Shown here in pieces: positions 1-64,000 of a DNA stretch of 64,000 bases. The notes under the pieces are model-generated. The model was given only the letters and a program-made list of their open reading frames with translations. It did no database searches and was not told the origin of the DNA. How positions within the stretch are numbered: the stretch's first letter is position 1; each line of letters opens with the position of its first letter. The position numbers and the translations under genes were made by a program. This DNA is from [Mycobacterium] crassicus (lineage in GTDB: Bacteria > Actinomycetota > Actinomycetes > Mycobacteriales > Mycobacteriaceae), in contig NZ_CP084029.1 in the NCBI RefSeq assembly GCF_020181615.1, positions 3,345,895 to 3,409,894 on the forward strand, in the 5' to 3' direction.

Positions 1-1
1 C

Positions 2-1597
2 GCCGACGCCCTGCCGAAGACCGATGCCATCGTCATCGTCGCCTCGTCCTACAACGGTCAGCCGACCGACGACGCACGCGCCTTCCTCGCCTGGCTGCTC
101 GGTGCGGACGCCACACTCGAGGACGCTCCGTATTTCGCGGTACTCGGTGTCGGGGACCGCAACTGGGCCGACACCTACCAGGCGGTGCCCAAGCACATCG
201 ACGAACGCCTGACCGAACTGGGCGCCCAGCCTCTGATCCCGATGACCTCAGCCGATGTCTCAGGGGATCTCAATGGCACGGTCGAGGAATTCTCCGCGGC
301 GTTGCGCGACGCGCTCTACCGGCACTTCGGCGATCCGGACGCGACGCCGGTCACCGACGCCGACGAGCCCCTCTACGACATGCATCCGATCTTCGGCCCC
401 GTCACTGCGGCGATCGACGCCCGGTTCGCCGTGACACCGATGACGGTCCTGGACAACACCGCACTGGTGGGTGACGACGTGACCCTCGGAGGAGCCAAAC
501 GCTTTGTCCGCGTTGCCCTTCCCGAGGGAGTCGAGTACCAGACGGGTGATCACCTGACTGTCCTGGCGGACAATCCCCCGGATCTGGTCACCACGGTGCT
601 CGAGCTTCTCGGTATCGAAGGCGAACGGCGGCTGTCGATCAATCCCCGGCGCACCTCGCGGCGGCTGATCGCACTCGACCGGGAGGTGAGCGCGCGCGAA
701 CTGCTCACCCACTTCGTCGAGCTGCGAAAGCCGGCTACCCGTAGCCAATTGCGCCGTCTGGCAGCGTCCAACCCGTGTCCACCCGAGCGCGAGCGCCTCG
801 AGCAACTCGCCGCATCGGCGGATCCGTGCGCTCTCAGTCCGCTGGAATGCCTGCGGGAGTTCCCAGCCTGCGAGCTGACGGGAGCAGAGCTGCTCGAGCT
901 GCTGGACCCGATGACGCCGCGCCACTACTCCATCGCGTCGTCCTCGCGCCTGACACCGGGCCGGGTCGCGCTGGTGGTCAGCGTGCTCGACGCGCCGGCC
1001 CGGTCGGGTCATGGACTGTTTCAGGGTGTGGCCTCCAACCATCTGGCCGCCATGGCCCCTGGAGCACAGATCCGGGCGCGGGTCGATCCGGCCCGCCAGG
1101 CGTTCCGTGCGGGTGCCGACCCCGCCAGGAATGTGATCCTGGTCAGCGCCGGTACCGGTGTCGCCCCGTTCCGCGGCTTCCTCGGCGACCGCTTGGCAGC
1201 AAGACATCACGGAACCCCCTACGCGCCGGCGTTGTGTTTCTTCGGCGTCCGGGATCCGGACGTGGACTACATCTTCCGCGAACAGTTCGAGGCCGCCGAA
1301 GCGGTGGGAATAGTCCGAATGCGTCCCGCCTTCTCCCGCGCACCGCAAAACGGTGTGCGCTACGTGCAGGACCGGATCGCCGCCGACGGCGACGAGGTGT
1401 GGGAGCTGCTCGGCGACCCCGCCAAGCAGACCCACGTCTACGTGTGTGGTGACGGCGCCCAGATGGCGCCGGCGGTGCGGCAGGCCTTCATCGACATCTA
1501 CCGCGCGCGCACCGGTGGCGACGAGAGCCAGGCCCGCGACTGGCTTATCGGCCTGGTGGAGTCCGACCGCTACGTCGAGGATGTGTGGGCCGGATGA
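2..1597 (+). CDS. CYP102-type (P450 BM3-like) reductase region, 5' partial
   Basis: The reading frame is open from the left edge and gives 531 visible residues ending in DVWAG. It follows the P450 BM3 reductase from the FMN domain (SSYNGQPTDDARAFLAWL, then GVGDRNWADTYQ) through the FAD domain (RHYSIASS) and the NADPH domain (GTGVAPFRGF, VYVCGDGAQMAPAV). The stretch around CPPERERLEQL is typical of CYP102 rather than of sulfite reductase. In CYP102 this part passes electrons from NADPH through FAD and FMN to a fused heme domain that hydroxylates fatty acids; the heme domain would lie left of the window. A stand-alone diflavin reductase is the alternative. The gene ends about 75 bp before a convergent tRNA, with a strong hairpin between them. 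Confidence 0.85.
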   Translation, partial: ADALPKTDAIVIVASSYNGQPTDDARAFLAWLLGADATLEDAPYFAVLGVGDRNWADTYQAVPKHIDERLTELGAQPLIPMTSADVSGDLNGTVEEFSAALRDALYRHFGDPDATPVTDADEPLYDMHPIFGPVTAAIDARFAVTPMTVLDNTALVGDDVTLGGAKRFVRVALPEGVEYQTGDHLTVLADNPPDLVTTVLELLGIEGERRLSINPRRTSRRLIALDREVSARELLTHFVELRKPATRSQLRRLAASNPCPPERERLEQLAASADPCALSPLECLREFPACELTGAELLELLDPMTPRHYSIASSSRLTPGRVALVVSVLDAPARSGHGLFQGVASNHLAAMAPGAQIRARVDPARQAFRAGADPARNVILVSAGTGVAPFRGFLGDRLAARHHGTPYAPALCFFGVRDPDVDYIFREQFEAAEAVGIVRMRPAFSRAPQNGVRYVQDRIAADGDEVWELLGDPAKQTHVYVCGDGAQMAPAVRQAFIDIYRARTGGDESQARDWLIGLVESDRYVEDVWAG

Positions 1598-1628
1598 GCG
1601 TGTGATCGGGCGAGCGGACCCACGGCAC

Positions 1629-1666
1629 GAAAGTGGCCCCCAGGCTTGCGCCTGAGGGCCACTTTC
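1629..1666. terminator. Bidirectional hairpin terminator between CYP102 gene and tRNA
   Basis: Long inverted repeat. The left arm GAAAGTGGCCC pairs with GGGCCACTTTC, extended inwards by AGG/CCT around a short loop. It lies between two convergent genes and could end transcription from either side. No long T tract follows, which is common in mycobacteria. Confidence 0.7.
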
Positions 1667-1671
1667 TTTAG

Positions 1672-1745
1672 TAGCGGGGACAGGATTCGAACCTGCGACC
1701 TCTGGGTTATGAGCCCAGCGAGCTACCGAGCTGCTCCACCCCGCG
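1672..1745 (-). tRNA. Initiator tRNA-fMet (CAU)
   Basis: On the minus strand the sequence folds as a 74-nt tRNA from CGCGGGG to CCCCGCT plus discriminator A. The anticodon loop is CTCATAA and the anticodon stem has the three G:C pairs (GGG/CCC) that mark bacterial initiator tRNAs. The first base pair of the acceptor stem is mismatched (C1 against U72), also an initiator hallmark. The T loop is GTTCGAATC. CCA is not encoded. Its role is to start translation with formyl-methionine. Confidence 0.95.
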
Positions 1746-1840
1746 TCGGTAGATCCCAGGTTACCCAATGGCGGCGGCCACGCCAAATCCGCTGCTACAG
1801 GCACCCATTGCCCGCCGCGAGCGCGCGGGAAGGGACTCTC

Positions 1841-4807
1841 CTACTTGGTGTTGTTGAACTTCTCCACGGCGTCGTCGAGGCGCTGCAACGCCGCCCCGTA
1901 GGCGGCGAAGTCGCCCTTGTGCTGGGTGTCGCGCAGCGCGGCGATCGCCGCGTCGATCTCACGCAGCGCGGCGGCCTTCGCCGGCGACAGCGCGGCGGCA
2001 CTACCGGCCGGCGGTGCCGGGGCCGGGACCGCCGCAGCGGCCGGCGTAGGCGCCTCCGGCTTGGCCGCAGCCGCGCCGCCGTCGGTGGGCGCGATGTCAG
2101 TGGCCGCAGCACTGGCACCGGGCCCGAACAGACCCGTCAGCGCGTCGGAGACCGTCGGCCCGTAGCCGATCTTGTCGTTGTACATCATCGCCACCCGGAT
2201 GAGCCTCGGGTAGGACGACGCCGCGTCGCTGGCACCCGGGGAGGCATAGACCGGCTCGACGTAGAGCAGCCCGCCCTGGGCCACCGGCAGCGTGAGCAGG
2301 TTGCCCCAGCGAATGCGGTTCTGGTTGTCGCGCCCGATCACGCCCAGGTCCTGGCTGACCGCGGTGTCGGTGGTGATCGCGTTGTTGGCAAGCTTGGGCC
2401 CATTGACCTGACCCGGAATGGTCAGCACCGTGATCTTGCCGTAGGTGTCCGGGTCGGAACTGGCGGAGATGTAGGCGGCCAGGTAGTCGCGCTTGAACCG
2501 GTTCATCGCACTGGTCAACTGATAGGACGCCGAACCGTCCTCTTTGACAAGGTTTTTCGCGACGATGTAGAACGGCGGCTGGAAGCTGCTGGCGGTCGGG
2601 TTGGGGTCCAGCGGCACGTCCCAGAAGTCCGACGTGGAGAAGAACGTCACCGGGTCGTTGACGTGGTACTTGGCCAACAGCATCCGCTGCACCTTGAACA
2701 GGTCTTCGGGGTAGCGCAGGTGCTCGGCGAGCTCCGGCGAGATGTCCGCCTTGGGCTTCACCGTTCCGGGGAACACCTGCATCCACGCCCGCAGCACCGG
2801 GTCCTGCTCATCCTGTGCGTACAGGTTCACCGTTCCGTCGTAGGCGTCCACCGTGGCTTTCACCGAGTTGCGGATGTAAGACACCCGCCGGTCGGGCAGC
2901 AGCCGATTGAACTCCACCTCTTTGGAGTCCATGGTCGCCGACGACAGTGAGGTCAGCTCCGAGTACGGGTAGTTGTCCAGCGTGGTGTAGCCGTCGATGA
3001 TCCATACCAGCCGCTTGTTGACGATCGCCGGATACACCGTGGAGTCGGTGGTCAGCCACGGCGCCACGGCCTGCACCCGGCCGGCCGGGTCACGGTTGAA
3101 CAGGATCTTGCTGTCCGAGCCGATCACGTTGGAGAACAGGAAGTTGCGTTCGGCGAACTTCGCGGCGAACACGCTGCGGGCCAACCAGTTTCCGACGCCG
3201 ACGCCGCCGGTACCGGTGTAGGTGTAGTTCTTGGTCTCGGTGTTGGTCTCGTAGTCGTACTCGCGGTCGGCGCCATTTCTCCCGACGATCGCGTAGTCCG
3301 CGAGGGTGTCGGCGATCACCGGGCCGTAGTAGACGCGCGGTTGGTCGAGCGCAGCCGGACCCTGGGAGACCACGCTGCCGTTGGCACCGACGACGTTGGC
3401 CAGGAACTCCGGGTAACCGCCGTTCTGGTTGGGGTCGTTGGCGATTCCGCGCACGGTGTTGGCCGGCGAGGCGATGAACCCGTTGCCGTGCGTGTAGACG
3501 GTATGCCGGTTGATCCAGTCGCGCTGGTTGTCGATCAGCCGATCCGGGTTGAGCTCGCGGGCGGCCACGACGTAGTCGCGCAGCTGGCCGTCTTTGTCCC
3601 GGTAACGGTCGATGGTGAGCTGATCGGGGAAGAAGTAGAAGTTCTTGCCCTGCTGGAACTGGGTGAACGCGGGACTGACGATGGTCGGGTCCAGCAGCCG
3701 GATGTTCGACGTGGTGGCCGCGTCGGCGCCCACCTGCGCGGCGGTCGCCCGCGCATCGCCGCTGTAGTCACGGTAGGTGACCACATCCTCGGTCAACCCG
3801 TAGGCATGCCTGGTTGCCGCGATCGAACGCGAGATGTACTCGCTCTCCTTCTGCGCCGCGTTGGGCTTGACGCTGAACTGCTCCACGATCAGCGGCCAGC
3901 CCGCGCCGACGATCACCGACGACAGCAGCAACAGCACCAGGCCGATCGCCGGAATCTGCAGGTCGCGCAGCACAATCGCCGAGAACACCGCTACCGCACA
4001 GATCAACGCGATCGCCAGCAGGATCATCTTGGCGGGCAGCACCGCGTTGATGTCGGTGTAGCCGGCGCCGGTGAAGGGCTTGCCGGTACGGGTGTGGCTG
4101 AGCAATTCGTAACGGTTCAGCCAGTAGGCCCCGGCCTTGAGCAGCACCAGGGTGCCGATCAGGCTGACCACCTGGATCCGCGCCGGGCGACTCAGGGCAC
4201 CGGCCCGGCCGGACAGCCGGATACCGCCGAAGATGTAGTGCGTCGTCAGATTCGCCAGGGTGGCCAAGAACAGCGTCACCAGCAACAGCCCGATCACCAG
4301 CCGGTAGAACGGCAGGTCGAAGGCGTAGAAACCGAGATCCTTGCCGAACTGCGGATCGGCGATACCGAAGTCACCGCCGTGCAGGAACAGCTGGATGCGT
4401 ACCCAGTAGCTCTGCGCGACGATGCCGGCGAGCAGGCCGACAGCCACCGGTATCCCGAATCCGACCAGCCGCAGCCGCGACAGCACGGCGGTGCGATAGC
4501 GCGCCACCGGATCGTTGTCGCCGTTCGTGGGTACGAACACCGGCCGCACCCGGAACGCCATCGCCATCCCGGCGAACACGATCCCGCCGACGACCAGCCC
4601 CACCACCACGAACGCGATCAGACGGGTCAGCAATGTCGTGACGAACACCGACCGGTACCCCAGCTCCCCGAACCACAGCCAGTCGACGTAACCGTCGATC
4701 AGCCGGGGCGCCACCAGCAGCAGCACGATCACCGTGACCGCGCTTGCGACCATGATCCGGCTACGCGGGGTCAATTTCGGCATCCTCGCGGTGGGTCGCA
4801 TACCCAC
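1841..4807 (-). CDS. UPF0182 family membrane protein
   Basis: The protein has 988 residues, the usual size for UPF0182 (Rv3193c-like). The N-terminal third holds about seven hydrophobic helices, for example around [32 protein letters not shown] and [19 protein letters not shown] large soluble region follows, and the C terminus is a low-complexity Ala/Pro linker with a short helical tail. I chose the GTG at 4807 because AGGGAG lies about 8 nt upstream; ATGs at codons 3 and 9 are alternatives. The molecular function of the family is not established. It is followed downstream only by the tRNA, and the Lon-like gene precedes it on the same strand about 56 bp away, so the two may be co-transcribed. 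Confidence 0.9.
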
Positions 4808-4863
4808 GGGCCACGCTCCCTAAGGTCGGTTGTCCTGACGGGCCCACTGTAGCCAACCGGATC

Positions 4864-5883
4864 TCAGCAGGAAGGTGGCTGACCTCCGTCAGCGATGGTC
4901 TTCAACGCATCCACCGCTCGGGCCAGGCTGTCCACCTTCACCAGTTGCAGCCCGGCGTTGTCAGATCGAGCCTCGTAGCAGTTGTCGGCGGGCACCAGGA
5001 ACACCGTCGCACCGGCCTCACGGGCCGCGATCATCTTGTGGGTGATCCCGCCGATCGGCTCGACCTGGCCGTTGGCCTTGATCACGCCGGTGCCGGCGAC
5101 GAAGTTCGGCCCGGCCAGCTCACCGGTGGTGAGCTTGTCGATGACGGCCAGCGAGAACATCAGCCCGGCCGAGGGCCCGCCGATATTGGCGAGGTTGAAC
5201 TCAATGGTGAACGGCGCCCACGGCGCATCGAGTACCGAGACACCCATGAATCCGTGGGCGCGGTCCTTGTTTTCTCCCAGCGTAATCCGCGCCGTTCCCG
5301 GTGCGGCGTTCTTGCGCCGGTAGTCGATGACCACCGTGTCGCCGGGCTTGGTGTCGGACAGCCGCGCGGTGAACTGCTCCACGGTGTAGACGGGTTGACC
5401 GTTGACCGCGTCCACGGCGTCACCACGCTGCAGCGCACCTGCCGACGGGCCCGGATCGTGCACATCGGCGAGCGTCACCGCCGACGGGTAACGCAGGTAG
5501 CCCAGGGCGGCGTATTCGGCGCTCTGCTCGGACGCCCGGAAGTCGGCGTTGTTGTCCTCGTCGACCTCTTCGCGGGACTTGCCGGGCGGATACACCAGGT
5601 CACGGGGCATCAGTTGCTCGCGGCCGGACAGCCACAGGGCCAACGCCTCCCCCAGCGTGAGCCCGTCACGCTGGGACACCGTGGTCATGTTCAGGTGCCC
5701 GGTCGTGGGGTGCGTCGGGGTGCCCTGGATGTCGACGACTTGCTTACCGTCGACCATGCCGAGGGTGTCGAAGGTGGGGCCCGGGCCCAGCGACACGAAG
5801 GGCACCGTCACCACCGCCAGCAGTGCGCCGAACACGACCATCGGCAACAGCGCCGCCAACAGCGTCAGGATCCGCCTGTTCAC
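4864..5883 (-). CDS. PDZ-domain Lon-like serine protease (YlbL family)
   Basis: 339 residues from a GTG at 5883, which puts one membrane segment (LTLLAALLPMVVFGALLAVV) directly at the N terminus. The longer frame adds 25 unlikely residues. A PDZ domain lies in the middle (VHDPGPSAGALQRGDAVDAV). The C-terminal Lon-protease fold carries the catalytic Ser in GGPSAGLMFSL and the Lys in GGITHKMIAA. Expected location is the outer face of the plasma membrane, anchored by the N-terminal helix. Family members (Rv3194c, B. subtilis YlbL) are linked to envelope or division-related proteolysis; the substrate here is unknown. It is divergent from the next gene, with about 98 bp between. Confidence 0.88.
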   Translation of the reverse strand: MNRRILTLLAALLPMVVFGALLAVVTVPFVSLGPGPTFDTLGMVDGKQVVDIQGTPTHPTTGHLNMTTVSQRDGLTLGEALALWLSGREQLMPRDLVYPPGKSREEVDEDNNADFRASEQSAEYAALGYLRYPSAVTLADVHDPGPSAGALQRGDAVDAVNGQPVYTVEQFTARLSDTKPGDTVVIDYRRKNAAPGTARITLGENKDRAHGFMGVSVLDAPWAPFTIEFNLANIGGPSAGLMFSLAVIDKLTTGELAGPNFVAGTGVIKANGQVEPIGGITHKMIAAREAGATVFLVPADNCYEARSDNAGLQLVKVDSLARAVDALKTIADGGQPPSC

Positions 5884-5981
5884 CCCGCGTATCGTAAACG
5901 GCCGCCGTCCGGGGGCGACGGCCCGGAGCTTTGGCGACGTGCGTGGCGCGTCGACCAATACCGGTCGGTACCGTTGGGTGT

Positions 5982-7361
5982 ATGGCTGATCTGCCCTTCG
6001 GTTTCTCTGCTGGGGACGACCCCGACCGCGAGCGGTCCGAGGGACGTGATCCCCGTTCGGGCTCGGGTCCGAGCGATCCGTTCGGCATGGGCTTCGGAAC
6101 CGGGGGAGCTTTCAATATGGGCGACCTGGGCCAGATCTTCACCCAGCTCGGTCAGATGTTCAGCGGCGCCGGCCGCGTCGCCGCCGGCGGCCGGCCGGCC
6201 GGGCCGGTGAACTACGACCTGGCCCGCCAGGTCGCGGCCAAGTCGATCGGCTCGGTCGCGCCCGTCACCGCCTCGACCAACACCGCGATCGGCGATGCGG
6301 TGCACCTGGCCGAGACCTGGCTCAACGGCGTGACGTCGTTGCCGGCGGGCACCACCGGCGCGGTCGCGTGGACGCCGGTGGACTGGGTGGAGCACACCAT
6401 GGCCACCTGGCAGCGACTGTGCGACCCGATGGCCGAGCAGGTTTCGTCGGTGTGGGCCTCGGCGCTGCCCGAGGAGGCCAAGAGCATGGCCGGTCCGCTG
6501 ATGTCGGTGATGTCGCAGATGGGCGGGATGGCGTTCGGATCGCAACTCGGCCAGGCGCTGGGCCGATTGTCCGGAGAGGTGCTCACCTCGACCGACATCG
6601 GACTCCCCTTGGGCCCCAAGGGAACCGCTGCCCTGCTGCCCGGCGCCATCGAAGAACTGGCCACCGGCCTGGAACAGCCGCGCAGCGAGATCGTCACCTT
6701 CCTGGCCGCGCGCGAGGCTGCGCATCACCGGTTGTTCTCGCACGTGCCGTGGCTGGCCAACCAGCTGCTCAACACCGTCGAGGCCTACGCCCGGGGCATG
6801 AAGATCGACATTCGCGGCATCGAGGAACTGGCCCAGGGTTTCGACCCGATGTCGATGGGCGACCCTTCGGCCATGGCCGAACTGCTCAATCAGGGGGTGT
6901 TCGAGCCCAAGTCGACGCCCGAACAGTTGGCCGCACTGGAGCGCCTGGAGACCCTGCTGGCCCTGATCGAGGGCTGGGTGCGCACGGTGGTGACCGCGGC
7001 ACTGGGCGACCGGATACCGGGCACCGCCGCACTGTCGGAGATGCTGCGCCGCCGCCGGGCCACCGGCGGCCCGGCCGAGCAGACCTTCGCCACCCTGGTC
7101 GGTCTGGAACTGCGTCCCCGCAAGCTGGCCGAGGCCGCGGTGCTGTGGGAGCGGCTCACCGACGCCGTCGGCATCGACGCCCGCGACCAGGTCTGGCAGC
7201 ACCCCGACCTGTTGCCCGAGGCCGCCGATATCGACGACCCGGCCGCGTTCATCGACCGGATCATCGGCGGCGACACCAGCGGCATCGACTCCGCCATCGA
7301 CCAGGCGATCGCCGAATTCCAACGTGAGGCCGGCAACACGGACGACTCGACCGACGAGTAG
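5982..7361 (+). CDS. Zincin-like putative metalloprotease/hydrolase (Rv3195-type)
   Basis: 459 residues starting MADLPFGFSAGDD. Upstream in-frame codons are ignored because they cross the divergent promoter region. The N terminus is Gly/Asp/Ser rich and disordered (about 1-75). A helical domain follows, with the candidate metal-binding segment REAAHHRLFSHVPWL (His248, His249). This family is annotated as zincin-like or as an F420-biosynthesis-associated hydrolase, but no activity is proven. The downstream GTG of the E1-like gene is 59 bp away on the same strand, so the two may share an operon. Confidence 0.8.
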   Translation: MADLPFGFSAGDDPDRERSEGRDPRSGSGPSDPFGMGFGTGGAFNMGDLGQIFTQLGQMFSGAGRVAAGGRPAGPVNYDLARQVAAKSIGSVAPVTASTNTAIGDAVHLAETWLNGVTSLPAGTTGAVAWTPVDWVEHTMATWQRLCDPMAEQVSSVWASALPEEAKSMAGPLMSVMSQMGGMAFGSQLGQALGRLSGEVLTSTDIGLPLGPKGTAALLPGAIEELATGLEQPRSEIVTFLAAREAAHHRLFSHVPWLANQLLNTVEAYARGMKIDIRGIEELAQGFDPMSMGDPSAMAELLNQGVFEPKSTPEQLAALERLETLLALIEGWVRTVVTAALGDRIPGTAALSEMLRRRRATGGPAEQTFATLVGLELRPRKLAEAAVLWERLTDAVGIDARDQVWQHPDLLPEAADIDDPAAFIDRIIGGDTSGIDSAIDQAIAEFQREAGNTDDSTDE

Positions 7362-7420
7362 CCGCCCGGCCTGTGGATTACTGATCGGGCCGACCGCTTC
7401 GGCGTGACAGTGTCGGGTGC

Positions 7421-8278
7421 GTGACCGCCCAAGCCGCCTACGCCCTGGACCCGGCGCTGCCGGTGTTGCTGCGCCCGGACGGCCCGGTACAGGTCGGCTG
7501 GGACCCACAGCGCGCGGTGCTGGTGCATCCGCCGCAGGGCCTGAGCCCGGCCGGGCTGGCCGCGCTGCTGCGAACGATGCAGACCCCGTCCACCGTCGCC
7601 GAGCTGCGCCACGAAGCCGCTCGGCACGGCACCGTGGACGCCGCCCAGCTCGACGACCTGCTCACCGCGCTGGTGCGGGCCCGCGTCGCGGTGCTCGACA
7701 CCGGCACCCCCCGACCACGCCGGGCGGCGTCGCTGCGGGTGCACGGCCGCGGGCCGCTGTCGGATCTGCTGGTCGAATCGCTGCGCTGCTCGGGTTCGGT
7801 GGTCCGGCGCAGCAGCCACCCGCACGCCGTGGTGAGCACCGCCGGCACCGATCTGGTGGTGCTGTCGGACTATCTGGTCACCGAGCCGAGGCTGGTGCGT
7901 GAACTACACGCCGAGCGGGTTCCGCACCTACCGGTGCGGGTGCGGGACGGCACCGGTGTGATCGGCCCCCTCGTACTGCCCGGGAGAACCAGCTGCCTCG
8001 GGTGCGCCGATCTGCATCGCCGCGACCGGGACGCCGCCTGGCCGGCACTGGCCGCCCAGCTGCGCGACACCGTCGCCCACACCGACCGAGCCACGGTACT
8101 GGCGACGGTCGCGCTGGCGCTGAGCCAGGTCGAGCTGGTGATCGCCGCGGTGCGCGGGATGGCCGCGGGCCGGCAACTGGCACCACCCCCGACGCTGAAC
8201 GCCACCCTGGAAGTGGATCTGTCCACCGGGTCGATCCTGACGCGGCGCTGGAACCGGCACCCGCTTTGTGATTGCTGA
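7421..8278 (+). CDS. ThiF/E1-like cyclodehydratase-related protein (Rv3196-type)
   Basis: 285 residues from a GTG start. The N-terminal half resembles a leader-peptide-binding winged-helix fold (PSTVAELRHEAARHG). The C-terminal half contains LPGRTSCLGCADLHRRDRD, with the CxxC pair Cys192/Cys195, a signature of the E1-like halves of TOMM/azoline cyclodehydratases. No YcaO enzyme, precursor peptide or dehydrogenase is nearby, so a role in making modified peptides is not supported by context. It sits in a conserved mycobacterial position between the zincin-like gene and the ABC1 kinase gene. Function unknown; the fold assignment is an inference from motifs. Confidence 0.7.
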   Translation: MTAQAAYALDPALPVLLRPDGPVQVGWDPQRAVLVHPPQGLSPAGLAALLRTMQTPSTVAELRHEAARHGTVDAAQLDDLLTALVRARVAVLDTGTPRPRRAASLRVHGRGPLSDLLVESLRCSGSVVRRSSHPHAVVSTAGTDLVVLSDYLVTEPRLVRELHAERVPHLPVRVRDGTGVIGPLVLPGRTSCLGCADLHRRDRDAAWPALAAQLRDTVAHTDRATVLATVALALSQVELVIAAVRGMAAGRQLAPPPTLNATLEVDLSTGSILTRRWNRHPLCDC

Positions 8279-8332
8279 TGTCGAGTCGGCCCCGGCGATT
8301 GGCTACGCGGTGACCGGCGACACAACACCGTC

Positions 8333-9694
8333 ATGGATGATGGACACGTGTCAGAAATAAAGCGTGGGAGCGTGGCGCGCAACGCGAAGCTGGCCACCCT
8401 GCCGGTCGGCTTTGCCGGTCGAGCAGCGCTGGGCCTGGGAAAACGGCTGACCGGCAAGTCGAAAGACGACGTCACCGCCGAGCTCATGGAGAAGGCCGCT
8501 AACCAGCTGTTCACCGTCCTCGGTGAGCTCAAGGGCGGTGCCATGAAAGTCGGGCAGGCCCTGTCGGTGATGGAGGCGGCCATCCCCGAGCAGTTCGGCG
8601 AGCCCTACCGGGAGGCGCTGACCAAGCTGCAGAAGGACGCCCCGCCGCTGCCGGCGGACAAGGTGCACCGGGTGCTCGACGCCCAGCTGGGCACCAAATG
8701 GCGTGAGCGATTCAGCTCCTTCGACGACGAGCCCGTCGCCTCGGCCAGCATCGGCCAGGTGCACCGCGGCGTCTGGGCCGACGGCCGGCCGGTGGCGGTC
8801 AAGATCCAGTACCCGGGCGCCGACGAGGCGCTGCGTGCCGACCTGAAGACCATCCGGCGGTTGACCGGCGTCTTCAAGCAGCTGGCACCCGGCGTCGACG
8901 TGCAGGGCGTGGTCGACGAGCTGATCGAACGCACCGAGATGGAGCTGGACTACCGGCTCGAGGCCGACAACCAGCGCATCTTCGCCAAGGCCTACGCCGG
9001 CCACCCACACTTCGTCGTCCCCAACGTGGTGGCCAGCGCCCCCAAGACGGTGATCCAGGAGTGGATCGACGGCGTCGGCATGGCCGAGATCATCCGCAAC
9101 GGCACCGTCGAGCAGCGCGACCTGATGGGCACCCGGCTGGCCGAGTTCACCTGGGACGCCGCGCGCCGGCTGGAGCTGATCCACGGCGACGCCCACCCCG
9201 GCAACTTCATGCTCATCGACGGCAACAAGATGGGCATCATCGACTTCGGCGCGGTCGCCCCGATGCCGGGCGGGTTCCCGCCGGAGCTGGGCGCGGCGGT
9301 CCGCTACGCGCGCGACGACGACTACGACAACGTCATTGCGGCGATGCGCCAGGGCGGCTTCATTCAGAAGGGCCAGGAGGTCTCGATCCGCGAGATCGAC
9401 GAGATGCTGCGCCAGTATGTCGAGCCGGTGGAAGTCGAGGTTTTCCACTACAGCCGCAAGTGGCTGATGCGGATGGCCGGCAAGCAGCTGGAACGGCCCG
9501 TCGAGCAGCTCAAGACCGCACGGCAGCTGGACCTGCCGCCGAAGCTGGCCATGCCGATGCGGGTGCTCGCCTCGACAACGGCCATCATGTGTCAGCTCGA
9601 CGCGCACGTCCCGGTCAAGCGGTTGTCCGAGGAACTGGTGCCGGGCTTTGTCGCCGATCCCGACAGCGGCGCAGCGGTCGGGCCCTCGGTCTGA
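8333..9694 (+). CDS. ABC1/AarF/UbiB-family atypical kinase (Rv3197-type)
   Basis: 453 residues. Visible family motifs are KVGQALSVMEAAIPE (the KxGQ region), the Ala/Gly-rich loop ASIGQVHRGVW, the ATP-site lysine in VAVKIQYPG, GDAHPGNFMLI and the metal-binding DFG in GIIDFGAV. UbiB-type proteins are atypical kinases or ATPases usually tied to lipid or quinone metabolism. In M. tuberculosis the orthologue lies next to whiB7 and has been linked to intrinsic macrolide tolerance (recalled, not checked). It ends 3 bp before the convergent whiB7 stop. Confidence 0.85.
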   Translation: MDDGHVSEIKRGSVARNAKLATLPVGFAGRAALGLGKRLTGKSKDDVTAELMEKAANQLFTVLGELKGGAMKVGQALSVMEAAIPEQFGEPYREALTKLQKDAPPLPADKVHRVLDAQLGTKWRERFSSFDDEPVASASIGQVHRGVWADGRPVAVKIQYPGADEALRADLKTIRRLTGVFKQLAPGVDVQGVVDELIERTEMELDYRLEADNQRIFAKAYAGHPHFVVPNVVASAPKTVIQEWIDGVGMAEIIRNGTVEQRDLMGTRLAEFTWDAARRLELIHGDAHPGNFMLIDGNKMGIIDFGAVAPMPGGFPPELGAAVRYARDDDYDNVIAAMRQGGFIQKGQEVSIREIDEMLRQYVEPVEVEVFHYSRKWLMRMAGKQLERPVEQLKTARQLDLPPKLAMPMRVLASTTAIMCQLDAHVPVKRLSEELVPGFVADPDSGAAVGPSV

Positions 9695-9697
9695 CCC

Positions 9698-9943
9698 TCA
9701 CGCCGCGACCGGCTGCTTGCGCGGCCGGCCGCGGGGCCGTTTACGGCCGATGACGGCGCCGCGGTCGAGGATCTCGCCGCCCCACACCCCCCACGGTTCG
9801 GCGCGCTGCAGCGCCACCGCCAGGCACTGCTGACGGATCGGGCAGGCGCCGCACGCCAGCTTGGCCCGCTCCAGGTCCGCGGGGTCCTCGGCGAACCACA
9901 GGTCGGGCTCGCGGTTGCACGGCAGCTCCGGCCGGTTCTTCAT
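9698..9943 (-). CDS. whiB7: WhiB7 redox-sensing transcriptional regulator
   Basis: 81 residues from the ATG at 9943, which has AGGTGAG at ideal spacing. A GTG three codons upstream (9952) would give 84 residues but has a weaker site. The four iron-sulfur cysteines are Cys9, Cys31, Cys34 and Cys40. The sigma-contacting EPWGVWGGE turn follows, and the C terminus carries the AT-hook RGRPRK that identifies WhiB7. It activates intrinsic antibiotic resistance genes together with SigA. Transcription comes through a long leader (promoter, uORF, attenuator), all visible upstream, and the gene is expected to activate itself. Confidence 0.97.
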   Translation of the reverse strand: MKNRPELPCNREPDLWFAEDPADLERAKLACGACPIRQQCLAVALQRAEPWGVWGGEILDRGAVIGRKRPRGRPRKQPVAA

Positions 9944-9996
9944 GGTGCTCACCTGCTCTCGGGTGTCTTCTGCGGGAATGGACGGGTACAGCGACG

Positions 9997-10036
9997 AAAA
10001 AAATGGCCACGGTCCCTACGCGGGTCCGTGGCCATC
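9997..10036 (-). terminator. Intrinsic attenuator in the whiB7 leader
   Basis: Read on the minus strand, a 14-bp stem (ATGGCCACGG... against ...CCGTGGCCAT, one mismatch) with a 5-nt loop is followed at once by seven T residues. This is an unusually classic intrinsic terminator for a mycobacterium. It lies 22 nt after the uORF stop and about 50 nt before the whiB7 start, the layout expected for uORF-controlled attenuation. Confidence 0.9.
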
Positions 10037-10057
10037 GGGTGGCTGAGCTACAAAGCG

Positions 10058-10195
10058 TTAGGCAAAACCCCGATGCACGGACTCGTCGGCCGCGGCGGCA
10101 TGCGCGCCGGCGGCACGCGCGGCAGCGGCGGCATGCGCGCCGGCGGCACGCGCGGCAGCGGCCGCGCGTACGACGATGGCAGTCGGGGTGGTCAT
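10058..10195 (-). CDS. Alanine-rich regulatory uORF in the whiB7 leader
   Basis: A 45-codon reading frame, ATG at 10195 and TAA at 10058-10060, lies between the whiB7 promoter and the attenuator. The peptide starts MTTPTAIVVR and ends DESVHRGFA; 22 of its 45 residues are alanine. Codons 11-21 and 22-32 are tandem copies of AAAAARAAGAH. Published work in mycobacteria (recalled) shows that whiB7 is controlled by an alanine-rich uORF whose impaired translation lets RNA polymerase pass the terminator, so alanine shortage or ribosome-targeting drugs switch whiB7 on. The ATG lies only about 8 nt from the -10 box, so the message may be leaderless. Confidence 0.85.
   Translation of the reverse strand: MTTPTAIVVRAAAAARAAGAHAAAAARAAGAHAAAADESVHRGFA
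10100..10165 (-). repeat. 33-bp tandem duplication inside the whiB7 uORF
   Basis: Two adjacent 33-bp copies (10133-10165 and 10100-10132) differ at one base (GCG against GCC in the first codon). Each encodes eleven residues, AAAAARAAGAH. The unit keeps the reading frame and doubles the alanine-codon run the ribosome must cross. Confidence 0.92.
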
Positions 10196-10203
10196 GATGT
10201 TCG

Positions 10204-10242
10204 AGGTTAGCGGCTCGGCGTCGCGGCGCACAAACGATTTAT
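10204..10242 (-). promoter_or_regulatory. WhiB7-type promoter of the whiB7 leader
   Basis: On the minus strand, a -35 element TTGTGC (10228-10233) and a -10 element TAACCT (10204-10209) are separated by 18 bp. An AT-rich tract (ATAAAT, 10237-10242) sits 3 bp upstream of the -35. An AT-rich motif just upstream of the -35 hexamer is the known mark of WhiB7-dependent promoters, consistent with self-activation. Confidence 0.7.
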
Positions 10243-10255
10243 CGCCGGCGGCAGC

Positions 10256-12376
10256 TCAGCCGCGGTTGCGGACCAGCTCGAGCACATCGGAGCCGAACTG
10301 TTCCAGCTTGCGCGCGCCGATGCCCGGGATGGCGACCAGGGCGGCCTCGTCGACAGGCAGCATCTCGGCGATCGCGGTGAGAGTGTTGTCGGAAAAGACG
10401 ATGTAGGCGGGTACTTTCAGCTCGCCGGCGGTGCGCAGCCGCCAGTCCTTGAGCGCCACCAGCAGCTCGGTGTCGACGTCGGCCGCACAGGTTTCGCAAC
10501 GGCTCAACATGATGGCCGCCGGGGTGGCCAAAGCCTTACTGCACACCCGACAGTGTTTCGGGGCACCGCGCGCCCGGCGCCGGCTGGGCGAGGAGGTGGC
10601 GTCGGCCTGCGGCGCGATACCGCTGAGAAACCGGGACGGCTTGCGCGACGCACGCCCGCCCGGGGCGCGGGCCAGCGCCCAGCTCAACGCCAGGTGGATG
10701 CGCGCCCGGGTGACTCCGACGTAGAGCAGCCGGCGTTCCTCTTCGACGGCCTCACTGTCCTGGCCGTGCGCCAGGGCATGCGAGATCGGCAGCGTGCCGT
10801 CAGCGAGGCCCACCAGGAACACCGCGTCCCATTCCAGGCCCTTGGCGGCGTGCAGTGAGGCCAGCGTGACGCCCTGCACGGTCGGTGGGTGCCGGGAGTC
10901 GGCGCGCATGCGCAGCTCGGCCAGCAGCGCAGGCAGGTCCAGGTCCGGGCGCTGGGCCACTTCGTCGTCGACGAGTTCGGCCAGCGCGCCGAGGGCCTCC
11001 CAGCGTTCGCGCGCCTGGGCGCCGGTGGGCGGCTCGGCGGTCAGGCCGAGCGGCTCCAGCACGGCACGCACCAGCGCTGGCAGCGGCGACCCGCCGTCAG
11101 GCAGGCTCTGGCCCTCGGTATCGCGTTGCGCGGCCCGCTGCAACGCCACCAGCGCCTGGCGGATCTCCTGGCGGGTGAAGAATCCCTCTCCCCCGCGCAC
11201 CTGGTAGGCGACACCGGCCTCGGTGAGCGCCTCCTCGTAGACCTCCGACTGCGCGTTGATCCGGTACAGCACCGCGATCTCGGCCGCGGCGGTGCCGCCC
11301 TCGATCAGCCGGGCGATCGACTTGGCCACCGCGGTAGCCTCGGCGACCTCGTCGGGATGCTCCCGAAAGGTGGGCGTCGGGCCGGATTCGCGCTGACCGA
11401 TCAGCTTCAGCTTGCTGCCCGCCACCCGCCCGCGGGCCGCGGCGATCACCCGGTTGGCCAGCGACACCACCTCCGGGGTGGACCGGTAGTCGCGTTCCAG
11501 CCGCACCAGCGCGGCGTCGGGGAAGCGGCGGGTGAAGTCGAGCAGGTAGCGCGGGGAGGCGCCGGTGAACGAGTAGATGGTCTGGTTGGCGTCACCGACG
11601 ACGGTCAGGTCGTCGCGCTGGCCCAGCCAGGCCGACAGCACCCGCTGCTGCAGCGGGGTGACGTCCTGGTATTCGTCGACGACGAAGCAGCGGTAGCGGT
11701 CCCGGAATTCGGCGGCCACCGCCGCGTCGTTCTCGATGGCGGCGGCGGTGTGCAGCAGCAGGTCGTCGAAGTCGAGCATCGTGACTTCGCCGCGGACCTT
11801 CAGCGCCTCATACCCGGCGTAGACCTCGGCGAGCTGCGCGGCATCGACCGGGGTGTCGCGGCCGGCGGCCGCGACGGCCTCGGGATACTGCTCCGGCCCG
11901 ATCAGGGACGCCTTGGCCCACTCGATCTCGCCGGCCACGTCGCGCACGTCGTCGTTGCTCAGGCGCAGCCCGGCATGGCCGGCGGCGCGGGCCACCACCC
12001 CGAACTTGCGGTCCAACAGCTCCCAGGAGGTGTCACCGACCACCCGCGGCCAGAAGTAGCGCAGCTGACGGCGCGCGGCGGCGTGGAAGGTCAGCGCCTG
12101 CACACTGCCGACCCCCGCGGCCGCATTCGTGGTGGCGCCCAGCGCGCGCAGCCGGGAGCGCATCTCCCCGGCGGCGCGCTGGGTGAACGTCACCGCCAGC
12201 ACCTGCCCGGGTGCCACGTGACCACCCGCCACCAGCTGGGCGATCCGGTGGGTGATGGTGCGGGTCTTGCCGGTCCCGGCGCCGGCCAGCACGCACACCG
12301 GTCCGCGCGGCGCCAGCACGGCAGCACGCTGCTCGTCGTCCAGGGCGGCGATCAGCGGGTCAGCCATGGTGTCCAT
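10256..12376 (-). CDS. uvrD2: ATP-dependent DNA helicase UvrD2
   Basis: 706 residues. It has SF1A helicase motifs: Walker [11 protein letters not shown] near residue 32, motif [17 protein letters not shown] and [12 protein letters not shown] tetracysteine segment (HCRVCSKA ... CETCAAD) follows, then a C-terminal HRDC domain ([19 protein letters not shown]). The helicase-tetracysteine-HRDC order is diagnostic of mycobacterial UvrD2, a 3'-to-5' helicase needed for growth in M. tuberculosis. The whiB7 promoter begins within about 15 bp of its stop codon, so read-through could add to whiB7 leader RNA. Confidence 0.95.
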
Positions 12377-12443
12377 CTTGGCAGGAGCCCCTGACGCCCG
12401 GCCGCGAGCGGCCCGGCGTCGTCAGCGACTAGTTTGAACAGCT

Positions 12444-12704
12444 ATGACCGACAGCAATTCGCCGCTCGTGATGTACACCACCCAATGGTGCGGCTACTGC
12501 CGCCAGCTCAAGGCCGCGCTGAAGAACTTCGACATCGCCTACGACGAGGTCGACATCGAATCCGACCCGGCCGCCGCGGAGTTCGTCGCCTCCGCCAACC
12601 GCGGTAACCGGACGGTCCCGACGCTGCGCTTCGCCGACGGCTCGACCATGACGAACCCGACCGGGCGTGAGGTCAAGAAGAAATTGGAGCAGCTCGCCGG
12701 CTGA
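12444..12704 (+). CDS. mrx1: Mycoredoxin-1
   Basis: 86 residues with a glutaredoxin/NrdH-like fold and active site CGYC (Cys16, Cys19), plus the cis-proline turn NRTVPTLRF. Mycoredoxin-1 reduces mycothiol mixed disulfides on proteins and acts in the cytoplasm with mycothiol and mycothione reductase. The gene lies between divergent uvrD2 and convergent nudC, as in M. tuberculosis (Rv3198A). No SigH-type promoter is obvious in the 67 bp upstream. Confidence 0.95.
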   Translation: MTDSNSPLVMYTTQWCGYCRQLKAALKNFDIAYDEVDIESDPAAAEFVASANRGNRTVPTLRFADGSTMTNPTGREVKKKLEQLAG

Positions 12705-12725
12705 GCCTGTCGCCCGCGCGGACGA

Positions 12726-13646
12726 TCAGGCCTGTTCTGCCCAAGACTCGATGATCGTCCGGGCGATCGAGATCGACCCGGGCAGCAGCAGTTTCGCGTC
12801 GGCGTTGCCGCCGTCCCAGGCCCCGGCTGCCAGCGCGGCCCGCACCTCCTCGCGGGTGAACCAGTTGGCCTCGGTGATCTCGCCGTCGCTGAAGACGAAC
12901 TCCTCGCCCGGGTCGGCGACGGCATGGAAGCCGACCATCAGCGACCTCGGGAACGGCCAAGGTTGGCTACCCAGGTAGCTGACGTCGCGCACGGACAAAC
13001 CGACCTCTTCGTGGACCTCACGGACCACGCAGGCCTCGAACGACTCGCCGGCTTCGACGAATCCCGCCAACAGCGAGAACATCCGAACCGGCCAGTTGTG
13101 CTGGCGGGCCAGCACCACCCGGTCGGCGCCGTCGTGCACCAGACAGATCACCGCGGGATCGATCCGCGGGAACTCCTCGGCTCCGGTGAGCGGGTTGGTT
13201 CGCGCCCACCCGCTGCGCGCCGACTTGGTCGGGGTGCCATCGACTGGGGAAAACCGTGCGCTCTCATGCCAATTCAGCAGTGCGATCGCCGAGGACACCA
13301 GCTGGGCACTGGCGTCGTCGAAGATGTTGCCGGTCGCACGCAGGTCCAGCACGGTGACGTCGGAGTCCGGCGGGGCCTGCAGCGCGCTGCGGATCGCCCA
13401 GACATGCCGGCCGTCCCCGATGCGGCCGAGGAACACCGCATCCGGTGGCGGGGTGTCGCCGAGTCCGGCGGCGTCATGCAGCACCACCCGGCCATCGGCG
13501 ACCAGCACCTGGTTTCGCGGATCCACCCGCACCAGCGCCGCGGCCGACCAGCCGGCGACCGCCGCCTCGGTGTCAGTGCGCAACTGGTCGGCCCGGTCGG
13601 CCCCGACCCGTGACAGCAGGGGCACCTCGCGCAGCCGGAAGCTCAC
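12726..13646 (-). CDS. nudC: NADH pyrophosphatase NudC
   Basis: 306 residues. The Nudix box reads GFVEAGESFEACVVREVHEEVG, matching GX5EX7REUXEEXGU. It is followed by the NudC-specific SQPWPFPRS signature that marks NADH hydrolysis or NAD-cap removal. The zinc ribbon of E. coli NudC is not visible: the region before the Nudix domain (SGWARTNPLTGAEEFPRIDP) lacks the two CxxC pairs. Its start overlaps the stop of the upstream potassium-channel gene by 4 bp, so translation is probably coupled. Confidence 0.93.
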   Translation of the reverse strand: MSFRLREVPLLSRVGADRADQLRTDTEAAVAGWSAAALVRVDPRNQVLVADGRVVLHDAAGLGDTPPPDAVFLGRIGDGRHVWAIRSALQAPPDSDVTVLDLRATGNIFDDASAQLVSSAIALLNWHESARFSPVDGTPTKSARSGWARTNPLTGAEEFPRIDPAVICLVHDGADRVVLARQHNWPVRMFSLLAGFVEAGESFEACVVREVHEEVGLSVRDVSYLGSQPWPFPRSLMVGFHAVADPGEEFVFSDGEITEANWFTREEVRAALAAGAWDGGNADAKLLLPGSISIARTIIESWAEQA

Positions 13647-14719
13647 TGGCTGCCCGTCGCTCGGACGTAGAGCAGTCGGTCGCCGTCCTCGATGGCGTCC
13701 ACTTCCGGGGCGTCCAGCCGCAGCAGTCGGCCTTCCCGAACCACGCCGAGCACGATCTCGTTGAGGTGCTTGGCCGATGCGCCGACCTCGTTGCGCTCCA
13801 CCTCCCGCTCGGCGATGGCGTAACCGGCGTCCGGGGTGAGCAGATCCTCGATGATCTCGACCACGTTGGGCGTGGTCGTGGCGATGCCGAGCAGCCGCCC
13901 GGCGGTCTCAGAGGACACCACCACCGAATTGGCGCCGGACTGCTCCAGCAGGTGCTGGTTCTCGGCTTCCCGGATGGCCGCCACGATGGTGGCCTGGGGA
14001 GCGATCTCGCGGGCGGTCAAGGTGACCAGTGCCGCCGTGGCATCCGAGCCGGTGGCCACCACGATCGCCGCCGCGCGCTGGGCGCTGGCCAGCCGCAGCA
14101 CATCCGAGCGGGTCGCATCACCGTCGACCGTCACCAGCCCGGCGGCCTTGGCGCGGTCGAGGACGGCCTTGTCGTTGTCCACCACGACGATGTCACTCGG
14201 GGTGGTCTCGTCGTCGCCGAGCATCGCGGCGATCGCGGTCTTCCCCTTGGTGCCGTAGCCGATCACGATGGTGTGGTCTTTCACTCTCTTCCTCCAACGC
14301 TGAATCCGGTACGCCTGCTGGGAGGTCTCGGTGAACGCCTCCACGGTCGTTCCGACCAGCAGGATCAGGAAGGCGATCCGCAGCGGAGTGATGACCAGGA
14401 CGTTGATCATGCGGGCGAACTCGGTGACGGGCGTGATGTCGCCGTACCCGGTGGTCGACAGTGTCACCGCCGAGTAGTAGAGGCAGTCCAGGAAGGTCAG
14501 TCGGTCGCCCTGCACGTCCTGGTAGCCGTCGCGGTCCACGTAGACGAGCAGCGAGGAGACCACCAGTGCCGCCAGCGCGATGAGGCTTCGCTTGTAGACG
14601 ATGCGACCGGGGCTGGACTGCCCTTGCGGGATGCGCAGCACGCCGACGAGTGCGTGGGAGGGTTGGGCGGTCAGCGACTCGTCGAGCCGACGCAACCGCC
14701 GCCAGCTAGCTCCTGCCAC
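13643..14719 (-). CDS. Two-helix potassium channel with RCK (TrkA-N) domain
   Basis: 358 residues. Two membrane helices (around SLIALAALVVSSLLVYV and MINVLVITPLRIAFLILLV) flank a pore loop with the selectivity filter TTGYGDITP. A cytoplasmic TrkA-N/RCK domain follows (HTIVIGYGTKGKTAIAAML), then a TrkA-C-like end. This is the layout of MthK-type ligand-gated K+ channels; nucleotide or Ca2+ binding probably sets gating. It is the first gene of a pair with nudC (4-bp overlap). The link between NAD turnover and K+ flux is suggestive only. Confidence 0.88.
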   Translation of the reverse strand: MAGASWRRLRRLDESLTAQPSHALVGVLRIPQGQSSPGRIVYKRSLIALAALVVSSLLVYVDRDGYQDVQGDRLTFLDCLYYSAVTLSTTGYGDITPVTEFARMINVLVITPLRIAFLILLVGTTVEAFTETSQQAYRIQRWRKRVKDHTIVIGYGTKGKTAIAAMLGDDETTPSDIVVVDNDKAVLDRAKAAGLVTVDGDATRSDVLRLASAQRAAAIVVATGSDATAALVTLTAREIAPQATIVAAIREAENQHLLEQSGANSVVVSSETAGRLLGIATTTPNVVEIIEDLLTPDAGYAIAEREVERNEVGASAKHLNEIVLGVVREGRLLRLDAPEVDAIEDGDRLLYVRATGSQ

Positions 14720-14774
14720 GGTGGGCGGTCATCGGTCAGCCTGACGCACGGACCCACTGTAACCACACCCGTGG

Positions 14775-17700
14775 TCAACGGCTGAGCAGTGCGGCGAGCA
14801 CGGTCAGATCGGGCAGCTCATCGGGTACGACGGTGGTGCCGGCGCGCACGTAGTGGAAGGCGGCCCGCACCTGCGACTGCGGGCAGCCGGTCAGCGCCGA
14901 CCAGGCCAGCCGGTACACGCCGAGCTGGACGGTGGCGTGCTGTCGGGCCTCGGGTCCGTCCGGCACGGCGCCGGTCTTCCAATCGACCACGGTGACGCCG
15001 CCGTCCGGCTCGGCGAACACCGCGTCGATGCGGCCCCGAACCAGGGTCTGACCGACGGCCATCTCGAAGGGGACCTCGACAGCGGTCGGGGTGCGTGCCG
15101 CCCACGGCGAAGCCAGGAACGACTCCTGGAGCGCGGCCAGTTCCTGCGCGTCAGCCCGGGCCGTGTCGGCATCGGCCGCGCCAGGCAGGTCGTCGAGTTC
15201 GAACAGCCGCTCGGCGCCGTAGAGGCGCTGCACCCACTCGTGAAACGCGGTGCCCAACAACGCATGCGGGTCGGGTCGGTTCGGGAGACGGCGGGTCAAC
15301 CGCTGCGCCGCACCGGCCGGGTCACGGCTCAACTCGACCAGGTTGCTCACCGACACCTGGGCGGGCAGCAGCCGGTCCGGCTGCGCGGCAGCCAGGGCTC
15401 GCTCGGCCAGCAGCGCATCGACTTCGACGGACCATGAGCCGGTCCCCAAGCCGGCAGGCTGCGGACCCTCCGTCGGCTCGCCGACGGCCAGTGCTGCCGC
15501 GACCAGTGCCGCACCGCGCTCGACGTCGCCGCGCCGTCCGGCCAGCGGGTCGGCGGGCCAGACGGCTTCGGCCGCGTTGTCGGACAGTGGGTTTGGATCA
15601 CCACTTGCCGGTGCCGACGCCCAGTGCTCGATGGTCCCGCTGGGTGTCCCGGCGGCGGCCGAGTCGTCGATGACGGCCTTGAGTTCGAGCAGGAATTCCG
15701 ACGGGCCGCGCGGTTTGGTCTCGCCGACGCCCCAGTGGTAGCCGGAGACCAGCAGGCTGTCCTCGGCGCGGGTGACCGCGACGTAGAGCAGGCGACGCTC
15801 TTCGTCGACTCGACGCTGGTCCAGCCGGCGCTGATGCTCAGAGATGATGTCGGACAGCTGCTTTCGGTGGGTGACCTGGTCGGTGTCAAGAATCGGAACG
15901 CCTCCAACAATGTCGCCACCGAGTTCGGCCCGGTCGCCGCGCAGCAGCGGCGGCAGTTCAGCGGCATCGGACAGCCAACTGCGTCGCGACGCTGTCGAGG
16001 GAAACACCCGGGCGACCAGGTGTGGTACCGCCACCACCTGCCACTCCAGGCCCTTGGCGGCGTGCACGGTGAGGATCTGGACCCGGTCGGCGGCGACCAC
16101 GGGTGCGGCCGGCGCCAGCCCGTTCTCCACCTCGGCGGCCGCGTCCAGGTAACCCAGCAGGCCCGGCAGCGATGCCGATCCCCCGGCCCCCTCGACGTAA
16201 CCGGCGACCACATCGGCGAACGCGTCGAGTTGCTCGATGCCGGCCGCGCCCACCGTCACCGGCTGCGCGGCGCGCACTTCGACGTCCAGACCGAGCACCC
16301 GGCGCACCTCGGCGACCAGGTCGGGCAGCGGATGCCACAGGTGGCCGCGCAGCAGGGTCAGCTCCTCGGCCAGTGCGACGATGCGCTGATGTCCGGCGGC
16401 CGAATAACGTTCGGCGGGTCCGGGATCGGCCAGTGCGTCGGCCAGGCACGCGGTGTCGGCATCGGGTCCGGCCTGCGCGGCGATCTCGGTGGCCGAGCCC
16501 GTCTGCGCCGGGTGCTCGGGCCGGGCCAACTCGACTGCCCGCCGCCACAATGCGGCCAGGTCGGCGGCGCCGAGCCGCCACCGCGCCCCGGTCAGCACCC
16601 GGATCGCGGCGGCGCCGGCGGTCGGTTCGGCGACCATCCGCAACATCGCCACCAGGTCGGCGACCTCCGGTATGGAGAGCAGTCCGGCCAACCCCACCAC
16701 CTCTACCGGGACACCGCGAGCCCGGATCGCCTCGGCGAGCGGCGCGGCGTCGGCGTTGCGGCGCACCAGCACCGCGGCGGTCGGCGGGGCGACACCGTCT
16801 GCGGCGGCCTGCTGATAACGCTGCTGTATCGCCTCGGCGACCCACTCGCGTTCGGCGGTCACGTCGGGCAGCAGCGCGAGCCGCACATCGCCCGGCGGCG
16901 CGTCCGGGCGCGGCCGAAGCGATTGCACCGTGACGGAGCGCTGGCGTGCCTCCGCGGAGATCTCATTGGCCATGTGCAGCACTTCTGGCGGGTTGCGCCA
17001 GCTGGTCCGTAGCTCCAATGTGGGCGCGGGGGTGCCGTCGGAGAGCGGGAAGTCGGTGGCGAAGCGGGGCAGGTTGGTCGCCGAGGCGCCCCGCCAGCCG
17101 TAGATCGACTGGATCGGGTCACCCACCGCGGTCAGCGCCAGGCCGTCGTCGGCTCCATTCCCGAACAGCGCCGACAATGCGATGCGCTGCGCATGACCGG
17201 TGTCCTGGTATTCGTCGAGCAGCACCACCCGGTAGGTGGCGCGCAGCCGGGCGCCGACGGTGTCGCCGGCCAACGCGAGCCGGGCGGCGGTGGCCATCTG
17301 GGCGCCGAAGTCCATCACCCGTTCCGCCCGCATCCGCTGGTGCAGGGCGTCGATGAGCGGCACCAATTCGGCGCGTTCGGTCTGCGTGTCCAGCATTTTC
17401 AGCAGCGACTGGTTGGGTTCGGCGCGCTGGCGCGGGCCGGGTGGCAGCGTATGGACCAGCCGCTCCAACTCCAGGTGGGTATGGCGCAGCGCGTCGGTGT
17501 CCACCAGATGCTCGGCGAGCTGTCCGGCCAGGCGCAGCACCGTCGAGGTGACCGCGGCGGGATCCCGGTCGGTGCGCAGTTCGCCGGGATAGCCGCTGAC
17601 CACGTCGAAGGCCAGCTGCCACAGCCCGGTCTCGGTGAGCAGCCGGGTGTCGGGTTCGATCCCGAGCAGCAGCCCGTGTTCGCGCAGCAGCGCACCGGCG

Positions 17701-18068
17701 AATGCGTGGTAGGTGCTGACCGTGGGAGCCGCAGGTGCGGCATCAGGTCCGGCACCGCCGGGTCTGTGCGGTTCGGGGATGAGTAGACCGGCGCCGGCCA
17801 GCCGGGCCAGCCGGGAGCGGACCCGGCGCAGCAGCTGACCGGCGGCCTTGCGGGTGAACGTCAGCCCCAGCACCTGGCCGGGGTCGGCGTAGCCGTTGGC
17901 GACCAACCACACCACCCGGGCCGCCATCGTCTCGGTCTTCCCCGCGCCGGCGCCGGCGATCACCACCATCGGGCCCGGTGGCGCGGCGATGACCGCGGTC
18001 TGCTCGTCGGTGGGCTGGTGCAGCCCGAGTGCGGCCGCCAACTCCGCGGGGTCGTAGCGGTTCGTCAT
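14775..18068 (-). CDS. adnB: AdnB subunit of the AdnAB helicase-nuclease
   Basis: 1097 residues from the ATG at 18068, which overlaps the adnA stop (ATGA). N-terminal UvrD-type motor: Walker A AGAGAGKTETMAAR, motif II DEYQD, GDPIQSIYGWRG, AVTRAEDSLLVSGY. C-terminal RecB-like nuclease: LLGTAFHEWVQRLYG and the active-site VVDWKTGAVPDG. AdnAB is the mycobacterial double-strand-break resection machine with two motors and two nucleases; AdnB is recalled as the leading motor. The orthologue is Rv3201c. Confidence 0.94.
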   Translation of the reverse strand: MTNRYDPAELAAALGLHQPTDEQTAVIAAPPGPMVVIAGAGAGKTETMAARVVWLVANGYADPGQVLGLTFTRKAAGQLLRRVRSRLARLAGAGLLIPEPHRPGGAGPDAAPAAPTVSTYHAFAGALLREHGLLLGIEPDTRLLTETGLWQLAFDVVSGYPGELRTDRDPAAVTSTVLRLAGQLAEHLVDTDALRHTHLELERLVHTLPPGPRQRAEPNQSLLKMLDTQTERAELVPLIDALHQRMRAERVMDFGAQMATAARLALAGDTVGARLRATYRVVLLDEYQDTGHAQRIALSALFGNGADDGLALTAVGDPIQSIYGWRGASATNLPRFATDFPLSDGTPAPTLELRTSWRNPPEVLHMANEISAEARQRSVTVQSLRPRPDAPPGDVRLALLPDVTAEREWVAEAIQQRYQQAAADGVAPPTAAVLVRRNADAAPLAEAIRARGVPVEVVGLAGLLSIPEVADLVAMLRMVAEPTAGAAAIRVLTGARWRLGAADLAALWRRAVELARPEHPAQTGSATEIAAQAGPDADTACLADALADPGPAERYSAAGHQRIVALAEELTLLRGHLWHPLPDLVAEVRRVLGLDVEVRAAQPVTVGAAGIEQLDAFADVVAGYVEGAGGSASLPGLLGYLDAAAEVENGLAPAAPVVAADRVQILTVHAAKGLEWQVVAVPHLVARVFPSTASRRSWLSDAAELPPLLRGDRAELGGDIVGGVPILDTDQVTHRKQLSDIISEHQRRLDQRRVDEERRLLYVAVTRAEDSLLVSGYHWGVGETKPRGPSEFLLELKAVIDDSAAAGTPSGTIEHWASAPASGDPNPLSDNAAEAVWPADPLAGRRGDVERGAALVAAALAVGEPTEGPQPAGLGTGSWSVEVDALLAERALAAAQPDRLLPAQVSVSNLVELSRDPAGAAQRLTRRLPNRPDPHALLGTAFHEWVQRLYGAERLFELDDLPGAADADTARADAQELAALQESFLASPWAARTPTAVEVPFEMAVGQTLVRGRIDAVFAEPDGGVTVVDWKTGAVPDGPEARQHATVQLGVYRLAWSALTGCPQSQVRAAFHYVRAGTTVVPDELPDLTVLAALLSR

Positions 18069-21000
18069 GCGCCACCCCCGTTGTGGGCCGGGCAGATCGG
18101 CCGGACCGGGCAGTGCCGGCAACCATCGTTGACCCGCGCGGTGAAGGCCGGCCCGGCGGTGGCCGCGGCGGCCTCCGCGATGCGGTCCCGCCACCGACCA
18201 CCGGATTCGGTGGTCAGTGGGTCCTGTGCACGCTCGGTGGCGCCACCCGCCCCGGGTTTGGCCGGGTAGAGCAACCGGCCGCCGCCGGGCTGCTCATCGG
18301 CTCCGAGGAGGCCCGCCTCGACCGCCAACTGGTACACGGCCAGCTGCGCGTGCTGTTGTGCGTCGTCCTTGCTCGCCGGAGTCTTGGCCGTCTTGACGTC
18401 CACCACCACCAGCCGATCGGCGGCGTCTCGTTCGATCCGGTCGATCCTGCCGCGCAACCGAACCCCGTCACCGGCGTCGATCACCCCGTCGAACGCGACT
18501 TCGGTGCCGACCTCGGTGAGCTCACCTCGAGTTGCCGCCCGCCATTCCAGGAACGTTTCGAGCATGGTGCGGTGCCGGTCACGCTCGTTGGCCGAATACC
18601 ACTGCGAGTCGAACGGCAATTGCTGCCACGCCCGGTCCAACTCGGCCAGCAGCTGTTCGCGGCTGCCCGCCGATTCGGCCACCAGGGCATGCATCACCGA
18701 TCCGATCGTCGAGCGCAGGTCACGGCCGTCGCTCCCGCCGTGCCGTTCGGTCAGCCAGCGCAGCGGGCAGTCCAGCAGACTCTGCAGGGCCGAGGGTGAC
18801 AGAGTGACGACCTGCCCGGCACCGCTGCGCCACAACGGTTCATCGGTGCTGACCGGGGTGGTGCCATGCCAGGTGTCCGGGTCGGCCCCGGGCACCCCGG
18901 CCCGGGCCAGTCTCGCCAATTGTGTTGCGGCGTCAGCCCGTTCGAAATCCTCCACCGCGCCTTCGGGGGCGCAGACCACGGCCCGCAGCCGTCCGACCAG
19001 CCCGGATGCCGACAGCACCGGCGGGGCCACCACCGGCGGTGTCGGAACCCGGGCGGCGCCGTCGCCGGTGGTGCAGGTAGCCAACTCGGTGAGGAATTCC
19101 GACGGGATCTGCTCATCGCCGCCGGCATCGCCCTCCCCGTCGACCGCGGTGACCACCAGCCGGGTGCGGGCCCGGCCCATCGCCGCGACCAGCAACCGCC
19201 GTTCCTCGGCCAGCAGCGGCGCGCGGGCCGAGACCTCCTCACCGAAGCCGTGCAGGGTGTCCAGCAGCCGTTGGGTGCCCAGCACGCCGCCGCGCGGAAC
19301 GGTGTTGGGCCACAGCCCTTCCTGCACCCCGGCGATGACCACCAGGTCCCACTCGCGTCCCAGCGCGGCGTGCGCGCTGAGCACACCGACCGCCTCGGCG
19401 CCCGCAGCGGGCTCGGCGTGCGGCGCCACCAGTTGCATGGCGGTGACGTACTCGATGAGACCCGCCACGGTGGCACCGGCGGTGCGCGTGGCGTACTGCT
19501 CGGCGAGGTCGAACAGCGCCGTCACGGCGTCCAGATCGCGGCCGGCCGCCGCGCCCGCCGGGCCGCCGCGCTCGGCTGCCGACACCCAGCGTTGCTGCAG
19601 CCCGGACCGATTCCAGGCCTGCCACAGCGTGTAGTGCGGGTCGCGGCCCTCGGCATGGCTGCGAGCCGCGGCCCGCAGCACCGCGCGCACCCTGCGCAGC
19701 GAGCGGGTGTGAGCGGCAGGCAGGGGGCCGGCGACCTCGGACAGCACCGCCGCCAGCCCGTCACGCGATTCCGCCGACGCTTCCGGGCGGGCGGTGCCGC
19801 GGCGCAGCGCGCGCTGAAGCTGCCGCAGTGCGATCGGGTCCACCCGCCCGATCGGTCCGGTGAGCAGTGCCAGCGCCCGATCTCCGTCCACACCGCCGGC
19901 CGTGCATTCCAGCACGGTCAGCAGGGCGGCCACCGCCGGCTGCTCGGACAGCAGCCCGCCGTCGACCGGAAGCGTCACCGGAACGCCGGCGGCGGCCAGG
20001 GTGCGGGGCAGGCGACTCGCCGCCCGCGGCACCGATCGGACGATCACCGCCATCTGCGACCACGGCACCCCCTCGATCAGGTGGGCGCGGCGCAGGGTGT
20101 CGGCGATCAAGGTGGCCTCGGCGTGGCCGGTGGCCGCGGTGCGCACCACCACCGACCCGGATTCGGGCCCGGTTCCCTCGAGCCGCCGGGTGGCGCTGAG
20201 GCCGGGCAGGCGTCCGGCGACGGTGCTGATGGCCCGGGCCACCGCCGGCGCGCACCGATGCGACGTCGTCAGGTTCAGCACCGGGTTGGCGGCGTCACCG
20301 GCCGCTCGGTCGTCACCCAACAACGCGGTGGGTTCGGCCCCGCGGAATCCGTAGACCGCCTGATCCGGGTCACCGGCGATCACGGTGCGCTGCACTCCGG
20401 CGGCGAGCACGCGCACCAGCCGGGCTGCCTGTGGGTCGAGCTGCTGGGCATCGTCGACCAGCAACAGCCGGATCCGGCTGCGTTCGTCGACCAGCAGCTC
20501 GGGGTCGGCGGCGAGTGCCTCCAACGCCGCCCCGACCAACTCGGCGGCGCCCAGCGCCGGCGTGGTGGCCTGCGGTGCCGCGGTGCCGACGGCGGCACGC
20601 AGCAGCATCACCTGCTCGTACTGCTGGGCGAACCGGCCCGCGGCCGTCCACTCCGGACGCCGGCACCGCTTGCCCAGCTTGACCAGCTGCGCCGGGTCGA
20701 CACCGCGTTCGGCGCAGCGGGCCATCAGGTTCCGCAGCTCGGTGGCGAAACCGTCGGTGCCCAGCGCCGCGTGTAGCGACGCCGGCCAGGCGCCGAAACC
20801 GTCACCGGCCAGCAGCTCGCGGATGACGCTGTCCTGCTCGGCCCCGGTGACCAGGCGGGGCGGGGTGGCCTCAGCCCGCCGCGCGGCACGCTGCAGCACT
20901 GCGAACGCATAGCCGTGCACGGTGCGAATCAGCGGCTCCCGGATCGTGCCGCCCACCGTCTGGCCGTCCGCGGCCAGCACCGTCGCGGTCAGCGCGCCGC

Positions 21001-21205
21001 GGACCGCTGCCGGAAGCCGGCCCGCCCCTGTCAGCAGCAGCACCGTATTCGTGTCGGTACCGGCGGCGACGTGAGCGGAGGCCACCTCGATCAGCAGGCT
21101 GGTCTTTCCGGTGCCCGGCCCGCCGCGCACCTGCAGCAGGCCACGAGCACGCGGGTCGAGCGCCGCGGCTACCTGCCCGGCGTGCGATCCCCAGTGCTGC
21201 GTCAT
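18065..21205 (-). CDS. adnA: AdnA subunit of the AdnAB helicase-nuclease
   Basis: 1046 residues from the ATG at 21205 (MTQHWGSHAGQ). A longer upstream frame is rejected because it runs across the divergent hydrolase gene. The N-terminal ATPase has VRGGPGTGKTSLL, LVDDAQQLDP and GDPDQAVYGFRG. The C-terminal nuclease domain has LVVVDVKTAKT and the distal cysteines CRHCPVRPIC, which with a more distant cysteine (DCPLRW) would hold an iron-sulfur cluster. It works with AdnB in end resection. The 4-bp overlap supports coupled synthesis of the heterodimer. Confidence 0.94.
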   Translation of the reverse strand: MTQHWGSHAGQVAAALDPRARGLLQVRGGPGTGKTSLLIEVASAHVAAGTDTNTVLLLTGAGRLPAAVRGALTATVLAADGQTVGGTIREPLIRTVHGYAFAVLQRAARRAEATPPRLVTGAEQDSVIRELLAGDGFGAWPASLHAALGTDGFATELRNLMARCAERGVDPAQLVKLGKRCRRPEWTAAGRFAQQYEQVMLLRAAVGTAAPQATTPALGAAELVGAALEALAADPELLVDERSRIRLLLVDDAQQLDPQAARLVRVLAAGVQRTVIAGDPDQAVYGFRGAEPTALLGDDRAAGDAANPVLNLTTSHRCAPAVARAISTVAGRLPGLSATRRLEGTGPESGSVVVRTAATGHAEATLIADTLRRAHLIEGVPWSQMAVIVRSVPRAASRLPRTLAAAGVPVTLPVDGGLLSEQPAVAALLTVLECTAGGVDGDRALALLTGPIGRVDPIALRQLQRALRRGTARPEASAESRDGLAAVLSEVAGPLPAAHTRSLRRVRAVLRAAARSHAEGRDPHYTLWQAWNRSGLQQRWVSAAERGGPAGAAAGRDLDAVTALFDLAEQYATRTAGATVAGLIEYVTAMQLVAPHAEPAAGAEAVGVLSAHAALGREWDLVVIAGVQEGLWPNTVPRGGVLGTQRLLDTLHGFGEEVSARAPLLAEERRLLVAAMGRARTRLVVTAVDGEGDAGGDEQIPSEFLTELATCTTGDGAARVPTPPVVAPPVLSASGLVGRLRAVVCAPEGAVEDFERADAATQLARLARAGVPGADPDTWHGTTPVSTDEPLWRSGAGQVVTLSPSALQSLLDCPLRWLTERHGGSDGRDLRSTIGSVMHALVAESAGSREQLLAELDRAWQQLPFDSQWYSANERDRHRTMLETFLEWRAATRGELTEVGTEVAFDGVIDAGDGVRLRGRIDRIERDAADRLVVVDVKTAKTPASKDDAQQHAQLAVYQLAVEAGLLGADEQPGGGRLLYPAKPGAGGATERAQDPLTTESGGRWRDRIAEAAAATAGPAFTARVNDGCRHCPVRPICPAHNGGGA

Positions 21206-21262
21206 GCCGCCTATAACAGCACTGCCCTCTGACAACCCGGGCGCGGCTGGCACCATCAACGG

Positions 21263-22051
21263 GTGAATCCCGGTCATCGACTGCACGTCCACCGTTACGG
21301 CCCGGACGGTCCGGTGGGGTTGCTTGCGGTACACGGGCTGACCGGTCATGGGGCCCGCTGGCGGTACGTGGCCGAGCACCTGCCCGATATCGCCGTCGCC
21401 GCACCAGACCTGATCGGCCACGGGCACTCATCGTGGGCGGCCCCGTGGACCATCGACGCCAACGTCACGGCGTTGGCGGCGCTGCTGGAGGGCACCGCCG
21501 ACGGCCCCGTCCCGGTGGTTGCCCATTCCTTCGGCGGGGCGATCGCGCTGCATCTGGCCGCGGCCCGGCCCGACCTGGTCAACGCACTGGTCCTGCTCGA
21601 TCCGGCGATCGGTCTGGACGGTGAGTGGATGGCAACGATCGCCGCCGCGATGCTGGCCTCCCCCGACTACCCCGATGCCGCCGAGGCGCGTGCCGAGAAG
21701 GAGAACGGCGCGTGGTCCGATGTGGATCCCGAGCTGCTCGATATCGAACTCGACGAGCATCTGATCGCCCTGCCGACCGGGCGAGTCGGCTGGCGGATCA
21801 GCGTGCCCGCGGTGATGTCGTACTGGAGTGAGCTGGCGCGGCCGATCGTGCTCCCCCACTCGACGCCGACCACGCTGGTGCGGGCCACCCGCACCTCGCC
21901 ACCGTATGTCGAAGAAGCTCTCATCGATGGTCTGCGGACCCGGCTGGGCCCGAATTTCCACCTGGCGGACCTGGATTGCAATCACATGGTGGACCAGGCC
22001 CACCCGGCCGAGGCGGCCGCCGTTATCCGCACACAGCTGGCCCGGCGCTAG
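21263..22051 (+). CDS. lipV: Alpha/beta hydrolase (LipV-like)
   Basis: 262 residues from a GTG start. The oxyanion-hole segment LLAVHGLTGHGARW, the nucleophile elbow VVAHSFGGAIAL and the C-terminal His region LDCNHMVDQAH give a complete Ser-Asp-His type hydrolase. The position beside adnA matches M. tuberculosis Rv3203 (lipV), a lipase/esterase, but the substrate cannot be read from sequence. There is no signal peptide. The alkyltransferase-like gene starts 10 bp downstream, so they probably form an operon. Confidence 0.8.
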   Translation: MNPGHRLHVHRYGPDGPVGLLAVHGLTGHGARWRYVAEHLPDIAVAAPDLIGHGHSSWAAPWTIDANVTALAALLEGTADGPVPVVAHSFGGAIALHLAAARPDLVNALVLLDPAIGLDGEWMATIAAAMLASPDYPDAAEARAEKENGAWSDVDPELLDIELDEHLIALPTGRVGWRISVPAVMSYWSELARPIVLPHSTPTTLVRATRTSPPYVEEALIDGLRTRLGPNFHLADLDCNHMVDQAHPAEAAAVIRTQLARR

Positions 22052-22061
22052 GAGCGGATCC

Positions 22062-22358
22062 ATGGCGGCGGTCACCGACGAGCAGGTCGAGCGGGTGCGC
22101 GCACTGATCATCGGCATCCCGGCCGGCCGAGTCGCCACCTACGGTGACATCGCCGCCGCCGCAGGGCTTTCCAACGCCCGCACGGTCGGCTGGATTCTGC
22201 GGATCGACGGCGCCGACCTGCCCTGGCACCGGGTGATCCCAGCGTCCGGACGGCCGGCGGCGCATCTGCACACCGAGCAGCTGGCACGGCTTCGCGCCGA
22301 AGGAGTACTGGCCGACGACGGCAAGGTGGACTTGCGCGCCACGCGGCACCGGTTCTGA
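22062..22358 (+). CDS. Alkyltransferase-like protein (ATL), non-catalytic MGMT homologue
   Basis: 98 residues from the ATG at 22062 with GGAG upstream. It has the MGMT DNA-binding helix-turn-helix (YGDIAAAAGLSNARTVGWIL) and the Arg finger, but the active-site PCHR is PWHRVIP: tryptophan replaces the alkyl-accepting cysteine. That change defines ATL proteins, which bind O6-alkylguanine and hand it to nucleotide-excision repair instead of reversing it. The neighbouring adnAB operon fits a repair setting. It ends 3 bp before the convergent TIGR02569 gene. Confidence 0.88.
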   Translation: MAAVTDEQVERVRALIIGIPAGRVATYGDIAAAAGLSNARTVGWILRIDGADLPWHRVIPASGRPAAHLHTEQLARLRAEGVLADDGKVDLRATRHRF

Positions 22359-22361
22359 CCG

Positions 22362-23216
22362 CTACAGCGCCAACCTCACCAGCGCCGCGGTGCGCGCCAG
22401 CCCAGGGAAGGCCTCAGCCGTCGACCGAGGGTGCAACGCATGCACCGCGAGCCGGAACATCAACGCGCGCAACAACATCTGCGGCCACTCGGGCAGTGTC
22501 TCCCACCGTTCGATGAGTCCGTCGTCGGCGTCGCCCCACGACAGGGCGTCCACCACCACCACACCGGCCGCCCAGGAGGCCGGTCGCCAGTAGGGGGTGA
22601 TGTCGGTGATTCCGGGCGCCGCGGCCCCGGAGAACAGCACCGTGCCGTAGAGGTCGCCGTGCACCAACTGGCTGGCGCTCTTGGTCGGCTTGCGCAGGGT
22701 GGCGAGCTGGTTGATCAGGTCGATGGAGCGCTGGCCGTCCACCGAACCCGGGGCCAGCCGGGCGCCGGGCTGCAGGGACGCGAACGGCCGGTCTTCCCAC
22801 GCGGCTCGGTCGGCGGCGATGAACACGTCGACGTCGGCCCACGGCGCCACCGGCGCCTGGGTGAGGAACCGTGGCCGCTCCATCTTGGAGGTCGCCTCGT
22901 GCAGGCGGACGGCGGCCGACACCACCTCGTCATGACGGGGTTCGGGGCTGCCGGCGACGAAGGTGTCCGCGCGCCAACCCGACACCACATAGCGTCCGTC
23001 GGTGGAGCGCACCGGACGGGCCAGCCGGATGCCGTCGGCGAACAGGGTCTCGCGCACCTTTGCCGACCAGGCCGCCCGGGCATGGTCGGCGACCATCGAC
23101 AGCACCACCTCCCCGCATTTCCAGCCGTCTTCCCAACCGGCGCCGAGCGGGACGGGTTGCACACTGCGAAGCCCGAACGTCGCCAACACGTGTTCGGGCG
23201 GCGGATCGGCAGTCAC
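22362..23216 (-). CDS. TIGR02569 family actinobacterial protein
   Basis: 284 residues, the length of the actinobacterial TIGR02569 family (Rv3205c). It has an aminoglycoside-phosphotransferase-like look in SASQLVHGDLYGTVLF, where HGDL resembles the catalytic loop, but the full kinase set is not clear. No function is established. It is convergent with the ATL gene and follows moeZ on the same strand after about 120 bp in which I see no further gene. Confidence 0.78.
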   Translation of the reverse strand: MTADPPPEHVLATFGLRSVQPVPLGAGWEDGWKCGEVVLSMVADHARAAWSAKVRETLFADGIRLARPVRSTDGRYVVSGWRADTFVAGSPEPRHDEVVSAAVRLHEATSKMERPRFLTQAPVAPWADVDVFIAADRAAWEDRPFASLQPGARLAPGSVDGQRSIDLINQLATLRKPTKSASQLVHGDLYGTVLFSGAAAPGITDITPYWRPASWAAGVVVVDALSWGDADDGLIERWETLPEWPQMLLRALMFRLAVHALHPRSTAEAFPGLARTAALVRLAL

Positions 23217-23335
23217 CCCGTCAGACTATGTGGTGATCGCGGGCTCACCCGGGAGCCTCGCCGCTGGTCGACGCGCCGACGCCGACGAGATACGCACCGC
23301 CGGCCAGTACCTGAACCGCCTAGTACATGCCCCCG

Positions 23336-24529
23336 CTAGTACATGACCATGTCGGGCTGCATCTGCTTGGCCCACGCCACAATTCCGCCCTGCAGGTGCA
23401 CGGCGTTGGCGAAGCCGGCCTTCTTCAGGGTGGACAGCACCTCGGCGGAGCGGATGCCGGTCTTGCAGTACAGCACCGACATCCGGTCCTGCGGCAGGCT
23501 GGCCAGCCCCTCGCCGGAGTCGATCGTCGACTGCGGGACCAGCCGGGCGCCCTCAATGCGGTTGATCTGCCATTCCACCGGCTCTCGCACGTCGATCAGC
23601 GCCAACTCCTGGCCGGAGTCCAGCAGTTCACGCAGCTGGCGCGGGGTGATGGTGGAGTCCGCGACCGCATCAGCGGCTTCGTCCGAAACCACCCCGCAGA
23701 ACGCCTCGTAGTCGACCAACTCGGTGATCTTCGGCGTGGACGGATCCTTGCGGATCGCGATGGTGCGGTAGCTCATCTCCAGTGCGTCGTAGACCATCAG
23801 GCGACCCAGCAGCGACTGTCCGATTCCGGTGATCAGCTTGATGGCCTCGGTGCCCATCACCGACCCGATCGACGCACACAGAATGCCCAGCACGCCGCCC
23901 TCGGCGCACGACGGCACCATCCCGGGCGGCGGCGGCTCGGGATACAGATCCCGGTAGTTCAGGCCCCGCTTCTCACCGGCCGGGCCGTCCGGTGCGTCCT
24001 CCCAGAACACCGAGACCTGCCCCTCGAAGCGGAAGATCGAACCCCACACATACGGCTTGTGCGCCAGCACCGCGGCGTCGTTGACCAGGTAGCGGGTGGC
24101 GAAGTTGTCGGTGCCGTCCAGGATCAGGTCGTAGGACTCGAACAGCTCGACAGCGTTGGACGGCGCCAGCCGCACCTGGTGCAGGCGGACGTCCACCAGC
24201 GGGTTGACGGCTTTGATCGAGTCGCGGGCGCTTTCGGCCTTGGGCCGGCCGATGTCAGAGACCCCGTGGATGACCTGGCGCTGCAGATTCGATTCCTCGA
24301 CCACGTCGAAGTCGACGATCCCGATGGTGCCCACCCCCGCGGCCGCCAGGTACAGCAACGTGGGCGCGCCCAACCCGCCTGCGCCGATCACCAGCACCCG
24401 GGCGTTCTTGAGACGCTTCTGCCCGTCCACGCCCACGTCCGGGATGATCAGGTGACGGCTGTAGCGCGCAACCTCGTCCCCGGTCAGCTCGCCGGCCGGC
24501 TCAACCAGCGGCGGCAGTGACATCGACAC
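23336..24529 (-). CDS. moeZ: Adenylyltransferase/sulfurtransferase MoeZ
   Basis: 397 residues. An E1-type N-terminal domain has VLVIGAGGLGAPTLLYLAAAG (nucleotide loop) and SNLQRQVIHG. A C-terminal rhodanese domain carries the persulfide cysteine in VLYCKTGIRSAEVL. MoeZ adenylates and thiocarboxylates small sulfur carrier proteins (MoaD for molybdopterin, CysO for cysteine in mycobacteria) in the cytoplasm. The order moeZ then TIGR02569 is that of M. tuberculosis Rv3206c-Rv3205c. Confidence 0.94.
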   Translation of the reverse strand: MSMSLPPLVEPAGELTGDEVARYSRHLIIPDVGVDGQKRLKNARVLVIGAGGLGAPTLLYLAAAGVGTIGIVDFDVVEESNLQRQVIHGVSDIGRPKAESARDSIKAVNPLVDVRLHQVRLAPSNAVELFESYDLILDGTDNFATRYLVNDAAVLAHKPYVWGSIFRFEGQVSVFWEDAPDGPAGEKRGLNYRDLYPEPPPPGMVPSCAEGGVLGILCASIGSVMGTEAIKLITGIGQSLLGRLMVYDALEMSYRTIAIRKDPSTPKITELVDYEAFCGVVSDEAADAVADSTITPRQLRELLDSGQELALIDVREPVEWQINRIEGARLVPQSTIDSGEGLASLPQDRMSVLYCKTGIRSAEVLSTLKKAGFANAVHLQGGIVAWAKQMQPDMVMY

Positions 24530-24629
24530 CGAACAGTCTCCTCAAAATCGCCTTCGCCAACCATCACAGCAGTCGCTGGGATCAACGACAATCGACCCGC
24601 GAAGCTTCCCCACAGCGGACCCGGTCGGG

Positions 24630-25661
24630 TCAGGCGATCGGCGCCGGCCACGGATTGAACCGGCAGGTCTTGCCGTCGGGCTTGACCCAGTCCGGGTCGA
24701 ACTTCGAGGCGTCCTCATTGGAGGTGCCGAACGTCTGCTGCATCATCACCGGAGCCAGCCCATCCTGCTTGTCGCACGGTTCGTGGTGCTGATACCCGAT
24801 GGCGTGCCCGACCTCATGGTTGATCAGGTACTGCCGATAGGAGCCGATGTCGCCCTGAAACGGCACCGCGCCACGCACCCAGCGGGCCTCGTTGATGAAC
24901 ACCCTCGGCTCCGACTTCGCCCCGTACGACGGGTTGTAGCAGGACGCTTCCAACGGAATCTCGTAGCCGCAGCCCTCCCGGACCGTCATCGGCGAGGTCA
25001 GCGAGATGCGGAAGTCGGGAACGACCCCACTGGTGGCGTCCACCCGGACGAAACCGATCTGTGGTGTGTGTGTCCACCCCTTGGGGTTGCGCAACGTCTG
25101 GTCGACCATCCGGGCGAACGCCTCGTCGCCGCCGAACGCTGCCGTGTCGATGCCGTTCTCCACCTCGATGGTGTAGGCGAACACCTTCTCGGTGCCGTGA
25201 CCGAACGCCGGTTCGGTCCCCGGGATGAGGTGCCACGTCATGTCACCGGACTCGGTGAACGGCCCGCCGTCGGGCAGGATCCCGGTCGGGAGGTTGACGT
25301 CGAATTCGGTGAGGCCCCGCGGCGGCGCACCGATGATCGAGGTGCCGGCCGAGCCGATCGTCGGCGGCCCCTGGACCGCTTCGTCGACGGCGCGGGTGCG
25401 CACCCCGGTGCCGGTCACCGTCTGGTAGACCACGACCACGGTCAACGCCATCAGCACCGGGAGTGCGTAGGCTCGCCAACCATAGGTGGACACGAACCTG
25501 CCCAGCCAGCTCTGCTTGCGCCACTGCCGGTGAATGTCGCGGTCGGAGCGCAGCCGTCCGGCGCCGGCGGCGAGGGGGTCACGCTGGGCGCGCAGCGGTT
25601 CGCGGAAACGATCCCGAAGCACCGGGGTTCGACCGCCGTGCCGCCCCGGGTCGTAGGTCAC
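24630..25661 (-). CDS. Membrane-anchored DUF3152 protein with metzincin zinc motif
   Basis: 343 residues from a GTG at 25661 (VTYDPGRHGG). The N-terminal 60 residues are charged and cytoplasmic. One membrane helix follows (AYALPVLMALTVVVVYQTV), then an external domain. Near the C terminus, NHEVGHAIGYQHHEPC matches HExxHxxGxxH (His282, Glu283, His286, Gly289, His292), the zinc site of metzincin metalloproteases. Conserved cysteines flank it. The family (Rv3207c) is usually listed as unknown; the motif suggests a secreted-side peptidase. It is divergent from the TetR gene. Confidence 0.8.
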   Translation of the reverse strand: MTYDPGRHGGRTPVLRDRFREPLRAQRDPLAAGAGRLRSDRDIHRQWRKQSWLGRFVSTYGWRAYALPVLMALTVVVVYQTVTGTGVRTRAVDEAVQGPPTIGSAGTSIIGAPPRGLTEFDVNLPTGILPDGGPFTESGDMTWHLIPGTEPAFGHGTEKVFAYTIEVENGIDTAAFGGDEAFARMVDQTLRNPKGWTHTPQIGFVRVDATSGVVPDFRISLTSPMTVREGCGYEIPLEASCYNPSYGAKSEPRVFINEARWVRGAVPFQGDIGSYRQYLINHEVGHAIGYQHHEPCDKQDGLAPVMMQQTFGTSNEDASKFDPDWVKPDGKTCRFNPWPAPIA

Positions 25662-25824
25662 CGTCCCAGGATGGCACAAGCACCACGAGCTGGGACTCTT
25701 CGCCGCGCCATCAGGGGGCGGCCGGGGCGCCCCGAACACCCTCGACGCGGGATTGCCGGATGTCGCTGGCGGGTCTGACGGTTACGGCGCGTAGTCTCGC
25801 TGTCACGCACCGGCCGCCGAATGA

Positions 25825-26785
<961 letters not shown>

Positions 26786-26895
26786 GCCGGCCCCTTTCGT
26801 TTCGCGGTGGGCGTTGCTAAGCAGGCTAATGGACGGACGTGCGGTTGGTGCGCACCGGCTGTTCGCCCTCGGCGATAACGACGGCGGCGGCGCAG

Positions 26896-27591
26896 CTAGG
26901 CCAGTCCCAGCTCGCGCATGCGTTCGTCGTGGGTGCGCTGTACCCGGTCGAAGAAGGCGGCCAGGTGGGTCAACCCGGCAGGCCCGGTCACCACCAGGTC
27001 GACGAGTTCATCGTGGTCGGCCAACACGTACTGCGCCTGCGTGATGGCCTCGCCGAGCAGGCGGCGCGACCACAGCGCCAGCCGGCTGCGCTGTTTGGCG
27101 CTGGTCGTGACCGCGCCGCGCACCTCCTCGACGACGAACTGGGAGTGCTTGGTCTCGGCGAGCACGGCACGCACCACGTCGGCGGCCTCGTCCGGCAGTC
27201 CGTCGGCGATCTCCAGGTAGAAGTCGGCGGCCAGCGCGTCACCGACATAGGTTTTGACCAGTGCCTCCAGCCAGGTGCTGGGCATGGTCAGCCGGTGGTA
27301 GTTGTCCAGGGCGCTGACGTACTTCGACATCGCCTCCACCACGTCGACACCGCGTCGATCCAGGGCTTCGCGCAGCAACTCGAAGTGGCCCATCTCGGCG
27401 GCGGCCATGGCCGCCATCGAGATCCGCCCGCGCAGATCGGGCGCCATCCGGGCCTCGTCGGTGAGCCGGTAGAAGGCGGCCACCTCGCCGTAGGCCAGCA
27501 GCGCGAAAAGCTTGTTGACACCGGGATGATCGGCGGACAACCGCGGCTGCGAAGCCTGCGCCACCGGGTCCGCCGAGGGAACCGAATTCAT
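26896..27591 (-). CDS. Ferritin-like-fold protein (Rv3210c-type)
   Basis: 231 residues from the ATG at 27591. The frame extends upstream, but this start gives the family length. It is all alpha-helical with carboxylate/His pairs in a four-helix-bundle pattern (YGEVAAFYRLTDEAR, MAAMAAAEMGHFELLREAL, VLAETKHSQFVVEEV), as in ferritin-like or tRNA-hydroxylase-like proteins. A di-metal site is plausible through Glu/ExxH pairs, but activity is unknown. A 289-bp region separates it from divergent rhlE. Confidence 0.82.
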   Translation of the reverse strand: MNSVPSADPVAQASQPRLSADHPGVNKLFALLAYGEVAAFYRLTDEARMAPDLRGRISMAAMAAAEMGHFELLREALDRRGVDVVEAMSKYVSALDNYHRLTMPSTWLEALVKTYVGDALAADFYLEIADGLPDEAADVVRAVLAETKHSQFVVEEVRGAVTTSAKQRSRLALWSRRLLGEAITQAQYVLADHDELVDLVVTGPAGLTHLAAFFDRVQRTHDERMRELGLA

Positions 27592-27744
27592 CACCACACT
27601 GTAGGCGTTCCGCAGCAATGGACGAATGCCCGGCCCGACCAGGTAGTATGTCTGCCAGGCAGTGCCGATTCGGCGCTGCCGTGCAATGTGCGTACACGCG
27701 GTTGGCCCGCCTCCTTGCTGAGTGCAGGGCCCCACAGTGCTCTT

Positions 27745-27798
27745 GATGATCGGGCGCGCTTTCATGATCGGGCGCTCTTTCATGATCGGGCGAAGTAT
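27745..27798. repeat. Three 18-bp direct repeats in the rhlE upstream region
   Basis: Three consecutive 18-bp units (27745-27762, 27763-27780, 27781-27798) share ATGATCGGGCG with diverging ends. They lie in the 289 bp between the ferritin-like gene and rhlE. In the rhlE frame they would read MIGRAF, MIGRSF, MIGRSI, but the helicase start is downstream and I treat the tract as non-coding. Apart from this tract and a CAGTGCCG/CGGCGCTG hairpin near 27662, I see nothing else in this gap. Confidence 0.85.
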
Positions 27799-27880
27799 CG
27801 ACCGTCACAGCGTGTGCGCCCGGACCCGCAACGCGATCGACTTACATACAGCGCCGACTTCGAAAGGCACATGCCCGCGC

Positions 27881-29416
27881 ATGACCCCACTCATCGCTAC
27901 CACCACCCCTACTACCGCACCGACATTCGCCGAGCTCGGCGTCCGCGACGAGATCGTTCGCGCGCTGGCCGAGGAGGGCATCGAGCACGCGTTCGCCATC
28001 CAGGAGCTGACCCTGCCGCTGGCCCTGGCCGGCGACGACCTGATCGGCCAGGCCCGCACCGGGATGGGCAAGACCTACGGGTTCGGTGTCCCGCTGCTGC
28101 AGCGGATCAGCTCCGAAGCCGACAAGCCGCTGACCGGTGTGCCGCGCGGCCTGGTGGTCGTCCCCACCCGCGAGCTGTGCATCCAGGTCTCCGGCGACCT
28201 GGCCGACGCCGCCAAGTACCTCACCGCCCGCACCGACGACAGCGAACGCCCGCTGTCGGTGGTGGCCATCTACGGTGGTCGGCCCTACGAGCCGCAGATC
28301 GAGGCGCTGCAGGCCGGCGTCGACGTGGTGGTCGGCACCCCGGGCCGCCTGCTGGACCTGGCCCAGCAGGGCCACCTGCAGCTGGGCGGGCTGGCGTCGC
28401 TGGTTCTCGACGAGGCCGACGAAATGCTCGACCTGGGCTTCCTGCCCGACATCGAGCGCATCCTGGCCCGGGTCCCCGACGACAGGCAGTCGATGCTGTT
28501 CTCGGCGACCATGCCCGGCCCGATCATCACGCTGGCGCGCAGCTTCATGAACCAGCCGACCCATATCCGCGCCGAGGCTCCGCATTCCTCGGCGGTCCAC
28601 GACGCGACCGAGCAGTTCGTCTATCGCGCTCACGCCCTGGACAAGTTGGAGCTGGTGAGCCGGGTGTTGCAGGCCCGCGGCCGCGGCGCCACGATGATCT
28701 TCACCCGCACCAAACGGACCGCCCAGAAGGTCGCCGACGACCTGGGCGAGCGCGGGTTCAAGGTGGGCGCGGTGCACGGCGACCTCAATCAGGTGGCCCG
28801 CGAGAAGGCACTCAAGGCGTTCCGCACCGGCGACATCGACGTGCTGGTGGCTACCGACGTGGCCGCCCGCGGCATCGACATCGACGACGTCACGCACGTC
28901 ATCAACTACCAGTGCCCTGATGACGAGAAGACCTACGTGCACCGCATCGGCCGCACCGGACGCGCCGGCAAGACCGGCGTCGCCGTCACCCTGGTCGACT
29001 GGGACGAGCTGGCCCGCTGGACGCTGATCGACAAGGCCCTCAACTTGAGCTGCCCGGACCCGTCGGAGACCTATTCCAGCTCTCCGCACCTGTTCACCGA
29101 GCTGAACATCCCCACCGACGCCGGCAGCCACGTCGACAAGCCGCGCCGGTCGGCGGCCAAGCGGACTGAAGACGGGGAGCGCCGCGAGACTTCAGCGGAC
29201 CGGCAGCGCGCGCCCCGCAATTCGACCAGGTCTCGGCGGCGCACCCGCGGCGGTCAGGCCGGTGCGGAGGGCGCCTCGCCGCAGGCCACCGGTTCCGGCG
29301 AGGCCACGGGGGCCGGCTCGGCGGTGGCTTCGGACGACAACGGCCAGAGCGCGCCACGGCGTCGCCGCCGGCGGCGGCCGAACAAGGCCGCGGCCGCGGC
29401 CACGAACGGCAGCTGA
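27881..29416 (+). CDS. rhlE: DEAD-box RNA helicase RhlE
   Basis: 511 residues. All DEAD-box motifs are present: the Q motif (FAIQELTLPLAL), motif I ARTGMGKT, Ia VPTREL, DEAD (VLDEADEMLDLGF), SAT, and VATDVAARGIDIDDV with HRIGRTGRAG. A basic, low-complexity tail of about 95 residues (RSRRRTRGGQ ... RRRRRRRPNK) probably binds RNA. I chose the ATG at 27881 because the Q motif begins about 35 residues later and GAAAGG lies upstream. Its role is ATP-dependent RNA remodelling, often in cold adaptation or RNA decay. Confidence 0.93.
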   Translation: MTPLIATTTPTTAPTFAELGVRDEIVRALAEEGIEHAFAIQELTLPLALAGDDLIGQARTGMGKTYGFGVPLLQRISSEADKPLTGVPRGLVVVPTRELCIQVSGDLADAAKYLTARTDDSERPLSVVAIYGGRPYEPQIEALQAGVDVVVGTPGRLLDLAQQGHLQLGGLASLVLDEADEMLDLGFLPDIERILARVPDDRQSMLFSATMPGPIITLARSFMNQPTHIRAEAPHSSAVHDATEQFVYRAHALDKLELVSRVLQARGRGATMIFTRTKRTAQKVADDLGERGFKVGAVHGDLNQVAREKALKAFRTGDIDVLVATDVAARGIDIDDVTHVINYQCPDDEKTYVHRIGRTGRAGKTGVAVTLVDWDELARWTLIDKALNLSCPDPSETYSSSPHLFTELNIPTDAGSHVDKPRRSAAKRTEDGERRETSADRQRAPRNSTRSRRRTRGGQAGAEGASPQATGSGEATGAGSAVASDDNGQSAPRRRRRRRPNKAAAAATNGS

Positions 29417-29431
29417 GCCGGGGCGCTGGCG

Positions 29432-30667
29432 ATGGCGCGACCGGAACGCCGCACCAGGGGTGATCTGGTGGCGGCGGCGGTTATCGCAGTCGTGGTCGTC
29501 GTGGCCGGGTTGGCCATCTGGTGGACCAGTGACGCCCGCGCCACCGTCAGCCGGCCGGCATCCGACACCTCTGCCAACCCTCCGTCGGCCGCCATGGTTC
29601 CGGCGGCACTGACTCAACTGTGGACGGCGCCCAGCCCGGTCACCACCGCGCCGGTGGTGGTATCGGGGACGTTGATCACCGGCGACGGGCCGCAGATGAC
29701 CGGACGTGATCCGCTCACCGGCGAACAGCGCTGGAGCTATGCCCGCGGTGTCGACCTGTGCGCGGTGTCGTGGATCTACCGCCAGGCGGTCGGGGTGTAT
29801 CCCGACTCCCGCGGCTGCGGCCAGGTCAGCACCGTCGTCGCCTCGACGGGCGAGCGCGGTCCGGCCCGAACCAGCTACGCCGACCGGTCGGTGGCCGTCT
29901 CCTCCGAGGGCAGCGTGGTGCTGTCGTACGGAAGCACCCGCTTGGAGATGTGGCGTTCGGACATGGTCCGGGTGCTGTCCTACGGCGAGATCGACGCCCG
30001 GGTGAAGTCCTCGGCGCGCGGCCACGGCCAGGGCTGCACCCTGGTGTCGGCGTCGGCGGCCTCGTCGGCGGCCGCGGTACTGGAATCCTGCCCCGGGCAG
30101 GCCGACCTGCAACTGACCCTGCTGCGCACCGGCAAGGAAGAAGACGAACCGGAGCAGCAGCACGTCCCCAAGCCCGGAGTGGCGGCCGACTCCGGCGCCC
30201 GGGTACTCGCGGTGACCGACTCGGAGTCCGGTACCAACACCGCGGTCTATCTGCCCACCCCGCAGCCGCGGGTCGAAATCGTCGACCAGACCGGTACCAC
30301 GATCGCCAAGACGCTGCTTCCGGCCAAGCCCACCGCCGCCAGTGCCGCCCTGACGGTATCGCGGCCCACCGGGTTGATCTGCTGGTGGACGGGAGATGCG
30401 GTGATGGTGTTCGATTCGGGAACCCTGACCCACCGCTACACCATCCCGGCTTCGGGAGCCGCCGTTCCGCTGGGGCCCGCGGCGATGATGGCCGATCGCC
30501 TGTTGATCCCGGTGACCGGTGGGGTCGGCGTCTACGACCAGCGCACCGGCGCACCCGAACGCGTCATCCCGGTCAGCCGTCCGGCCGGGGTGTCCGCGGT
30601 GTTTCCGGCGGTGTCGGGCCCGACGATCCTTGAGCAGCGCGGCGACACCGTGGTCGGGTTGGGCTGA
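29432..30667 (+). CDS. Membrane-anchored beta-propeller-like protein (Rv3212-type)
   Basis: 411 residues starting 15 bp after rhlE, so probably co-transcribed. A short basic N terminus precedes one membrane helix (LVAAAVIAVVVVVAGLAIWW); the rest would be outside the membrane. Repeated blade-like units (GRDPLTGEQRWSYARGVD, GVGVYDQRTGAPERVIPV) resemble PQQ-type WD propellers. Function unknown. The rhlE partnership is conserved in mycobacteria. Confidence 0.78.
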   Translation: MARPERRTRGDLVAAAVIAVVVVVAGLAIWWTSDARATVSRPASDTSANPPSAAMVPAALTQLWTAPSPVTTAPVVVSGTLITGDGPQMTGRDPLTGEQRWSYARGVDLCAVSWIYRQAVGVYPDSRGCGQVSTVVASTGERGPARTSYADRSVAVSSEGSVVLSYGSTRLEMWRSDMVRVLSYGEIDARVKSSARGHGQGCTLVSASAASSAAAVLESCPGQADLQLTLLRTGKEEDEPEQQHVPKPGVAADSGARVLAVTDSESGTNTAVYLPTPQPRVEIVDQTGTTIAKTLLPAKPTAASAALTVSRPTGLICWWTGDAVMVFDSGTLTHRYTIPASGAAVPLGPAAMMADRLLIPVTGGVGVYDQRTGAPERVIPVSRPAGVSAVFPAVSGPTILEQRGDTVVGLG

Positions 30668-30696
30668 GCCACCGCGCGAGCGGCTGAGTCGGCCGA

Positions 30697-31497
30697 TTAC
30701 GGCTCGGGGGTGAAGGTCGGCAGCGCCTTGCCGGTCTTCCAGTGTTCGAGCAGCGCCTCGGCCAGCTGCCGGTAGGCCTCGGCCCCTTTGTTCTTGCGTC
30801 CTGCGATCACCGATGCACCGGATGCGCTGGCCTCGGCGAAACGCACCGTGCGCGGGATCGGCGGCGCCAGCACCGGCAGGCTGTAGCGGTCGGCGATGTC
30901 GAGCAACACGTCACGGGTGTGGGTGGTGCGGGAGTCGTACAGCGTGGGCAACGCACCGAGCAGGCGCAGTTTCGGGTTGGTGATCTGCTGAACGTCGTTG
31001 ACGGTGCGCAGGAATTGTCCGACGCCGCGATGGGCCAGCGTCTCGCACTGCAAGGGCACGATCACCTCGCCGGCCGCGGTGAGCCCGTTGAGAGTGAGCA
31101 CCCCCAAGGACGGCGGGCAGTCGATGACGGCCACGTCGAACTCGTCGTCGAGTTTGGCCAGCGCCCGCTGCAGGGCGTACTCCCGGCCGGCCCGCATCAG
31201 CAGCATCGCCTCGGCTCCGGCCAGGTCGATGTTGGCCGGCAGCAACGTCATTCCTTCGGCGGTCTGCACCAGTGCGGCATTGGGTTCGACCTCACCGAGC
31301 AGCACCTCGTGCACCGACACCGGCAGCTTGTCGGGATCGTGTCCCAGGGAGAAGGTCAGGCAACCCTGCGGATCGAGGTCGACCAGCAGCACGCGCCGGC
31401 CCTGCTCGGCCATCCCCGCGCCCAGCGAGGCCACCGTGGTGGTCTTGGCCACGCCGCCCTTCTGGTTGGCAACCGCCAAGATCCGCAGCTCACTCAT
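30697..31497 (-). CDS. ParA-family ATPase (Rv3213c-type)
   Basis: 266 residues from the ATG at 31497, equal to the M. tuberculosis length. It has the deviant Walker A of ParA/Soj proteins (ANQKGGVAKTTTVASL), Walker A' and B (VLLVDLDPQG, VAVIDCPPSLGVLTLNGL). No ParB partner or parS-like site is adjacent, so this is an orphan ParA rather than the chromosome partition system. It is convergent with the Rv3212-like gene and divergent from the phosphatase gene. Confidence 0.9.
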   Translation of the reverse strand: MSELRILAVANQKGGVAKTTTVASLGAGMAEQGRRVLLVDLDPQGCLTFSLGHDPDKLPVSVHEVLLGEVEPNAALVQTAEGMTLLPANIDLAGAEAMLLMRAGREYALQRALAKLDDEFDVAVIDCPPSLGVLTLNGLTAAGEVIVPLQCETLAHRGVGQFLRTVNDVQQITNPKLRLLGALPTLYDSRTTHTRDVLLDIADRYSLPVLAPPIPRTVRFAEASASGASVIAGRKNKGAEAYRQLAEALLEHWKTGKALPTFTPEP

Positions 31498-31646
31498 GTG
31501 GTGCCACTCCTCTCCCCCGCAAGCGGGTGGTCCCCCCACATCGCGTCTCCCCGGGCATCGCCTTCGTCCCCGCCATACTGGCACGCCCGGCAGCCCTGCA
31601 GCACCAAGCGCGGGCCGGTGTCCGCGGTCGGGCAGAATCGGCGGGC

Positions 31647-32243
31647 GTGGGGATCGAGGGGCACCGACTGCTGCTGCTGCGCCATGGTGAGACCGAGTGG
31701 TCGCTCAGCGGACGGCACACCGGACGCACCGACCTGGAGTTGACCGACATCGGCCGGCGCCAGGCCGTCGCCGCGCGCGCGACACTGACGAAGCTGCAGT
31801 TGGACAACCCCCTGGTGATCTGCAGCCCGCGCCGCCGCGCCCAGGTGACCGCCGAACTCGCCGGACTGCACGTCGACGAGATCACAGACGACCTCGCCGA
31901 GTGGGACTACGGCCGTTACGAGGGGCTGACCACCGCGCAGATCCGCGAATCCGAATCGGACTGGCTGATCTGGACGCACGGCAGCGCCGGCGGCGAGACC
32001 GTGGCGCAGGTCAGCGACCGAGCCGACCGGGCGGTCGCGTTGGCGCTGCGCCGGCTGGCCTCGCGCGATGTGGTGTTCGTCGGGCACGGCCACTTCTCCC
32101 GGGCCGTGATCACCCGGTGGCTGGAGCTGCCGTTGGCCGACGGTGCGCGGTTCTCGATGGCCGCGGCGTCGATGGCCGTGTGCGGCTTCGAGCACGGGGT
32201 ACGTCAGCTGGTGGCACTCGGGCTGACCGGACCGGGGGCCTGA
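31647..32243 (+). CDS. gpm2: Histidine phosphatase family protein (Rv3214/Gpm2-like)
   Basis: 198 residues from a GTG. The catalytic phospho-His is in LLRHGETEWSLSGRHTG and the second His in VVFVGHGHFSRAV. It is shorter than true phosphoglycerate mutase, and its orthologue behaves as a broad acid phosphatase (recalled), so the name gpm2 is historical. The entC start lies only 5 bp downstream, so they are probably one transcript. Confidence 0.85.
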   Translation: MGIEGHRLLLLRHGETEWSLSGRHTGRTDLELTDIGRRQAVAARATLTKLQLDNPLVICSPRRRAQVTAELAGLHVDEITDDLAEWDYGRYEGLTTAQIRESESDWLIWTHGSAGGETVAQVSDRADRAVALALRRLASRDVVFVGHGHFSRAVITRWLELPLADGARFSMAAASMAVCGFEHGVRQLVALGLTGPGA

Positions 32244-32248
32244 GGGTT

Positions 32249-33373
32249 TTGACGACTTCGCCGCCACCGACGTTCGTGCTGTCCGGACCGGCCGGGACAC
32301 TGTGGGCCGAGGGAGCCGGGACCTGTTTCTCCGATGTCGACGCCGCACGGTCCGCACTGGCCGGCGGTCAGACACCAATCGTGGTGGGCGCTTTGCCTTT
32401 TCGCCCGGGGGCTGCCGCGGCCCTGTTTGTGCCGGGCGAGGTGCGCCGCACCGACACCCTGCCACCGCTGCCCGGTCCGATGTTGCCGGCGGTGCGCATC
32501 GTGGCCCAGCTGCCCGAGCCCGACACTCACCGCGCCCGGATCCGCCGGGCACTCGATCAGCTGAGCGCCCCGCAGGGCGTCCTGCACAAGGTGGTGTTAG
32601 CTCGCGGCCTGCGGCTGAGCTCCGACGCGCCGCTGGACGCCGGCGGCGTGCTGCGCCGACTGGTCGCCGCCGACCCGAGCGGCTACGGCTACCTGTCCGA
32701 CTTGAGTGCGGCCGGGGGCGAATTCAACGGCGCGGTCCTGGTGGGCGCCAGCCCGGAACTGCTGGTCGCGCGGGACGGCGACCGGGTCACCTGTCGGCCG
32801 TTCGCCGGCTCGGCGCCGCGCTCCCCCGACGCGTCGGTCGACGCCGCCAACGGAGCAGCACTGGCCGAATCCGGCAAGAACCGCCATGAGCACCAGCTCG
32901 TCGTCGACCAGCTGCGCGCCGCCCTGGGGCCGCTATGCACCGACCTCGACGTCGCACCGTCACCGCGGCTGACCGGCACTGCCGCGGTCTGGCACCTGAG
33001 CACCCCGATCAGCGGCCGGCTCCGCGACACCTCCACCACCGCACTGGATCTGGCGCTGGCGCTGCACCCGACGGCTGCGGTCGGCGGAGTCCCCACCGCG
33101 GCCGCGGTCGACCTCATCACCGAGTTGGAGGGCGACCGGGGTTTCTATGCGGGCGCGGTCGGTTGGTGCGACGCCGCGGGCGACGGACGCTGGGTGGTGT
33201 CGATCCGGTGCGCGCAACTGTCCGCCGACCGGCGAACCGCGTTGGCCCATGCCGGGGGCGGGATCGTCGCCGAGTCCGATCCGGACGACGAACTGGCCGA
33301 GACGGTGACGAAGTTCAGCACGATCCTGACTGCGCTGGGCGCCCAGCCGCCCAGCGCAGCGCCGGCGGGCTGA
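32249..33373 (+). CDS. entC: Isochorismate synthase EntC
   Basis: 374 residues. Chorismate-binding enzyme with LHKVVLARGLRL, CRPFAGSAPRSP and the C-terminal GDRGFYAGAVGWCDA and RCAQLSADRRTALAHAGGGIV motifs. It makes isochorismate for menaquinone or siderophore synthesis. The start is uncertain: TTG at 32249 gives the expected N-terminal length, but GAGGG is only about 2 nt away. The 3' end overlaps a convergent membrane-protein gene by 59 bp. Confidence 0.88.
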   Translation: MTTSPPPTFVLSGPAGTLWAEGAGTCFSDVDAARSALAGGQTPIVVGALPFRPGAAAALFVPGEVRRTDTLPPLPGPMLPAVRIVAQLPEPDTHRARIRRALDQLSAPQGVLHKVVLARGLRLSSDAPLDAGGVLRRLVAADPSGYGYLSDLSAAGGEFNGAVLVGASPELLVARDGDRVTCRPFAGSAPRSPDASVDAANGAALAESGKNRHEHQLVVDQLRAALGPLCTDLDVAPSPRLTGTAAVWHLSTPISGRLRDTSTTALDLALALHPTAAVGGVPTAAAVDLITELEGDRGFYAGAVGWCDAAGDGRWVVSIRCAQLSADRRTALAHAGGGIVAESDPDDELAETVTKFSTILTALGAQPPSAAPAG

Positions 33374-33725
33374 ACAGCGCCGCCAGCACTGCCAGTGCGG
33401 CAACTGCGACGGCGATGCCGTATCCCCACCGCTGCGAGCCGAACCCCAGGTACCAGGCGACCGGCAGCAGCGTCAGGTTGGCGAATACCGCCACGCCGCG
33501 CCCGGCTCGCCGGCCCCGCAACAGGGCCCATCCGGCGGCCAGCACCGCGGCACCGACCAGCGCGAACCATGCCGCGGTGCCGTAGCCGCTGGCCATGTGC
33601 TGGTCGGCGCCGGCCAGGCCGCGAGTCACCAGCACCAGCGCGACCGTCAACGCGGCCACTCCCTGCACCGCAACGATCAGCCCGGCGATGAGCACGGCAC
33701 GCGGCCGATCAGCGACGACATTCAC
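33315..33725 (-). CDS. Small integral membrane protein (Rv3217c-type)
   Basis: 136 residues from a GTG at 33725. Four hydrophobic helices: AVLIAGLIVAVQGVAALTVA, GTAAWFALVGAAVLAAGW, VFANLTLLPVAWYLGF, and GIAVAVAALAVLAALF. No motif gives a function. Its last 59 bp are antisense to the end of entC. Confidence 0.82.
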   Translation of the reverse strand: MNVVADRPRAVLIAGLIVAVQGVAALTVALVLVTRGLAGADQHMASGYGTAAWFALVGAAVLAAGWALLRGRRAGRGVAVFANLTLLPVAWYLGFGSQRWGYGIAVAVAALAVLAALFSPPALRWAAGRPAQSGSC

Positions 33726-33766
33726 GCCGCCAGCGTAACCACCGGCATCCCATAGACTGGCCAACC

Positions 33767-34744
33767 GTGCGTGCCGTGCTGATCGTCAACCCGAACGCCA
33801 CATCCACCACTGCGGCGGGACGTGACCTGTTGGCCCACGCGCTCAAGAGCCGGCTCGACCTGACCGTCGTGCACACCGATTACCGCGGCCACGCCATCGA
33901 GATCGGTCAGGCCGCGGCCCGCGATGGGATCGACCTGGTGATCGCGCACGGCGGCGACGGCACCGTGCACGGGGTGGTCAACGGGTTGCTCGGAGCGCCC
34001 GGTTCGCCGCCGCCGAAACACCTGCCCGCGGTGGCGGTGGTTCCGGGCGGTTCGGCAAATGTCTTCGCCCGGTCTCTGGGTATCGCGCCCGACCCGATCG
34101 CCGCCACCAATCAGCTGATCGAGTTGCTCAACGGCCCTGGGGGACAACCCAGTTGGCGACGGATCGGGTTGATCGACTGTGGCGAGCGATGGTCGGTGCT
34201 CAACGCGGGCATGGGTGTCGACGGCGAGGTGGTCGCCGCGGTCGAAGCCGAACGCGAGAAGGGGCACACGGTCACGGCGCTGCGCTACGTGCGGGCGGCG
34301 GTTCCGGCGGTGCTGGCCACCACCCGTCGCGAGCCGACGTTGACGCTGCAGCTGGGCGACGACGAGCAGCTCACCGGTGTGCACTTCGTGTTCGTCTCGA
34401 ACTGCAGTCCGTGGACCTATGCCGACCAGCGGTGCGTGTGGACCAATCCCGACACCACCTTCGAGTCCGGGATGGGCGTGTTCGCGACCACCAGCATGAA
34501 GGTGCTGCCAACCCTGCGGCTGGTCCGCCAGATGCTGTCGAAGCGGCCGAAGCTGCGCGCCAAGCAGCTCATCCGCGATGACGACGTGGCCATGCTGCGG
34601 GTGGATGCGGGCGACACCCCTATCGCCACCCAGATCGACGGGGAGTACCTCGGATTGCGCAGTACGATGACGTTCCGAGCGGTGCCCGACGCGCTCAGCG
34701 TCGTCGCCCCTTCGGCGCAAAACTTGAATGACCTGCGGAGATAG
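33767..34744 (+). CDS. Diacylglycerol/sphingosine kinase-family lipid kinase (Rv3218-type)
   Basis: 325 residues from a GTG. The DAGK catalytic domain carries the nucleotide motif AHGGDGTVHGVVNGLLG and VVPGGSANVFARSLG. The C-terminal lobe includes IATQIDGEYLG. Members phosphorylate lipid alcohols such as diacylglycerol or related membrane lipids; the exact substrate is unknown. It is followed by about 240 bp of whiB1 regulatory DNA. Confidence 0.88.
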   Translation: MRAVLIVNPNATSTTAAGRDLLAHALKSRLDLTVVHTDYRGHAIEIGQAAARDGIDLVIAHGGDGTVHGVVNGLLGAPGSPPPKHLPAVAVVPGGSANVFARSLGIAPDPIAATNQLIELLNGPGGQPSWRRIGLIDCGERWSVLNAGMGVDGEVVAAVEAEREKGHTVTALRYVRAAVPAVLATTRREPTLTLQLGDDEQLTGVHFVFVSNCSPWTYADQRCVWTNPDTTFESGMGVFATTSMKVLPTLRLVRQMLSKRPKLRAKQLIRDDDVAMLRVDAGDTPIATQIDGEYLGLRSTMTFRAVPDALSVVAPSAQNLNDLRR

Positions 34745-34826
34745 CGCTCTAATCGGCGGATGAGCGCACAGTTGACAACACTGTAGTACACGCCGCCGGG
34801 CCCCCTGGCAGGAGCCCCGCGCAGAG

Positions 34827-34862
34827 GTGACGTTGGCCACGTGATAACGGATACTCTTGACA
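34827..34862 (+). promoter_or_regulatory. Putative CRP site and -35 element upstream of whiB1
   Basis: GTGACGTTGGCCAC (34827-34840) matches the GTGA-N6-TCAC CRP consensus with one change. A consensus -35 hexamer TTGACA lies at 34857-34862; the matching -10 is weak. The site centre is about 58 bp before a start inferred from the -35. In M. tuberculosis whiB1 is controlled by the cAMP receptor protein (recalled), which supports the reading. The rest of 34745-34986 shows no gene. Confidence 0.5.
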
Positions 34863-34986
34863 TCTGTTCAGGCTGTGAAACGATCAAACGATCGGATGCA
34901 AGCCGTACCCATTTCTTGCGCCGCATATAACAGTCGAAAACAAAGTTGCGCACCCCGCTGCGCTCAGAGTGAGGAGTTGGAGACCT

Positions 34987-35241
34987 ATGGATTGGCGCCA
35001 CAAGGCGGTCTGCCGTGACGAGGACCCGGAGCTGTTCTTCCCGGTGGGAAACAGTGGGCCCGCGCTTGCTCAGATCGCTGCCGCGAAGCAGGTCTGCACC
35101 CGGTGCCCGGTGGTTACCGAATGCCTCACGTGGGCGTTGGAGACCGGCCAGGATGCCGGCGTGTGGGGCGGCATGAGCGAGGACGAGCGACGGGCGCTCA
35201 AGCGCCGCAACGCCCGCACTCGGGCGCGCAGCGGGGTCTGA
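34987..35241 (+). CDS. whiB1: WhiB1 iron-sulfur transcription factor
   Basis: 84 residues. Cluster cysteines Cys9, Cys37, Cys40 and Cys46, the sigma-binding turn GVWGGMSEDERRALKRR and a short basic C terminus without an AT-hook identify WhiB1. It binds a [4Fe-4S] cluster that reacts with nitric oxide and binds the SigA C-terminal domain; it is essential in M. tuberculosis. GAGGAG precedes the ATG. Strong promoter elements lie upstream and a hairpin terminator follows directly. Confidence 0.96.
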   Translation: MDWRHKAVCRDEDPELFFPVGNSGPALAQIAAAKQVCTRCPVVTECLTWALETGQDAGVWGGMSEDERRALKRRNARTRARSGV

Positions 35242-35253
35242 CCCTTACCGCAG

Positions 35254-35297
35254 ACAACAACGACGCGGCTCCGACTTGGTCGGGGCCGCGTTGTTGT
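35254..35297. terminator. Hairpin terminator between whiB1 and pdtaS
   Basis: Imperfect inverted repeat, ACAACAACG ... GCCGCG-TTGTTGT, with about 18 paired positions around a short loop. It is located between two convergent genes and probably stops transcription from both. Confidence 0.75.
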
Positions 35298-35322
35298 GTG
35301 TCGGGGCCGGCTCGCACGAGCC

Positions 35323-36810
35323 TCACAGCGCCTGGCGGAGCCGTCGGCCCCCGACGGGAACGCGCAACACCATCTCGGTACCGCCGCCGGGGGCGTCCCG
35401 CGCGATCAGCGAGCCGTCCAACTCCCCCGACACCAGGGTGTTGACGATCTGCAGCCCCAGCCGGTCGGAGGTCTCCAGGCTGAACCCGACGGGCAGTCCG
35501 TGACCGTTGTCGTGCACCACCAGGTCGAGCCAGCGCGCCGACCGTTCGGCCCGGATCGTCACCCTGCGCGAGCGCGCACCCGGATCGAAGGCGTGCTCGA
35601 TCGCGTTCTGCACCAGTTCGGTGATCACCATGATCAGGGCCGTCGCCCGGTCGGCGTCGAGCGCGCCGAGCGCCCCGGTCCGGGCCACGTGGATCGGGGT
35701 GTCCACGCTGGCGACGTCGTTCATCATCGGCAGGATCCGGTCGATCACCTTGTCGAGGTTCACCACCTCGTCGACCGCCATCGACAGGGCTTCGTGGACC
35801 AGCGCGATCGATGAGACTCGCCGCTCCGATTCCAGCAGCGCCTCGCGCCCTTCGATGCTGGCCGTGCGCCGCGCCTGCAGACGCAGCAATGCCGCCACGG
35901 TCTGGAGGTTGTTCTTCACCCGGTGGTGGATCTCGCGGATCGTCGCGTCCTTGGACAGCAGGGCGCGGTCCCGGCGTTTCACCTCGGTGACATCGCGGAT
36001 CAGTACGGCCGCACCGGCCGGTTGGCCATGGACGATCAGCGGCAGGGTGCGCAGCAGCACCACCGCGCCGGCGGCGTCGACCTCGAACCGCATGCTCGAG
36101 CCGCCGACCAACGAGTCGCGCACATGGTCGGCAAGCTCGTGCGCCTCGAACGGATCCGAGATCAGCGGCCGGGTGACGGCGACGAGGTCGTGGCCGGCCA
36201 GTTCCGCGGCCAGACCCATCCGGTGGTAGGCCGAGACCGCGTTCGGGCTCGCGTAGCTCACCGTGCCGTCGACGCCGAGACGGATGAAGCCGTCACCGAC
36301 ACGCGGGCTGGAGTGCGACACCGCCATGTCACCGGCACCCGGGAAGGTGCCCTCGGACAGCATGTGCAGCAGATCCGCCGCGCAGTCCTGATAGGCCGCC
36401 TCCAGCCGGCTCGGTTCGCGCCCGGCCGTCAACGCGGTCTGATGGGTCAGCACGGCCACCACCCGGCCCTCGTAGCGGACCGGAACGGCCTCCGTATTGC
36501 CTTGCCCGGCAACATCTTCTCGCCCGATCTCACCTGATTCGAAGGCCGCGACCACCAGTGGCATCTGCGCCGCGCCGGCGATGGTGCCGACCGCGTCGCT
36601 GAGCAGCACGGTGGCCGCGGTGTTGGGCCGGCACTGCGCCACGCACACCAGCGCGCCCTCGACATCGGGGTCGCGGCGCACCCACATCAGGTAGTCGGCG
36701 AACGACAGGTCCGCCAGCAGTTGCCACTCCCCCACCACCACGTGCAGGTGGTCCACCGCCTTGCCCGGCAAGACGGTGTGCTCGGCTAGCAGGTCACCGA
36801 GAGTGGACAT
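35323..36810 (-). CDS. pdtaS: Sensor histidine kinase PdtaS
   Basis: 495 residues from the ATG at 36810. The layout is an N-terminal GAF-like domain (about 1-140), a PAS domain (about 175-280), a HisKA_2 dimerisation region with the phospho-acceptor in EIHHRVKNNLQ (His295/296), and an HATPase domain (ELVQNAIEHAFD, DNGHGLPVGF). There are no membrane helices, so it is a soluble sensor. The cognate antiterminator-type regulator PdtaR is encoded elsewhere in mycobacteria, and none is seen here. The system is linked to copper/NO and ribosome-targeting stress (recalled). Confidence 0.93.
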   Translation of the reverse strand: MSTLGDLLAEHTVLPGKAVDHLHVVVGEWQLLADLSFADYLMWVRRDPDVEGALVCVAQCRPNTAATVLLSDAVGTIAGAAQMPLVVAAFESGEIGREDVAGQGNTEAVPVRYEGRVVAVLTHQTALTAGREPSRLEAAYQDCAADLLHMLSEGTFPGAGDMAVSHSSPRVGDGFIRLGVDGTVSYASPNAVSAYHRMGLAAELAGHDLVAVTRPLISDPFEAHELADHVRDSLVGGSSMRFEVDAAGAVVLLRTLPLIVHGQPAGAAVLIRDVTEVKRRDRALLSKDATIREIHHRVKNNLQTVAALLRLQARRTASIEGREALLESERRVSSIALVHEALSMAVDEVVNLDKVIDRILPMMNDVASVDTPIHVARTGALGALDADRATALIMVITELVQNAIEHAFDPGARSRRVTIRAERSARWLDLVVHDNGHGLPVGFSLETSDRLGLQIVNTLVSGELDGSLIARDAPGGGTEMVLRVPVGGRRLRQAL

Positions 36811-36841
36811 CAATCATGTCGCGTGGTGAGACGGGCTCGGA

Positions 36842-37057
36842 TCAGCTGATCACAGCAATCAGGTCGCCGGCCTGGATCACGTCTCCGACGTGTACGGCAA
36901 CCTTGCTGACGGTCCCCGCGATCTCGGCCAGCACCGGAATCTCCATCTTCATCGACTCGAGCAGCACCAGGGTGTCGCCCTCGTTGATCTGTTCGCCTTC
37001 GTGGACCACGACTTCGAGCACGCTGGCCACGATCTCCGCACGAACGTCCTCGGCCAT
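36842..37057 (-). CDS. Biotinylated protein TB7.3 (biotinyl/lipoyl domain)
   Basis: 71 residues, essentially one biotinyl-attachment domain with the carrier lysine in LLESMKMEIPVL (the EXMKM motif). I chose the ATG at 37057; the frame runs upstream without support. Its partner enzyme is unknown: no carboxylase subunit is adjacent. It matches Rv3221c in size and place. The 264 bp between it and the next gene contain only AT-rich patches and no gene. Confidence 0.93.
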   Translation of the reverse strand: MAEDVRAEIVASVLEVVVHEGEQINEGDTLVLLESMKMEIPVLAEIAGTVSKVAVHVGDVIQAGDLIAVIS

Positions 37058-37321
37058 CTTCACCTCGTTCATCACCCCGTCGCCGATTCCCTCATCCGGA
37101 AACTCCTTGGTCTTATGGAACCACAACACCGGTTGGGCGTTGACCACGGCGCACGGGTAAGCGAACTCCAAGATATATAAGGGCACGTAGAGAGTTCGAT
37201 CCGTGACTGTGTCGTGTTTCTCCTGTGACATTTGCATAGCACCGTTACTCGAGTGTTTCGAACGCGTGACGTATTCGCCGTGGCGCGAGACGAGTCGAAG
37301 TCGAACTTGAGGAGTACTGCC

Positions 37322-37807
37322 TTGTCTGTTTCCCGCTTTGCCAACCCGCGAGTCCGGTTGCCCCTGGTGTGCGCCGGCGCGATGACAGTGGCCACGCTCG
37401 GATTCGGTGTCGCATCCGCCAAAGCCGCCCCGACGCTGGTCGACGACCCGCTGCCGATGCCGGCCCCGATCGGTGCCCCGGCCCTGCCCGGCGCCCCGGC
37501 CCTGCCCGGTGCCCCGGCCCTGCCCGGCGTGCCCGGACCCGCCGTGGGCAGCTCGTCGGCCGGCGTCAACGCCGCCAATTCGTTCCTGCAGGCGCTCAAC
37601 GGCATGTTGAACCGCGTGGTGCCCGGGGTCGGCTCGATCATGCCGAGCGACGTCAGTTCGCTGACCCCGCCGGCCGCCACCGTCCCGGGCGCACCCGCCC
37701 TCGAGACACCGCCGCTTTCCACGCCGCCGGCTTTCGGTGCGCCGGCACCCACGTTCGTGCCGCAGACCCTGGCCGGGTCGCGCACGTTCAGTGGCACGAA
37801 GGGTTAG
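37322..37807 (+). CDS. Secreted Ala/Pro-rich protein with PALPGA repeats
   Basis: 161 residues from a TTG at 37322, chosen because GAGGAG lies 7 nt upstream; the longer frame lacks a ribosome site. A signal peptide (VRLPLVCAGAMTVATLGFG, cleavage near AKA-AP) is followed by a Pro-rich stretch with three copies of GAPALP encoded by an 18-bp direct repeat at about 37482-37535. The rest is low-complexity with no cysteines. Unknown function; I know no counterpart between TB7.3 and rshA in M. tuberculosis. Confidence 0.7.
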   Translation: MSVSRFANPRVRLPLVCAGAMTVATLGFGVASAKAAPTLVDDPLPMPAPIGAPALPGAPALPGAPALPGVPGPAVGSSSAGVNAANSFLQALNGMLNRVVPGVGSIMPSDVSSLTPPAATVPGAPALETPPLSTPPAFGAPAPTFVPQTLAGSRTFSGTKG

Positions 37808-37823
37808 GCGCCCAGACCGCAGT

Positions 37824-37859
37824 GGCGGCGGGGCCGGCCATGTTCAAGGCCCCGCCGCC
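37824..37859. terminator. 12-bp perfect hairpin after the secreted-protein gene
   Basis: GGCGGCGGGGCC (37824-37835) and GGCCCCGCCGCC (37848-37859) form a perfect 12-bp stem with a 12-nt loop. It starts 17 bp after the stop codon. There is no T tract. Confidence 0.65.
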
Positions 37860-37920
37860 CACGTCACACTCGGACGTATGAGAGACTATCCAGCCGGAAT
37901 ACCTGCTAGGAGGGCCAATC

Positions 37921-37995
37921 ATGGCAAAACGTGGCCGCAAGAAGCGCGATCGCAAGCACAGCAAAGCCAACCACGGCAAGCGACCCAACGCCTAG
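37921..37995 (+). CDS. 50S ribosomal protein bL37 (24 residues)
   Basis: A 24-residue, strongly basic peptide starting MAKRGRKKRDRKHSK and ending GKRPNA, preceded by a perfect AGGAGG with 7-nt spacing and followed by a strong hairpin. It matches, as I recall it, the mycobacterial ribosomal protein bL37 found in the M. smegmatis 70S cryo-EM structure, where it sits in the 23S rRNA core. Such a short gene is missed by most gene finders. It stands alone between the secreted protein and rshA. Confidence 0.9.
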   Translation: MAKRGRKKRDRKHSKANHGKRPNA

Positions 37996-38013
37996 AGCGT
38001 TAGTCAGCTGTCC

Positions 38014-38040
38014 GCAAGCCCGGCCGCCGGCCGGGCTTGC
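38014..38040 (+). terminator. Terminator hairpin after bL37
   Basis: GCAAGCCCGG ... CCGGGCTTGC, a perfect 10-bp stem with a 7-nt loop, begins 18 bp after the bL37 stop and faces the convergent rshA-sigH operon. Confidence 0.75.
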
Positions 38041-38100
38041 TGCGTTCCAGGTCATAACGGCGGACCCGCTCAGCCCGGCTCCGCCGCGCCTGCGATCACC

Positions 38101-38397
38101 TCAGCCTTCGCGGCGAATGATCGTGGTATGGCTGATCTGCAGCCGAACCCGCTCGTAGAGCTGGCGCGGTGCCTTCTCACCACTGCATTTGCGGGCGATC
38201 AAGGCCTTGATCTGCTCCTCGACCCCGTAGTGCCGCAGGCATCCCGGGCACGCTTCGAGGTGCTCGCGGAGCCGGGCCTTGGTCTCGGCGGTGCATTCGC
38301 CGTCCAGCAGCGTCCACACCTCGGCGATCACCTCGGAACAGTCGACGGTGGGTTCGTGGGGGCTCGGCTTGCCGCAGTCGGGGGCATGTTCGGTCAC
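38101..38397 (-). CDS. rshA: Zinc anti-sigma factor RshA
   Basis: 98 residues from a GTG that overlaps the sigH stop (GTGA). It has the ZAS motif His46-x3-Cys50-x2-Cys53 (HLEACPGC) plus upstream cysteines, and lacks a membrane segment. Reduced RshA binds and silences SigH; disulfide stress or phosphorylation releases it (known for the family). The overlap with sigH gives coupled, balanced synthesis. Confidence 0.94.
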
Positions 38398-39137
38398 GAC
38401 GACACCTCCTCGGGTGCCTGGCCGTCGCGGATGAAACCGCGGTCGCGGGCGACGTCCGCCAACAACGTGCGCAGCTGACGCCTGCCGCGGTGCAGGCGTG
38501 ACATCACCGTTCCGATCGGCGTATCCATGATCTCGGCGATCTCCTTGTAGGGGAATCCTTCGACGTCGGCGTAGTACACCGCCATCCGGAAATCTTCGGG
38601 CAATTGCTGCAGGGCATCTTTGATCTCGGTGTCCGGCAGCGACTCCAAGGCCTCCACCTCCGCGGAGCGCAGCCCCGTCGACGTGTGCTCCGCGGTGGCC
38701 GCCAGCTGCCAGTCGGTGATCTCGTCGGTGGGGTACTCGGCGGGTTTGCGCTGCTTTTTGCGGTAGCTGTTGATGTAGGTGTTGGTCAGGATGCGGTACA
38801 GCCACGCCTTGAGGTTGGTCCCCTCCCGGAACGAGCGGAACCCGGCGTAGGCCTTGACCATGGTCTCCTGCAGCAGGTCTTCGGCGTCGGCGGGATTGCG
38901 CGTCATCCGCAGCGCGCCGCCGTAGAGCTGATCAAGCATCGGGATCGCGTCGCGCTCGAAGCGCGCGGTCAACTGCTCGTCGGTCTCGTCGGAACGCACA
39001 GGGGTCTTGATCTCGGTGTCGGTCTCGGTCGCGTCTTCGACGTCAGCCATCTCGGTCGCCGCAGTCCCTTCTGTCGCGGTGCCCACGACCGGCCCAGCCG
39101 ACGGCTCAAGTTCCAGCAGACCGATCGCCGTTGACAT
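38394..39137 (-). CDS. sigH: ECF sigma factor SigH
   Basis: 247 residues from the ATG at 39137, which has GGAAAGGAG upstream. An internal ATG at 39050 would give the shorter form known from M. tuberculosis, so two translational starts are possible. Sigma region 2 ([20 protein letters not shown]) and region 4 ([21 protein letters not shown]) are complete. SigH directs the thiol-oxidative and heat stress response (thioredoxin, ClpB, SigE, SigB). It is co-transcribed with rshA, and a SigH-type promoter lies upstream. Confidence 0.95.
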
Positions 39138-39206
39138 CGGCGACTCCTTTCCGATCCTAGGGCCGTGACCGACAGTGCACGCAGCGACCACACGACTGCC
39201 TTGCTC

Positions 39207-39233
39207 AACAGCGTGGGCCATGACACTATTTCC
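39207..39233 (-). promoter_or_regulatory. Putative SigH-dependent promoter of sigH
   Basis: On the minus strand GGAAAT (39228-39233) and GTT (39207-39209) are 18 bp apart, close to the mycobacterial SigH/SigE-type pattern GGAA...GTT. It lies about 70 bp upstream of the sigH ATG, as expected for autoregulation, and very near the start of divergent ybaK. Confidence 0.5.
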
Positions 39234-39251
39234 GCCCGTTATCCTGGCCCG

Positions 39252-39749
39252 GTGAGTCGCGCGGCAACCCGGGCCATCGCAGCCCTGATCGCCGCACAGG
39301 TCCCCCACGAGGTGCTGCGTTACCACCACGACCCCCACCGGGACACCTTCGGCGAGGAAGCCGTCGAGCAGCTCGCGGCGGGCGGGGCAGGCGATGTGCT
39401 GCCCGAGCAGATCTACAAGACCCTGATCGTCGCGGTCCCGCACGGCCTGGCGGTCGCGGTGCTGCCGGTGCCGGCGAAGCTGTCGTTGAAGGCGACCGCC
39501 GCCGCGCTCGGGGTGGCCAAGGCGACCATGGCCGACCCGGCATCAGCGCAGCGGGCGACCGGCTACGTGCTCGGCGGGATCTCGCCATTCGGGCAGCGCA
39601 AGGCGCTGCCGACGGTGGTGGACTCCTCGGCGCTGGGATTTGAGAAGGTGCTGTGCAGCGCCGGGCAGCGCGGCTGGGACGTTGCGGTGGCACCGCGGGA
39701 TCTGATCGCGCTGACCAATGCGATCACCGCCGAGATTCGAGCCCTCTAG
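39252..39749 (+). CDS. ybaK: Cys-tRNA(Pro) deacylase YbaK
   Basis: 165 residues from a GTG at 39252; an ATG at 39165 is possible but would cross the sigH promoter. The YbaK/ProX-type editing domain shows [18 protein letters not shown] and the catalytic loop [18 protein letters not shown]. It hydrolyses Cys-tRNA(Pro) made by mistake by ProRS. Its 3' end overlaps catC by 4 bp on the other strand. Confidence 0.92.
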
Positions 39750-40027
39750 CTCGCGACGTCACTGGGGTGGGTCGCCAGCGGCGTCACCCGGATGTCCATG
39801 TAGGCGAACAGCGGTAGTCCCGAAAGTATCTCGTGCAGTTCGTCATTGGACTCGACGTCGAAGATCGAAAAATTCGAGTACTCCCCGACGATCCGCCAGA
39901 TGTGCGGCCACTTGCCGGAGAGCTGCAAGTCCTGCGAGTACACCTTCTCCCGGGCCACAACCTCCGCCCGAACCTGCGGATCAAGGTCGTGCGGGATCCG
40001 CACATCCATTCGCACGTGAAACAGCAT
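39746..40027 (-). CDS. catC: Muconolactone delta-isomerase CatC
   Basis: 93 residues, the family length, starting MLFHVRMDVRIPHDL and containing WRIVGEYSNFSIFDVES, the CatC core. It converts muconolactone to 3-oxoadipate enol-lactone. It is the last gene of catR-catB-catA-catC, 4 bp after catA. Confidence 0.95.
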   Translation of the reverse strand: MLFHVRMDVRIPHDLDPQVRAEVVAREKVYSQDLQLSGKWPHIWRIVGEYSNFSIFDVESNDELHEILSGLPLFAYMDIRVTPLATHPSDVAS

Positions 40028-40031
40028 CGCG

Positions 40032-40892
40032 TCAGCCCTCCACCGGGTCCAGCACGAAGCTGTAGTTCACCGTGTAGCTGCCGTCCGCCTGCGGTTTCGG
40101 ATCAAGCATCAACTCCGGCTTGACAGCGGAGGCCACGTCGTCGGCGTTGTGCGGGTCACCGGGAAAGTACAACTGGCCGGTAACCAGCTCATGACCGGGA
40201 GCCGACACCTTGAAGTGCACGTGCGCCGGCCGCCAGGCGTGCCAGCCGGCCGCCGCGATGAGTTGGCCGCAGGCACCGTCGGTAGGGATCATGTACGGCT
40301 TCGGCTTGATCGTCGCGACCCGGAACCTACCGTCCGGACCGGTCGAGACGCTGCCCCGTAGGTTCCAGACCGGCAGGCCGGGCGCGTATTGCGAGTACAA
40401 GCCGTCGTCGTCGGCGTGCCAGACTTCGATCTTTGCGGCCAGCGGTGAACCGTCCAGCGAGGTGATGGCGCCCTCCCACACCAGCTTGTCGCCCTGTTCG
40501 TCGTCACGCATCGGCAATGTGGCGTTCGGGCCCAGCTCGGGGGCGTTGGGCACGTAGTAGGGGCCCTCGATGGTGCCCTTGTTGCCCTTACGGTGTGCGG
40601 TGGTCACCTCCTCGAGCGCATGTTCCACCCAGACGTCCAAGAACAGCGGCCATTCGCCGTCGTGGCCGACCTTGATCAGCCACGCCTTGAGCGCGTTGTA
40701 CTCCGGATAGGTCACCTGATGCTTGCGAATGGTCTCGTGCACGGCCGCGAGCACCTCGCGGGCCAGCATGTCGACACGTTCGGGCGGTGTGTCCTTGACC
40801 GCGTCGAAGCCTCCCTTGTCCAAGGCGAACCGATCGCTGGCGGCATTGCCCGAAGCGGCGGCGCTGTGCTGCTGCGCATCCAATGTGGTCAT
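40032..40892 (-). CDS. catA: Catechol 1,2-dioxygenase CatA
   Basis: 286 residues from the ATG at 40892. It is an intradiol dioxygenase with the four Fe(III) ligands in place: Tyr166 (DDDGLYSQY), Tyr200 (KPKPYMIPTDG), His224 and His226 (RPAHVHFKV). It opens catechol to cis,cis-muconate. The N-terminal helical linker domain is intact. It lies between catB (19 bp away) and catC (4 bp). Confidence 0.96.
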   Translation of the reverse strand: MTTLDAQQHSAAASGNAASDRFALDKGGFDAVKDTPPERVDMLAREVLAAVHETIRKHQVTYPEYNALKAWLIKVGHDGEWPLFLDVWVEHALEEVTTAHRKGNKGTIEGPYYVPNAPELGPNATLPMRDDEQGDKLVWEGAITSLDGSPLAAKIEVWHADDDGLYSQYAPGLPVWNLRGSVSTGPDGRFRVATIKPKPYMIPTDGACGQLIAAAGWHAWRPAHVHFKVSAPGHELVTGQLYFPGDPHNADDVASAVKPELMLDPKPQADGSYTVNYSFVLDPVEG

Positions 40893-40911
40893 GGTTTCTC
40901 TCCTCGGTTTC

Positions 40912-42015
40912 TCAGCGGTCGACGCGGTAGCGGGCGAGTTTCTCGGGGTCGACCTGCACGCCGAGGCCGTTCCCTGGCGGCACGTGCAGGACGCCGTCGC
41001 GGATCTGCAGCGGCTCGGCGAGCAGGTCATCGCTCATGTCCAGGAAGTTGGACAGCTCTCCGGCGCGCCGCGACGTCAGCGGGAAGGCAGCACCGAAGGC
41101 AACCGCGCACGCCGTGCCGAGCTGTCCGTCGATCTGATTGCCCATCACCACTTCCAGCCCGAGCCCCTCCGCCAGATGGTGCACCCGACAAGAACCCGTG
41201 AAGCCGGTGCGCGCGGTCTTGATGGAAATGGCGGTCGCCGACCCGCCGAGCACCTCGCGGGTCACATCCGCCGGGGTGGGGGCGGACTCGTCGGCGATGA
41301 ACGGGATATCGAGTTGGCCCACCAGCCAGCGCCGGCCCAACACGTCGTCGGCCGGGCACAGCTCCTCGGCGAACAGCAGATCCAGGTCGGCCATCTTTTT
41401 CATCGCACGCAGCGACTCCGCAGCCGTCCAGCCGCGATTCCCGTCGACGTAGAGATCGATGGTGTCGCCGAACCGCTCCCGCAGCGCCCGAACGACGGCG
41501 GTGTCCAGGGACACCGGGCGGCGTCCCACCTTCACCTTGAAGGTGGTGATGCCGTAGGTGTCGCGCATCCGTTCGGCTTCGGCGACCATCACGGCGGGGT
41601 CGTCGAACCCGAGCATGTGACTGACCCGCATTTGGTCGCTGAAACCACCAAGCAGCTCACTGACGCCAAAGCCCAGTGTGCGGCCGAGCGCGTCCCAGAT
41701 CGCCATGTCCACCGCGGCTTTGGCCGTCGGGTTGCCGACCGTGCGGGCCAGCCGCGCGCCGACCGTCTCACGCTCGAGCAGGGTCAGCCCGATGAGCTGC
41801 GGAGCGAAGATCTGTTCTACCACCGCGATGATGCCGGCCTGGGTCTCGCCGTAGGTGAAGGGCCGCGGCGGCGCCTCCGCCGCCCCGACGATTCCGTCGT
41901 CGGTGTGCACCCGCACCAACACATGCGAAGCGACATGGACCTCGCCGGAGGCGAACTTCAGCGGTTTGGAATAGCTGATGTCAAAGGGAATAGCTTCCAG
42001 CGCAGTGATTTTCAC
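40912..42015 (-). CDS. catB: Muconate cycloisomerase CatB
   Basis: 367 residues of the enolase superfamily. The KxK acid/base motif is Lys160-Val-Lys162 (TFKVKVG); a metal ligand is in LYVDGNRGW and the second base region is in ISIKTARTG. It cyclises cis,cis-muconate to muconolactone. Its ATG overlaps the catR stop by 4 bp, so regulator and enzyme are translationally coupled. Confidence 0.95.
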   Translation of the reverse strand: MKITALEAIPFDISYSKPLKFASGEVHVASHVLVRVHTDDGIVGAAEAPPRPFTYGETQAGIIAVVEQIFAPQLIGLTLLERETVGARLARTVGNPTAKAAVDMAIWDALGRTLGFGVSELLGGFSDQMRVSHMLGFDDPAVMVAEAERMRDTYGITTFKVKVGRRPVSLDTAVVRALRERFGDTIDLYVDGNRGWTAAESLRAMKKMADLDLLFAEELCPADDVLGRRWLVGQLDIPFIADESAPTPADVTREVLGGSATAISIKTARTGFTGSCRVHHLAEGLGLEVVMGNQIDGQLGTACAVAFGAAFPLTSRRAGELSNFLDMSDDLLAEPLQIRDGVLHVPPGNGLGVQVDPEKLARYRVDR

Positions 42016-42914
42016 CGAACACCTCCGGGCTGCAGCGCGGGGAAGGCGTCCTGGATGACGGCCCGGACGGCGTCGACCAGCGGGGCATCCTCGCCGCTGC
42101 GCCAGGCCAGCGCCAGTTCGATGGTCCCGGCATCCAGCAGATCGCGGAACACCACTCCTTCCAACGGCACTCGCCGCGCGGATTCGGGTACTACGGCAAC
42201 CCCGAGTCCGGCGGCAATCAGGCCCAGCAGCACCGCGGTACCCGAGGCCAGATGCTCGCGCTGCGGCACGAAACCGACGGCGCGACAGGCCCGCAGCACG
42301 GTGTCGTTGACGGCCGATTCCCGGCTCTGGTAGGCGACGAACTTCTCGTTGCGCAGATCCGCCAGCGACACCACCGGCTCCACCGCGAGCCGGTGGTCGG
42401 CCGAGACCGCCAGCACGAGCGGTTCGACGGCGATGGTCCGCAGCTCCAGTCCCTCGCCGATTGCGGGCGGTCGCAGCACCCCCAGATCCAGTGCGCCAGA
42501 ACGCAGCCCATCGCAGTGCGCCGGGGTAAGCAGGTCGGCCTGGATCTCCAGATCGACACCGGGCAGCTCAGCCTGGACCATCCGGGCGATCCGCGGCAGG
42601 TGCGACAGCGCGGCGGTGCCGGTCAGCCCCAGCCGGATCCGGCCGCTGCGGCCCGCGGCGACCCGGCGCACACCGCGCACCGCGTCCTCGACGTCGGCGA
42701 GAATCCGGGCCACCTGGTCCTGCAGATACTCGCCGGCCGCGGTCAGTGACACCTGCCGGGTGGTGCGGTTGAACAACGTCGTGTCCAGTTCGGCCTCTAA
42801 CTGCCTGATCGCATAGGACAGAGCCGGCTGCGCGACGTGCAGCCGCTCGGCGGCCTGACCGAAATGGCAGGTCTGGGCAACCGCGGCGAAATAACGCAGG
42901 TGACGTAGCTCCAT
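42012..42914 (-). CDS. catR: LysR-type regulator CatR
   Basis: 300 residues from the ATG at 42914 (MELRHLRYFAAVAQ). The winged helix has FGQAAERLHVAQPALSYAIRQLE, and a periplasmic-binding-like effector domain follows. It is unusual in being the first gene of the operon it presumably controls rather than divergent from it. CatR of other bacteria senses muconate; here it also faces the divergent benA operon across 164 bp, so it may act on both. Confidence 0.9.
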   Translation of the reverse strand: MELRHLRYFAAVAQTCHFGQAAERLHVAQPALSYAIRQLEAELDTTLFNRTTRQVSLTAAGEYLQDQVARILADVEDAVRGVRRVAAGRSGRIRLGLTGTAALSHLPRIARMVQAELPGVDLEIQADLLTPAHCDGLRSGALDLGVLRPPAIGEGLELRTIAVEPLVLAVSADHRLAVEPVVSLADLRNEKFVAYQSRESAVNDTVLRACRAVGFVPQREHLASGTAVLLGLIAAGLGVAVVPESARRVPLEGVVFRDLLDAGTIELALAWRSGEDAPLVDAVRAVIQDAFPALQPGGVR

Positions 42915-42990
42915 GGATCTCAGCGTATGACCGGTATCCATATCGAACAAGAACATATTTTCCGATCATTAATCATGTTTTTTTATCAAA

Positions 42991-43017
42991 AAATGCCTAG
43001 TTCAGGACTAGGCATTT
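42991..43017. promoter_or_regulatory. Perfect 10-bp dyad in the catR-benA intergenic region
   Basis: AAATGCCTAG (42991-43000) and CTAGGCATTT (43008-43017) form a perfect dyad with a 7-nt centre. Read on the minus strand it is followed by a T-run, so it could be a leader terminator for catR. As DNA it fits a dimeric-regulator operator for the divergent cat and ben promoters. The rest of 42915-43078 is AT-rich promoter DNA. Confidence 0.75.
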
Positions 43018-43078
43018 AGCTGGTGTGACGGTCGCCACCCAGTGCCAGGGTTTAAGAACCGACCCTTTGGAGGCTGAC

Positions 43079-44524
43079 ATGACCGCACCAAGCACCACCA
43101 AGCTGGACCGCCTGGCCGACGTGCTCGACGATGCTGTGATCGAGGACCGTGACGCCGGTATCTATCGGGTCAACCGCCGGATCTTCACCGACCCGGACAT
43201 CTTCGACCTGGAGATGAAATACATCTTCGAGGGCAACTGGATCTTCCTGGCCCACGAGAGCCAGATCCCCAACCCCGGTGACTACTTCACCACCGACATC
43301 GGCCGCAGCCCGGTGGTCATCACCCGCGACAAGGACGGGCAGCTGCACTGCCTGGTCAATGCCTGCTCGCACCGCGGCGCGATCCTCTGCCGCCGCAAGA
43401 CCGACAACCGGATGACGTTCACCTGCCCGTTCCACGGCTGGACGTTCCGCAACGACGGCAAACTGCTCAAGGTCAAGCTGCCCGAGGGCGCCGGCTACCC
43501 GCCGGAGTTCGACACCAACGGATCCCACGACCTGACCAAGGTGGCCCGCTTCGAGAGCTACCGCGGCTTCCTGTTCGGCAGCCTCAACCCCGACGTCGTG
43601 CCGCTGACCGAATACCTCGGCGACGCAGCGAAGGTGATCGACCTGCTGGTCGACCAGTCCCCGCAGGGCCTGGAGGTGTTGCGCGGCACCTCGACCTACA
43701 CGCTGCACGCCAACTGGAAGGTGCAGATCGAGAACGGCGCCGACGGATACCACGTGACCTCGGTGCACTGGAACTACGCGGCCACCACGTCGCGACGCAC
43801 CACCGGTGACTCCGCCTATGAGACCAAGGTGCTCGACGCCTCCAAGTGGGCCGCGGACGGCGGCGGCTACTGGTCGTTTCCGCACGGCCACATGTGCCTG
43901 TGGACCCAGGCCGCCAACCCCCAGGACCGACCGCTGTACGGCGAGATCGATCGGCTGCGGGAAGCGCACGGGAAAGCCAAGGGCGAGTTCATGGTTGCCG
44001 GCTCCCGCAACCTGTGCCTGTACCCCAACGTTTACCTGATGGACCAGTTCTCCACCCAGATTCGCCGGATCAAGCCGATCTCAGCCGACCGGACCGACAT
44101 CAGCATCTGGTGCATCGCGCCCAAGGGCGAGAACCCCGAGGCCCGGGCCAACCGGATCCGTCAGTACGAGGACTTCTTCAATGCCACCGGGATGGCGACC
44201 CCCGACGACCTGGAGGAGTTCCGATCGGTTCAGAACGCCTTCCACTCCAGCACCGCCCAATGGAACGACGTCAGTCGCGGCGCCCAGCACTGGCTCGCCG
44301 GTCCGGACCCGGTGGCCAAGTCCCTCGGCATGGACCACGTCCTCTCCTCGGGGGTCAAGGCCGAGGACGAAGGCCTGTTCGTCGTGCAGGACCAGTACTG
44401 GCTGGAGGCCATGCAGGACGGGCTGGAAAAGGAACGAGCCCGGGAGCAGGCGATCGCAGCCGCGATCAGCGCCGGCCGCGCCCTCCGCGCCAACAGGACC
44501 CACCCGAGCCCCTGCGACCACTGA
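43079..44524 (+). CDS. benA: Benzoate 1,2-dioxygenase alpha subunit BenA
   Basis: 481 residues from the ATG at 43079 with TTGGAGG upstream. Rieske cluster: Cys96-x-His98 and Cys116-x2-His119 (ACSHRG, TCPFHGW). The catalytic mononuclear iron motif is in ENGADGYHVTSVHWNY. It is the large oxygenase subunit that adds O2 to benzoate, giving the cis-1,2-diol. First gene of benA-benB-benCD, with 12 bp to benB. Confidence 0.96.
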   Translation: MTAPSTTKLDRLADVLDDAVIEDRDAGIYRVNRRIFTDPDIFDLEMKYIFEGNWIFLAHESQIPNPGDYFTTDIGRSPVVITRDKDGQLHCLVNACSHRGAILCRRKTDNRMTFTCPFHGWTFRNDGKLLKVKLPEGAGYPPEFDTNGSHDLTKVARFESYRGFLFGSLNPDVVPLTEYLGDAAKVIDLLVDQSPQGLEVLRGTSTYTLHANWKVQIENGADGYHVTSVHWNYAATTSRRTTGDSAYETKVLDASKWAADGGGYWSFPHGHMCLWTQAANPQDRPLYGEIDRLREAHGKAKGEFMVAGSRNLCLYPNVYLMDQFSTQIRRIKPISADRTDISIWCIAPKGENPEARANRIRQYEDFFNATGMATPDDLEEFRSVQNAFHSSTAQWNDVSRGAQHWLAGPDPVAKSLGMDHVLSSGVKAEDEGLFVVQDQYWLEAMQDGLEKERAREQAIAAAISAGRALRANRTHPSPCDH

Positions 44525-44536
44525 ACGGAGCATCAG

Positions 44537-45061
44537 ATGACCACCGCTACCCCCACCCAGACCGGTGCCAAGCACATCACCCAGAACGCGATCGAGGCGT
44601 TCCTCTACCGTGAGGCGCGCTATCTCGACGACCGCGAGTTCGAGAAGTGGCTGGAGTGCTACGGCGACGACGTCGTGTTCTGGATGCCCGCCTGGGACGT
44701 CGACGACCGGCTCACCGAGGATCCCCAGACCGAGGTGTCGCTGATGTACTACCCGAACAAGGGCGGCCTGCACGACCGGGTCTTCCGGATCCGCACCGAG
44801 CGATCCTCGGCGACGTCACTGCCGGATCCACGCACCAGCCACAACATCGCCAACGTGGAGGTCATCGAGCGGCGTGGCGACGTGGTCGACGTCCGGTTCA
44901 ACTGGCACACCATGTATTACCGCTACGAGGCGGTCGACCCGTACTACGGGACGTCGTTCTACACCATCGACTTCTCCGGCGAACAGCCGCTGATCCGGCG
45001 AAAGACGGTGGTGCTCAAGAACGACTACATCGACCACGTCGTGGACATCTACCACATCTGA
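44537..45061 (+). CDS. benB: Benzoate 1,2-dioxygenase beta subunit BenB
   Basis: 174 residues, the usual length for the SnoaL-like small subunit, with FLYREARYLDDREFEKWL and the IANVEVIERRGDVVDVRFNW strand region. It has a structural role in the alpha3beta3 oxygenase. GGAG precedes the ATG. 10 bp separate it from the reductase fusion. Confidence 0.95.
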   Translation: MTTATPTQTGAKHITQNAIEAFLYREARYLDDREFEKWLECYGDDVVFWMPAWDVDDRLTEDPQTEVSLMYYPNKGGLHDRVFRIRTERSSATSLPDPRTSHNIANVEVIERRGDVVDVRFNWHTMYYRYEAVDPYYGTSFYTIDFSGEQPLIRRKTVVLKNDYIDHVVDIYHI

Positions 45062-45071
45062 GGACCTCACC

Positions 45072-47813
45072 ATGACCGTCACATCGCACCCGGAGACCTC
45101 AGCCGACACCACCGACGCGGCGCCGCTGCACCAGGTGGCGCTCGGATTCGAAGACGGCGTCACCCGGTTCATCAACTGCGCCGAGGACCAGACGGTCGCC
45201 GGCGCCTCCTATCGCCAGCGGATCAACATCCCGGTGGACTGCCTCGATGGCGTGTGCGGCACTTGCAAGGCTTTCTGTGAGTCCGGAACCTACGAGCTCG
45301 GTGACTACGTGCCCGATGCGCTCACCGAAGACGAGGCCGCAGCCGGCTACTGCCTGCCCTGCGTGATGAAACCGCGGTCGGACGTCGTACTGCAGATCCG
45401 CAGCACCTCCGAGGTCGCCAAAACTCAGGCCGGCACCTTCTCGGGCACGCTGGTCACGCTCGAGCGGCTCTCGCCGACGACCATGCTGGTCGGGTTGGAG
45501 ATCGCCCATCGCGCCGAGCTGACCTTCCTGCCCGGCCAGTACGCCAACATCGTCGTGCCCGGCGCCTCCCCGACCGAGAAGGTGAGCCGGTCGTATTCGT
45601 TCAGCAATGCTCCCAACGACGACCGGCTGACGTTCCTGGTGAAACTGACTCCCGGCGGGGCGATGTCGACCTACCTCACCGATCGGGCGGCGGTCGGCGA
45701 CCCCATCGAGTTCACCGGACCGCACGGGTCGTTCTTCCTGCGCGAGACCGAGCGCCCGGTGCTGTTGCTGGCCGGCGGCACCGGGCTGGCGCCGGTGCTG
45801 GCGATCCTGCGCAAGCTCCGAGACGACGGCAGCCGGCGCCGCGCCCACCTCATCTACGGCGTCAGCACCGACGATGACCTGGTGGAGCTCGACGCGCTCG
45901 CCGAACTCGCCACCGGACTACCGGGTTTCAGCTGGGACTACTGCGTCTCGGACCCCGACAGCTCCGCACCCAACCGGGGTCCGGACAAGGCCCACGTGAC
46001 CAGCCTGATCGCCCCCGAACACCTCTACGACGGTGACGTCGCCACCTACGTCTGCGGCCCGCCGCCGATGGTCGAGGCGGTGCGCAAGCACCTCACCGAC
46101 GGCGACGTCGCGCTGACCGGCTTCTACTACGAGAAGTTCGCGCTGGCGGTGCCCGGCGCCAGCGAGGCCCCCGCCGCCGAGACCGCCGCCGAACCGGGCG
46201 GGCTGCCGAGCCCCGCCGTGCCGGCCGAAGATCTGCTCACCGCCCCCGACGCGCGAGCGGTGATCGGCCAGGTCATGCTGCCCGCCGCCACCATCGACCC
46301 GTGGCCGGATGCGGTGGTCACCACGCCCGAGGGCGACACCGCCCGTCGTATCCTCGGTCAGCCGCTCACCCCGGCTGGTGCCGGTGGCGTCACCGTGCCC
46401 CTCGACGAGGGCGGTCCGCTGTCGGAAACAGGCGCACGCTCGGTCCTCGGCCAGGAGCTCTTCGCGGCCGTGTCCACCCCCGGGCCCTCGGCTGCGCCGA
46501 CCGTCCCGGCGCCCACTGTCGCCCCCGACGGCTACCAGATCGGCGAGGAACACCCGGCGGTGCACGAATCCGACGCGATCTTCGAGGCCCGCGAGGCACT
46601 GGAGCTCGGTGCGGTGGAACTGACTCTGGGCCGGCTGACCAGCCAACAACTCACCGGCTACCGGCTGCTGGCAGAGTCGACGCTGCCCTACGTCGACGGC
46701 GACCGTCTGGTCGACGCCACCCAGTACACCGAGACCAACGCGGCGTTCCACGAGTACCTGTTCACCCTCACCGGCAACGAACACCTGCTGCAGGCCTACC
46801 AGGCCCTCGGGGTGAAGGGCCGGATGGGCGAGGTGCTGCGCAACGCCACCTGGTGTCACCCGCTGTGCGCCCAGGACCACGTCGACATCGTCGCGGCGTT
46901 CGAGGCCGGCGACCGCACCGGCGCGCGGGGTCTGATCTCTGCGCACGCCGACCGGGCCAAGCAGACCATGCGCCGCGCGATGGCCGACGCCCTGGCCGAA
47001 CGGCGCCCGAGGTTCATCACCCCCGGCCGCTTCGCCGGCAAGGTCGTGGTGGTCACCGGGGCCGCACAGGGCATCGGCGAACGCACCGCCCGGCGGATCA
47101 ACGCCGAGGGCGGCACGCTGGTGCTGGCCGACCGCTCCGCACTGGTCGACGAGTTGGCCCGGGAGCTCGCCGAGGAACCGGTCGCCGGCAGTCCGCAGAC
47201 CCTGGCGGTCACCGTCGACCTCGAACAGCCCGAGGGTGCTACTGATCTTGTGCAACAGGCACTTTCGCGGTTCGGCCGGATCGACGTGCTGATCAACAAT
47301 GTGGGCGGGGCGATCAACTTCAAGCCGTTCACCGAGTTCAGCGGCGCCGAGATCCGCGCCGAGCTGGACCGTTCGCTGCTCACCACGCTGTTCGCTTGCC
47401 GCGCCGTGCTGCCCTCAATGGTGACCCACGGGCAGGGGGTGATCGTCAACGTCTCGTCGGCGGCCACCCGGGGCGTCAACCGGATTCCGTATTCGGCGGC
47501 CAAGGGCGGCATCAACGCGATCACCGCGTCGCTGGCGATGGAGTACGCCGACGCCGGCATCCGGGTCTGCGCCACCGCGCCGGGCGGTACCCAGGCGCCA
47601 CCTCGCCGGATCTCCCGCGGCACACCGGAGGCCGGCAGCGACACCGAGCGGGCCTGGTTTCAGGCCCACATCGACCAGACCATCGACTCCTCACTGCTCA
47701 AGCGTTACGGCACCCTCGACGAGCAGGCCGCCGCGATCTGCTTTCTGGCCTCCGACGAGGCGTCCTACATCACCGGGACGGTGTTGCCGGTCGCCGGCGG
47801 CGATCAGGGCTGA
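45072..47813 (+). CDS. benCD: BenC reductase - FCD domain - BenD dehydrogenase fusion
   Basis: 913 residues in one frame. (1) BenC, 1-365: plant-type [2Fe-2S] cysteines 57, 62, 65 and 97; FAD motif RSYSFSNAP; NADH motifs AGGTGLAPVLAIL and YVCGPPPMVEAV. (2) A linker of about 130 residues with three AR-x-x-x-GQ repeats (394, 424, 455). (3) A GntR-type FCD sensor domain, about 494-640, with the metal-site pattern Asn556-x3-His560, His603, His625 and no winged helix. (4) BenD, 652-913: SDR with TGAAQGIG, Ser795/796, Tyr807, Lys811. It should reduce BenA and oxidise the benzoate cis-diol to catechol. BenC and BenD are separate proteins in Pseudomonas and Acinetobacter. Confidence 0.92.
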   Translation: MTVTSHPETSADTTDAAPLHQVALGFEDGVTRFINCAEDQTVAGASYRQRINIPVDCLDGVCGTCKAFCESGTYELGDYVPDALTEDEAAAGYCLPCVMKPRSDVVLQIRSTSEVAKTQAGTFSGTLVTLERLSPTTMLVGLEIAHRAELTFLPGQYANIVVPGASPTEKVSRSYSFSNAPNDDRLTFLVKLTPGGAMSTYLTDRAAVGDPIEFTGPHGSFFLRETERPVLLLAGGTGLAPVLAILRKLRDDGSRRRAHLIYGVSTDDDLVELDALAELATGLPGFSWDYCVSDPDSSAPNRGPDKAHVTSLIAPEHLYDGDVATYVCGPPPMVEAVRKHLTDGDVALTGFYYEKFALAVPGASEAPAAETAAEPGGLPSPAVPAEDLLTAPDARAVIGQVMLPAATIDPWPDAVVTTPEGDTARRILGQPLTPAGAGGVTVPLDEGGPLSETGARSVLGQELFAAVSTPGPSAAPTVPAPTVAPDGYQIGEEHPAVHESDAIFEAREALELGAVELTLGRLTSQQLTGYRLLAESTLPYVDGDRLVDATQYTETNAAFHEYLFTLTGNEHLLQAYQALGVKGRMGEVLRNATWCHPLCAQDHVDIVAAFEAGDRTGARGLISAHADRAKQTMRRAMADALAERRPRFITPGRFAGKVVVVTGAAQGIGERTARRINAEGGTLVLADRSALVDELARELAEEPVAGSPQTLAVTVDLEQPEGATDLVQQALSRFGRIDVLINNVGGAINFKPFTEFSGAEIRAELDRSLLTTLFACRAVLPSMVTHGQGVIVNVSSAATRGVNRIPYSAAKGGINAITASLAMEYADAGIRVCATAPGGTQAPPRRISRGTPEAGSDTERAWFQAHIDQTIDSSLLKRYGTLDEQAAAICFLASDEASYITGTVLPVAGGDQG

Positions 47814-47850
47814 GCAATACTGCTCTCGACATGCCGGCCGCACTTACCAT

Positions 47851-50490
47851 GTGGCGGTGAGCAGATCGGCCGCGGCATGCGTCGGACGTGATCACGAGCT
47901 GGCTGAGCTGGCCGGGTTTCTCGATGCCGCCGCAACACGCGGCGCCGCAATGGTATGCATCACCGGTCCGTCCGGAATCGGTAAAACCGCCCTGCTGCGT
48001 CGCCTCACCGAGACCCACCGCGGTCCGGTGCACTCGGCGCAGGCGATGGACTGGGAGACCGACAGTCCCGCCGGGGTTCTGCGTCAGCTGCTACAGGAAT
48101 CCCCGCCGACCGAACCGGTCGCCGCGGCCGCCTGGCTGGCCGACCGGGTCACCGGCGACGGCCCGACGCTGATCGTCGTCGACGACGCCGAGTTCGCCGA
48201 CCCGGTCTCGCTGAAAGCACTGAGCACACTGGTACGCCACCGGCAGTCCTCGGCGATCCTGGTGCTGCTCGCGATGACGACTCCGACTCCCCTGCTGGCC
48301 GGATTCGGTACCGAGGAGATCCGGTTGACCGGGCTTTCCCCCGCCGCGGTCGCCGACCTGGCCCGGCTGCGCGGCCGGGTGCTGCACCCGGCGATGGCCG
48401 AGCTGTTGACCCGCCACACCCGCGGCAATCCCCGCGACGTGCTCGCGCTGCTCGACGAGCTGCCGGCGTCGAGTTGGGCGCAGCCGGACGCCCGGCTGCC
48501 CGCCCCGGCGCACGTCACCGCCGACGTACGGGTTCGGCTCGATCACTGCAGCGCCGACACCCGCGCCCTGATCGAAGCCCTGGCGATCCTGGACCCGGAC
48601 GAATCCCTTGACGCCGCAACGCAGTTGGCCGGTCTGACCGATCCGCTCGACGCGATCGACGAGGGCGTCGCAGCCAACTTGATCACTATGACGGCCGACC
48701 AACGCCCCCACCTTTGCGATCCGCTGACCACCGCCGCCGTCGTCGCCATCATGGGGGTGCGCGCCGTGGCGGCGGCGCATCACCGGGCCGCTGAGGTCGT
48801 CGTCGACCCGGCCCGCCGGCTGCGGCACCTGGTCGCGGCCACCCCGACCACCGATCCGCAGCTGGCCGACCGCGTCGATCAGCTGGCGCACGACCGGTCC
48901 GGGGCCGGGGCGTGGGCCGAGGCCGCCGGGCTCTACCGCGATGCCAGCCGGCTCACCGCCGATCCGCTGCTGCGCGACGAGCGGCTGACCCGGTCGGTGG
49001 ATGCGCTGGTCGCCGCCGGGGACTGCGCGGGAGCGGCCACCTTGGTGCCGGTTGTGGAGAGCCTGCGGGAGACCCCGCTGCGCAACGCCGTGTTGGCCTA
49101 CCTGGCAGTGCTTCGCGGCCGGGCGGCCGAGGCGGAGGTCCGGTTGCAACGCGCCTGGGACATCGTCAACGCCGAACGCGACCCGGCGACGGCGGCCCTG
49201 ATCGCCCAGCGCCACGTGCTGAACTCGCTGATGCGGTGCCGCGGGGACGAGCTGGTCGGCTGGGCGGATCGCGCGATCGCGCTGGCCGGCGACGACTCCC
49301 CCGCCGGGCTCGAGGCCGCCGCGATCCGCGGACTCGGGCTGGCGGCGTCGGGCCGATCCCGCGAAGCCGCCGCCGGCTACGACGACCTCGGCGCGCGCGT
49401 CCGGGACGGGGCGCAGGCCCAGCGTGTCACGATGGGCCGCGGCTGGTTTCAGCTGAGCATGGACGAGGTCGACGGCGCCCGCAGCAATCTGGAGAGCGCC
49501 GTGGCGATGGCCGAGCTGGGCGGCTCGTCGCGAATCACGCTGTGGGCCCTCGCGTGGCTGGCCCGCGTGCAGTTCACCGTCGGAGACTGGGACCGCGCGC
49601 TGGACAGTGCCCGGCGGGGCCGCGAGCTGGCGGCCGGGACGGGCATCGTGCTGGTCACACCGCTGCTGGCATGGACCGAGGCCCAGGTGTACGCGCTGCG
49701 CGGATCCTGGCAGGCCGCCACTGCAGCAGTGTCGGCGGCGGACGCGGTGACCGGCGACTACGAGCTGATGCGGCTTCCCACACTGATCGCCCGCGCCGGC
49801 CTCGCCGAGGCCGAGGCCGATCACGCCACCGTGCGGCGGGTTCTCGAACCGTTGACCAAAGCGTCCTGGGATCCCGCACAGCACGAACCTGCGCTGTGGC
49901 CGTGGGTTGACATGCTGGCGGGTGCGCTGGTCAGCGACGGCCAACTCGGTGCGGCCGAGGCGTTTTTGGGCTCCCACGAACGGTTCTGCCGCGGCCACCG
50001 GTCCGCGCAGGCGCGGCTGTCCGCTGCGCGCGGCAGGCTGTTGGGCGCCACCGGCGACCTCGCCGCGGCACGCCGGTGCTTCGACGAGGCACTGGCACTA
50101 CTCGACGGACTGCCGATGCGCTACGACCTGGCCCGAATCAACTTCGCCTACGGCCAGACGCTGCGCCGCGCCGGTAAGCGCCGCGATGCCGACCCGATCA
50201 TCCGCACCGCCCGCGAGCTGTACCTGTCTCTGGGCGCGCAGACCTTCGTCGACCGCTGCGAACGCGAACTCAAGGCCGGCGGCGTGCATCAACTGCGCGG
50301 TTCACGCCGCAACGCCGAACTCACCCCGCAAGAAGAGGCAGTGACAGCACTTGTCGCACAGGGTCTCTCGAATCGGGAGGTCGCCGCCGAGCTGTACATC
50401 TCGGCGAAGACGGTGCAGTACCACCTGACCCGCATCTACGCGAAACTGGAAGTGCGGTCGCGTTCCGAGTTGGCCGCACTGCGTCGCTGA
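47851..50490 (+). CDS. LuxR-family LAL-type ATPase regulator, probable ben regulator
   Basis: 879 residues from a GTG (a second GTG is two codons later). An AAA/STAND ATPase domain has Walker A TGPSGIGKTALLRRL (39-46) and Walker B TLIVVDDAEFAD. A long helical TPR-like middle follows, and the C terminus is a LuxR helix-turn-helix (LVAQGLSNREVAAELYISAK). It lies 37 bp after the ben genes. LuxR-type BenR proteins control ben operons in Rhodococcus (recalled), so it probably activates ben genes in response to benzoate. It could equally serve the alicyclic cluster downstream. Confidence 0.87.
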   Translation: MAVSRSAAACVGRDHELAELAGFLDAAATRGAAMVCITGPSGIGKTALLRRLTETHRGPVHSAQAMDWETDSPAGVLRQLLQESPPTEPVAAAAWLADRVTGDGPTLIVVDDAEFADPVSLKALSTLVRHRQSSAILVLLAMTTPTPLLAGFGTEEIRLTGLSPAAVADLARLRGRVLHPAMAELLTRHTRGNPRDVLALLDELPASSWAQPDARLPAPAHVTADVRVRLDHCSADTRALIEALAILDPDESLDAATQLAGLTDPLDAIDEGVAANLITMTADQRPHLCDPLTTAAVVAIMGVRAVAAAHHRAAEVVVDPARRLRHLVAATPTTDPQLADRVDQLAHDRSGAGAWAEAAGLYRDASRLTADPLLRDERLTRSVDALVAAGDCAGAATLVPVVESLRETPLRNAVLAYLAVLRGRAAEAEVRLQRAWDIVNAERDPATAALIAQRHVLNSLMRCRGDELVGWADRAIALAGDDSPAGLEAAAIRGLGLAASGRSREAAAGYDDLGARVRDGAQAQRVTMGRGWFQLSMDEVDGARSNLESAVAMAELGGSSRITLWALAWLARVQFTVGDWDRALDSARRGRELAAGTGIVLVTPLLAWTEAQVYALRGSWQAATAAVSAADAVTGDYELMRLPTLIARAGLAEAEADHATVRRVLEPLTKASWDPAQHEPALWPWVDMLAGALVSDGQLGAAEAFLGSHERFCRGHRSAQARLSAARGRLLGATGDLAAARRCFDEALALLDGLPMRYDLARINFAYGQTLRRAGKRRDADPIIRTARELYLSLGAQTFVDRCERELKAGGVHQLRGSRRNAELTPQEEAVTALVAQGLSNREVAAELYISAKTVQYHLTRIYAKLEVRSRSELAALRR

Positions 50491-50546
50491 CCGTCGCCGA
50501 CCACGGCGACCAGATTCGGCGATCCGGCCATCTTCCGCCCAAACGC

Positions 50547-50610
50547 TTGACATCGAATCCGATGAGAATCTACATTCATCACAAATGAATAGTGATTCAT
50601 TCTTCATGAA
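50547..50610 (+). promoter_or_regulatory. SigA-type promoter with overlapping ATTCAT/ATGAAT operator array
   Basis: TTGACA (50547-50552), an 18-bp spacer and TACATT (50571-50576) form a near-consensus promoter for the alicyclic-acid operon. Over and just after the -10 lie ATTCAT (50574-50579), ATGAAT (50585-50590), ATTCAT (50595-50600) and the palindrome TTCATGAA (50603-50610). Such nested dyads suit a TetR repressor, most simply the one encoded at 56281. The rest of 50491-50665 holds no gene. Confidence 0.7.
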
Positions 50611-50665
50611 CCCTGACTCATTGTTCTCACCTGTTGACCATCGGCAGCCCGACCCAGGAGATCCC

Positions 50666-51460
50666 GTGACCATCTACGAAGACATCACCTACGAGGTCGA
50701 CGGCCCCGCGGCCGTCATCACCATCAACCGTCCGCACCGTTACAACGCCTTCCGCGGCCAGACGGTGGAGGAGATGATCAAGGCGTTCCGGGCGGCCTGG
50801 GCCGACACCCGGGTCGCGGCGATCATCCTCACCGGTGCCGGCGAGAAGGCCTTCTGCACCGGCGGCGACGTCAAGCAGCGCGCCGAGACCGGCGACTACG
50901 GTCCCACCGAGAGCGGCATGTTCGAGATCGGCTACCTGCACAAGCTGATTCGCGACGTACCCAAGCCCGTGATCGCCGCCGTCAACGGTGTCGCCATCGG
51001 CGGAGGTCACGTGCTGCACGTGCTGTGCGACCTCTCGATCGCCTCTCAGAACGCCAAGTTCGGTCAGGCCGGCCCCCGCGTCGGATCCTTCGACGCCGGC
51101 TTCGGGTCGGCGTTTTTGGCCCGGGTCGTCGGCGAGAAGCGGGCGCGGGAGATCTGGTACCTGTGCCGGCAGTACGACGCCGCCACCGCCGAGCGCTGGG
51201 GGCTGGTGAACTGGGTGGTTCCGGCCGACCGCCTGCTCGACGAGGCGAAGTCCGTCGCCGCCGAGATCGCCGAGAAGAGCCCGACCGCGCTGCGCTTCCT
51301 CAAGCAGTCGTTCAACGCCGACACCGACCACCAGGCCGGGTTGAGCAACATGGCGATGTCGGCGCTGGAGATCTTCGTCCACACCGACGAGGGCAAGGAG
51401 GGCGCCGCGGCGTTCGCCGAGAAGCGTCCCGCCGACTTCGGCCAATTCGTCACCGCCTGA
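50666..51460 (+). CDS. badI: 2-ketocyclohexanecarboxyl-CoA hydrolase-like (BadI/MenB type)
   Basis: 264 residues from a GTG with AGGAG. It is of the crotonase fold, with the MenB/BadI signature CTGGDVKQRAETGDYG, GPRVGSFDAGFGSAFLARVV and EIWYLCRQYDA. BadI opens the 2-oxocyclohexanecarboxyl-CoA ring to pimeloyl-CoA; MenB closes a ring in menaquinone synthesis. The neighbours (BadH-, AliA- and GcdH-like genes) favour BadI. It is the first gene of the operon, 26 bp before the BadH-like gene. Confidence 0.82.
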   Translation: MTIYEDITYEVDGPAAVITINRPHRYNAFRGQTVEEMIKAFRAAWADTRVAAIILTGAGEKAFCTGGDVKQRAETGDYGPTESGMFEIGYLHKLIRDVPKPVIAAVNGVAIGGGHVLHVLCDLSIASQNAKFGQAGPRVGSFDAGFGSAFLARVVGEKRAREIWYLCRQYDAATAERWGLVNWVVPADRLLDEAKSVAAEIAEKSPTALRFLKQSFNADTDHQAGLSNMAMSALEIFVHTDEGKEGAAAFAEKRPADFGQFVTA

Positions 51461-51486
51461 GATCGCACGACACCGGGAGCATCGCT

Positions 51487-52218
51487 ATGAGTAAGACAAT
51501 CGCACTGGTCACCGGGGCCGGGTCGGGTATCGGTAAGGCGATCGCGCTGGCCTTTGCCGCACAGGACGATCGGGTGATCGCCGCCGACCTCGACCTGGCC
51601 GCCGCGCAAGCCACCGCCAAAGAACACCCGGAGCTCGTCACCGCACTGCCGGTCGACGTCTCCGACCGCACCCAGGTCGACGCGCTGCGCGACCGTGCGC
51701 ACGCCGAGGTCGGCGTCCCCACCGTGGTGATCAATGCCGCCGGCTGGGACCGCACCGATCAATTTCTCAACGCCACAACCGAATTCGCCGAGAAAGTGGT
51801 GGCCATCAACTACCTGGGACCGGTGCACATCTGCAGCGCCTTTCTGCCCGGGATGATCGAGGCGGGCGGCGGACGCGTGGTCAACCTGGCCAGCGACGCC
51901 GGGCGGGTCGGCAGTGCCGGGGAGAGCATCTATGCCGGCGCCAAGGGCGGTGTGATCGCACTGACCAAGTCGCTGGCCCGTGAAATGGCCCGCCATGCGA
52001 TCACCGTCAACTGCGTCTGCCCCGGGCCGACCGACACGCCACTGTTTGCGGCTCAGCCCGAGAAGCTGAAAGAGGCTTTGGTGAAAGCGATTCCGTTCCG
52101 CCGGCTGGCCCGTCCGGAGGAGGTGGCCGCGCCGGCACTGTTCTTCGCCTCCGACGCCGCGTCGTTCATCACCGGCCAGGTGCTCAGCGTCAGCGGTGGC
52201 CTGACGATGGCAGGCTGA
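51487..52218 (+). CDS. badH: SDR dehydrogenase, BadH-like (2-hydroxycyclohexanecarboxyl-CoA dehydrogenase)
   Basis: 243 residues of the classical SDR fold: TGAGSGIGKAIAL, INAAGWDRTDQF (a BadH-like variant of NNAG), NLASDAGRVG, and YxxxK in SIYAGAKGG. It would oxidise 2-hydroxycyclohexanecarboxyl-CoA to the ketone used by BadI. The assignment rests on motif resemblance and on the adjacent badI-like gene; another acyl-CoA substrate is possible. Confidence 0.78.
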   Translation: MSKTIALVTGAGSGIGKAIALAFAAQDDRVIAADLDLAAAQATAKEHPELVTALPVDVSDRTQVDALRDRAHAEVGVPTVVINAAGWDRTDQFLNATTEFAEKVVAINYLGPVHICSAFLPGMIEAGGGRVVNLASDAGRVGSAGESIYAGAKGGVIALTKSLAREMARHAITVNCVCPGPTDTPLFAAQPEKLKEALVKAIPFRRLARPEEVAAPALFFASDAASFITGQVLSVSGGLTMAG

Positions 52219-52227
52219 TCTGCGCCA

Positions 52228-53907
52228 ATGAGCACCGTCTACGACCCCACCGCATACCGGGCATTCTTCGAGCGGGATTTCAACTATCTCAACGGGTTCC
52301 GCCGCAATGTCGCTAGGTACGGTGACCACCTGGCGCTCGCCGATCCGGTTACCGGTCACCGGCTGACCTACCGCCGACTCGGTGAGCGCGTCGATCGGAT
52401 CGCCGCCGGCCTGCTGACAACCGGCGCGCAGCGCACCGATGTGGTCGCCTACCAACTGCACAACGGTCCGGAGTTCGCCGAGCTCTACCTGGCCACCCAG
52501 GCCGCCGGGCTGGTCGGGTCCCCGGTCAACTATCGACTGGCGGCCGGCGAAGTCGCCCACATCCTCGACTCCTGCCGGCCGACGGTGTTCATCTATGACG
52601 CCGAACTGTCCGCAACGCTGAGCGGTGCACTCGAACGCGCGTCGCACCGGCCGGCGGTGATCGTCGCCGTCGGCAACGATGAACCGATCCACGCTCCCGG
52701 CAGCGCGGTGATCCGCTACGCCGATCTGCTTGCCGAACAACCGGTTCGGCTACCTGATCCGGGCCGCACCGTCTGGGACGAAACCACCCGGCTCTACACC
52801 TCGGGGACCACCGGGATGCCCAAGGCCGTCCCGCTGAACAGCATGATCGAGATATTCAGCGCGCACGACGTGATCATGCACTTCCCGATGACCCCCGACG
52901 ACGTCACGCTGAACATGACGCCGTGGTTCCATCGCGGCGGATTGTATTCGGGCGGGCCGAATCCGACGTTCTACGTCGGCGGACAGGTGGTTCCGATGCG
53001 CAACTTCGATCCCGCGAAGACGCTGGACATCATCGCCGAACACAGCGTCACCTTCCTGATCGGGGCACCCACCAACCTCGCGCTGCTGGCCGCCGCGCAG
53101 CAGGATCGCCCGCGTGATCTGTCCAGTCTGCGCGGCATCGTGACGATGGGCGCCCCACTGGAACGCGATGCGGCCCTGCACTATCAGCAGGTGTTGTACC
53201 CCCGGATCTTCAACGGTTACGGCAGCACCGAGGGGTTCTGGAACACCTTCCTGCGGCCCGGCGACCTGCCCGACCATGCCGGCAGCGCCGGGCGCAGCTG
53301 CACCGACGACGACGTGCGGGTCGTCCGGATCTACGACGACCGGCCGGCCGACCCGGACGACACCGTCGCCACCGACGGCAGCGACGTCGGTGAGGTGATC
53401 GTCCGCTCCCCCAAGTGCAGTGTCGGATACCTCACCGCCGACGATCAGGAGCGGCAGAAATTCCGCAACGGCTGGCTACACGTCGGCGACCTGGCCACCT
53501 GGGACGCCGAGCAGTACATCACGATCGTGGGCCGCAAGGACGACATGCTGGTCTCCGGCGGTGAGAACGTCCACCCGGTGCAGGTCGAGGAGGCCATCAA
53601 CGAACACCCTCAGGTGTTGGACTCCCTGGTCGTCGGCGTGCCCGATCCGAAGTGGGGCGCGCTGGTGGTGGCCTACATCGTCTCCGGCCAGCCCACCCCC
53701 AGCGCCGAGGAACTCGACGAATTCTGCCGCTGCCACGCCCTGCTGTCACGATTCAAACGGCCGCGGGCCTATCGATTCGTCGACCGCCTGCCGATCTCGG
53801 CGACCGGCAAGAAACTCCACCACCAGGCGACGTCCACGGCGGCCGAGGAATTCGCCGCCGGCCGTTTCATCACACCGAATCCCCTCGACACAAGGACCGC
53901 CCGATGA
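52228..53907 (+). CDS. aliA: Acyl-CoA ligase, cyclohexanecarboxylate-CoA ligase (AliA)-like
   Basis: 559 residues of the ANL superfamily. The AMP-binding loop is LYTSGTTGMPKAVP. Further motifs are FNGYGSTEGFWNTF and GWLHVGDLATWD, with the C-terminal lysine in LPISATGKKLHH. It activates a carboxylic acid with ATP and CoA. The context points to cyclohexanecarboxylate or a related alicyclic acid. Its stop overlaps the next ATG by 4 bp (ATGA). Confidence 0.78.
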   Translation: MSTVYDPTAYRAFFERDFNYLNGFRRNVARYGDHLALADPVTGHRLTYRRLGERVDRIAAGLLTTGAQRTDVVAYQLHNGPEFAELYLATQAAGLVGSPVNYRLAAGEVAHILDSCRPTVFIYDAELSATLSGALERASHRPAVIVAVGNDEPIHAPGSAVIRYADLLAEQPVRLPDPGRTVWDETTRLYTSGTTGMPKAVPLNSMIEIFSAHDVIMHFPMTPDDVTLNMTPWFHRGGLYSGGPNPTFYVGGQVVPMRNFDPAKTLDIIAEHSVTFLIGAPTNLALLAAAQQDRPRDLSSLRGIVTMGAPLERDAALHYQQVLYPRIFNGYGSTEGFWNTFLRPGDLPDHAGSAGRSCTDDDVRVVRIYDDRPADPDDTVATDGSDVGEVIVRSPKCSVGYLTADDQERQKFRNGWLHVGDLATWDAEQYITIVGRKDDMLVSGGENVHPVQVEEAINEHPQVLDSLVVGVPDPKWGALVVAYIVSGQPTPSAEELDEFCRCHALLSRFKRPRAYRFVDRLPISATGKKLHHQATSTAAEEFAAGRFITPNPLDTRTAR

Positions 53908-55094
53908 GCACCGCCACACCGCCCGCCCTCAACCCCAACGATCCGCTCGGCTTGGACAGCACGCTCTCTGACGACGAGATCGCGGTGCGCGATACGGTCC
54001 GAAAATTCTGTGCCGAACACATCACCCCCTATGTCGCCGACTGGTTCGAGGCCGGCGATCTGCCCGTCGCCCGGGAACTGGCCAAGCAGTTCGGCGCGCT
54101 CGGACTACTGGGCATGCACCTGCACGGTTACGGGTGCGCCGGGGCGTCGGCCGTGCACTACGGGCTGGCCTGCCTGGAACTCGAAGCCGCCGACTCCGGC
54201 ATCCGGTCGCTGGTCAGCGTGCAGGGCTCGCTGGCGATGTTCGCGATCCACCACTACGGCTCCGAAGAACAGAAACAGCAGTGGCTGCCCGGCATGGCTG
54301 CCGGTGAGTTGATCGGCTGCTTCGGCCTCACCGAGCCCGATGTCGGATCCGACCCGGGCTCGATGCGGACCCGGGCCCGCCGCGACGGATCCGACTGGGT
54401 GCTCAACGGCCGCAAGATGTGGATCACCAACGGATCCATCGCCGACGTCGCCGTCGTCTGGGCGGCCACCGATGAAGGGATCCGCGGATTCGTCGTCCCG
54501 GCCGGTACCCCCGGCTTCTCGGCCAACACCATTCACCACAAACTGTCGCTGCGGGCCTCGATCACTTCCGAACTGGTGCTCGACGACGTGCGGCTGCCGG
54601 CCGCGGCGATGCTGCCCGGTGTGCTCGGGGTCAAGGGCCCGCTGGGCTGTCTGTCGGAGGCCCGCTACGGGATCGTCTGGGGCGCAATGGGAGCGGCACG
54701 TTCAGCCTGGGAGTCCGCGCTGGAGTATTCGACCCAGCGCACCCAGTTCGGCAAACCGATCGCCGGATTCCAGCTCACCCAGGCCAAATTCGTCGACATG
54801 GCCGTCGAGCTGCACAAGGGCCAACTGCTCTCCCTGCACCTGGGCCGGCTCAAGGACTCCGTCGGCCTGCGCCCCGAGCAGGTCAGCTTCGGCAAGCTCA
54901 ACAACACCCGCGAAGCCATCAAGATCTGCCGGGAGGCACGAACCATCTTGGGCGGCAACGGGATCTCGCTGGAATTCCCGGTTATTCGGCACATGGTCAA
55001 CCTGGAGTCGGTGCTCACCTACGAGGGCACCCCCGAGATGCACCAACTCGTTCTCGGCCAGGCATTCACCGGCATCAACGCCTTCCGCGGATAG
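53904..55094 (+). CDS. gcdH: Glutaryl-CoA dehydrogenase-type acyl-CoA dehydrogenase
   Basis: 396 residues. FAD/substrate motifs are CFGLTEPDVGSDPGSMRTRA and RKMWITNGSIADV. The C-terminal catalytic Glu is near 374 (LTYEGTPEMHQLVLGQ), and EARYGIVWGAMG is characteristic of GcdH. GcdH oxidises and decarboxylates glutaryl-CoA to crotonyl-CoA, which would finish degradation of the pimeloyl-CoA made by BadI after one beta-oxidation round. A ring-desaturating role is the alternative. Confidence 0.82.
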   Translation: MSTATPPALNPNDPLGLDSTLSDDEIAVRDTVRKFCAEHITPYVADWFEAGDLPVARELAKQFGALGLLGMHLHGYGCAGASAVHYGLACLELEAADSGIRSLVSVQGSLAMFAIHHYGSEEQKQQWLPGMAAGELIGCFGLTEPDVGSDPGSMRTRARRDGSDWVLNGRKMWITNGSIADVAVVWAATDEGIRGFVVPAGTPGFSANTIHHKLSLRASITSELVLDDVRLPAAAMLPGVLGVKGPLGCLSEARYGIVWGAMGAARSAWESALEYSTQRTQFGKPIAGFQLTQAKFVDMAVELHKGQLLSLHLGRLKDSVGLRPEQVSFGKLNNTREAIKICREARTILGGNGISLEFPVIRHMVNLESVLTYEGTPEMHQLVLGQAFTGINAFRG

Positions 55095-55105
55095 GACGGA
55101 CAACG

Positions 55106-56254
55106 ATGAGCACCACACTGGAGTACAGCCCCGAACACCGGCAGTTCCGGGAGATGGTCGCCGATTTCGTGCAGCAGAAGGTCATCGGAGAGCATGAGGA
55201 CCGGGAGCGGTCCGGCTGCTGGGATCGATCGCTGTTCACCGAAGCCGGCAAGCTCGGTCTGCTGGGATTCCCGGTTCCCGAGGAACTCGGCGGACCGGGT
55301 GTGCACGACTTCCGCTACCACGCCATCGTGATCGAAGAACTGCAGCGCGCCGGGGCGGCCGCCGAAGCCATCGCGTTCTCGCTGCAGAACGACGTGGTGC
55401 TGCCGTACCTGACCGAGCTGACCACACCCGAGCAGCGGCGGCGCTGGCTGCCCGGGGTGGTGACCGGCGAGACGGTGCTCGGTATCGCGATGACCGAGCC
55501 CGGCACCGGCAGCGACCTGGCCGGCATCCGCACTACCGCCCGCCGGGACGGCGATCACTACGTCGTCAACGGCGCGAAGACCTTCATCTCCAACGGCCAG
55601 ACCGGCGACCTGTTCGTCGTCGCGGTACGCACCGGAGACGACCGGCACCGGGGGTTGTCGCTACTGGTGGTCGAGGCCGACACGCCCGGTTTCGGTCGCG
55701 GCCGCAACCTGGAGAAGATCGGGCTGCACGCCCAGGACACCTCCGAGCTGACCTTCACCGACATGCGGGTGCCGGTCGCCAACCTGCTCGGTGAGGAGGG
55801 CCAGGGGTTCTTTCAGCTGGTGCGCAACCTGCCGCAGGAACGCCTGTCGCTGGGAGTCGGTGCGGTCGCCGCCGCCGAGGGCGTGTTGGCCGAGACGCTG
55901 AAGTACGTCCAGGAGCGTCGGGCATTCGGTTCACCGATCGCCGGCTTCCAGAACACTCAGTTCGTGCTGGCCGAGGTCGCCACCGAGCTCGACATCGCCC
56001 GCACCTTCCTCGACGACTGCATCGCAGAACACCTGAGGGGTCAGTTGACCGCCGCGCGCGCCGCCAAACTGAAGTGGTGGACCACCGACCTGCAGGTACG
56101 CACCGCGGATCGCTGCCTGCAACTGTTCGGCGGCTACGGTTACATGCGCGAGTACCCGGTGTCACGGGCATTCGTAGACGCCCGCATCCAGACGATCTAC
56201 GGCGGTACGACTGAGATCATGAAGACGATCATCGCCAAGGACCTGGGCATCTGA
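55106..56254 (+). CDS. Acyl-CoA dehydrogenase, possible AliB (ring desaturase)
   Basis: 382 residues. GIAMTEPGTGSDLAGIRTTA and KTFISNGQTGD are the FAD/substrate motifs. The C-terminal site reads IYGGTTEIM, so the usual catalytic Glu there is Gly. Instead NLPQERLSLG offers the Glu used as base in LCAD/isovaleryl-type enzymes. In this cluster it is the best candidate for cyclohexanecarboxyl-CoA dehydrogenase (AliB), but a pimeloyl-CoA dehydrogenase is equally consistent. Confidence 0.8.
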   Translation: MSTTLEYSPEHRQFREMVADFVQQKVIGEHEDRERSGCWDRSLFTEAGKLGLLGFPVPEELGGPGVHDFRYHAIVIEELQRAGAAAEAIAFSLQNDVVLPYLTELTTPEQRRRWLPGVVTGETVLGIAMTEPGTGSDLAGIRTTARRDGDHYVVNGAKTFISNGQTGDLFVVAVRTGDDRHRGLSLLVVEADTPGFGRGRNLEKIGLHAQDTSELTFTDMRVPVANLLGEEGQGFFQLVRNLPQERLSLGVGAVAAAEGVLAETLKYVQERRAFGSPIAGFQNTQFVLAEVATELDIARTFLDDCIAEHLRGQLTAARAAKLKWWTTDLQVRTADRCLQLFGGYGYMREYPVSRAFVDARIQTIYGGTTEIMKTIIAKDLGI

Positions 56255-56280
56255 GGACCGATTGCCGATAGGAGGAGATC

Positions 56281-56925
56281 ATGACCGTCGACTATGGTCA
56301 GCTGCCCGTCGAGGAGGCGGTGCGCGCGGCCCGCACTGATTCACGGCGCCGTCAGATCCTCGATGCCGCCGTCAAAGTCATGCAGCGGACCGGCTTCCAC
56401 CAGATGTCGATGCAGGAACTGGCCACCGAAGCCGACGTGAGTGTCGGGCTGATCTACAAGTACTTCGGCGGCAAAGAGGACCTGCTGCTGGCGACCATCA
56501 TGCGGATCCAGGACGCGTTCCGCGACCAGCTCGCCCCTGTCATCGCCGCCGCCGGCGACGACCCGGTCGCCCAGTTGACGGCCGGCATCCGGCGCTACAT
56601 CGAGATCGTGGATGAGAACCTGGACGCGGTGGTGCTGACCTATCGGGAGAGCCGCACCCTGGATGCGGCCGGACGCACGCAGATCAAGGACCTCGAAATA
56701 TCCAGTGCCGCGCCGCTTCGCACCGTCATCGAGGCCGGGATCGCCGCGGGGGTGTTCGGCGATGTCGATGTGGACCTGATGGTCTTCGACATCATGCTGC
56801 TCGCGCACGGGTGGGCGCTCAAGCACTGGCACTTCGGCGAGCTGTACAGCCTCGACGAGTACATCGGGCTGCAGACCCGCTTCGCGCTCAATTCGCTCAT
56901 GCGCACCGGTACCGCCGATGAGTGA
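56281..56925 (+). CDS. TetR-family regulator of the alicyclic-acid cluster
   Basis: 214 residues, preceded by AGGAGGAG. The helix-turn-helix is MSMQELATEADVSVGLIYKYF and the C-terminal domain is helical. It follows the acyl-CoA dehydrogenase by 26 bp and overlaps the next gene by 8 bp, so it is part of the operon it probably represses. It likely senses an acyl-CoA and binds the ATTCAT/ATGAAT array at 50574-50610; that pairing is inferred. Confidence 0.87.
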   Translation: MTVDYGQLPVEEAVRAARTDSRRRQILDAAVKVMQRTGFHQMSMQELATEADVSVGLIYKYFGGKEDLLLATIMRIQDAFRDQLAPVIAAAGDDPVAQLTAGIRRYIEIVDENLDAVVLTYRESRTLDAAGRTQIKDLEISSAAPLRTVIEAGIAAGVFGDVDVDLMVFDIMLLAHGWALKHWHFGELYSLDEYIGLQTRFALNSLMRTGTADE

Positions 56926-57913
56926 GCCACGGTTCTACGTCACCGCGCCGATCCCCGACCCCGGACTGCCGATGCTGCGCGCCGCGGGCAGCGTCGAGAT
57001 GCCCGACGTGGCACCGGATCCGGCCGCGCTGCGGCGGGCCTGTGAGTCCGGTGACTACGACGTGATCATCGCGCAGGTCCGCAATCCGTTCGACGCAGAC
57101 CTGTTACGTACAGCCAGGATTCGCGGCATCTCGAATTTCGCGGTCGGATACGACAACATCGACGTGGCGGCGGCCACCGCCAACGCGGTGATGGTCGGCA
57201 ACACCCCCGATGTGCTCACCGACGCCACCGCCGACATCGCGGTGCTACTGATGCTGGCGGTGGGTCGCCGGGCGGTGGAGGCGGATACGTTCGTGCGCAC
57301 CGGGCATTTCTCCGGGTGGCGACCGGACATGTTCTTAGGTCGCGACATCTCCGGCGCCACCCTGGGGCTGGCCGGGTTCGGTCGCATCGGCCGCGCCACC
57401 GCGCGCCGGGCACTCGGCTTCGGCATGCGGGTACTGTTCAGTCCGCGCCCGCCGGGTGACCGGCACGTCGGTGACGACGAGCTCGGCGAGTTCGCCGGGC
57501 GGGTTCGCCAGGTCGGCTGGGCTGAGCTGGTGGGCTCCAGTGACTATCTGTCGCTGCATGTCCCGCTCACCGCCGAGACTCGTCATCTGGTGAACGCCGA
57601 GGTGCTACGGGCCATGAAATCGACCGCGGTGCTGATCAACACCGCGCGGGGCCCGGTCGTCGACGAGGACGCGCTGGTGGCGGCGCTCAAGGCCGGTGAG
57701 ATCGCCGGAGCAGGCCTGGACGTCTACGAGCACGAGCCGCAGCTGGCCGCCGGCCTGGCCGAGGTACCGAACACCGTGCTGCTCCCCCACATCGGCAGTG
57801 CCACGGTCTCGGTGCGCGCGGAGATGGCCAGGCTGTGCGCCGAGAACGCGATCGCGATGGCCCGCGGCGTCGTTCCGCCGCACCCGGTCAACCCGGAGGC
57901 CTGGAGGTCCTGA
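56918..57913 (+). CDS. D-2-hydroxyacid dehydrogenase (glyoxylate/hydroxypyruvate reductase type)
   Basis: 331 residues. The Rossmann fold is GLAGFGRIGRATARRALGFG. The catalytic Arg is in NTARGPVVDEDAL, Glu in GLDVYEHEP and His in VLLPHIGSAT. It reduces 2-keto acids with NAD(P)H. The start lies inside the tetR 3' end (8-bp overlap). Its place in alicyclic-acid breakdown is unclear; it may handle glyoxylate-type side products or be an unrelated passenger. Confidence 0.87.
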   Translation: MSEPRFYVTAPIPDPGLPMLRAAGSVEMPDVAPDPAALRRACESGDYDVIIAQVRNPFDADLLRTARIRGISNFAVGYDNIDVAAATANAVMVGNTPDVLTDATADIAVLLMLAVGRRAVEADTFVRTGHFSGWRPDMFLGRDISGATLGLAGFGRIGRATARRALGFGMRVLFSPRPPGDRHVGDDELGEFAGRVRQVGWAELVGSSDYLSLHVPLTAETRHLVNAEVLRAMKSTAVLINTARGPVVDEDALVAALKAGEIAGAGLDVYEHEPQLAAGLAEVPNTVLLPHIGSATVSVRAEMARLCAENAIAMARGVVPPHPVNPEAWRS

Positions 57914-57926
57914 CGCCCGTTGTGCG

Positions 57927-58694
57927 CTACTGCGCGGATTTGGAGTCGCCGTCAATCGGAATCGTCTGTCCCGAAATCGATTTCGCCACATCGGAGGCGA
58001 GAAAGACACACAGTGCACCGATCTCGGCGGGGTCGACGAAGCGTTTGATCGACTGATTGCTCAACGCATCGGCGGTGACCGCGTCGAGGCTTCGACCTCC
58101 GGCATCGGCCCTGCCCTGCAGGGCGCGCCGCAGGCGCTCTCCGGCAACAGCTCCGGGGGCGATCGTGTTGACCCGGATACCCGCATCACCCAGTTCACCG
58201 GCGAGAGTCTCGGCGAAACCGATGAGTCCACGTTTGGTGGTCGCGTACGGGCTGCGGTCGGGATAGCCGAACCGCCCGCCCAGGGACGACATGATCAGGA
58301 TGACGCCGGCATCGGACTGTTTCAGGAACGGGATGGCAAGCCTGGTGACGTTGAAGGTGCCGGTCAGATTCACCGCGATGACCGCATCCCAGTCATCGGG
58401 GTCCATCTGCTCCACCGATACCGTCGGGCCAGAGACGCCGGCATTGTTGACCAACACGTCGATGCCGCCGAGTTTCTCGACCGCGTCGACGATGAACGCC
58501 TCCACCGAGGACCGGTTCGACACATCACACACGGTTCCGGTGATCAAAGCGTCGTCGTCGATGACTCGCTGCAGCACCTCAGCGCTGATGTCGCAGATAT
58601 GCACGCGGTCGCCCTGCGCAGCAAAGTCTTTGGCGATCGCCAGCCCGATGCCGGAGGCTGCTGCGGTCACCACGACCCGTCGCGGGTCACTCAT
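57927..58694 (-). CDS. SDR-family oxidoreductase at the end of the pca operon
   Basis: 255 residues. SDR motifs are NNAG (VLVNNAGVSG), the Ser in IMSSLGGRFGY and YxxxK in PYATTKRGL. The cofactor loop reads VTAAASGIG, with Ala in place of the first Gly of TGxxxGIG. Substrate unknown. Its ATG overlaps the lipocalin-like gene stop by 4 bp, making it the sixth gene of the pcaF operon. Confidence 0.82.
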   Translation of the reverse strand: MSDPRRVVVTAAASGIGLAIAKDFAAQGDRVHICDISAEVLQRVIDDDALITGTVCDVSNRSSVEAFIVDAVEKLGGIDVLVNNAGVSGPTVSVEQMDPDDWDAVIAVNLTGTFNVTRLAIPFLKQSDAGVILIMSSLGGRFGYPDRSPYATTKRGLIGFAETLAGELGDAGIRVNTIAPGAVAGERLRRALQGRADAGGRSLDAVTADALSNQSIKRFVDPAEIGALCVFLASDVAKSISGQTIPIDGDSKSAQ

Positions 58695-59164
58695 TTCGAA
58701 TGCCCGGGGTTGGGTTCGGCGCGACGCCAGACCAGAACCGAGTTGACGATCTTGCCACCGGACCGAATCGGTGCCGTCGTCCCCAGTTGCAAGGTGTCCC
58801 CTTCGATTCTGACCGCCCGCGGCTGGGTCTGGCCGATCCAGTTGGGGTACAGCGACACGAACATCGAATGGGTGAGCGTCTGCTGCTCCTCGTCGACGTG
58901 GAAGGGGCCCGAATACGCGATGTAGGACCGCGCTTCGGCAACGTAGTCCTCGGTCGTGGCGTCGAACCAGTCCCCCGACGCGAAGGCCGGCCGGTCGGGT
59001 TTGGACAGCTGCGCGGACATGTAACCGTCGGGGGTGTACATGATGATGCCGCGCGGTTGGTCGCCGAGGGGTTCAAACGGCTCGGAGCCGTCCACCGGAA
59101 TCTCGTGATATGACACCAGCTTCCAGGCACCGATCAGCTGCGACCGCAAACCTTCAGCCACCAC
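58691..59164 (-). CDS. Lipocalin-like domain protein
   Basis: 157 residues. It begins LIGAWKLVSYHEIPVDGS and contains GIIMYTPDGYMSAQL and FVSLYPNWIGQTQPRAV, the pattern of the Lipocalin_5 family (small beta-barrels). There is no signal peptide, so it is probably cytoplasmic and binds a small hydrophobic molecule. It sits between pcaJ (5 bp) and the SDR gene (4-bp overlap), which suggests a helper role in the same pathway. Confidence 0.75.
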   Translation of the reverse strand: MVAEGLRSQLIGAWKLVSYHEIPVDGSEPFEPLGDQPRGIIMYTPDGYMSAQLSKPDRPAFASGDWFDATTEDYVAEARSYIAYSGPFHVDEEQQTLTHSMFVSLYPNWIGQTQPRAVRIEGDTLQLGTTAPIRSGGKIVNSVLVWRRAEPNPGHSK

Positions 59165-59169
59165 TGCCC

Positions 59170-59826
59170 CTATCCGACAAAAGAATCCGCGCTGATGCGG
59201 TCACGCACCGGCGCAGCGGTTTTCGCGACAACCTCGTCATGACTCACCCCGGGCGCCAGCTCCACCAGATCGAAGCCGTCCCCGGCCACGTCGAGCACCC
59301 CGAGGTCGGTGATCACCCGGCTGACCACGCCACGCCCGGTCAGCGGAAGATCGCAGGCCGCAACGAGTTTGGCGTCCCCGGCCTTGGTGGTGTGATCCAT
59401 CAGCACGATGACCCGCTCCACGCCGCTGACCAGGTCCATCGCGCCGCCCATGCCCTTGACCATGGCGCCGGGCACCATCCAGTTGGCCAGGTCGCCGTTG
59501 GCCGCGACCTGCATACCGCCGAGCACCGCGACGTCGACGTGGCCGCCGCGGATCATCGCGAAGCTGGTGGCCGAGTCGAAGTACGACGCCCCGGGCAGCA
59601 CGGTCACGGTCTGCTTCCCGGCGTTGATCAGATCTGGGTCGACCTCGTCGTCGTAGGGGAACGGTCCCACGCCGAGGATGCCGTTCTCGGCGTGCAGGGT
59701 GATGCTGGAGTCCTCCGGCAGGTAGCCGGGGATCAGCGTCGGCAGCCCGATACCGAGGTTGACGTAGTCGCCGTCGTGCAGCTCCTGCGCCGCCCGGGCC
59801 GCCATCTCGTTGCGGGTCCAGCTCAT
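59170..59826 (-). CDS. pcaJ: 3-oxoadipate CoA-transferase subunit B
   Basis: 218 residues. The active-site glutamate is Glu47 in [26 protein letters not shown] and [12 protein letters not shown] are family motifs. With PcaI it moves CoA from succinyl-CoA to 3-oxoadipate. The SCOT family is closely related, but the pcaF and pcaD neighbours settle the role. Its start overlaps the pcaI stop by 4 bp. Confidence 0.92.
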
Positions 59827-60599
59827 CGGGCCGCCTCCTGTTCTCGGGTGGTGCGCTTCTCGATGTCCTTGCGGGCCGCCTGCTCCGGTGTCAGCTCGAG
59901 GATGCGTTTGACGAAAATGCCGGGCAGGTGGATCGAATCCGGAGCCAGTTCACCGACCTCGACGACCTGCTCGGCCTCGACGATCGTGATCCGCCCGGAC
60001 ATCGCGGCCGACGGGTTGAAATTGCGTGCCGCGGCGTGGAACTGGCAGTTACCCGCCTTGTCTGCCACGGCCGCGCGCACCAGCGCGAAGTCGGTGACGA
60101 TCCCCTCCTCGAGCACCATGTCCTTGCCGAGGAAGCTGCGCACCTCCTTGGGCGGTGAGGCGATCGCGATGCTGCCGTCGGGGTGGTACCGCCAGGGCAG
60201 GCCGCCTTCGGCGACGGCGGTCCCGACCCCGGTCGGGGTGAAGAACGCGCCGATCCCGCTGCCCCCGGCGCGCATTCGCTCGGCCAGGGTGCCCTGCGGC
60301 GTGAGCTCCACGGTGAGTTCGCCGGCCAGGTACTGACGGGCGAATTCCTTGTTCTCGCCGACGTAGGAGGCGATCACCCGGCTGATCCGGTGCTCGTCGA
60401 GCAGCAACCCCAGCCCCGCACCGTCGACGCCGCAGTTGTTCGACACGATCGTCAGATCGCTCGCGCCCTGTGCCAACAGTGCCTCGATGAGAAACCACGG
60501 GATACCGGCCAGTCCGAAACCGCCGACGGCCAGGCTGGCACCGTGTGGGATGTCGGCGACTGCCGCGGCGGCCGAGTCGACCAATTTGTTCAGCGTCAT
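59823..60599 (-). CDS. pcaI: 3-oxoadipate CoA-transferase subunit A
   Basis: 258 residues. CoA-transferase alpha motifs are [24 protein letters not shown] and [17 protein letters not shown]. Partner of PcaJ. The ATG overlaps the pcaD stop by 4 bp. The last 20 residues are charged and helical. Confidence 0.92.
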
Positions 60600-61366
60600 G
60601 ACTGCTCCAGGTGTTCGATGAGGGCCCGAGTGACGATGCCCGGCTGTTCGGCGTTGGCAAGGTGGGCGGCGTGCGGAACGACCAGCAGCCGGCCGTCTTT
60701 GACGCCGGCTGCGATCTCGTCGAGTTTCGCCGGCGGGGTGGCCGGGTCGTCGGCGCCGGCGATCGCCAGCGTCGGCGCGGTGATCGATGCCAGGTCGGCG
60801 CGCAGGTCCATCGCCGCGATCACCTCACAGCATCCGGCGTAACCCTCGGCCGGTGTCGCTGCGACCATCGCCTCACTCTCCGAGCGGACATCCGGGTGCG
60901 CGGCAAGGTACTCCGCGGTGAACCAGCGCTGCACGACAGCGGCGGCGACGCTGCTGCTGTCGTTGGCCCGGACCGTCGCGGCCCGCTCCGTCCAGGCGTC
61001 GGCCGGCGGCAGCTGGGCGCCGGTGCACAGCACGGCCATCCGCTCGACCCGTTCGGGGTTGCGGGCCGCCACCCGCATCGCGGTCATCCCGCCCAGCGAC
61101 AGCCCGACCAGGTGCGCCCGCTGCACCCCGAGCCGGTCCAGCAGTGCCACGGCGTCGTCGGCCAGGTCATCGATCGTGTACGGGCCGGCCGGGACCGGGG
61201 ATCCGCCGTGACCACGGGTGTCGTAGCGCACCACCCGGAACCGCTCCTGCAGCGCACCGATCTGCGCGTCCCACATCCGGTGGGTGGAACCCAGCGAATT
61301 CGACAGCAGCACAACGGGTCCGTCTTCGGGGCCGGTGACCACCGCGTGGACCTCGACGGCGCTCAT
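60596..61366 (-). CDS. pcaD: 3-oxoadipate enol-lactonase
   Basis: 256 residues from the ATG at 61366, which overlaps the pcaF stop (ATGA). Alpha/beta hydrolase with LLSNSLGSTHRMW (oxyanion region), the nucleophile Ser90 in VGLSLGGMTA and the terminal His in VVPHAAHLAN. It opens the enol-lactone made by CatC to 3-oxoadipate, linking the cat genes to the pca genes. A fused PcaC decarboxylase, seen in some actinobacteria, is absent; the catechol branch does not need it. Confidence 0.93.
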   Translation of the reverse strand: MSAVEVHAVVTGPEDGPVVLLSNSLGSTHRMWDAQIGALQERFRVVRYDTRGHGGSPVPAGPYTIDDLADDAVALLDRLGVQRAHLVGLSLGGMTAMRVAARNPERVERMAVLCTGAQLPPADAWTERAATVRANDSSSVAAAVVQRWFTAEYLAAHPDVRSESEAMVAATPAEGYAGCCEVIAAMDLRADLASITAPTLAIAGADDPATPPAKLDEIAAGVKDGRLLVVPHAAHLANAEQPGIVTRALIEHLEQS

Positions 61367-62586
61367 CGCACGGCCTCGAATACTGCGGCCAGTCCCTGAC
61401 CCCCGCCGATGCACATGGTTTCCAGGACGTAGCGGGCATCACGACGCTGCGCTTCGTAGGCCGCGGTGGCCAGCATCCGCGCGCCGGTGGCTCCGATCGG
61501 GTGGCCGAGCGAGATCCCGGACCCGTTCGGGTTGAGGCGCTCGTCGAGCGGGTCGATCTTCCACTCCGCCAAAACGGCCAGCACTTGCGCAGCGAACGCC
61601 TCGTTGAGCTCGATCAGGTCGATCTCGTCGAGGGTGAGTCCGGCCCGGCCCAGCGCGGCAGCAGTGGCGCCAACCGGGCCGAGACCCATCGTCTCGGGCG
61701 CACAGCCGGTGACCGTCCAAGATCGCAGCGCCAGAAGCGGTGTGAGGCCGTGCTTCTCAGCGTTATCCCGGGTGGTCACCACGCACATCGCTGCGCCGTC
61801 GTTCTGCCCGGAGGCGTTGCCAGCGGTGACGGTGGAATCTGGGTCGACGTCCTTCCGGATCGGCCGCAGCGTGGCCAGCTGCTCGGCAGTGACGTCGGCG
61901 CGCGGGTGCTCATCGCGATCAACGCTGATATCGGGCCTGCCGCGCTTGCCGGGGATAGTCACCGGGATGAGTTCGTCGGCGAATTTCCCGTCCCGCTGAG
62001 CGGCGACGGCACGCTGGTGCGAGCGGACCGCCAACTCGTCCTGCTCCTCCCGAGACAAATCGTAGATGGCACGCAGGTTCTCCGCCGTCTCGATCATGCC
62101 GCCGTTGACCGGATGGTTGACGCCGCCCGCTGTTTCACGCGCCCGGTCCAGCCTGTCCATCAGGGCGACGCCGCCCTGCCGGATCCCCGAGCGCAGCCCC
62201 AGTGCGTAGTGCTCGACGTTCGACATCGATTCCGCGCCGCCGGCGATCACCAGCCCGGCGGCTCCGGTGGCGACCTGACCGGCGGCGTACAGGACAGCCT
62301 GCAGGCCGGCGCCGCAGCGGCGATCAACCTGGGCGCCGGGGACGCCGACGCCCAGCCCGGCGTCCAGCGCGGCGATTCGGCCGATCGCCGGCGCCTCACC
62401 GCTGGGATAACCATTGCCAAGAATGACATCGTCGACATCGCCCTCGCCGAGCCCGGTACGGCGGATGAGTTCACGCAGGACGGTGGTGGCCAGGGCGGCC
62501 GCTGACAGCGGTGCCAGCTTGCCGCCCATTCGGCCGACCGGGGTTCGCAACGGCGCACAGATCACGACATCGACGGATTCGGTCAT
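61363..62586 (-). CDS. pcaF: 3-oxoadipyl-CoA thiolase
   Basis: 407 residues. Thiolase catalytic set: Cys91 in VDRRCGAGLQAV, His362 in SLGHPIGATGAR and Cys392 in ETMCIGGGQGLA. It cleaves 3-oxoadipyl-CoA to succinyl-CoA and acetyl-CoA. It is the first gene of the minus-strand pcaF-D-I-J-lipocalin-SDR operon. Sequence alone cannot exclude a general acetyl-CoA acetyltransferase, but context is strong. Confidence 0.92.
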   Translation of the reverse strand: MTESVDVVICAPLRTPVGRMGGKLAPLSAAALATTVLRELIRRTGLGEGDVDDVILGNGYPSGEAPAIGRIAALDAGLGVGVPGAQVDRRCGAGLQAVLYAAGQVATGAAGLVIAGGAESMSNVEHYALGLRSGIRQGGVALMDRLDRARETAGGVNHPVNGGMIETAENLRAIYDLSREEQDELAVRSHQRAVAAQRDGKFADELIPVTIPGKRGRPDISVDRDEHPRADVTAEQLATLRPIRKDVDPDSTVTAGNASGQNDGAAMCVVTTRDNAEKHGLTPLLALRSWTVTGCAPETMGLGPVGATAAALGRAGLTLDEIDLIELNEAFAAQVLAVLAEWKIDPLDERLNPNGSGISLGHPIGATGARMLATAAYEAQRRDARYVLETMCIGGGQGLAAVFEAVR

Positions 62587-62622
62587 GTCCCCACCGTAAC
62601 TACCAGCAATAATATTTTGAAG

Positions 62623-62665
62623 TATTGATTATTGCGCGATTGATCAATATCGGTTATCAATAATC
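62623..62665. promoter_or_regulatory. ATTGAT half-site array upstream of pcaF
   Basis: The AT-rich 140 bp between pcaF and the DUF732 gene hold TATTGATTATTG (62623-62634), the palindrome ATTGATCAAT (62639-62648) and TTATCAATAATC (62654-62665): four ATTGAT half-sites, two on each strand, as nested dyads. This looks like an operator for a dimeric or tetrameric regulator of the pca operon. No gene lies in 62587-62726. Confidence 0.72.
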
Positions 62666-62726
62666 GACGCGACGTCGAGAACCCGGTCCACAAACGACAC
62701 CAGGCGATCCCTACCGCCGGTGCTTC

Positions 62727-63077
62727 TCACCCATGGACCGCCAGGCCTTGCATAGTGTTCGCGAGATGCTGGGGGCAATACTCGTGCAGGGCAATCGCAA
62801 TGAACAGTCGTGCACGTTCTGACGTCAATTCCTCGTTGTGCTTCTGGAGCGTCGCGACCAACGCTTTTCCCGACTTACCCTGATCGGCGAAATCGCACAT
62901 CGTCTGTCCGGCTGTGGTGCTTTTCCCCGGGTCACTGTAGGTGATTCCCGCCGCGTTCAGAGCGGCGAGGAAAGCCGCATCGGGGTCGGCGGACGATCCA
63001 CCATCGGGGTCACCGTGTGCCGGCCCGGCAGCAACGACGATGCCGGGCAGAACAAGCAGTGTCAGAACGTATTTCAT
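62727..63077 (-). CDS. Secreted DUF732 protein
   Basis: 116 residues from the ATG at 63077. The signal peptide MKYVLTLLVLPGIVVAAGPAHG is followed by a small DUF732 domain (DAAFLAALNAAGITYSDPGK, YCPQH) with two cysteines likely to form a disulfide. DUF732 proteins are common secreted mycobacterial proteins of unknown function. Upstream in-frame codons are discarded because the signal peptide sets the start. Confidence 0.85.
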   Translation of the reverse strand: MKYVLTLLVLPGIVVAAGPAHGDPDGGSSADPDAAFLAALNAAGITYSDPGKSTTAGQTMCDFADQGKSGKALVATLQKHNEELTSERARLFIAIALHEYCPQHLANTMQGLAVHG

Positions 63078-63145
63078 CAGGATCCGGATAACAGCGTGGC
63101 CGCACGATATCTGCGCGGCGGCGACCGCACCGCCAATGGCAGACC

Positions 63146-64000
63146 TCATGCGTTGCCCGTCTTCACTCTTCTGATGACTGACGCCGCCGAACGTCTGAGC
63201 GCATCGCGCCGCACCCTCATCTCGGTCACCTTCCAACGCAGGTTGTTGAGCTCGTCCCGCTGGCGCTGCACGTCCTCGTCGTCTGCCGCCGTCGCCGCGC
63301 GGCCTTCTCCCCCGCCTGCCGTCACGAGGGTCCGCGCGCCAGCAGTGCCGGTACGTGCGTCGCCGCCCCGGGGTGCGTTCACTACGCCGCCTATCGGTGG
63401 GATGGCACCCATCGAGCCCATCGTCGCCTCAGGCAGACCCGCCATGCCGGTCATCGGCGGTGCGGCGGCCGGGCGGATCCCGTGAGGAAGCGCACCCCAG
63501 GCTTGCGGTACCGACAGCCCGCCGAACGACGCGGCGCGGCCCATACTCGCCGACACCTCGGCGCCGCGTGCAGCCCACGCGACACTGCCTTCGGGTACGG
63601 CCGCGGCCGCGAGGGTGGCGGCGGGCGGTGCTGTCCCGGACACCGACGATGCCAGGCCTACCGCCCACGGATTGAATGCAGTCCAGATGTAATTCGCCAA
63701 GGTCGCACCCGCTGTGGGGAGCAGCATGGAGCCGAACTCGGTCCCGACCGAGTTGAGACCCAGACTTTGCATGAAGCTCATGAACGGACTCAGTTCATGC
63801 GTGAACTGCTCGAAGCCCTGAACCAGCGGACTGGTCAAGAAATCCAGTAGTGCATTCGAGTCGGCTGCCGGCCCTGTTGCGGCTGCGCCGGCTTGGGTGC
63901 CGGTGGGGTTGGTGGTCTGCGGGGCGGCGGTCAGAGCACCCGTATCAGGAGCCGCCGCAGCAGAACCAGCCGCATAGGTCTGCATCGCAACGACATCCTG
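63146..64000 (-). CDS. PPE-SVP family protein, 5' partial
   Basis: The frame is open to the right edge, giving 284 visible residues. The first visible stretch, DVVAMQTYAAGSAAAA, matches the end of a PPE domain. A helical region follows and the PPE-SVP motif is GGLSVPQAWG. The C terminus is a charged coiled-coil-like tail (QRQRDELNNLRWKVTEM). PPE proteins are surface-exposed or secreted by type VII systems, usually with a PE partner, which would lie to the right. The start is outside the window. Confidence 0.88.
   Translation of the reverse strand, partial: QDVVAMQTYAAGSAAAAPDTGALTAAPQTTNPTGTQAGAAATGPAADSNALLDFLTSPLVQGFEQFTHELSPFMSFMQSLGLNSVGTEFGSMLLPTAGATLANYIWTAFNPWAVGLASSVSGTAPPAATLAAAAVPEGSVAWAARGAEVSASMGRAASFGGLSVPQAWGALPHGIRPAAAPPMTGMAGLPEATMGSMGAIPPIGGVVNAPRGGDARTGTAGARTLVTAGGGEGRAATAADDEDVQRQRDELNNLRWKVTEMRVRRDALRRSAASVIRRVKTGNA

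Follow-up and report, generated by a model that had tools for sequence, protein, structure and literature searches.

A BenC-FCD-BenD fusion is common in mycobacteria and their relatives and may place a ligand sensor on the BenC reductase

The window analysed here, a 64,000-nucleotide stretch of [Mycobacterium] crassicus (contig NZ_CP084029.1, positions 3,345,895 to 3,409,894), carries a gene in which the reductase BenC, an FCD domain and the dehydrogenase BenD are joined in one chain. This fusion architecture is real and is common in mycobacteria and their relatives. Among the roles considered for the FCD domain, that of an allosteric sensor seems to fit best.

Results

One reading frame joins two enzymes in a probable ben operon

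Translation of the window from the start codon of the fusion gene (Table 1) runs to its stop codon without any internal stop. The sequence-only reading of this DNA had claimed such an uninterrupted 913-codon BenC-FCD-BenD frame, an FCD domain devoid of a DNA-binding domain and a His pattern at residues 560, 603 and 625 (spacings of 43 and 22), all of which proved correct (see below). The order is benA, benB, fusion gene, with 10 bases between the end of benB and the start of the fusion gene; the benA frame is given as listed, and translation probably begins some way inside it. BenA scores 754.9 bits against a cut-off of 780.95, compared with 444.9 for the anthranilate model (NCBIfam). As BenA falls just below the equivalog cut-off, benzoate is the likely, albeit unproven, substrate of the operon's oxygenase. 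A large regulator-like gene (47851-50490, 879 aa) starts 37 bases past the fusion gene; by eye, we judged it to encode an ATPase and a LuxR-type HTH, it has no NCBIfam match at 1e-20, and acyl-CoA pathway genes come after it. Elsewhere in the same genome, a short stretch (L004; G000:C1:4450600-4450854) matches the last 85 residues of BenD with 66-70% identity and is perhaps the relic of a second ben operon.

Pfam families follow one another along the fusion protein in the order Fer2 (residues 27-101), FAD_binding_6 (126-221), NAD_binding_1 (232-339), FCD and adh_short (657-843). Both enzyme halves exceed the cut-off of their NCBIfam equivalog, NF040810 for BenC (437.1 bits versus 430, residues 20-357) and NF040811 for BenD (396.7 bits versus 380, residues 653-913). 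The BenC part aligns over its whole length with the solved structure of the Acinetobacter benzoate 1,2-dioxygenase reductase BenC (PDB 1krh, E 6.9e-92), a protein of 338 residues that ends where the linker of the fusion begins. We aligned 65 fused proteins taken from the best 120 of 1033 database matches, and found the signature residues of both halves invariant: in BenC, C57, C62, C65 and C97, which we take to be the 2Fe-2S cysteines, R173-S176, presumably the flavin motif, and G235-G238 and C328-P331, presumably the NADH motifs; in BenD, T662, G663, A665-G669, Y807 and K811, which we assign to the SDR nucleotide motif (T662-G663...G667-I668-G669) and the SDR signature motif (Y807-x3-K811). 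With the iron-sulfur, flavin, NADH and SDR motifs all invariant, both halves look active. An internal start freeing a separate BenD was considered and discarded, as no clear ribosome site was seen by eye in the 181 bases round codons 633 and 637.

Table 1. Features of the fusion gene and its surroundings in the window, and BenC-FCD-P450 genes of other loci. Conservation percentages of linker-motif residues are over 65 fused relatives.
Feature	Position	Strand	Basis or remark
BenC-FCD-BenD fusion gene	45072..47813	+	913 codons + stop; ATG at 45072, stop 47811-47813
benA, oxygenase large subunit	43025..44524	+	TIGR03229 754.9 bits, below cut-off 780.95
benB, oxygenase small subunit	44537..45061	+	TIGR03232 268.6 bits, above cut-off 225.55
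catA, catechol 1,2-dioxygenase (frame as listed), pathway neighbour	40032..41030	-	TIGR02438 458 bits, above cut-off 404.4
Muconate cycloisomerase family gene (catB-like), pathway neighbour	40912..42015	-	TIGR02534 201.6 bits, below cut-off 334.95
LysR-type regulator gene, divergent from benA	42012..42956	-	LysR models matched, all below cut-off
BenC part, residues 20-357 (2Fe-2S, FAD, NADH domains)	45129..46142	+	NF040810; 1krh alignment
Linker, residues 358-489	46143..46538	+	predicted disordered, poorly conserved outside motifs
Linker motif copy 1, residues 394-404, ARAVIGQVMLP	46251..46283	+	R395 98%, G399 91%, Q400 94% conserved
Linker motif copy 2, residues 424-434, ARRILGQPLTP	46341..46373	+	G429 91%, Q430 95% conserved
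Linker motif copy 3, residues 455-465, ARSVLGQELFA	46434..46466	+	R456 89%, G460 86%, Q461 83%, F464 91% conserved
FCD domain, residues 495-644 of model (Pfam match 503-627)	46554..47003	+	PF07729; model; PDB matches
Predicted metal site, first half, N556 + H560	46737..46751	+	invariance; Asn137, His141 of Atu1419
Predicted metal ligand H603	46878..46880	+	invariance; His192 of Atu1419
Predicted metal ligand H625	46944..46946	+	invariance; His214 of Atu1419
BenD part, residues 653-913	47028..47810	+	NF040811
BenC-FCD-P450, Burkholderia metallica	L116:3001-5802		933 aa; Pfam scan
BenC-FCD-P450, Caballeronia humi	L114:894-3683		929 aa
BenC-FCD-P450, Paraburkholderia	L186:5001-7790

The FCD domain carries a predicted metal site and lacks a DNA-binding domain

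The middle segment matches the Pfam FCD family PF07729 well over its cut-off (residues 503-627, E 1.4e-15, 58.3 bits versus 24.3), and the structure model of residues 490-650, with a mean pLDDT of 94.8, predicts an FCD fold whose best PDB matches are FCD regulators. No HTH family is found among the eight Pfam families that match the 913 residues at E <= 1; the N-terminal winged-helix DNA-binding domain of a GntR regulator is thus absent from the fusion protein at this threshold. In the model, the FCD has a tight connection to BenD, its helix leading almost directly into it, and a loose one to BenC. A profile of the FCD gave 13 PDB matches at E <= 0.1, and the five printed alignments are all with regulators, which have Asp where the BenC-FCD family has Asn; a single-sequence PDB search returned two chance-like matches only. 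With the FCD piece alone as query, 38 proteins were obtained, and the 12 inspected all looked like pieces of BenC-FCD or BenC-FCD-BenD proteins, with no close stand-alone regulator among them.

N556, H560, H603 and H625 are invariant in 48/48 aligned FCDs (the window's own and those of 47 loci, hand-picked for spread) and follow the N/D-x3-H...H...H pattern of the metal-binding FCD subgroup. By its pattern, this predicted Asn-His3 site is equivalent to the zinc site of the regulator Atu1419. Metal-binding FCD regulators such as Atu1419, NanR, TM0439 and LldR, as described in the available parts of PMC7797058 and PMC8012715, have the same fold and site pattern but are DNA-binding proteins with an N-terminal winged helix, whereas the FCD of the fusion lies between two enzymes.

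The fusion recurs across genomes

We found the same domain set in all of the best 120 of 1033 database matches (119 relatives with 65-85% identity and the protein itself), under source names that include Mycobacterium, Mycolicibacter, Mycolicibacterium, Gordonia, Nocardia, Aldersonia and Antrihabitans. In the genome samples, counted by hand, overlapping and including the genome of the window, a single frame over all parts was present in 19/22 matching genomes of the order (249 searched) and in 52/101 of the family (301 searched, 200 of them without a match at E 1e-65), and 11/15 matching genomes of the class were fused (394 searched). Across 396 genomes of the phylum, the BenC model gave 22 matches at E 1e-60, only 4 of which are above the model cut-off.

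A sequencing or assembly artefact joining two genes would be simple to produce: of 63 split loci (the loci overlap, some genes being present twice, and 63, like 58, 18 and 5, counts loci), 57 have a benD start candidate in frame whose overlap with the benC-FCD end is 1 or 4 bases, and therefore a small slip, a single indel, would fuse the genes. Nevertheless, the fusion frame recurs across the matching genomes, single-contig assemblies such as G230 among them, as well as in the database proteins, and for the family we reject this explanation, the chance of which is next to nil.

FCD accompanies BenC in three architectures

The sequence-only reading had proposed comparing the domain architectures of actinobacterial BenC and BenD proteins and had guessed that part of the fusion might exist in some of these BenC proteins; the comparison shows that the whole fusion recurs, and the guess was right, as two-part BenC-FCD proteins, with benD as a gene of its own, are widespread among Actinobacteria. 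An Arthrobacter relative (G250) has a BenC-FCD protein of 524 residues, 100% identical to an Arthrobacter ipis protein, and a separate benD. With this protein as query, the best 120 of 6314 matches all have an FCD and none has an SDR domain; their genera include Arthrobacter, Kocuria, Micrococcus, Nesterenkonia, Brevibacterium and Rhodococcus. This two-part reductase (Arthrobacter, Kocuria and others) shares with the fusion the BenC-FCD order and the operon, but benD is a gene of its own and the linker, mostly of 18-66 residues, lacks the A-R-x-[IV]-x-G-Q motif described below. The third architecture is a BenC-FCD-P450 protein of Burkholderiaceae (Table 1). Among 72,556 plasmid records, 101 have a match and 5 encode a full-length BenC-FCD-P450, all five from Paraburkholderia; the Paraburkholderia protein inspected is annotated BenC. 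The nearest PDB chains of the P450 part are YjiB-type, and neither benA nor benB was found on the short loci L114 and L116. The FCD thus goes with the reductase in each of the three architectures and belongs with BenC. Plain BenC lies beside benD in thirteen proteobacterial loci (L118, L120, L122-L126, L128-L133).

Four ben operons of Actinobacteria (L027, L173, L174 and L175), which have both BenC and BenD, lack an FCD and are nested on the tree among FCD forms; these operons show that the FCD is dispensable for the pathway. G227 (L028), taken at one stage for an FCD-less BenC-BenD fusion, was withdrawn, as tblastn finds no BenC at the locus; the remnant there comprises, in one frame and with no FCD, about the last 25 BenC residues, a linker with three motifs and BenD, and upstream of it lies what looks by eye like catB on the opposite strand. 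Two further loci (L049 and L050, in G052 and G007) encode proteins of about 850-900 aa with a BenC-like reductase and a part that by eye resembles an FAD-dependent monooxygenase; the one in G052 adjoins a luciferase-like gene.

We then consider the BenC tree, built from 72 sequences (31 fused, 27 split, 12 without FCD and 2 P450) hand-picked to avoid near copies from 144 loci with a BenC match, and rooted at the midpoint only. The 62 actinobacterial rows group together (100/99), and all 31 fused rows fall in one clade of 32 rows (100/100), in which only G207, split and FCD-less, is nested. On this tree the BenD fusion arose once, within the BenC-FCD group. The nesting of L173-L175 in the FCD-bearing group reads as loss of the FCD and, if the root lies among the plain proteobacterial BenC, one gain of the FCD would suffice. 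Enemella (Propionibacteriaceae) sits within the fused clade, where it joins another long branch; its position suggests a transfer of the fusion between families. Note that L115, L120, L122, L019 and L164 are flagged as long branches, and that the grouping of L118 and two other rows with L122 is doubtful.

The linker of the fusion carries a repeated motif

The linker between BenC and the FCD, 89-181 residues long in 111 parsed fused proteins and 106-235 in the fetched loci, contains copies of a motif that the sequence-only reading had not mentioned, with consensus ~ A-R-x-[IV]-A-G-Q-x-[ML]-[FL]-P and core A-R-x-[IV]-x-G-Q. With a loose pattern, derived from the very linkers in which copies were counted, we found 293 copies in these 111 linkers (of 120 fused proteins), 70 linkers having three, 36 two, 3 one and 2 four, whereas 500 shuffles averaged 5.4 copies and never exceeded 13; spacing clusters at 30-32 residues, about 31. 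The core motif occurs in none of 131 parsed split BenC-FCD linkers (in a parsing that covered 100/120 fused proteins and 131 split ones, 6 of the 137 split proteins offered being unparsed and three of less than 500 aa left out), and the contrast between fused and split linkers in these sequences is clear. A stricter pattern gives 0 to 3 copies per fused locus, with none in the fused L159, and once T or H is allowed in place of R it also matches ATAVPDQ in two split linkers (L161 and L162). In other proteins of the genome that holds the window, no convincing match to the motif was obtained (best E 0.035).

A different repeat, ARPVGY-P, is present in three copies in the long BenC-FCD linkers of 6/7 genomes of g419, a group with split benD that we assign to Dietzia by the likeness of L163 to P0141. 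The copies lie 28-32 residues apart (L160, L161, L162, L163, L165 and L166); three were found by pattern in five genomes, the third of L166 (ATRPVGY) being recognised by eye, and the seventh genome (L164) has a short linker without the repeat. Three alpha-beta pairs make up a BenAB-type oxygenase, and the even spacing of up to three motifs in the fusion linker therefore suggests that they may dock on three equal sites, which would anchor the arm on the three-fold BenAB oxygenase.

Discussion

The fusion had been thought undescribed in the sequence-only reading, which did not stand: a 2019 genome paper on Gordonia alkanivorans YC-RL2 reports benC and benD as joined to an FCD domain (PMC6362181) in one gene of the benABCD operon, just as at 45072-47813, where a single gene holds both together with an FCD. 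In the available part of that paper this is an annotation remark only, where linker repeats, BenC-FCD origin and P450 forms go unmentioned; the likeness drawn here is by its description, and the best 120 of 1033 matches include other Gordonia sequences. A 2025 Rhodococcus paper (PMC11858498) gives its benC under the name FCD domain-containing protein. Apart from the Gordonia paper and the annotation of TG-1, no title or abstract in the literature searched dealt with the fusion, BenC-FCD or BenC-FCD-P450, and the database names of fusion proteins are mostly plain BenC or BenD. The ben genes of RHA1 were reportedly treated by Kitagawa et al in 2001, a work cited in the Gordonia alkanivorans paper. 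What is new here is the pairing of FCD with BenC and the single fusion origin, the P450 architecture, the invariant Asn-His3 site and the linker motif, and the value of the work rests on this broader picture and on a function for FCD and linker that can be put to the test.

We propose, tentatively and with somewhat less than even confidence, that the FCD is a metal-dependent sensor of a pathway carboxylate that gates the flow of electrons from BenC to BenAB, with the motifs docking the arm on BenAB. BenC would pass electrons from NADH to BenAB, while the FCD would hold a metal and bind a pathway acid, likely benzoate or its diol; acid binding would alter electron delivery by BenC, and such gating would save NADH and keep reactive oxygen low. 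The arm would be held on BenAB by the linker motifs, BenD on the shared chain would turn the diol over nearby, and the fusion of BenD would mainly keep the NADH-using and NADH-making enzymes equal in amount beside the oxygenase. The analysis shows the domains, their signature residues, the predicted fold, the Asn-His3 site, the three architectures, the single origin of the BenD fusion on the BenC tree and the motif repeats; metal and carboxylate binding, the effect on electron transfer and the docking are inferred. Several observations weigh against parts of this proposal. The four FCD-less actinobacterial operons bear on gating, as does the model, in which the proximity of the FCD to BenD rather than BenC may favour an effect on BenD; for docking, the motifs are low-confidence hairpins in the model and their number varies, 36/111 linkers having two with the loose pattern.

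The metal site bears on a second account, in which the FCD, with a fixed zinc, serves folding, dimerisation or spacing and senses no ligand. Atu1419 melts at 52.6 degrees C, but at 34 degrees C once its three His are removed (PMC7797058); there the site strongly stabilises the fold, and a structural zinc would give the same conservation as a sensor. The helix that leads into BenD in the model and the loss of the FCD in four actinobacterial operons also agree with a purely structural module. However, N556 is kept along with the three His in all 48 FCDs, the FCDs are ligand-binding domains in the regulators treated in the available parts of PMC7797058 and PMC8012715, and in the split BenC-FCD proteins the FCD stands on a flexible arm where use as a spacer is not obvious; we hold this account to be unlikely, if a real contender. 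A regulatory role, in which the fusion protein itself controls ben transcription through the FCD, would agree with the FCD being the effector domain of GntR regulators (PF07729; PMC7797058, in the part available), but the protein has no HTH at E <= 1 and a LysR regulator gene adjoins benA, which makes it highly improbable.

Another explanation builds on the idea of internal NAD(H) recycling and diol transfer in the sequence-only reading and centres on the enzymes, with NADH made by BenD recycled to BenC, the diol handed directly from BenAB to BenD, and the FCD secondary. In the benzoate pathway BenC spends one NADH and BenD produces one, both halves keep their signature residues, and the fused clade of 32 tree rows has only one reversal (G207). 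Free NADH is, however, a pool shared in the cell, and the long linker, predicted to be disordered, would give no channel. Moreover, the FCD is found with BenC where BenD is separate or replaced by a P450, and recycling therefore cannot explain its presence. NADH recycling may occur, though none of the present observations favours it in particular, and as the full explanation we consider it quite unlikely.

The gating proposal extends to a broader one, doubtful though not far-fetched, in which BenC-FCD would be a ligand-gated electron-supply cassette serving a Rieske dioxygenase in Actinobacteria and a P450 in Burkholderiaceae, with BenD joined and three motifs clamping BenAB in mycobacteria and their relatives. 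If the FCD gates the reductase, a sensor domain of gene regulators has found a second use in governing the electron flow of an enzyme, which would be a natural remedy for the loss of NADH and the reactive oxygen that burden Rieske and P450 systems. The linker repeat predicts equal sites on the three-fold oxygenase and, together with FCD gating, could help build better dioxygenase and P450 catalysts. Should the cassette proposal be true, the effector domain of a transcription factor would have been recruited to switch an NADH reductase by the level of substrate or product, and mycobacteria and their relatives would possess a tethered benzoate-to-catechol machine.
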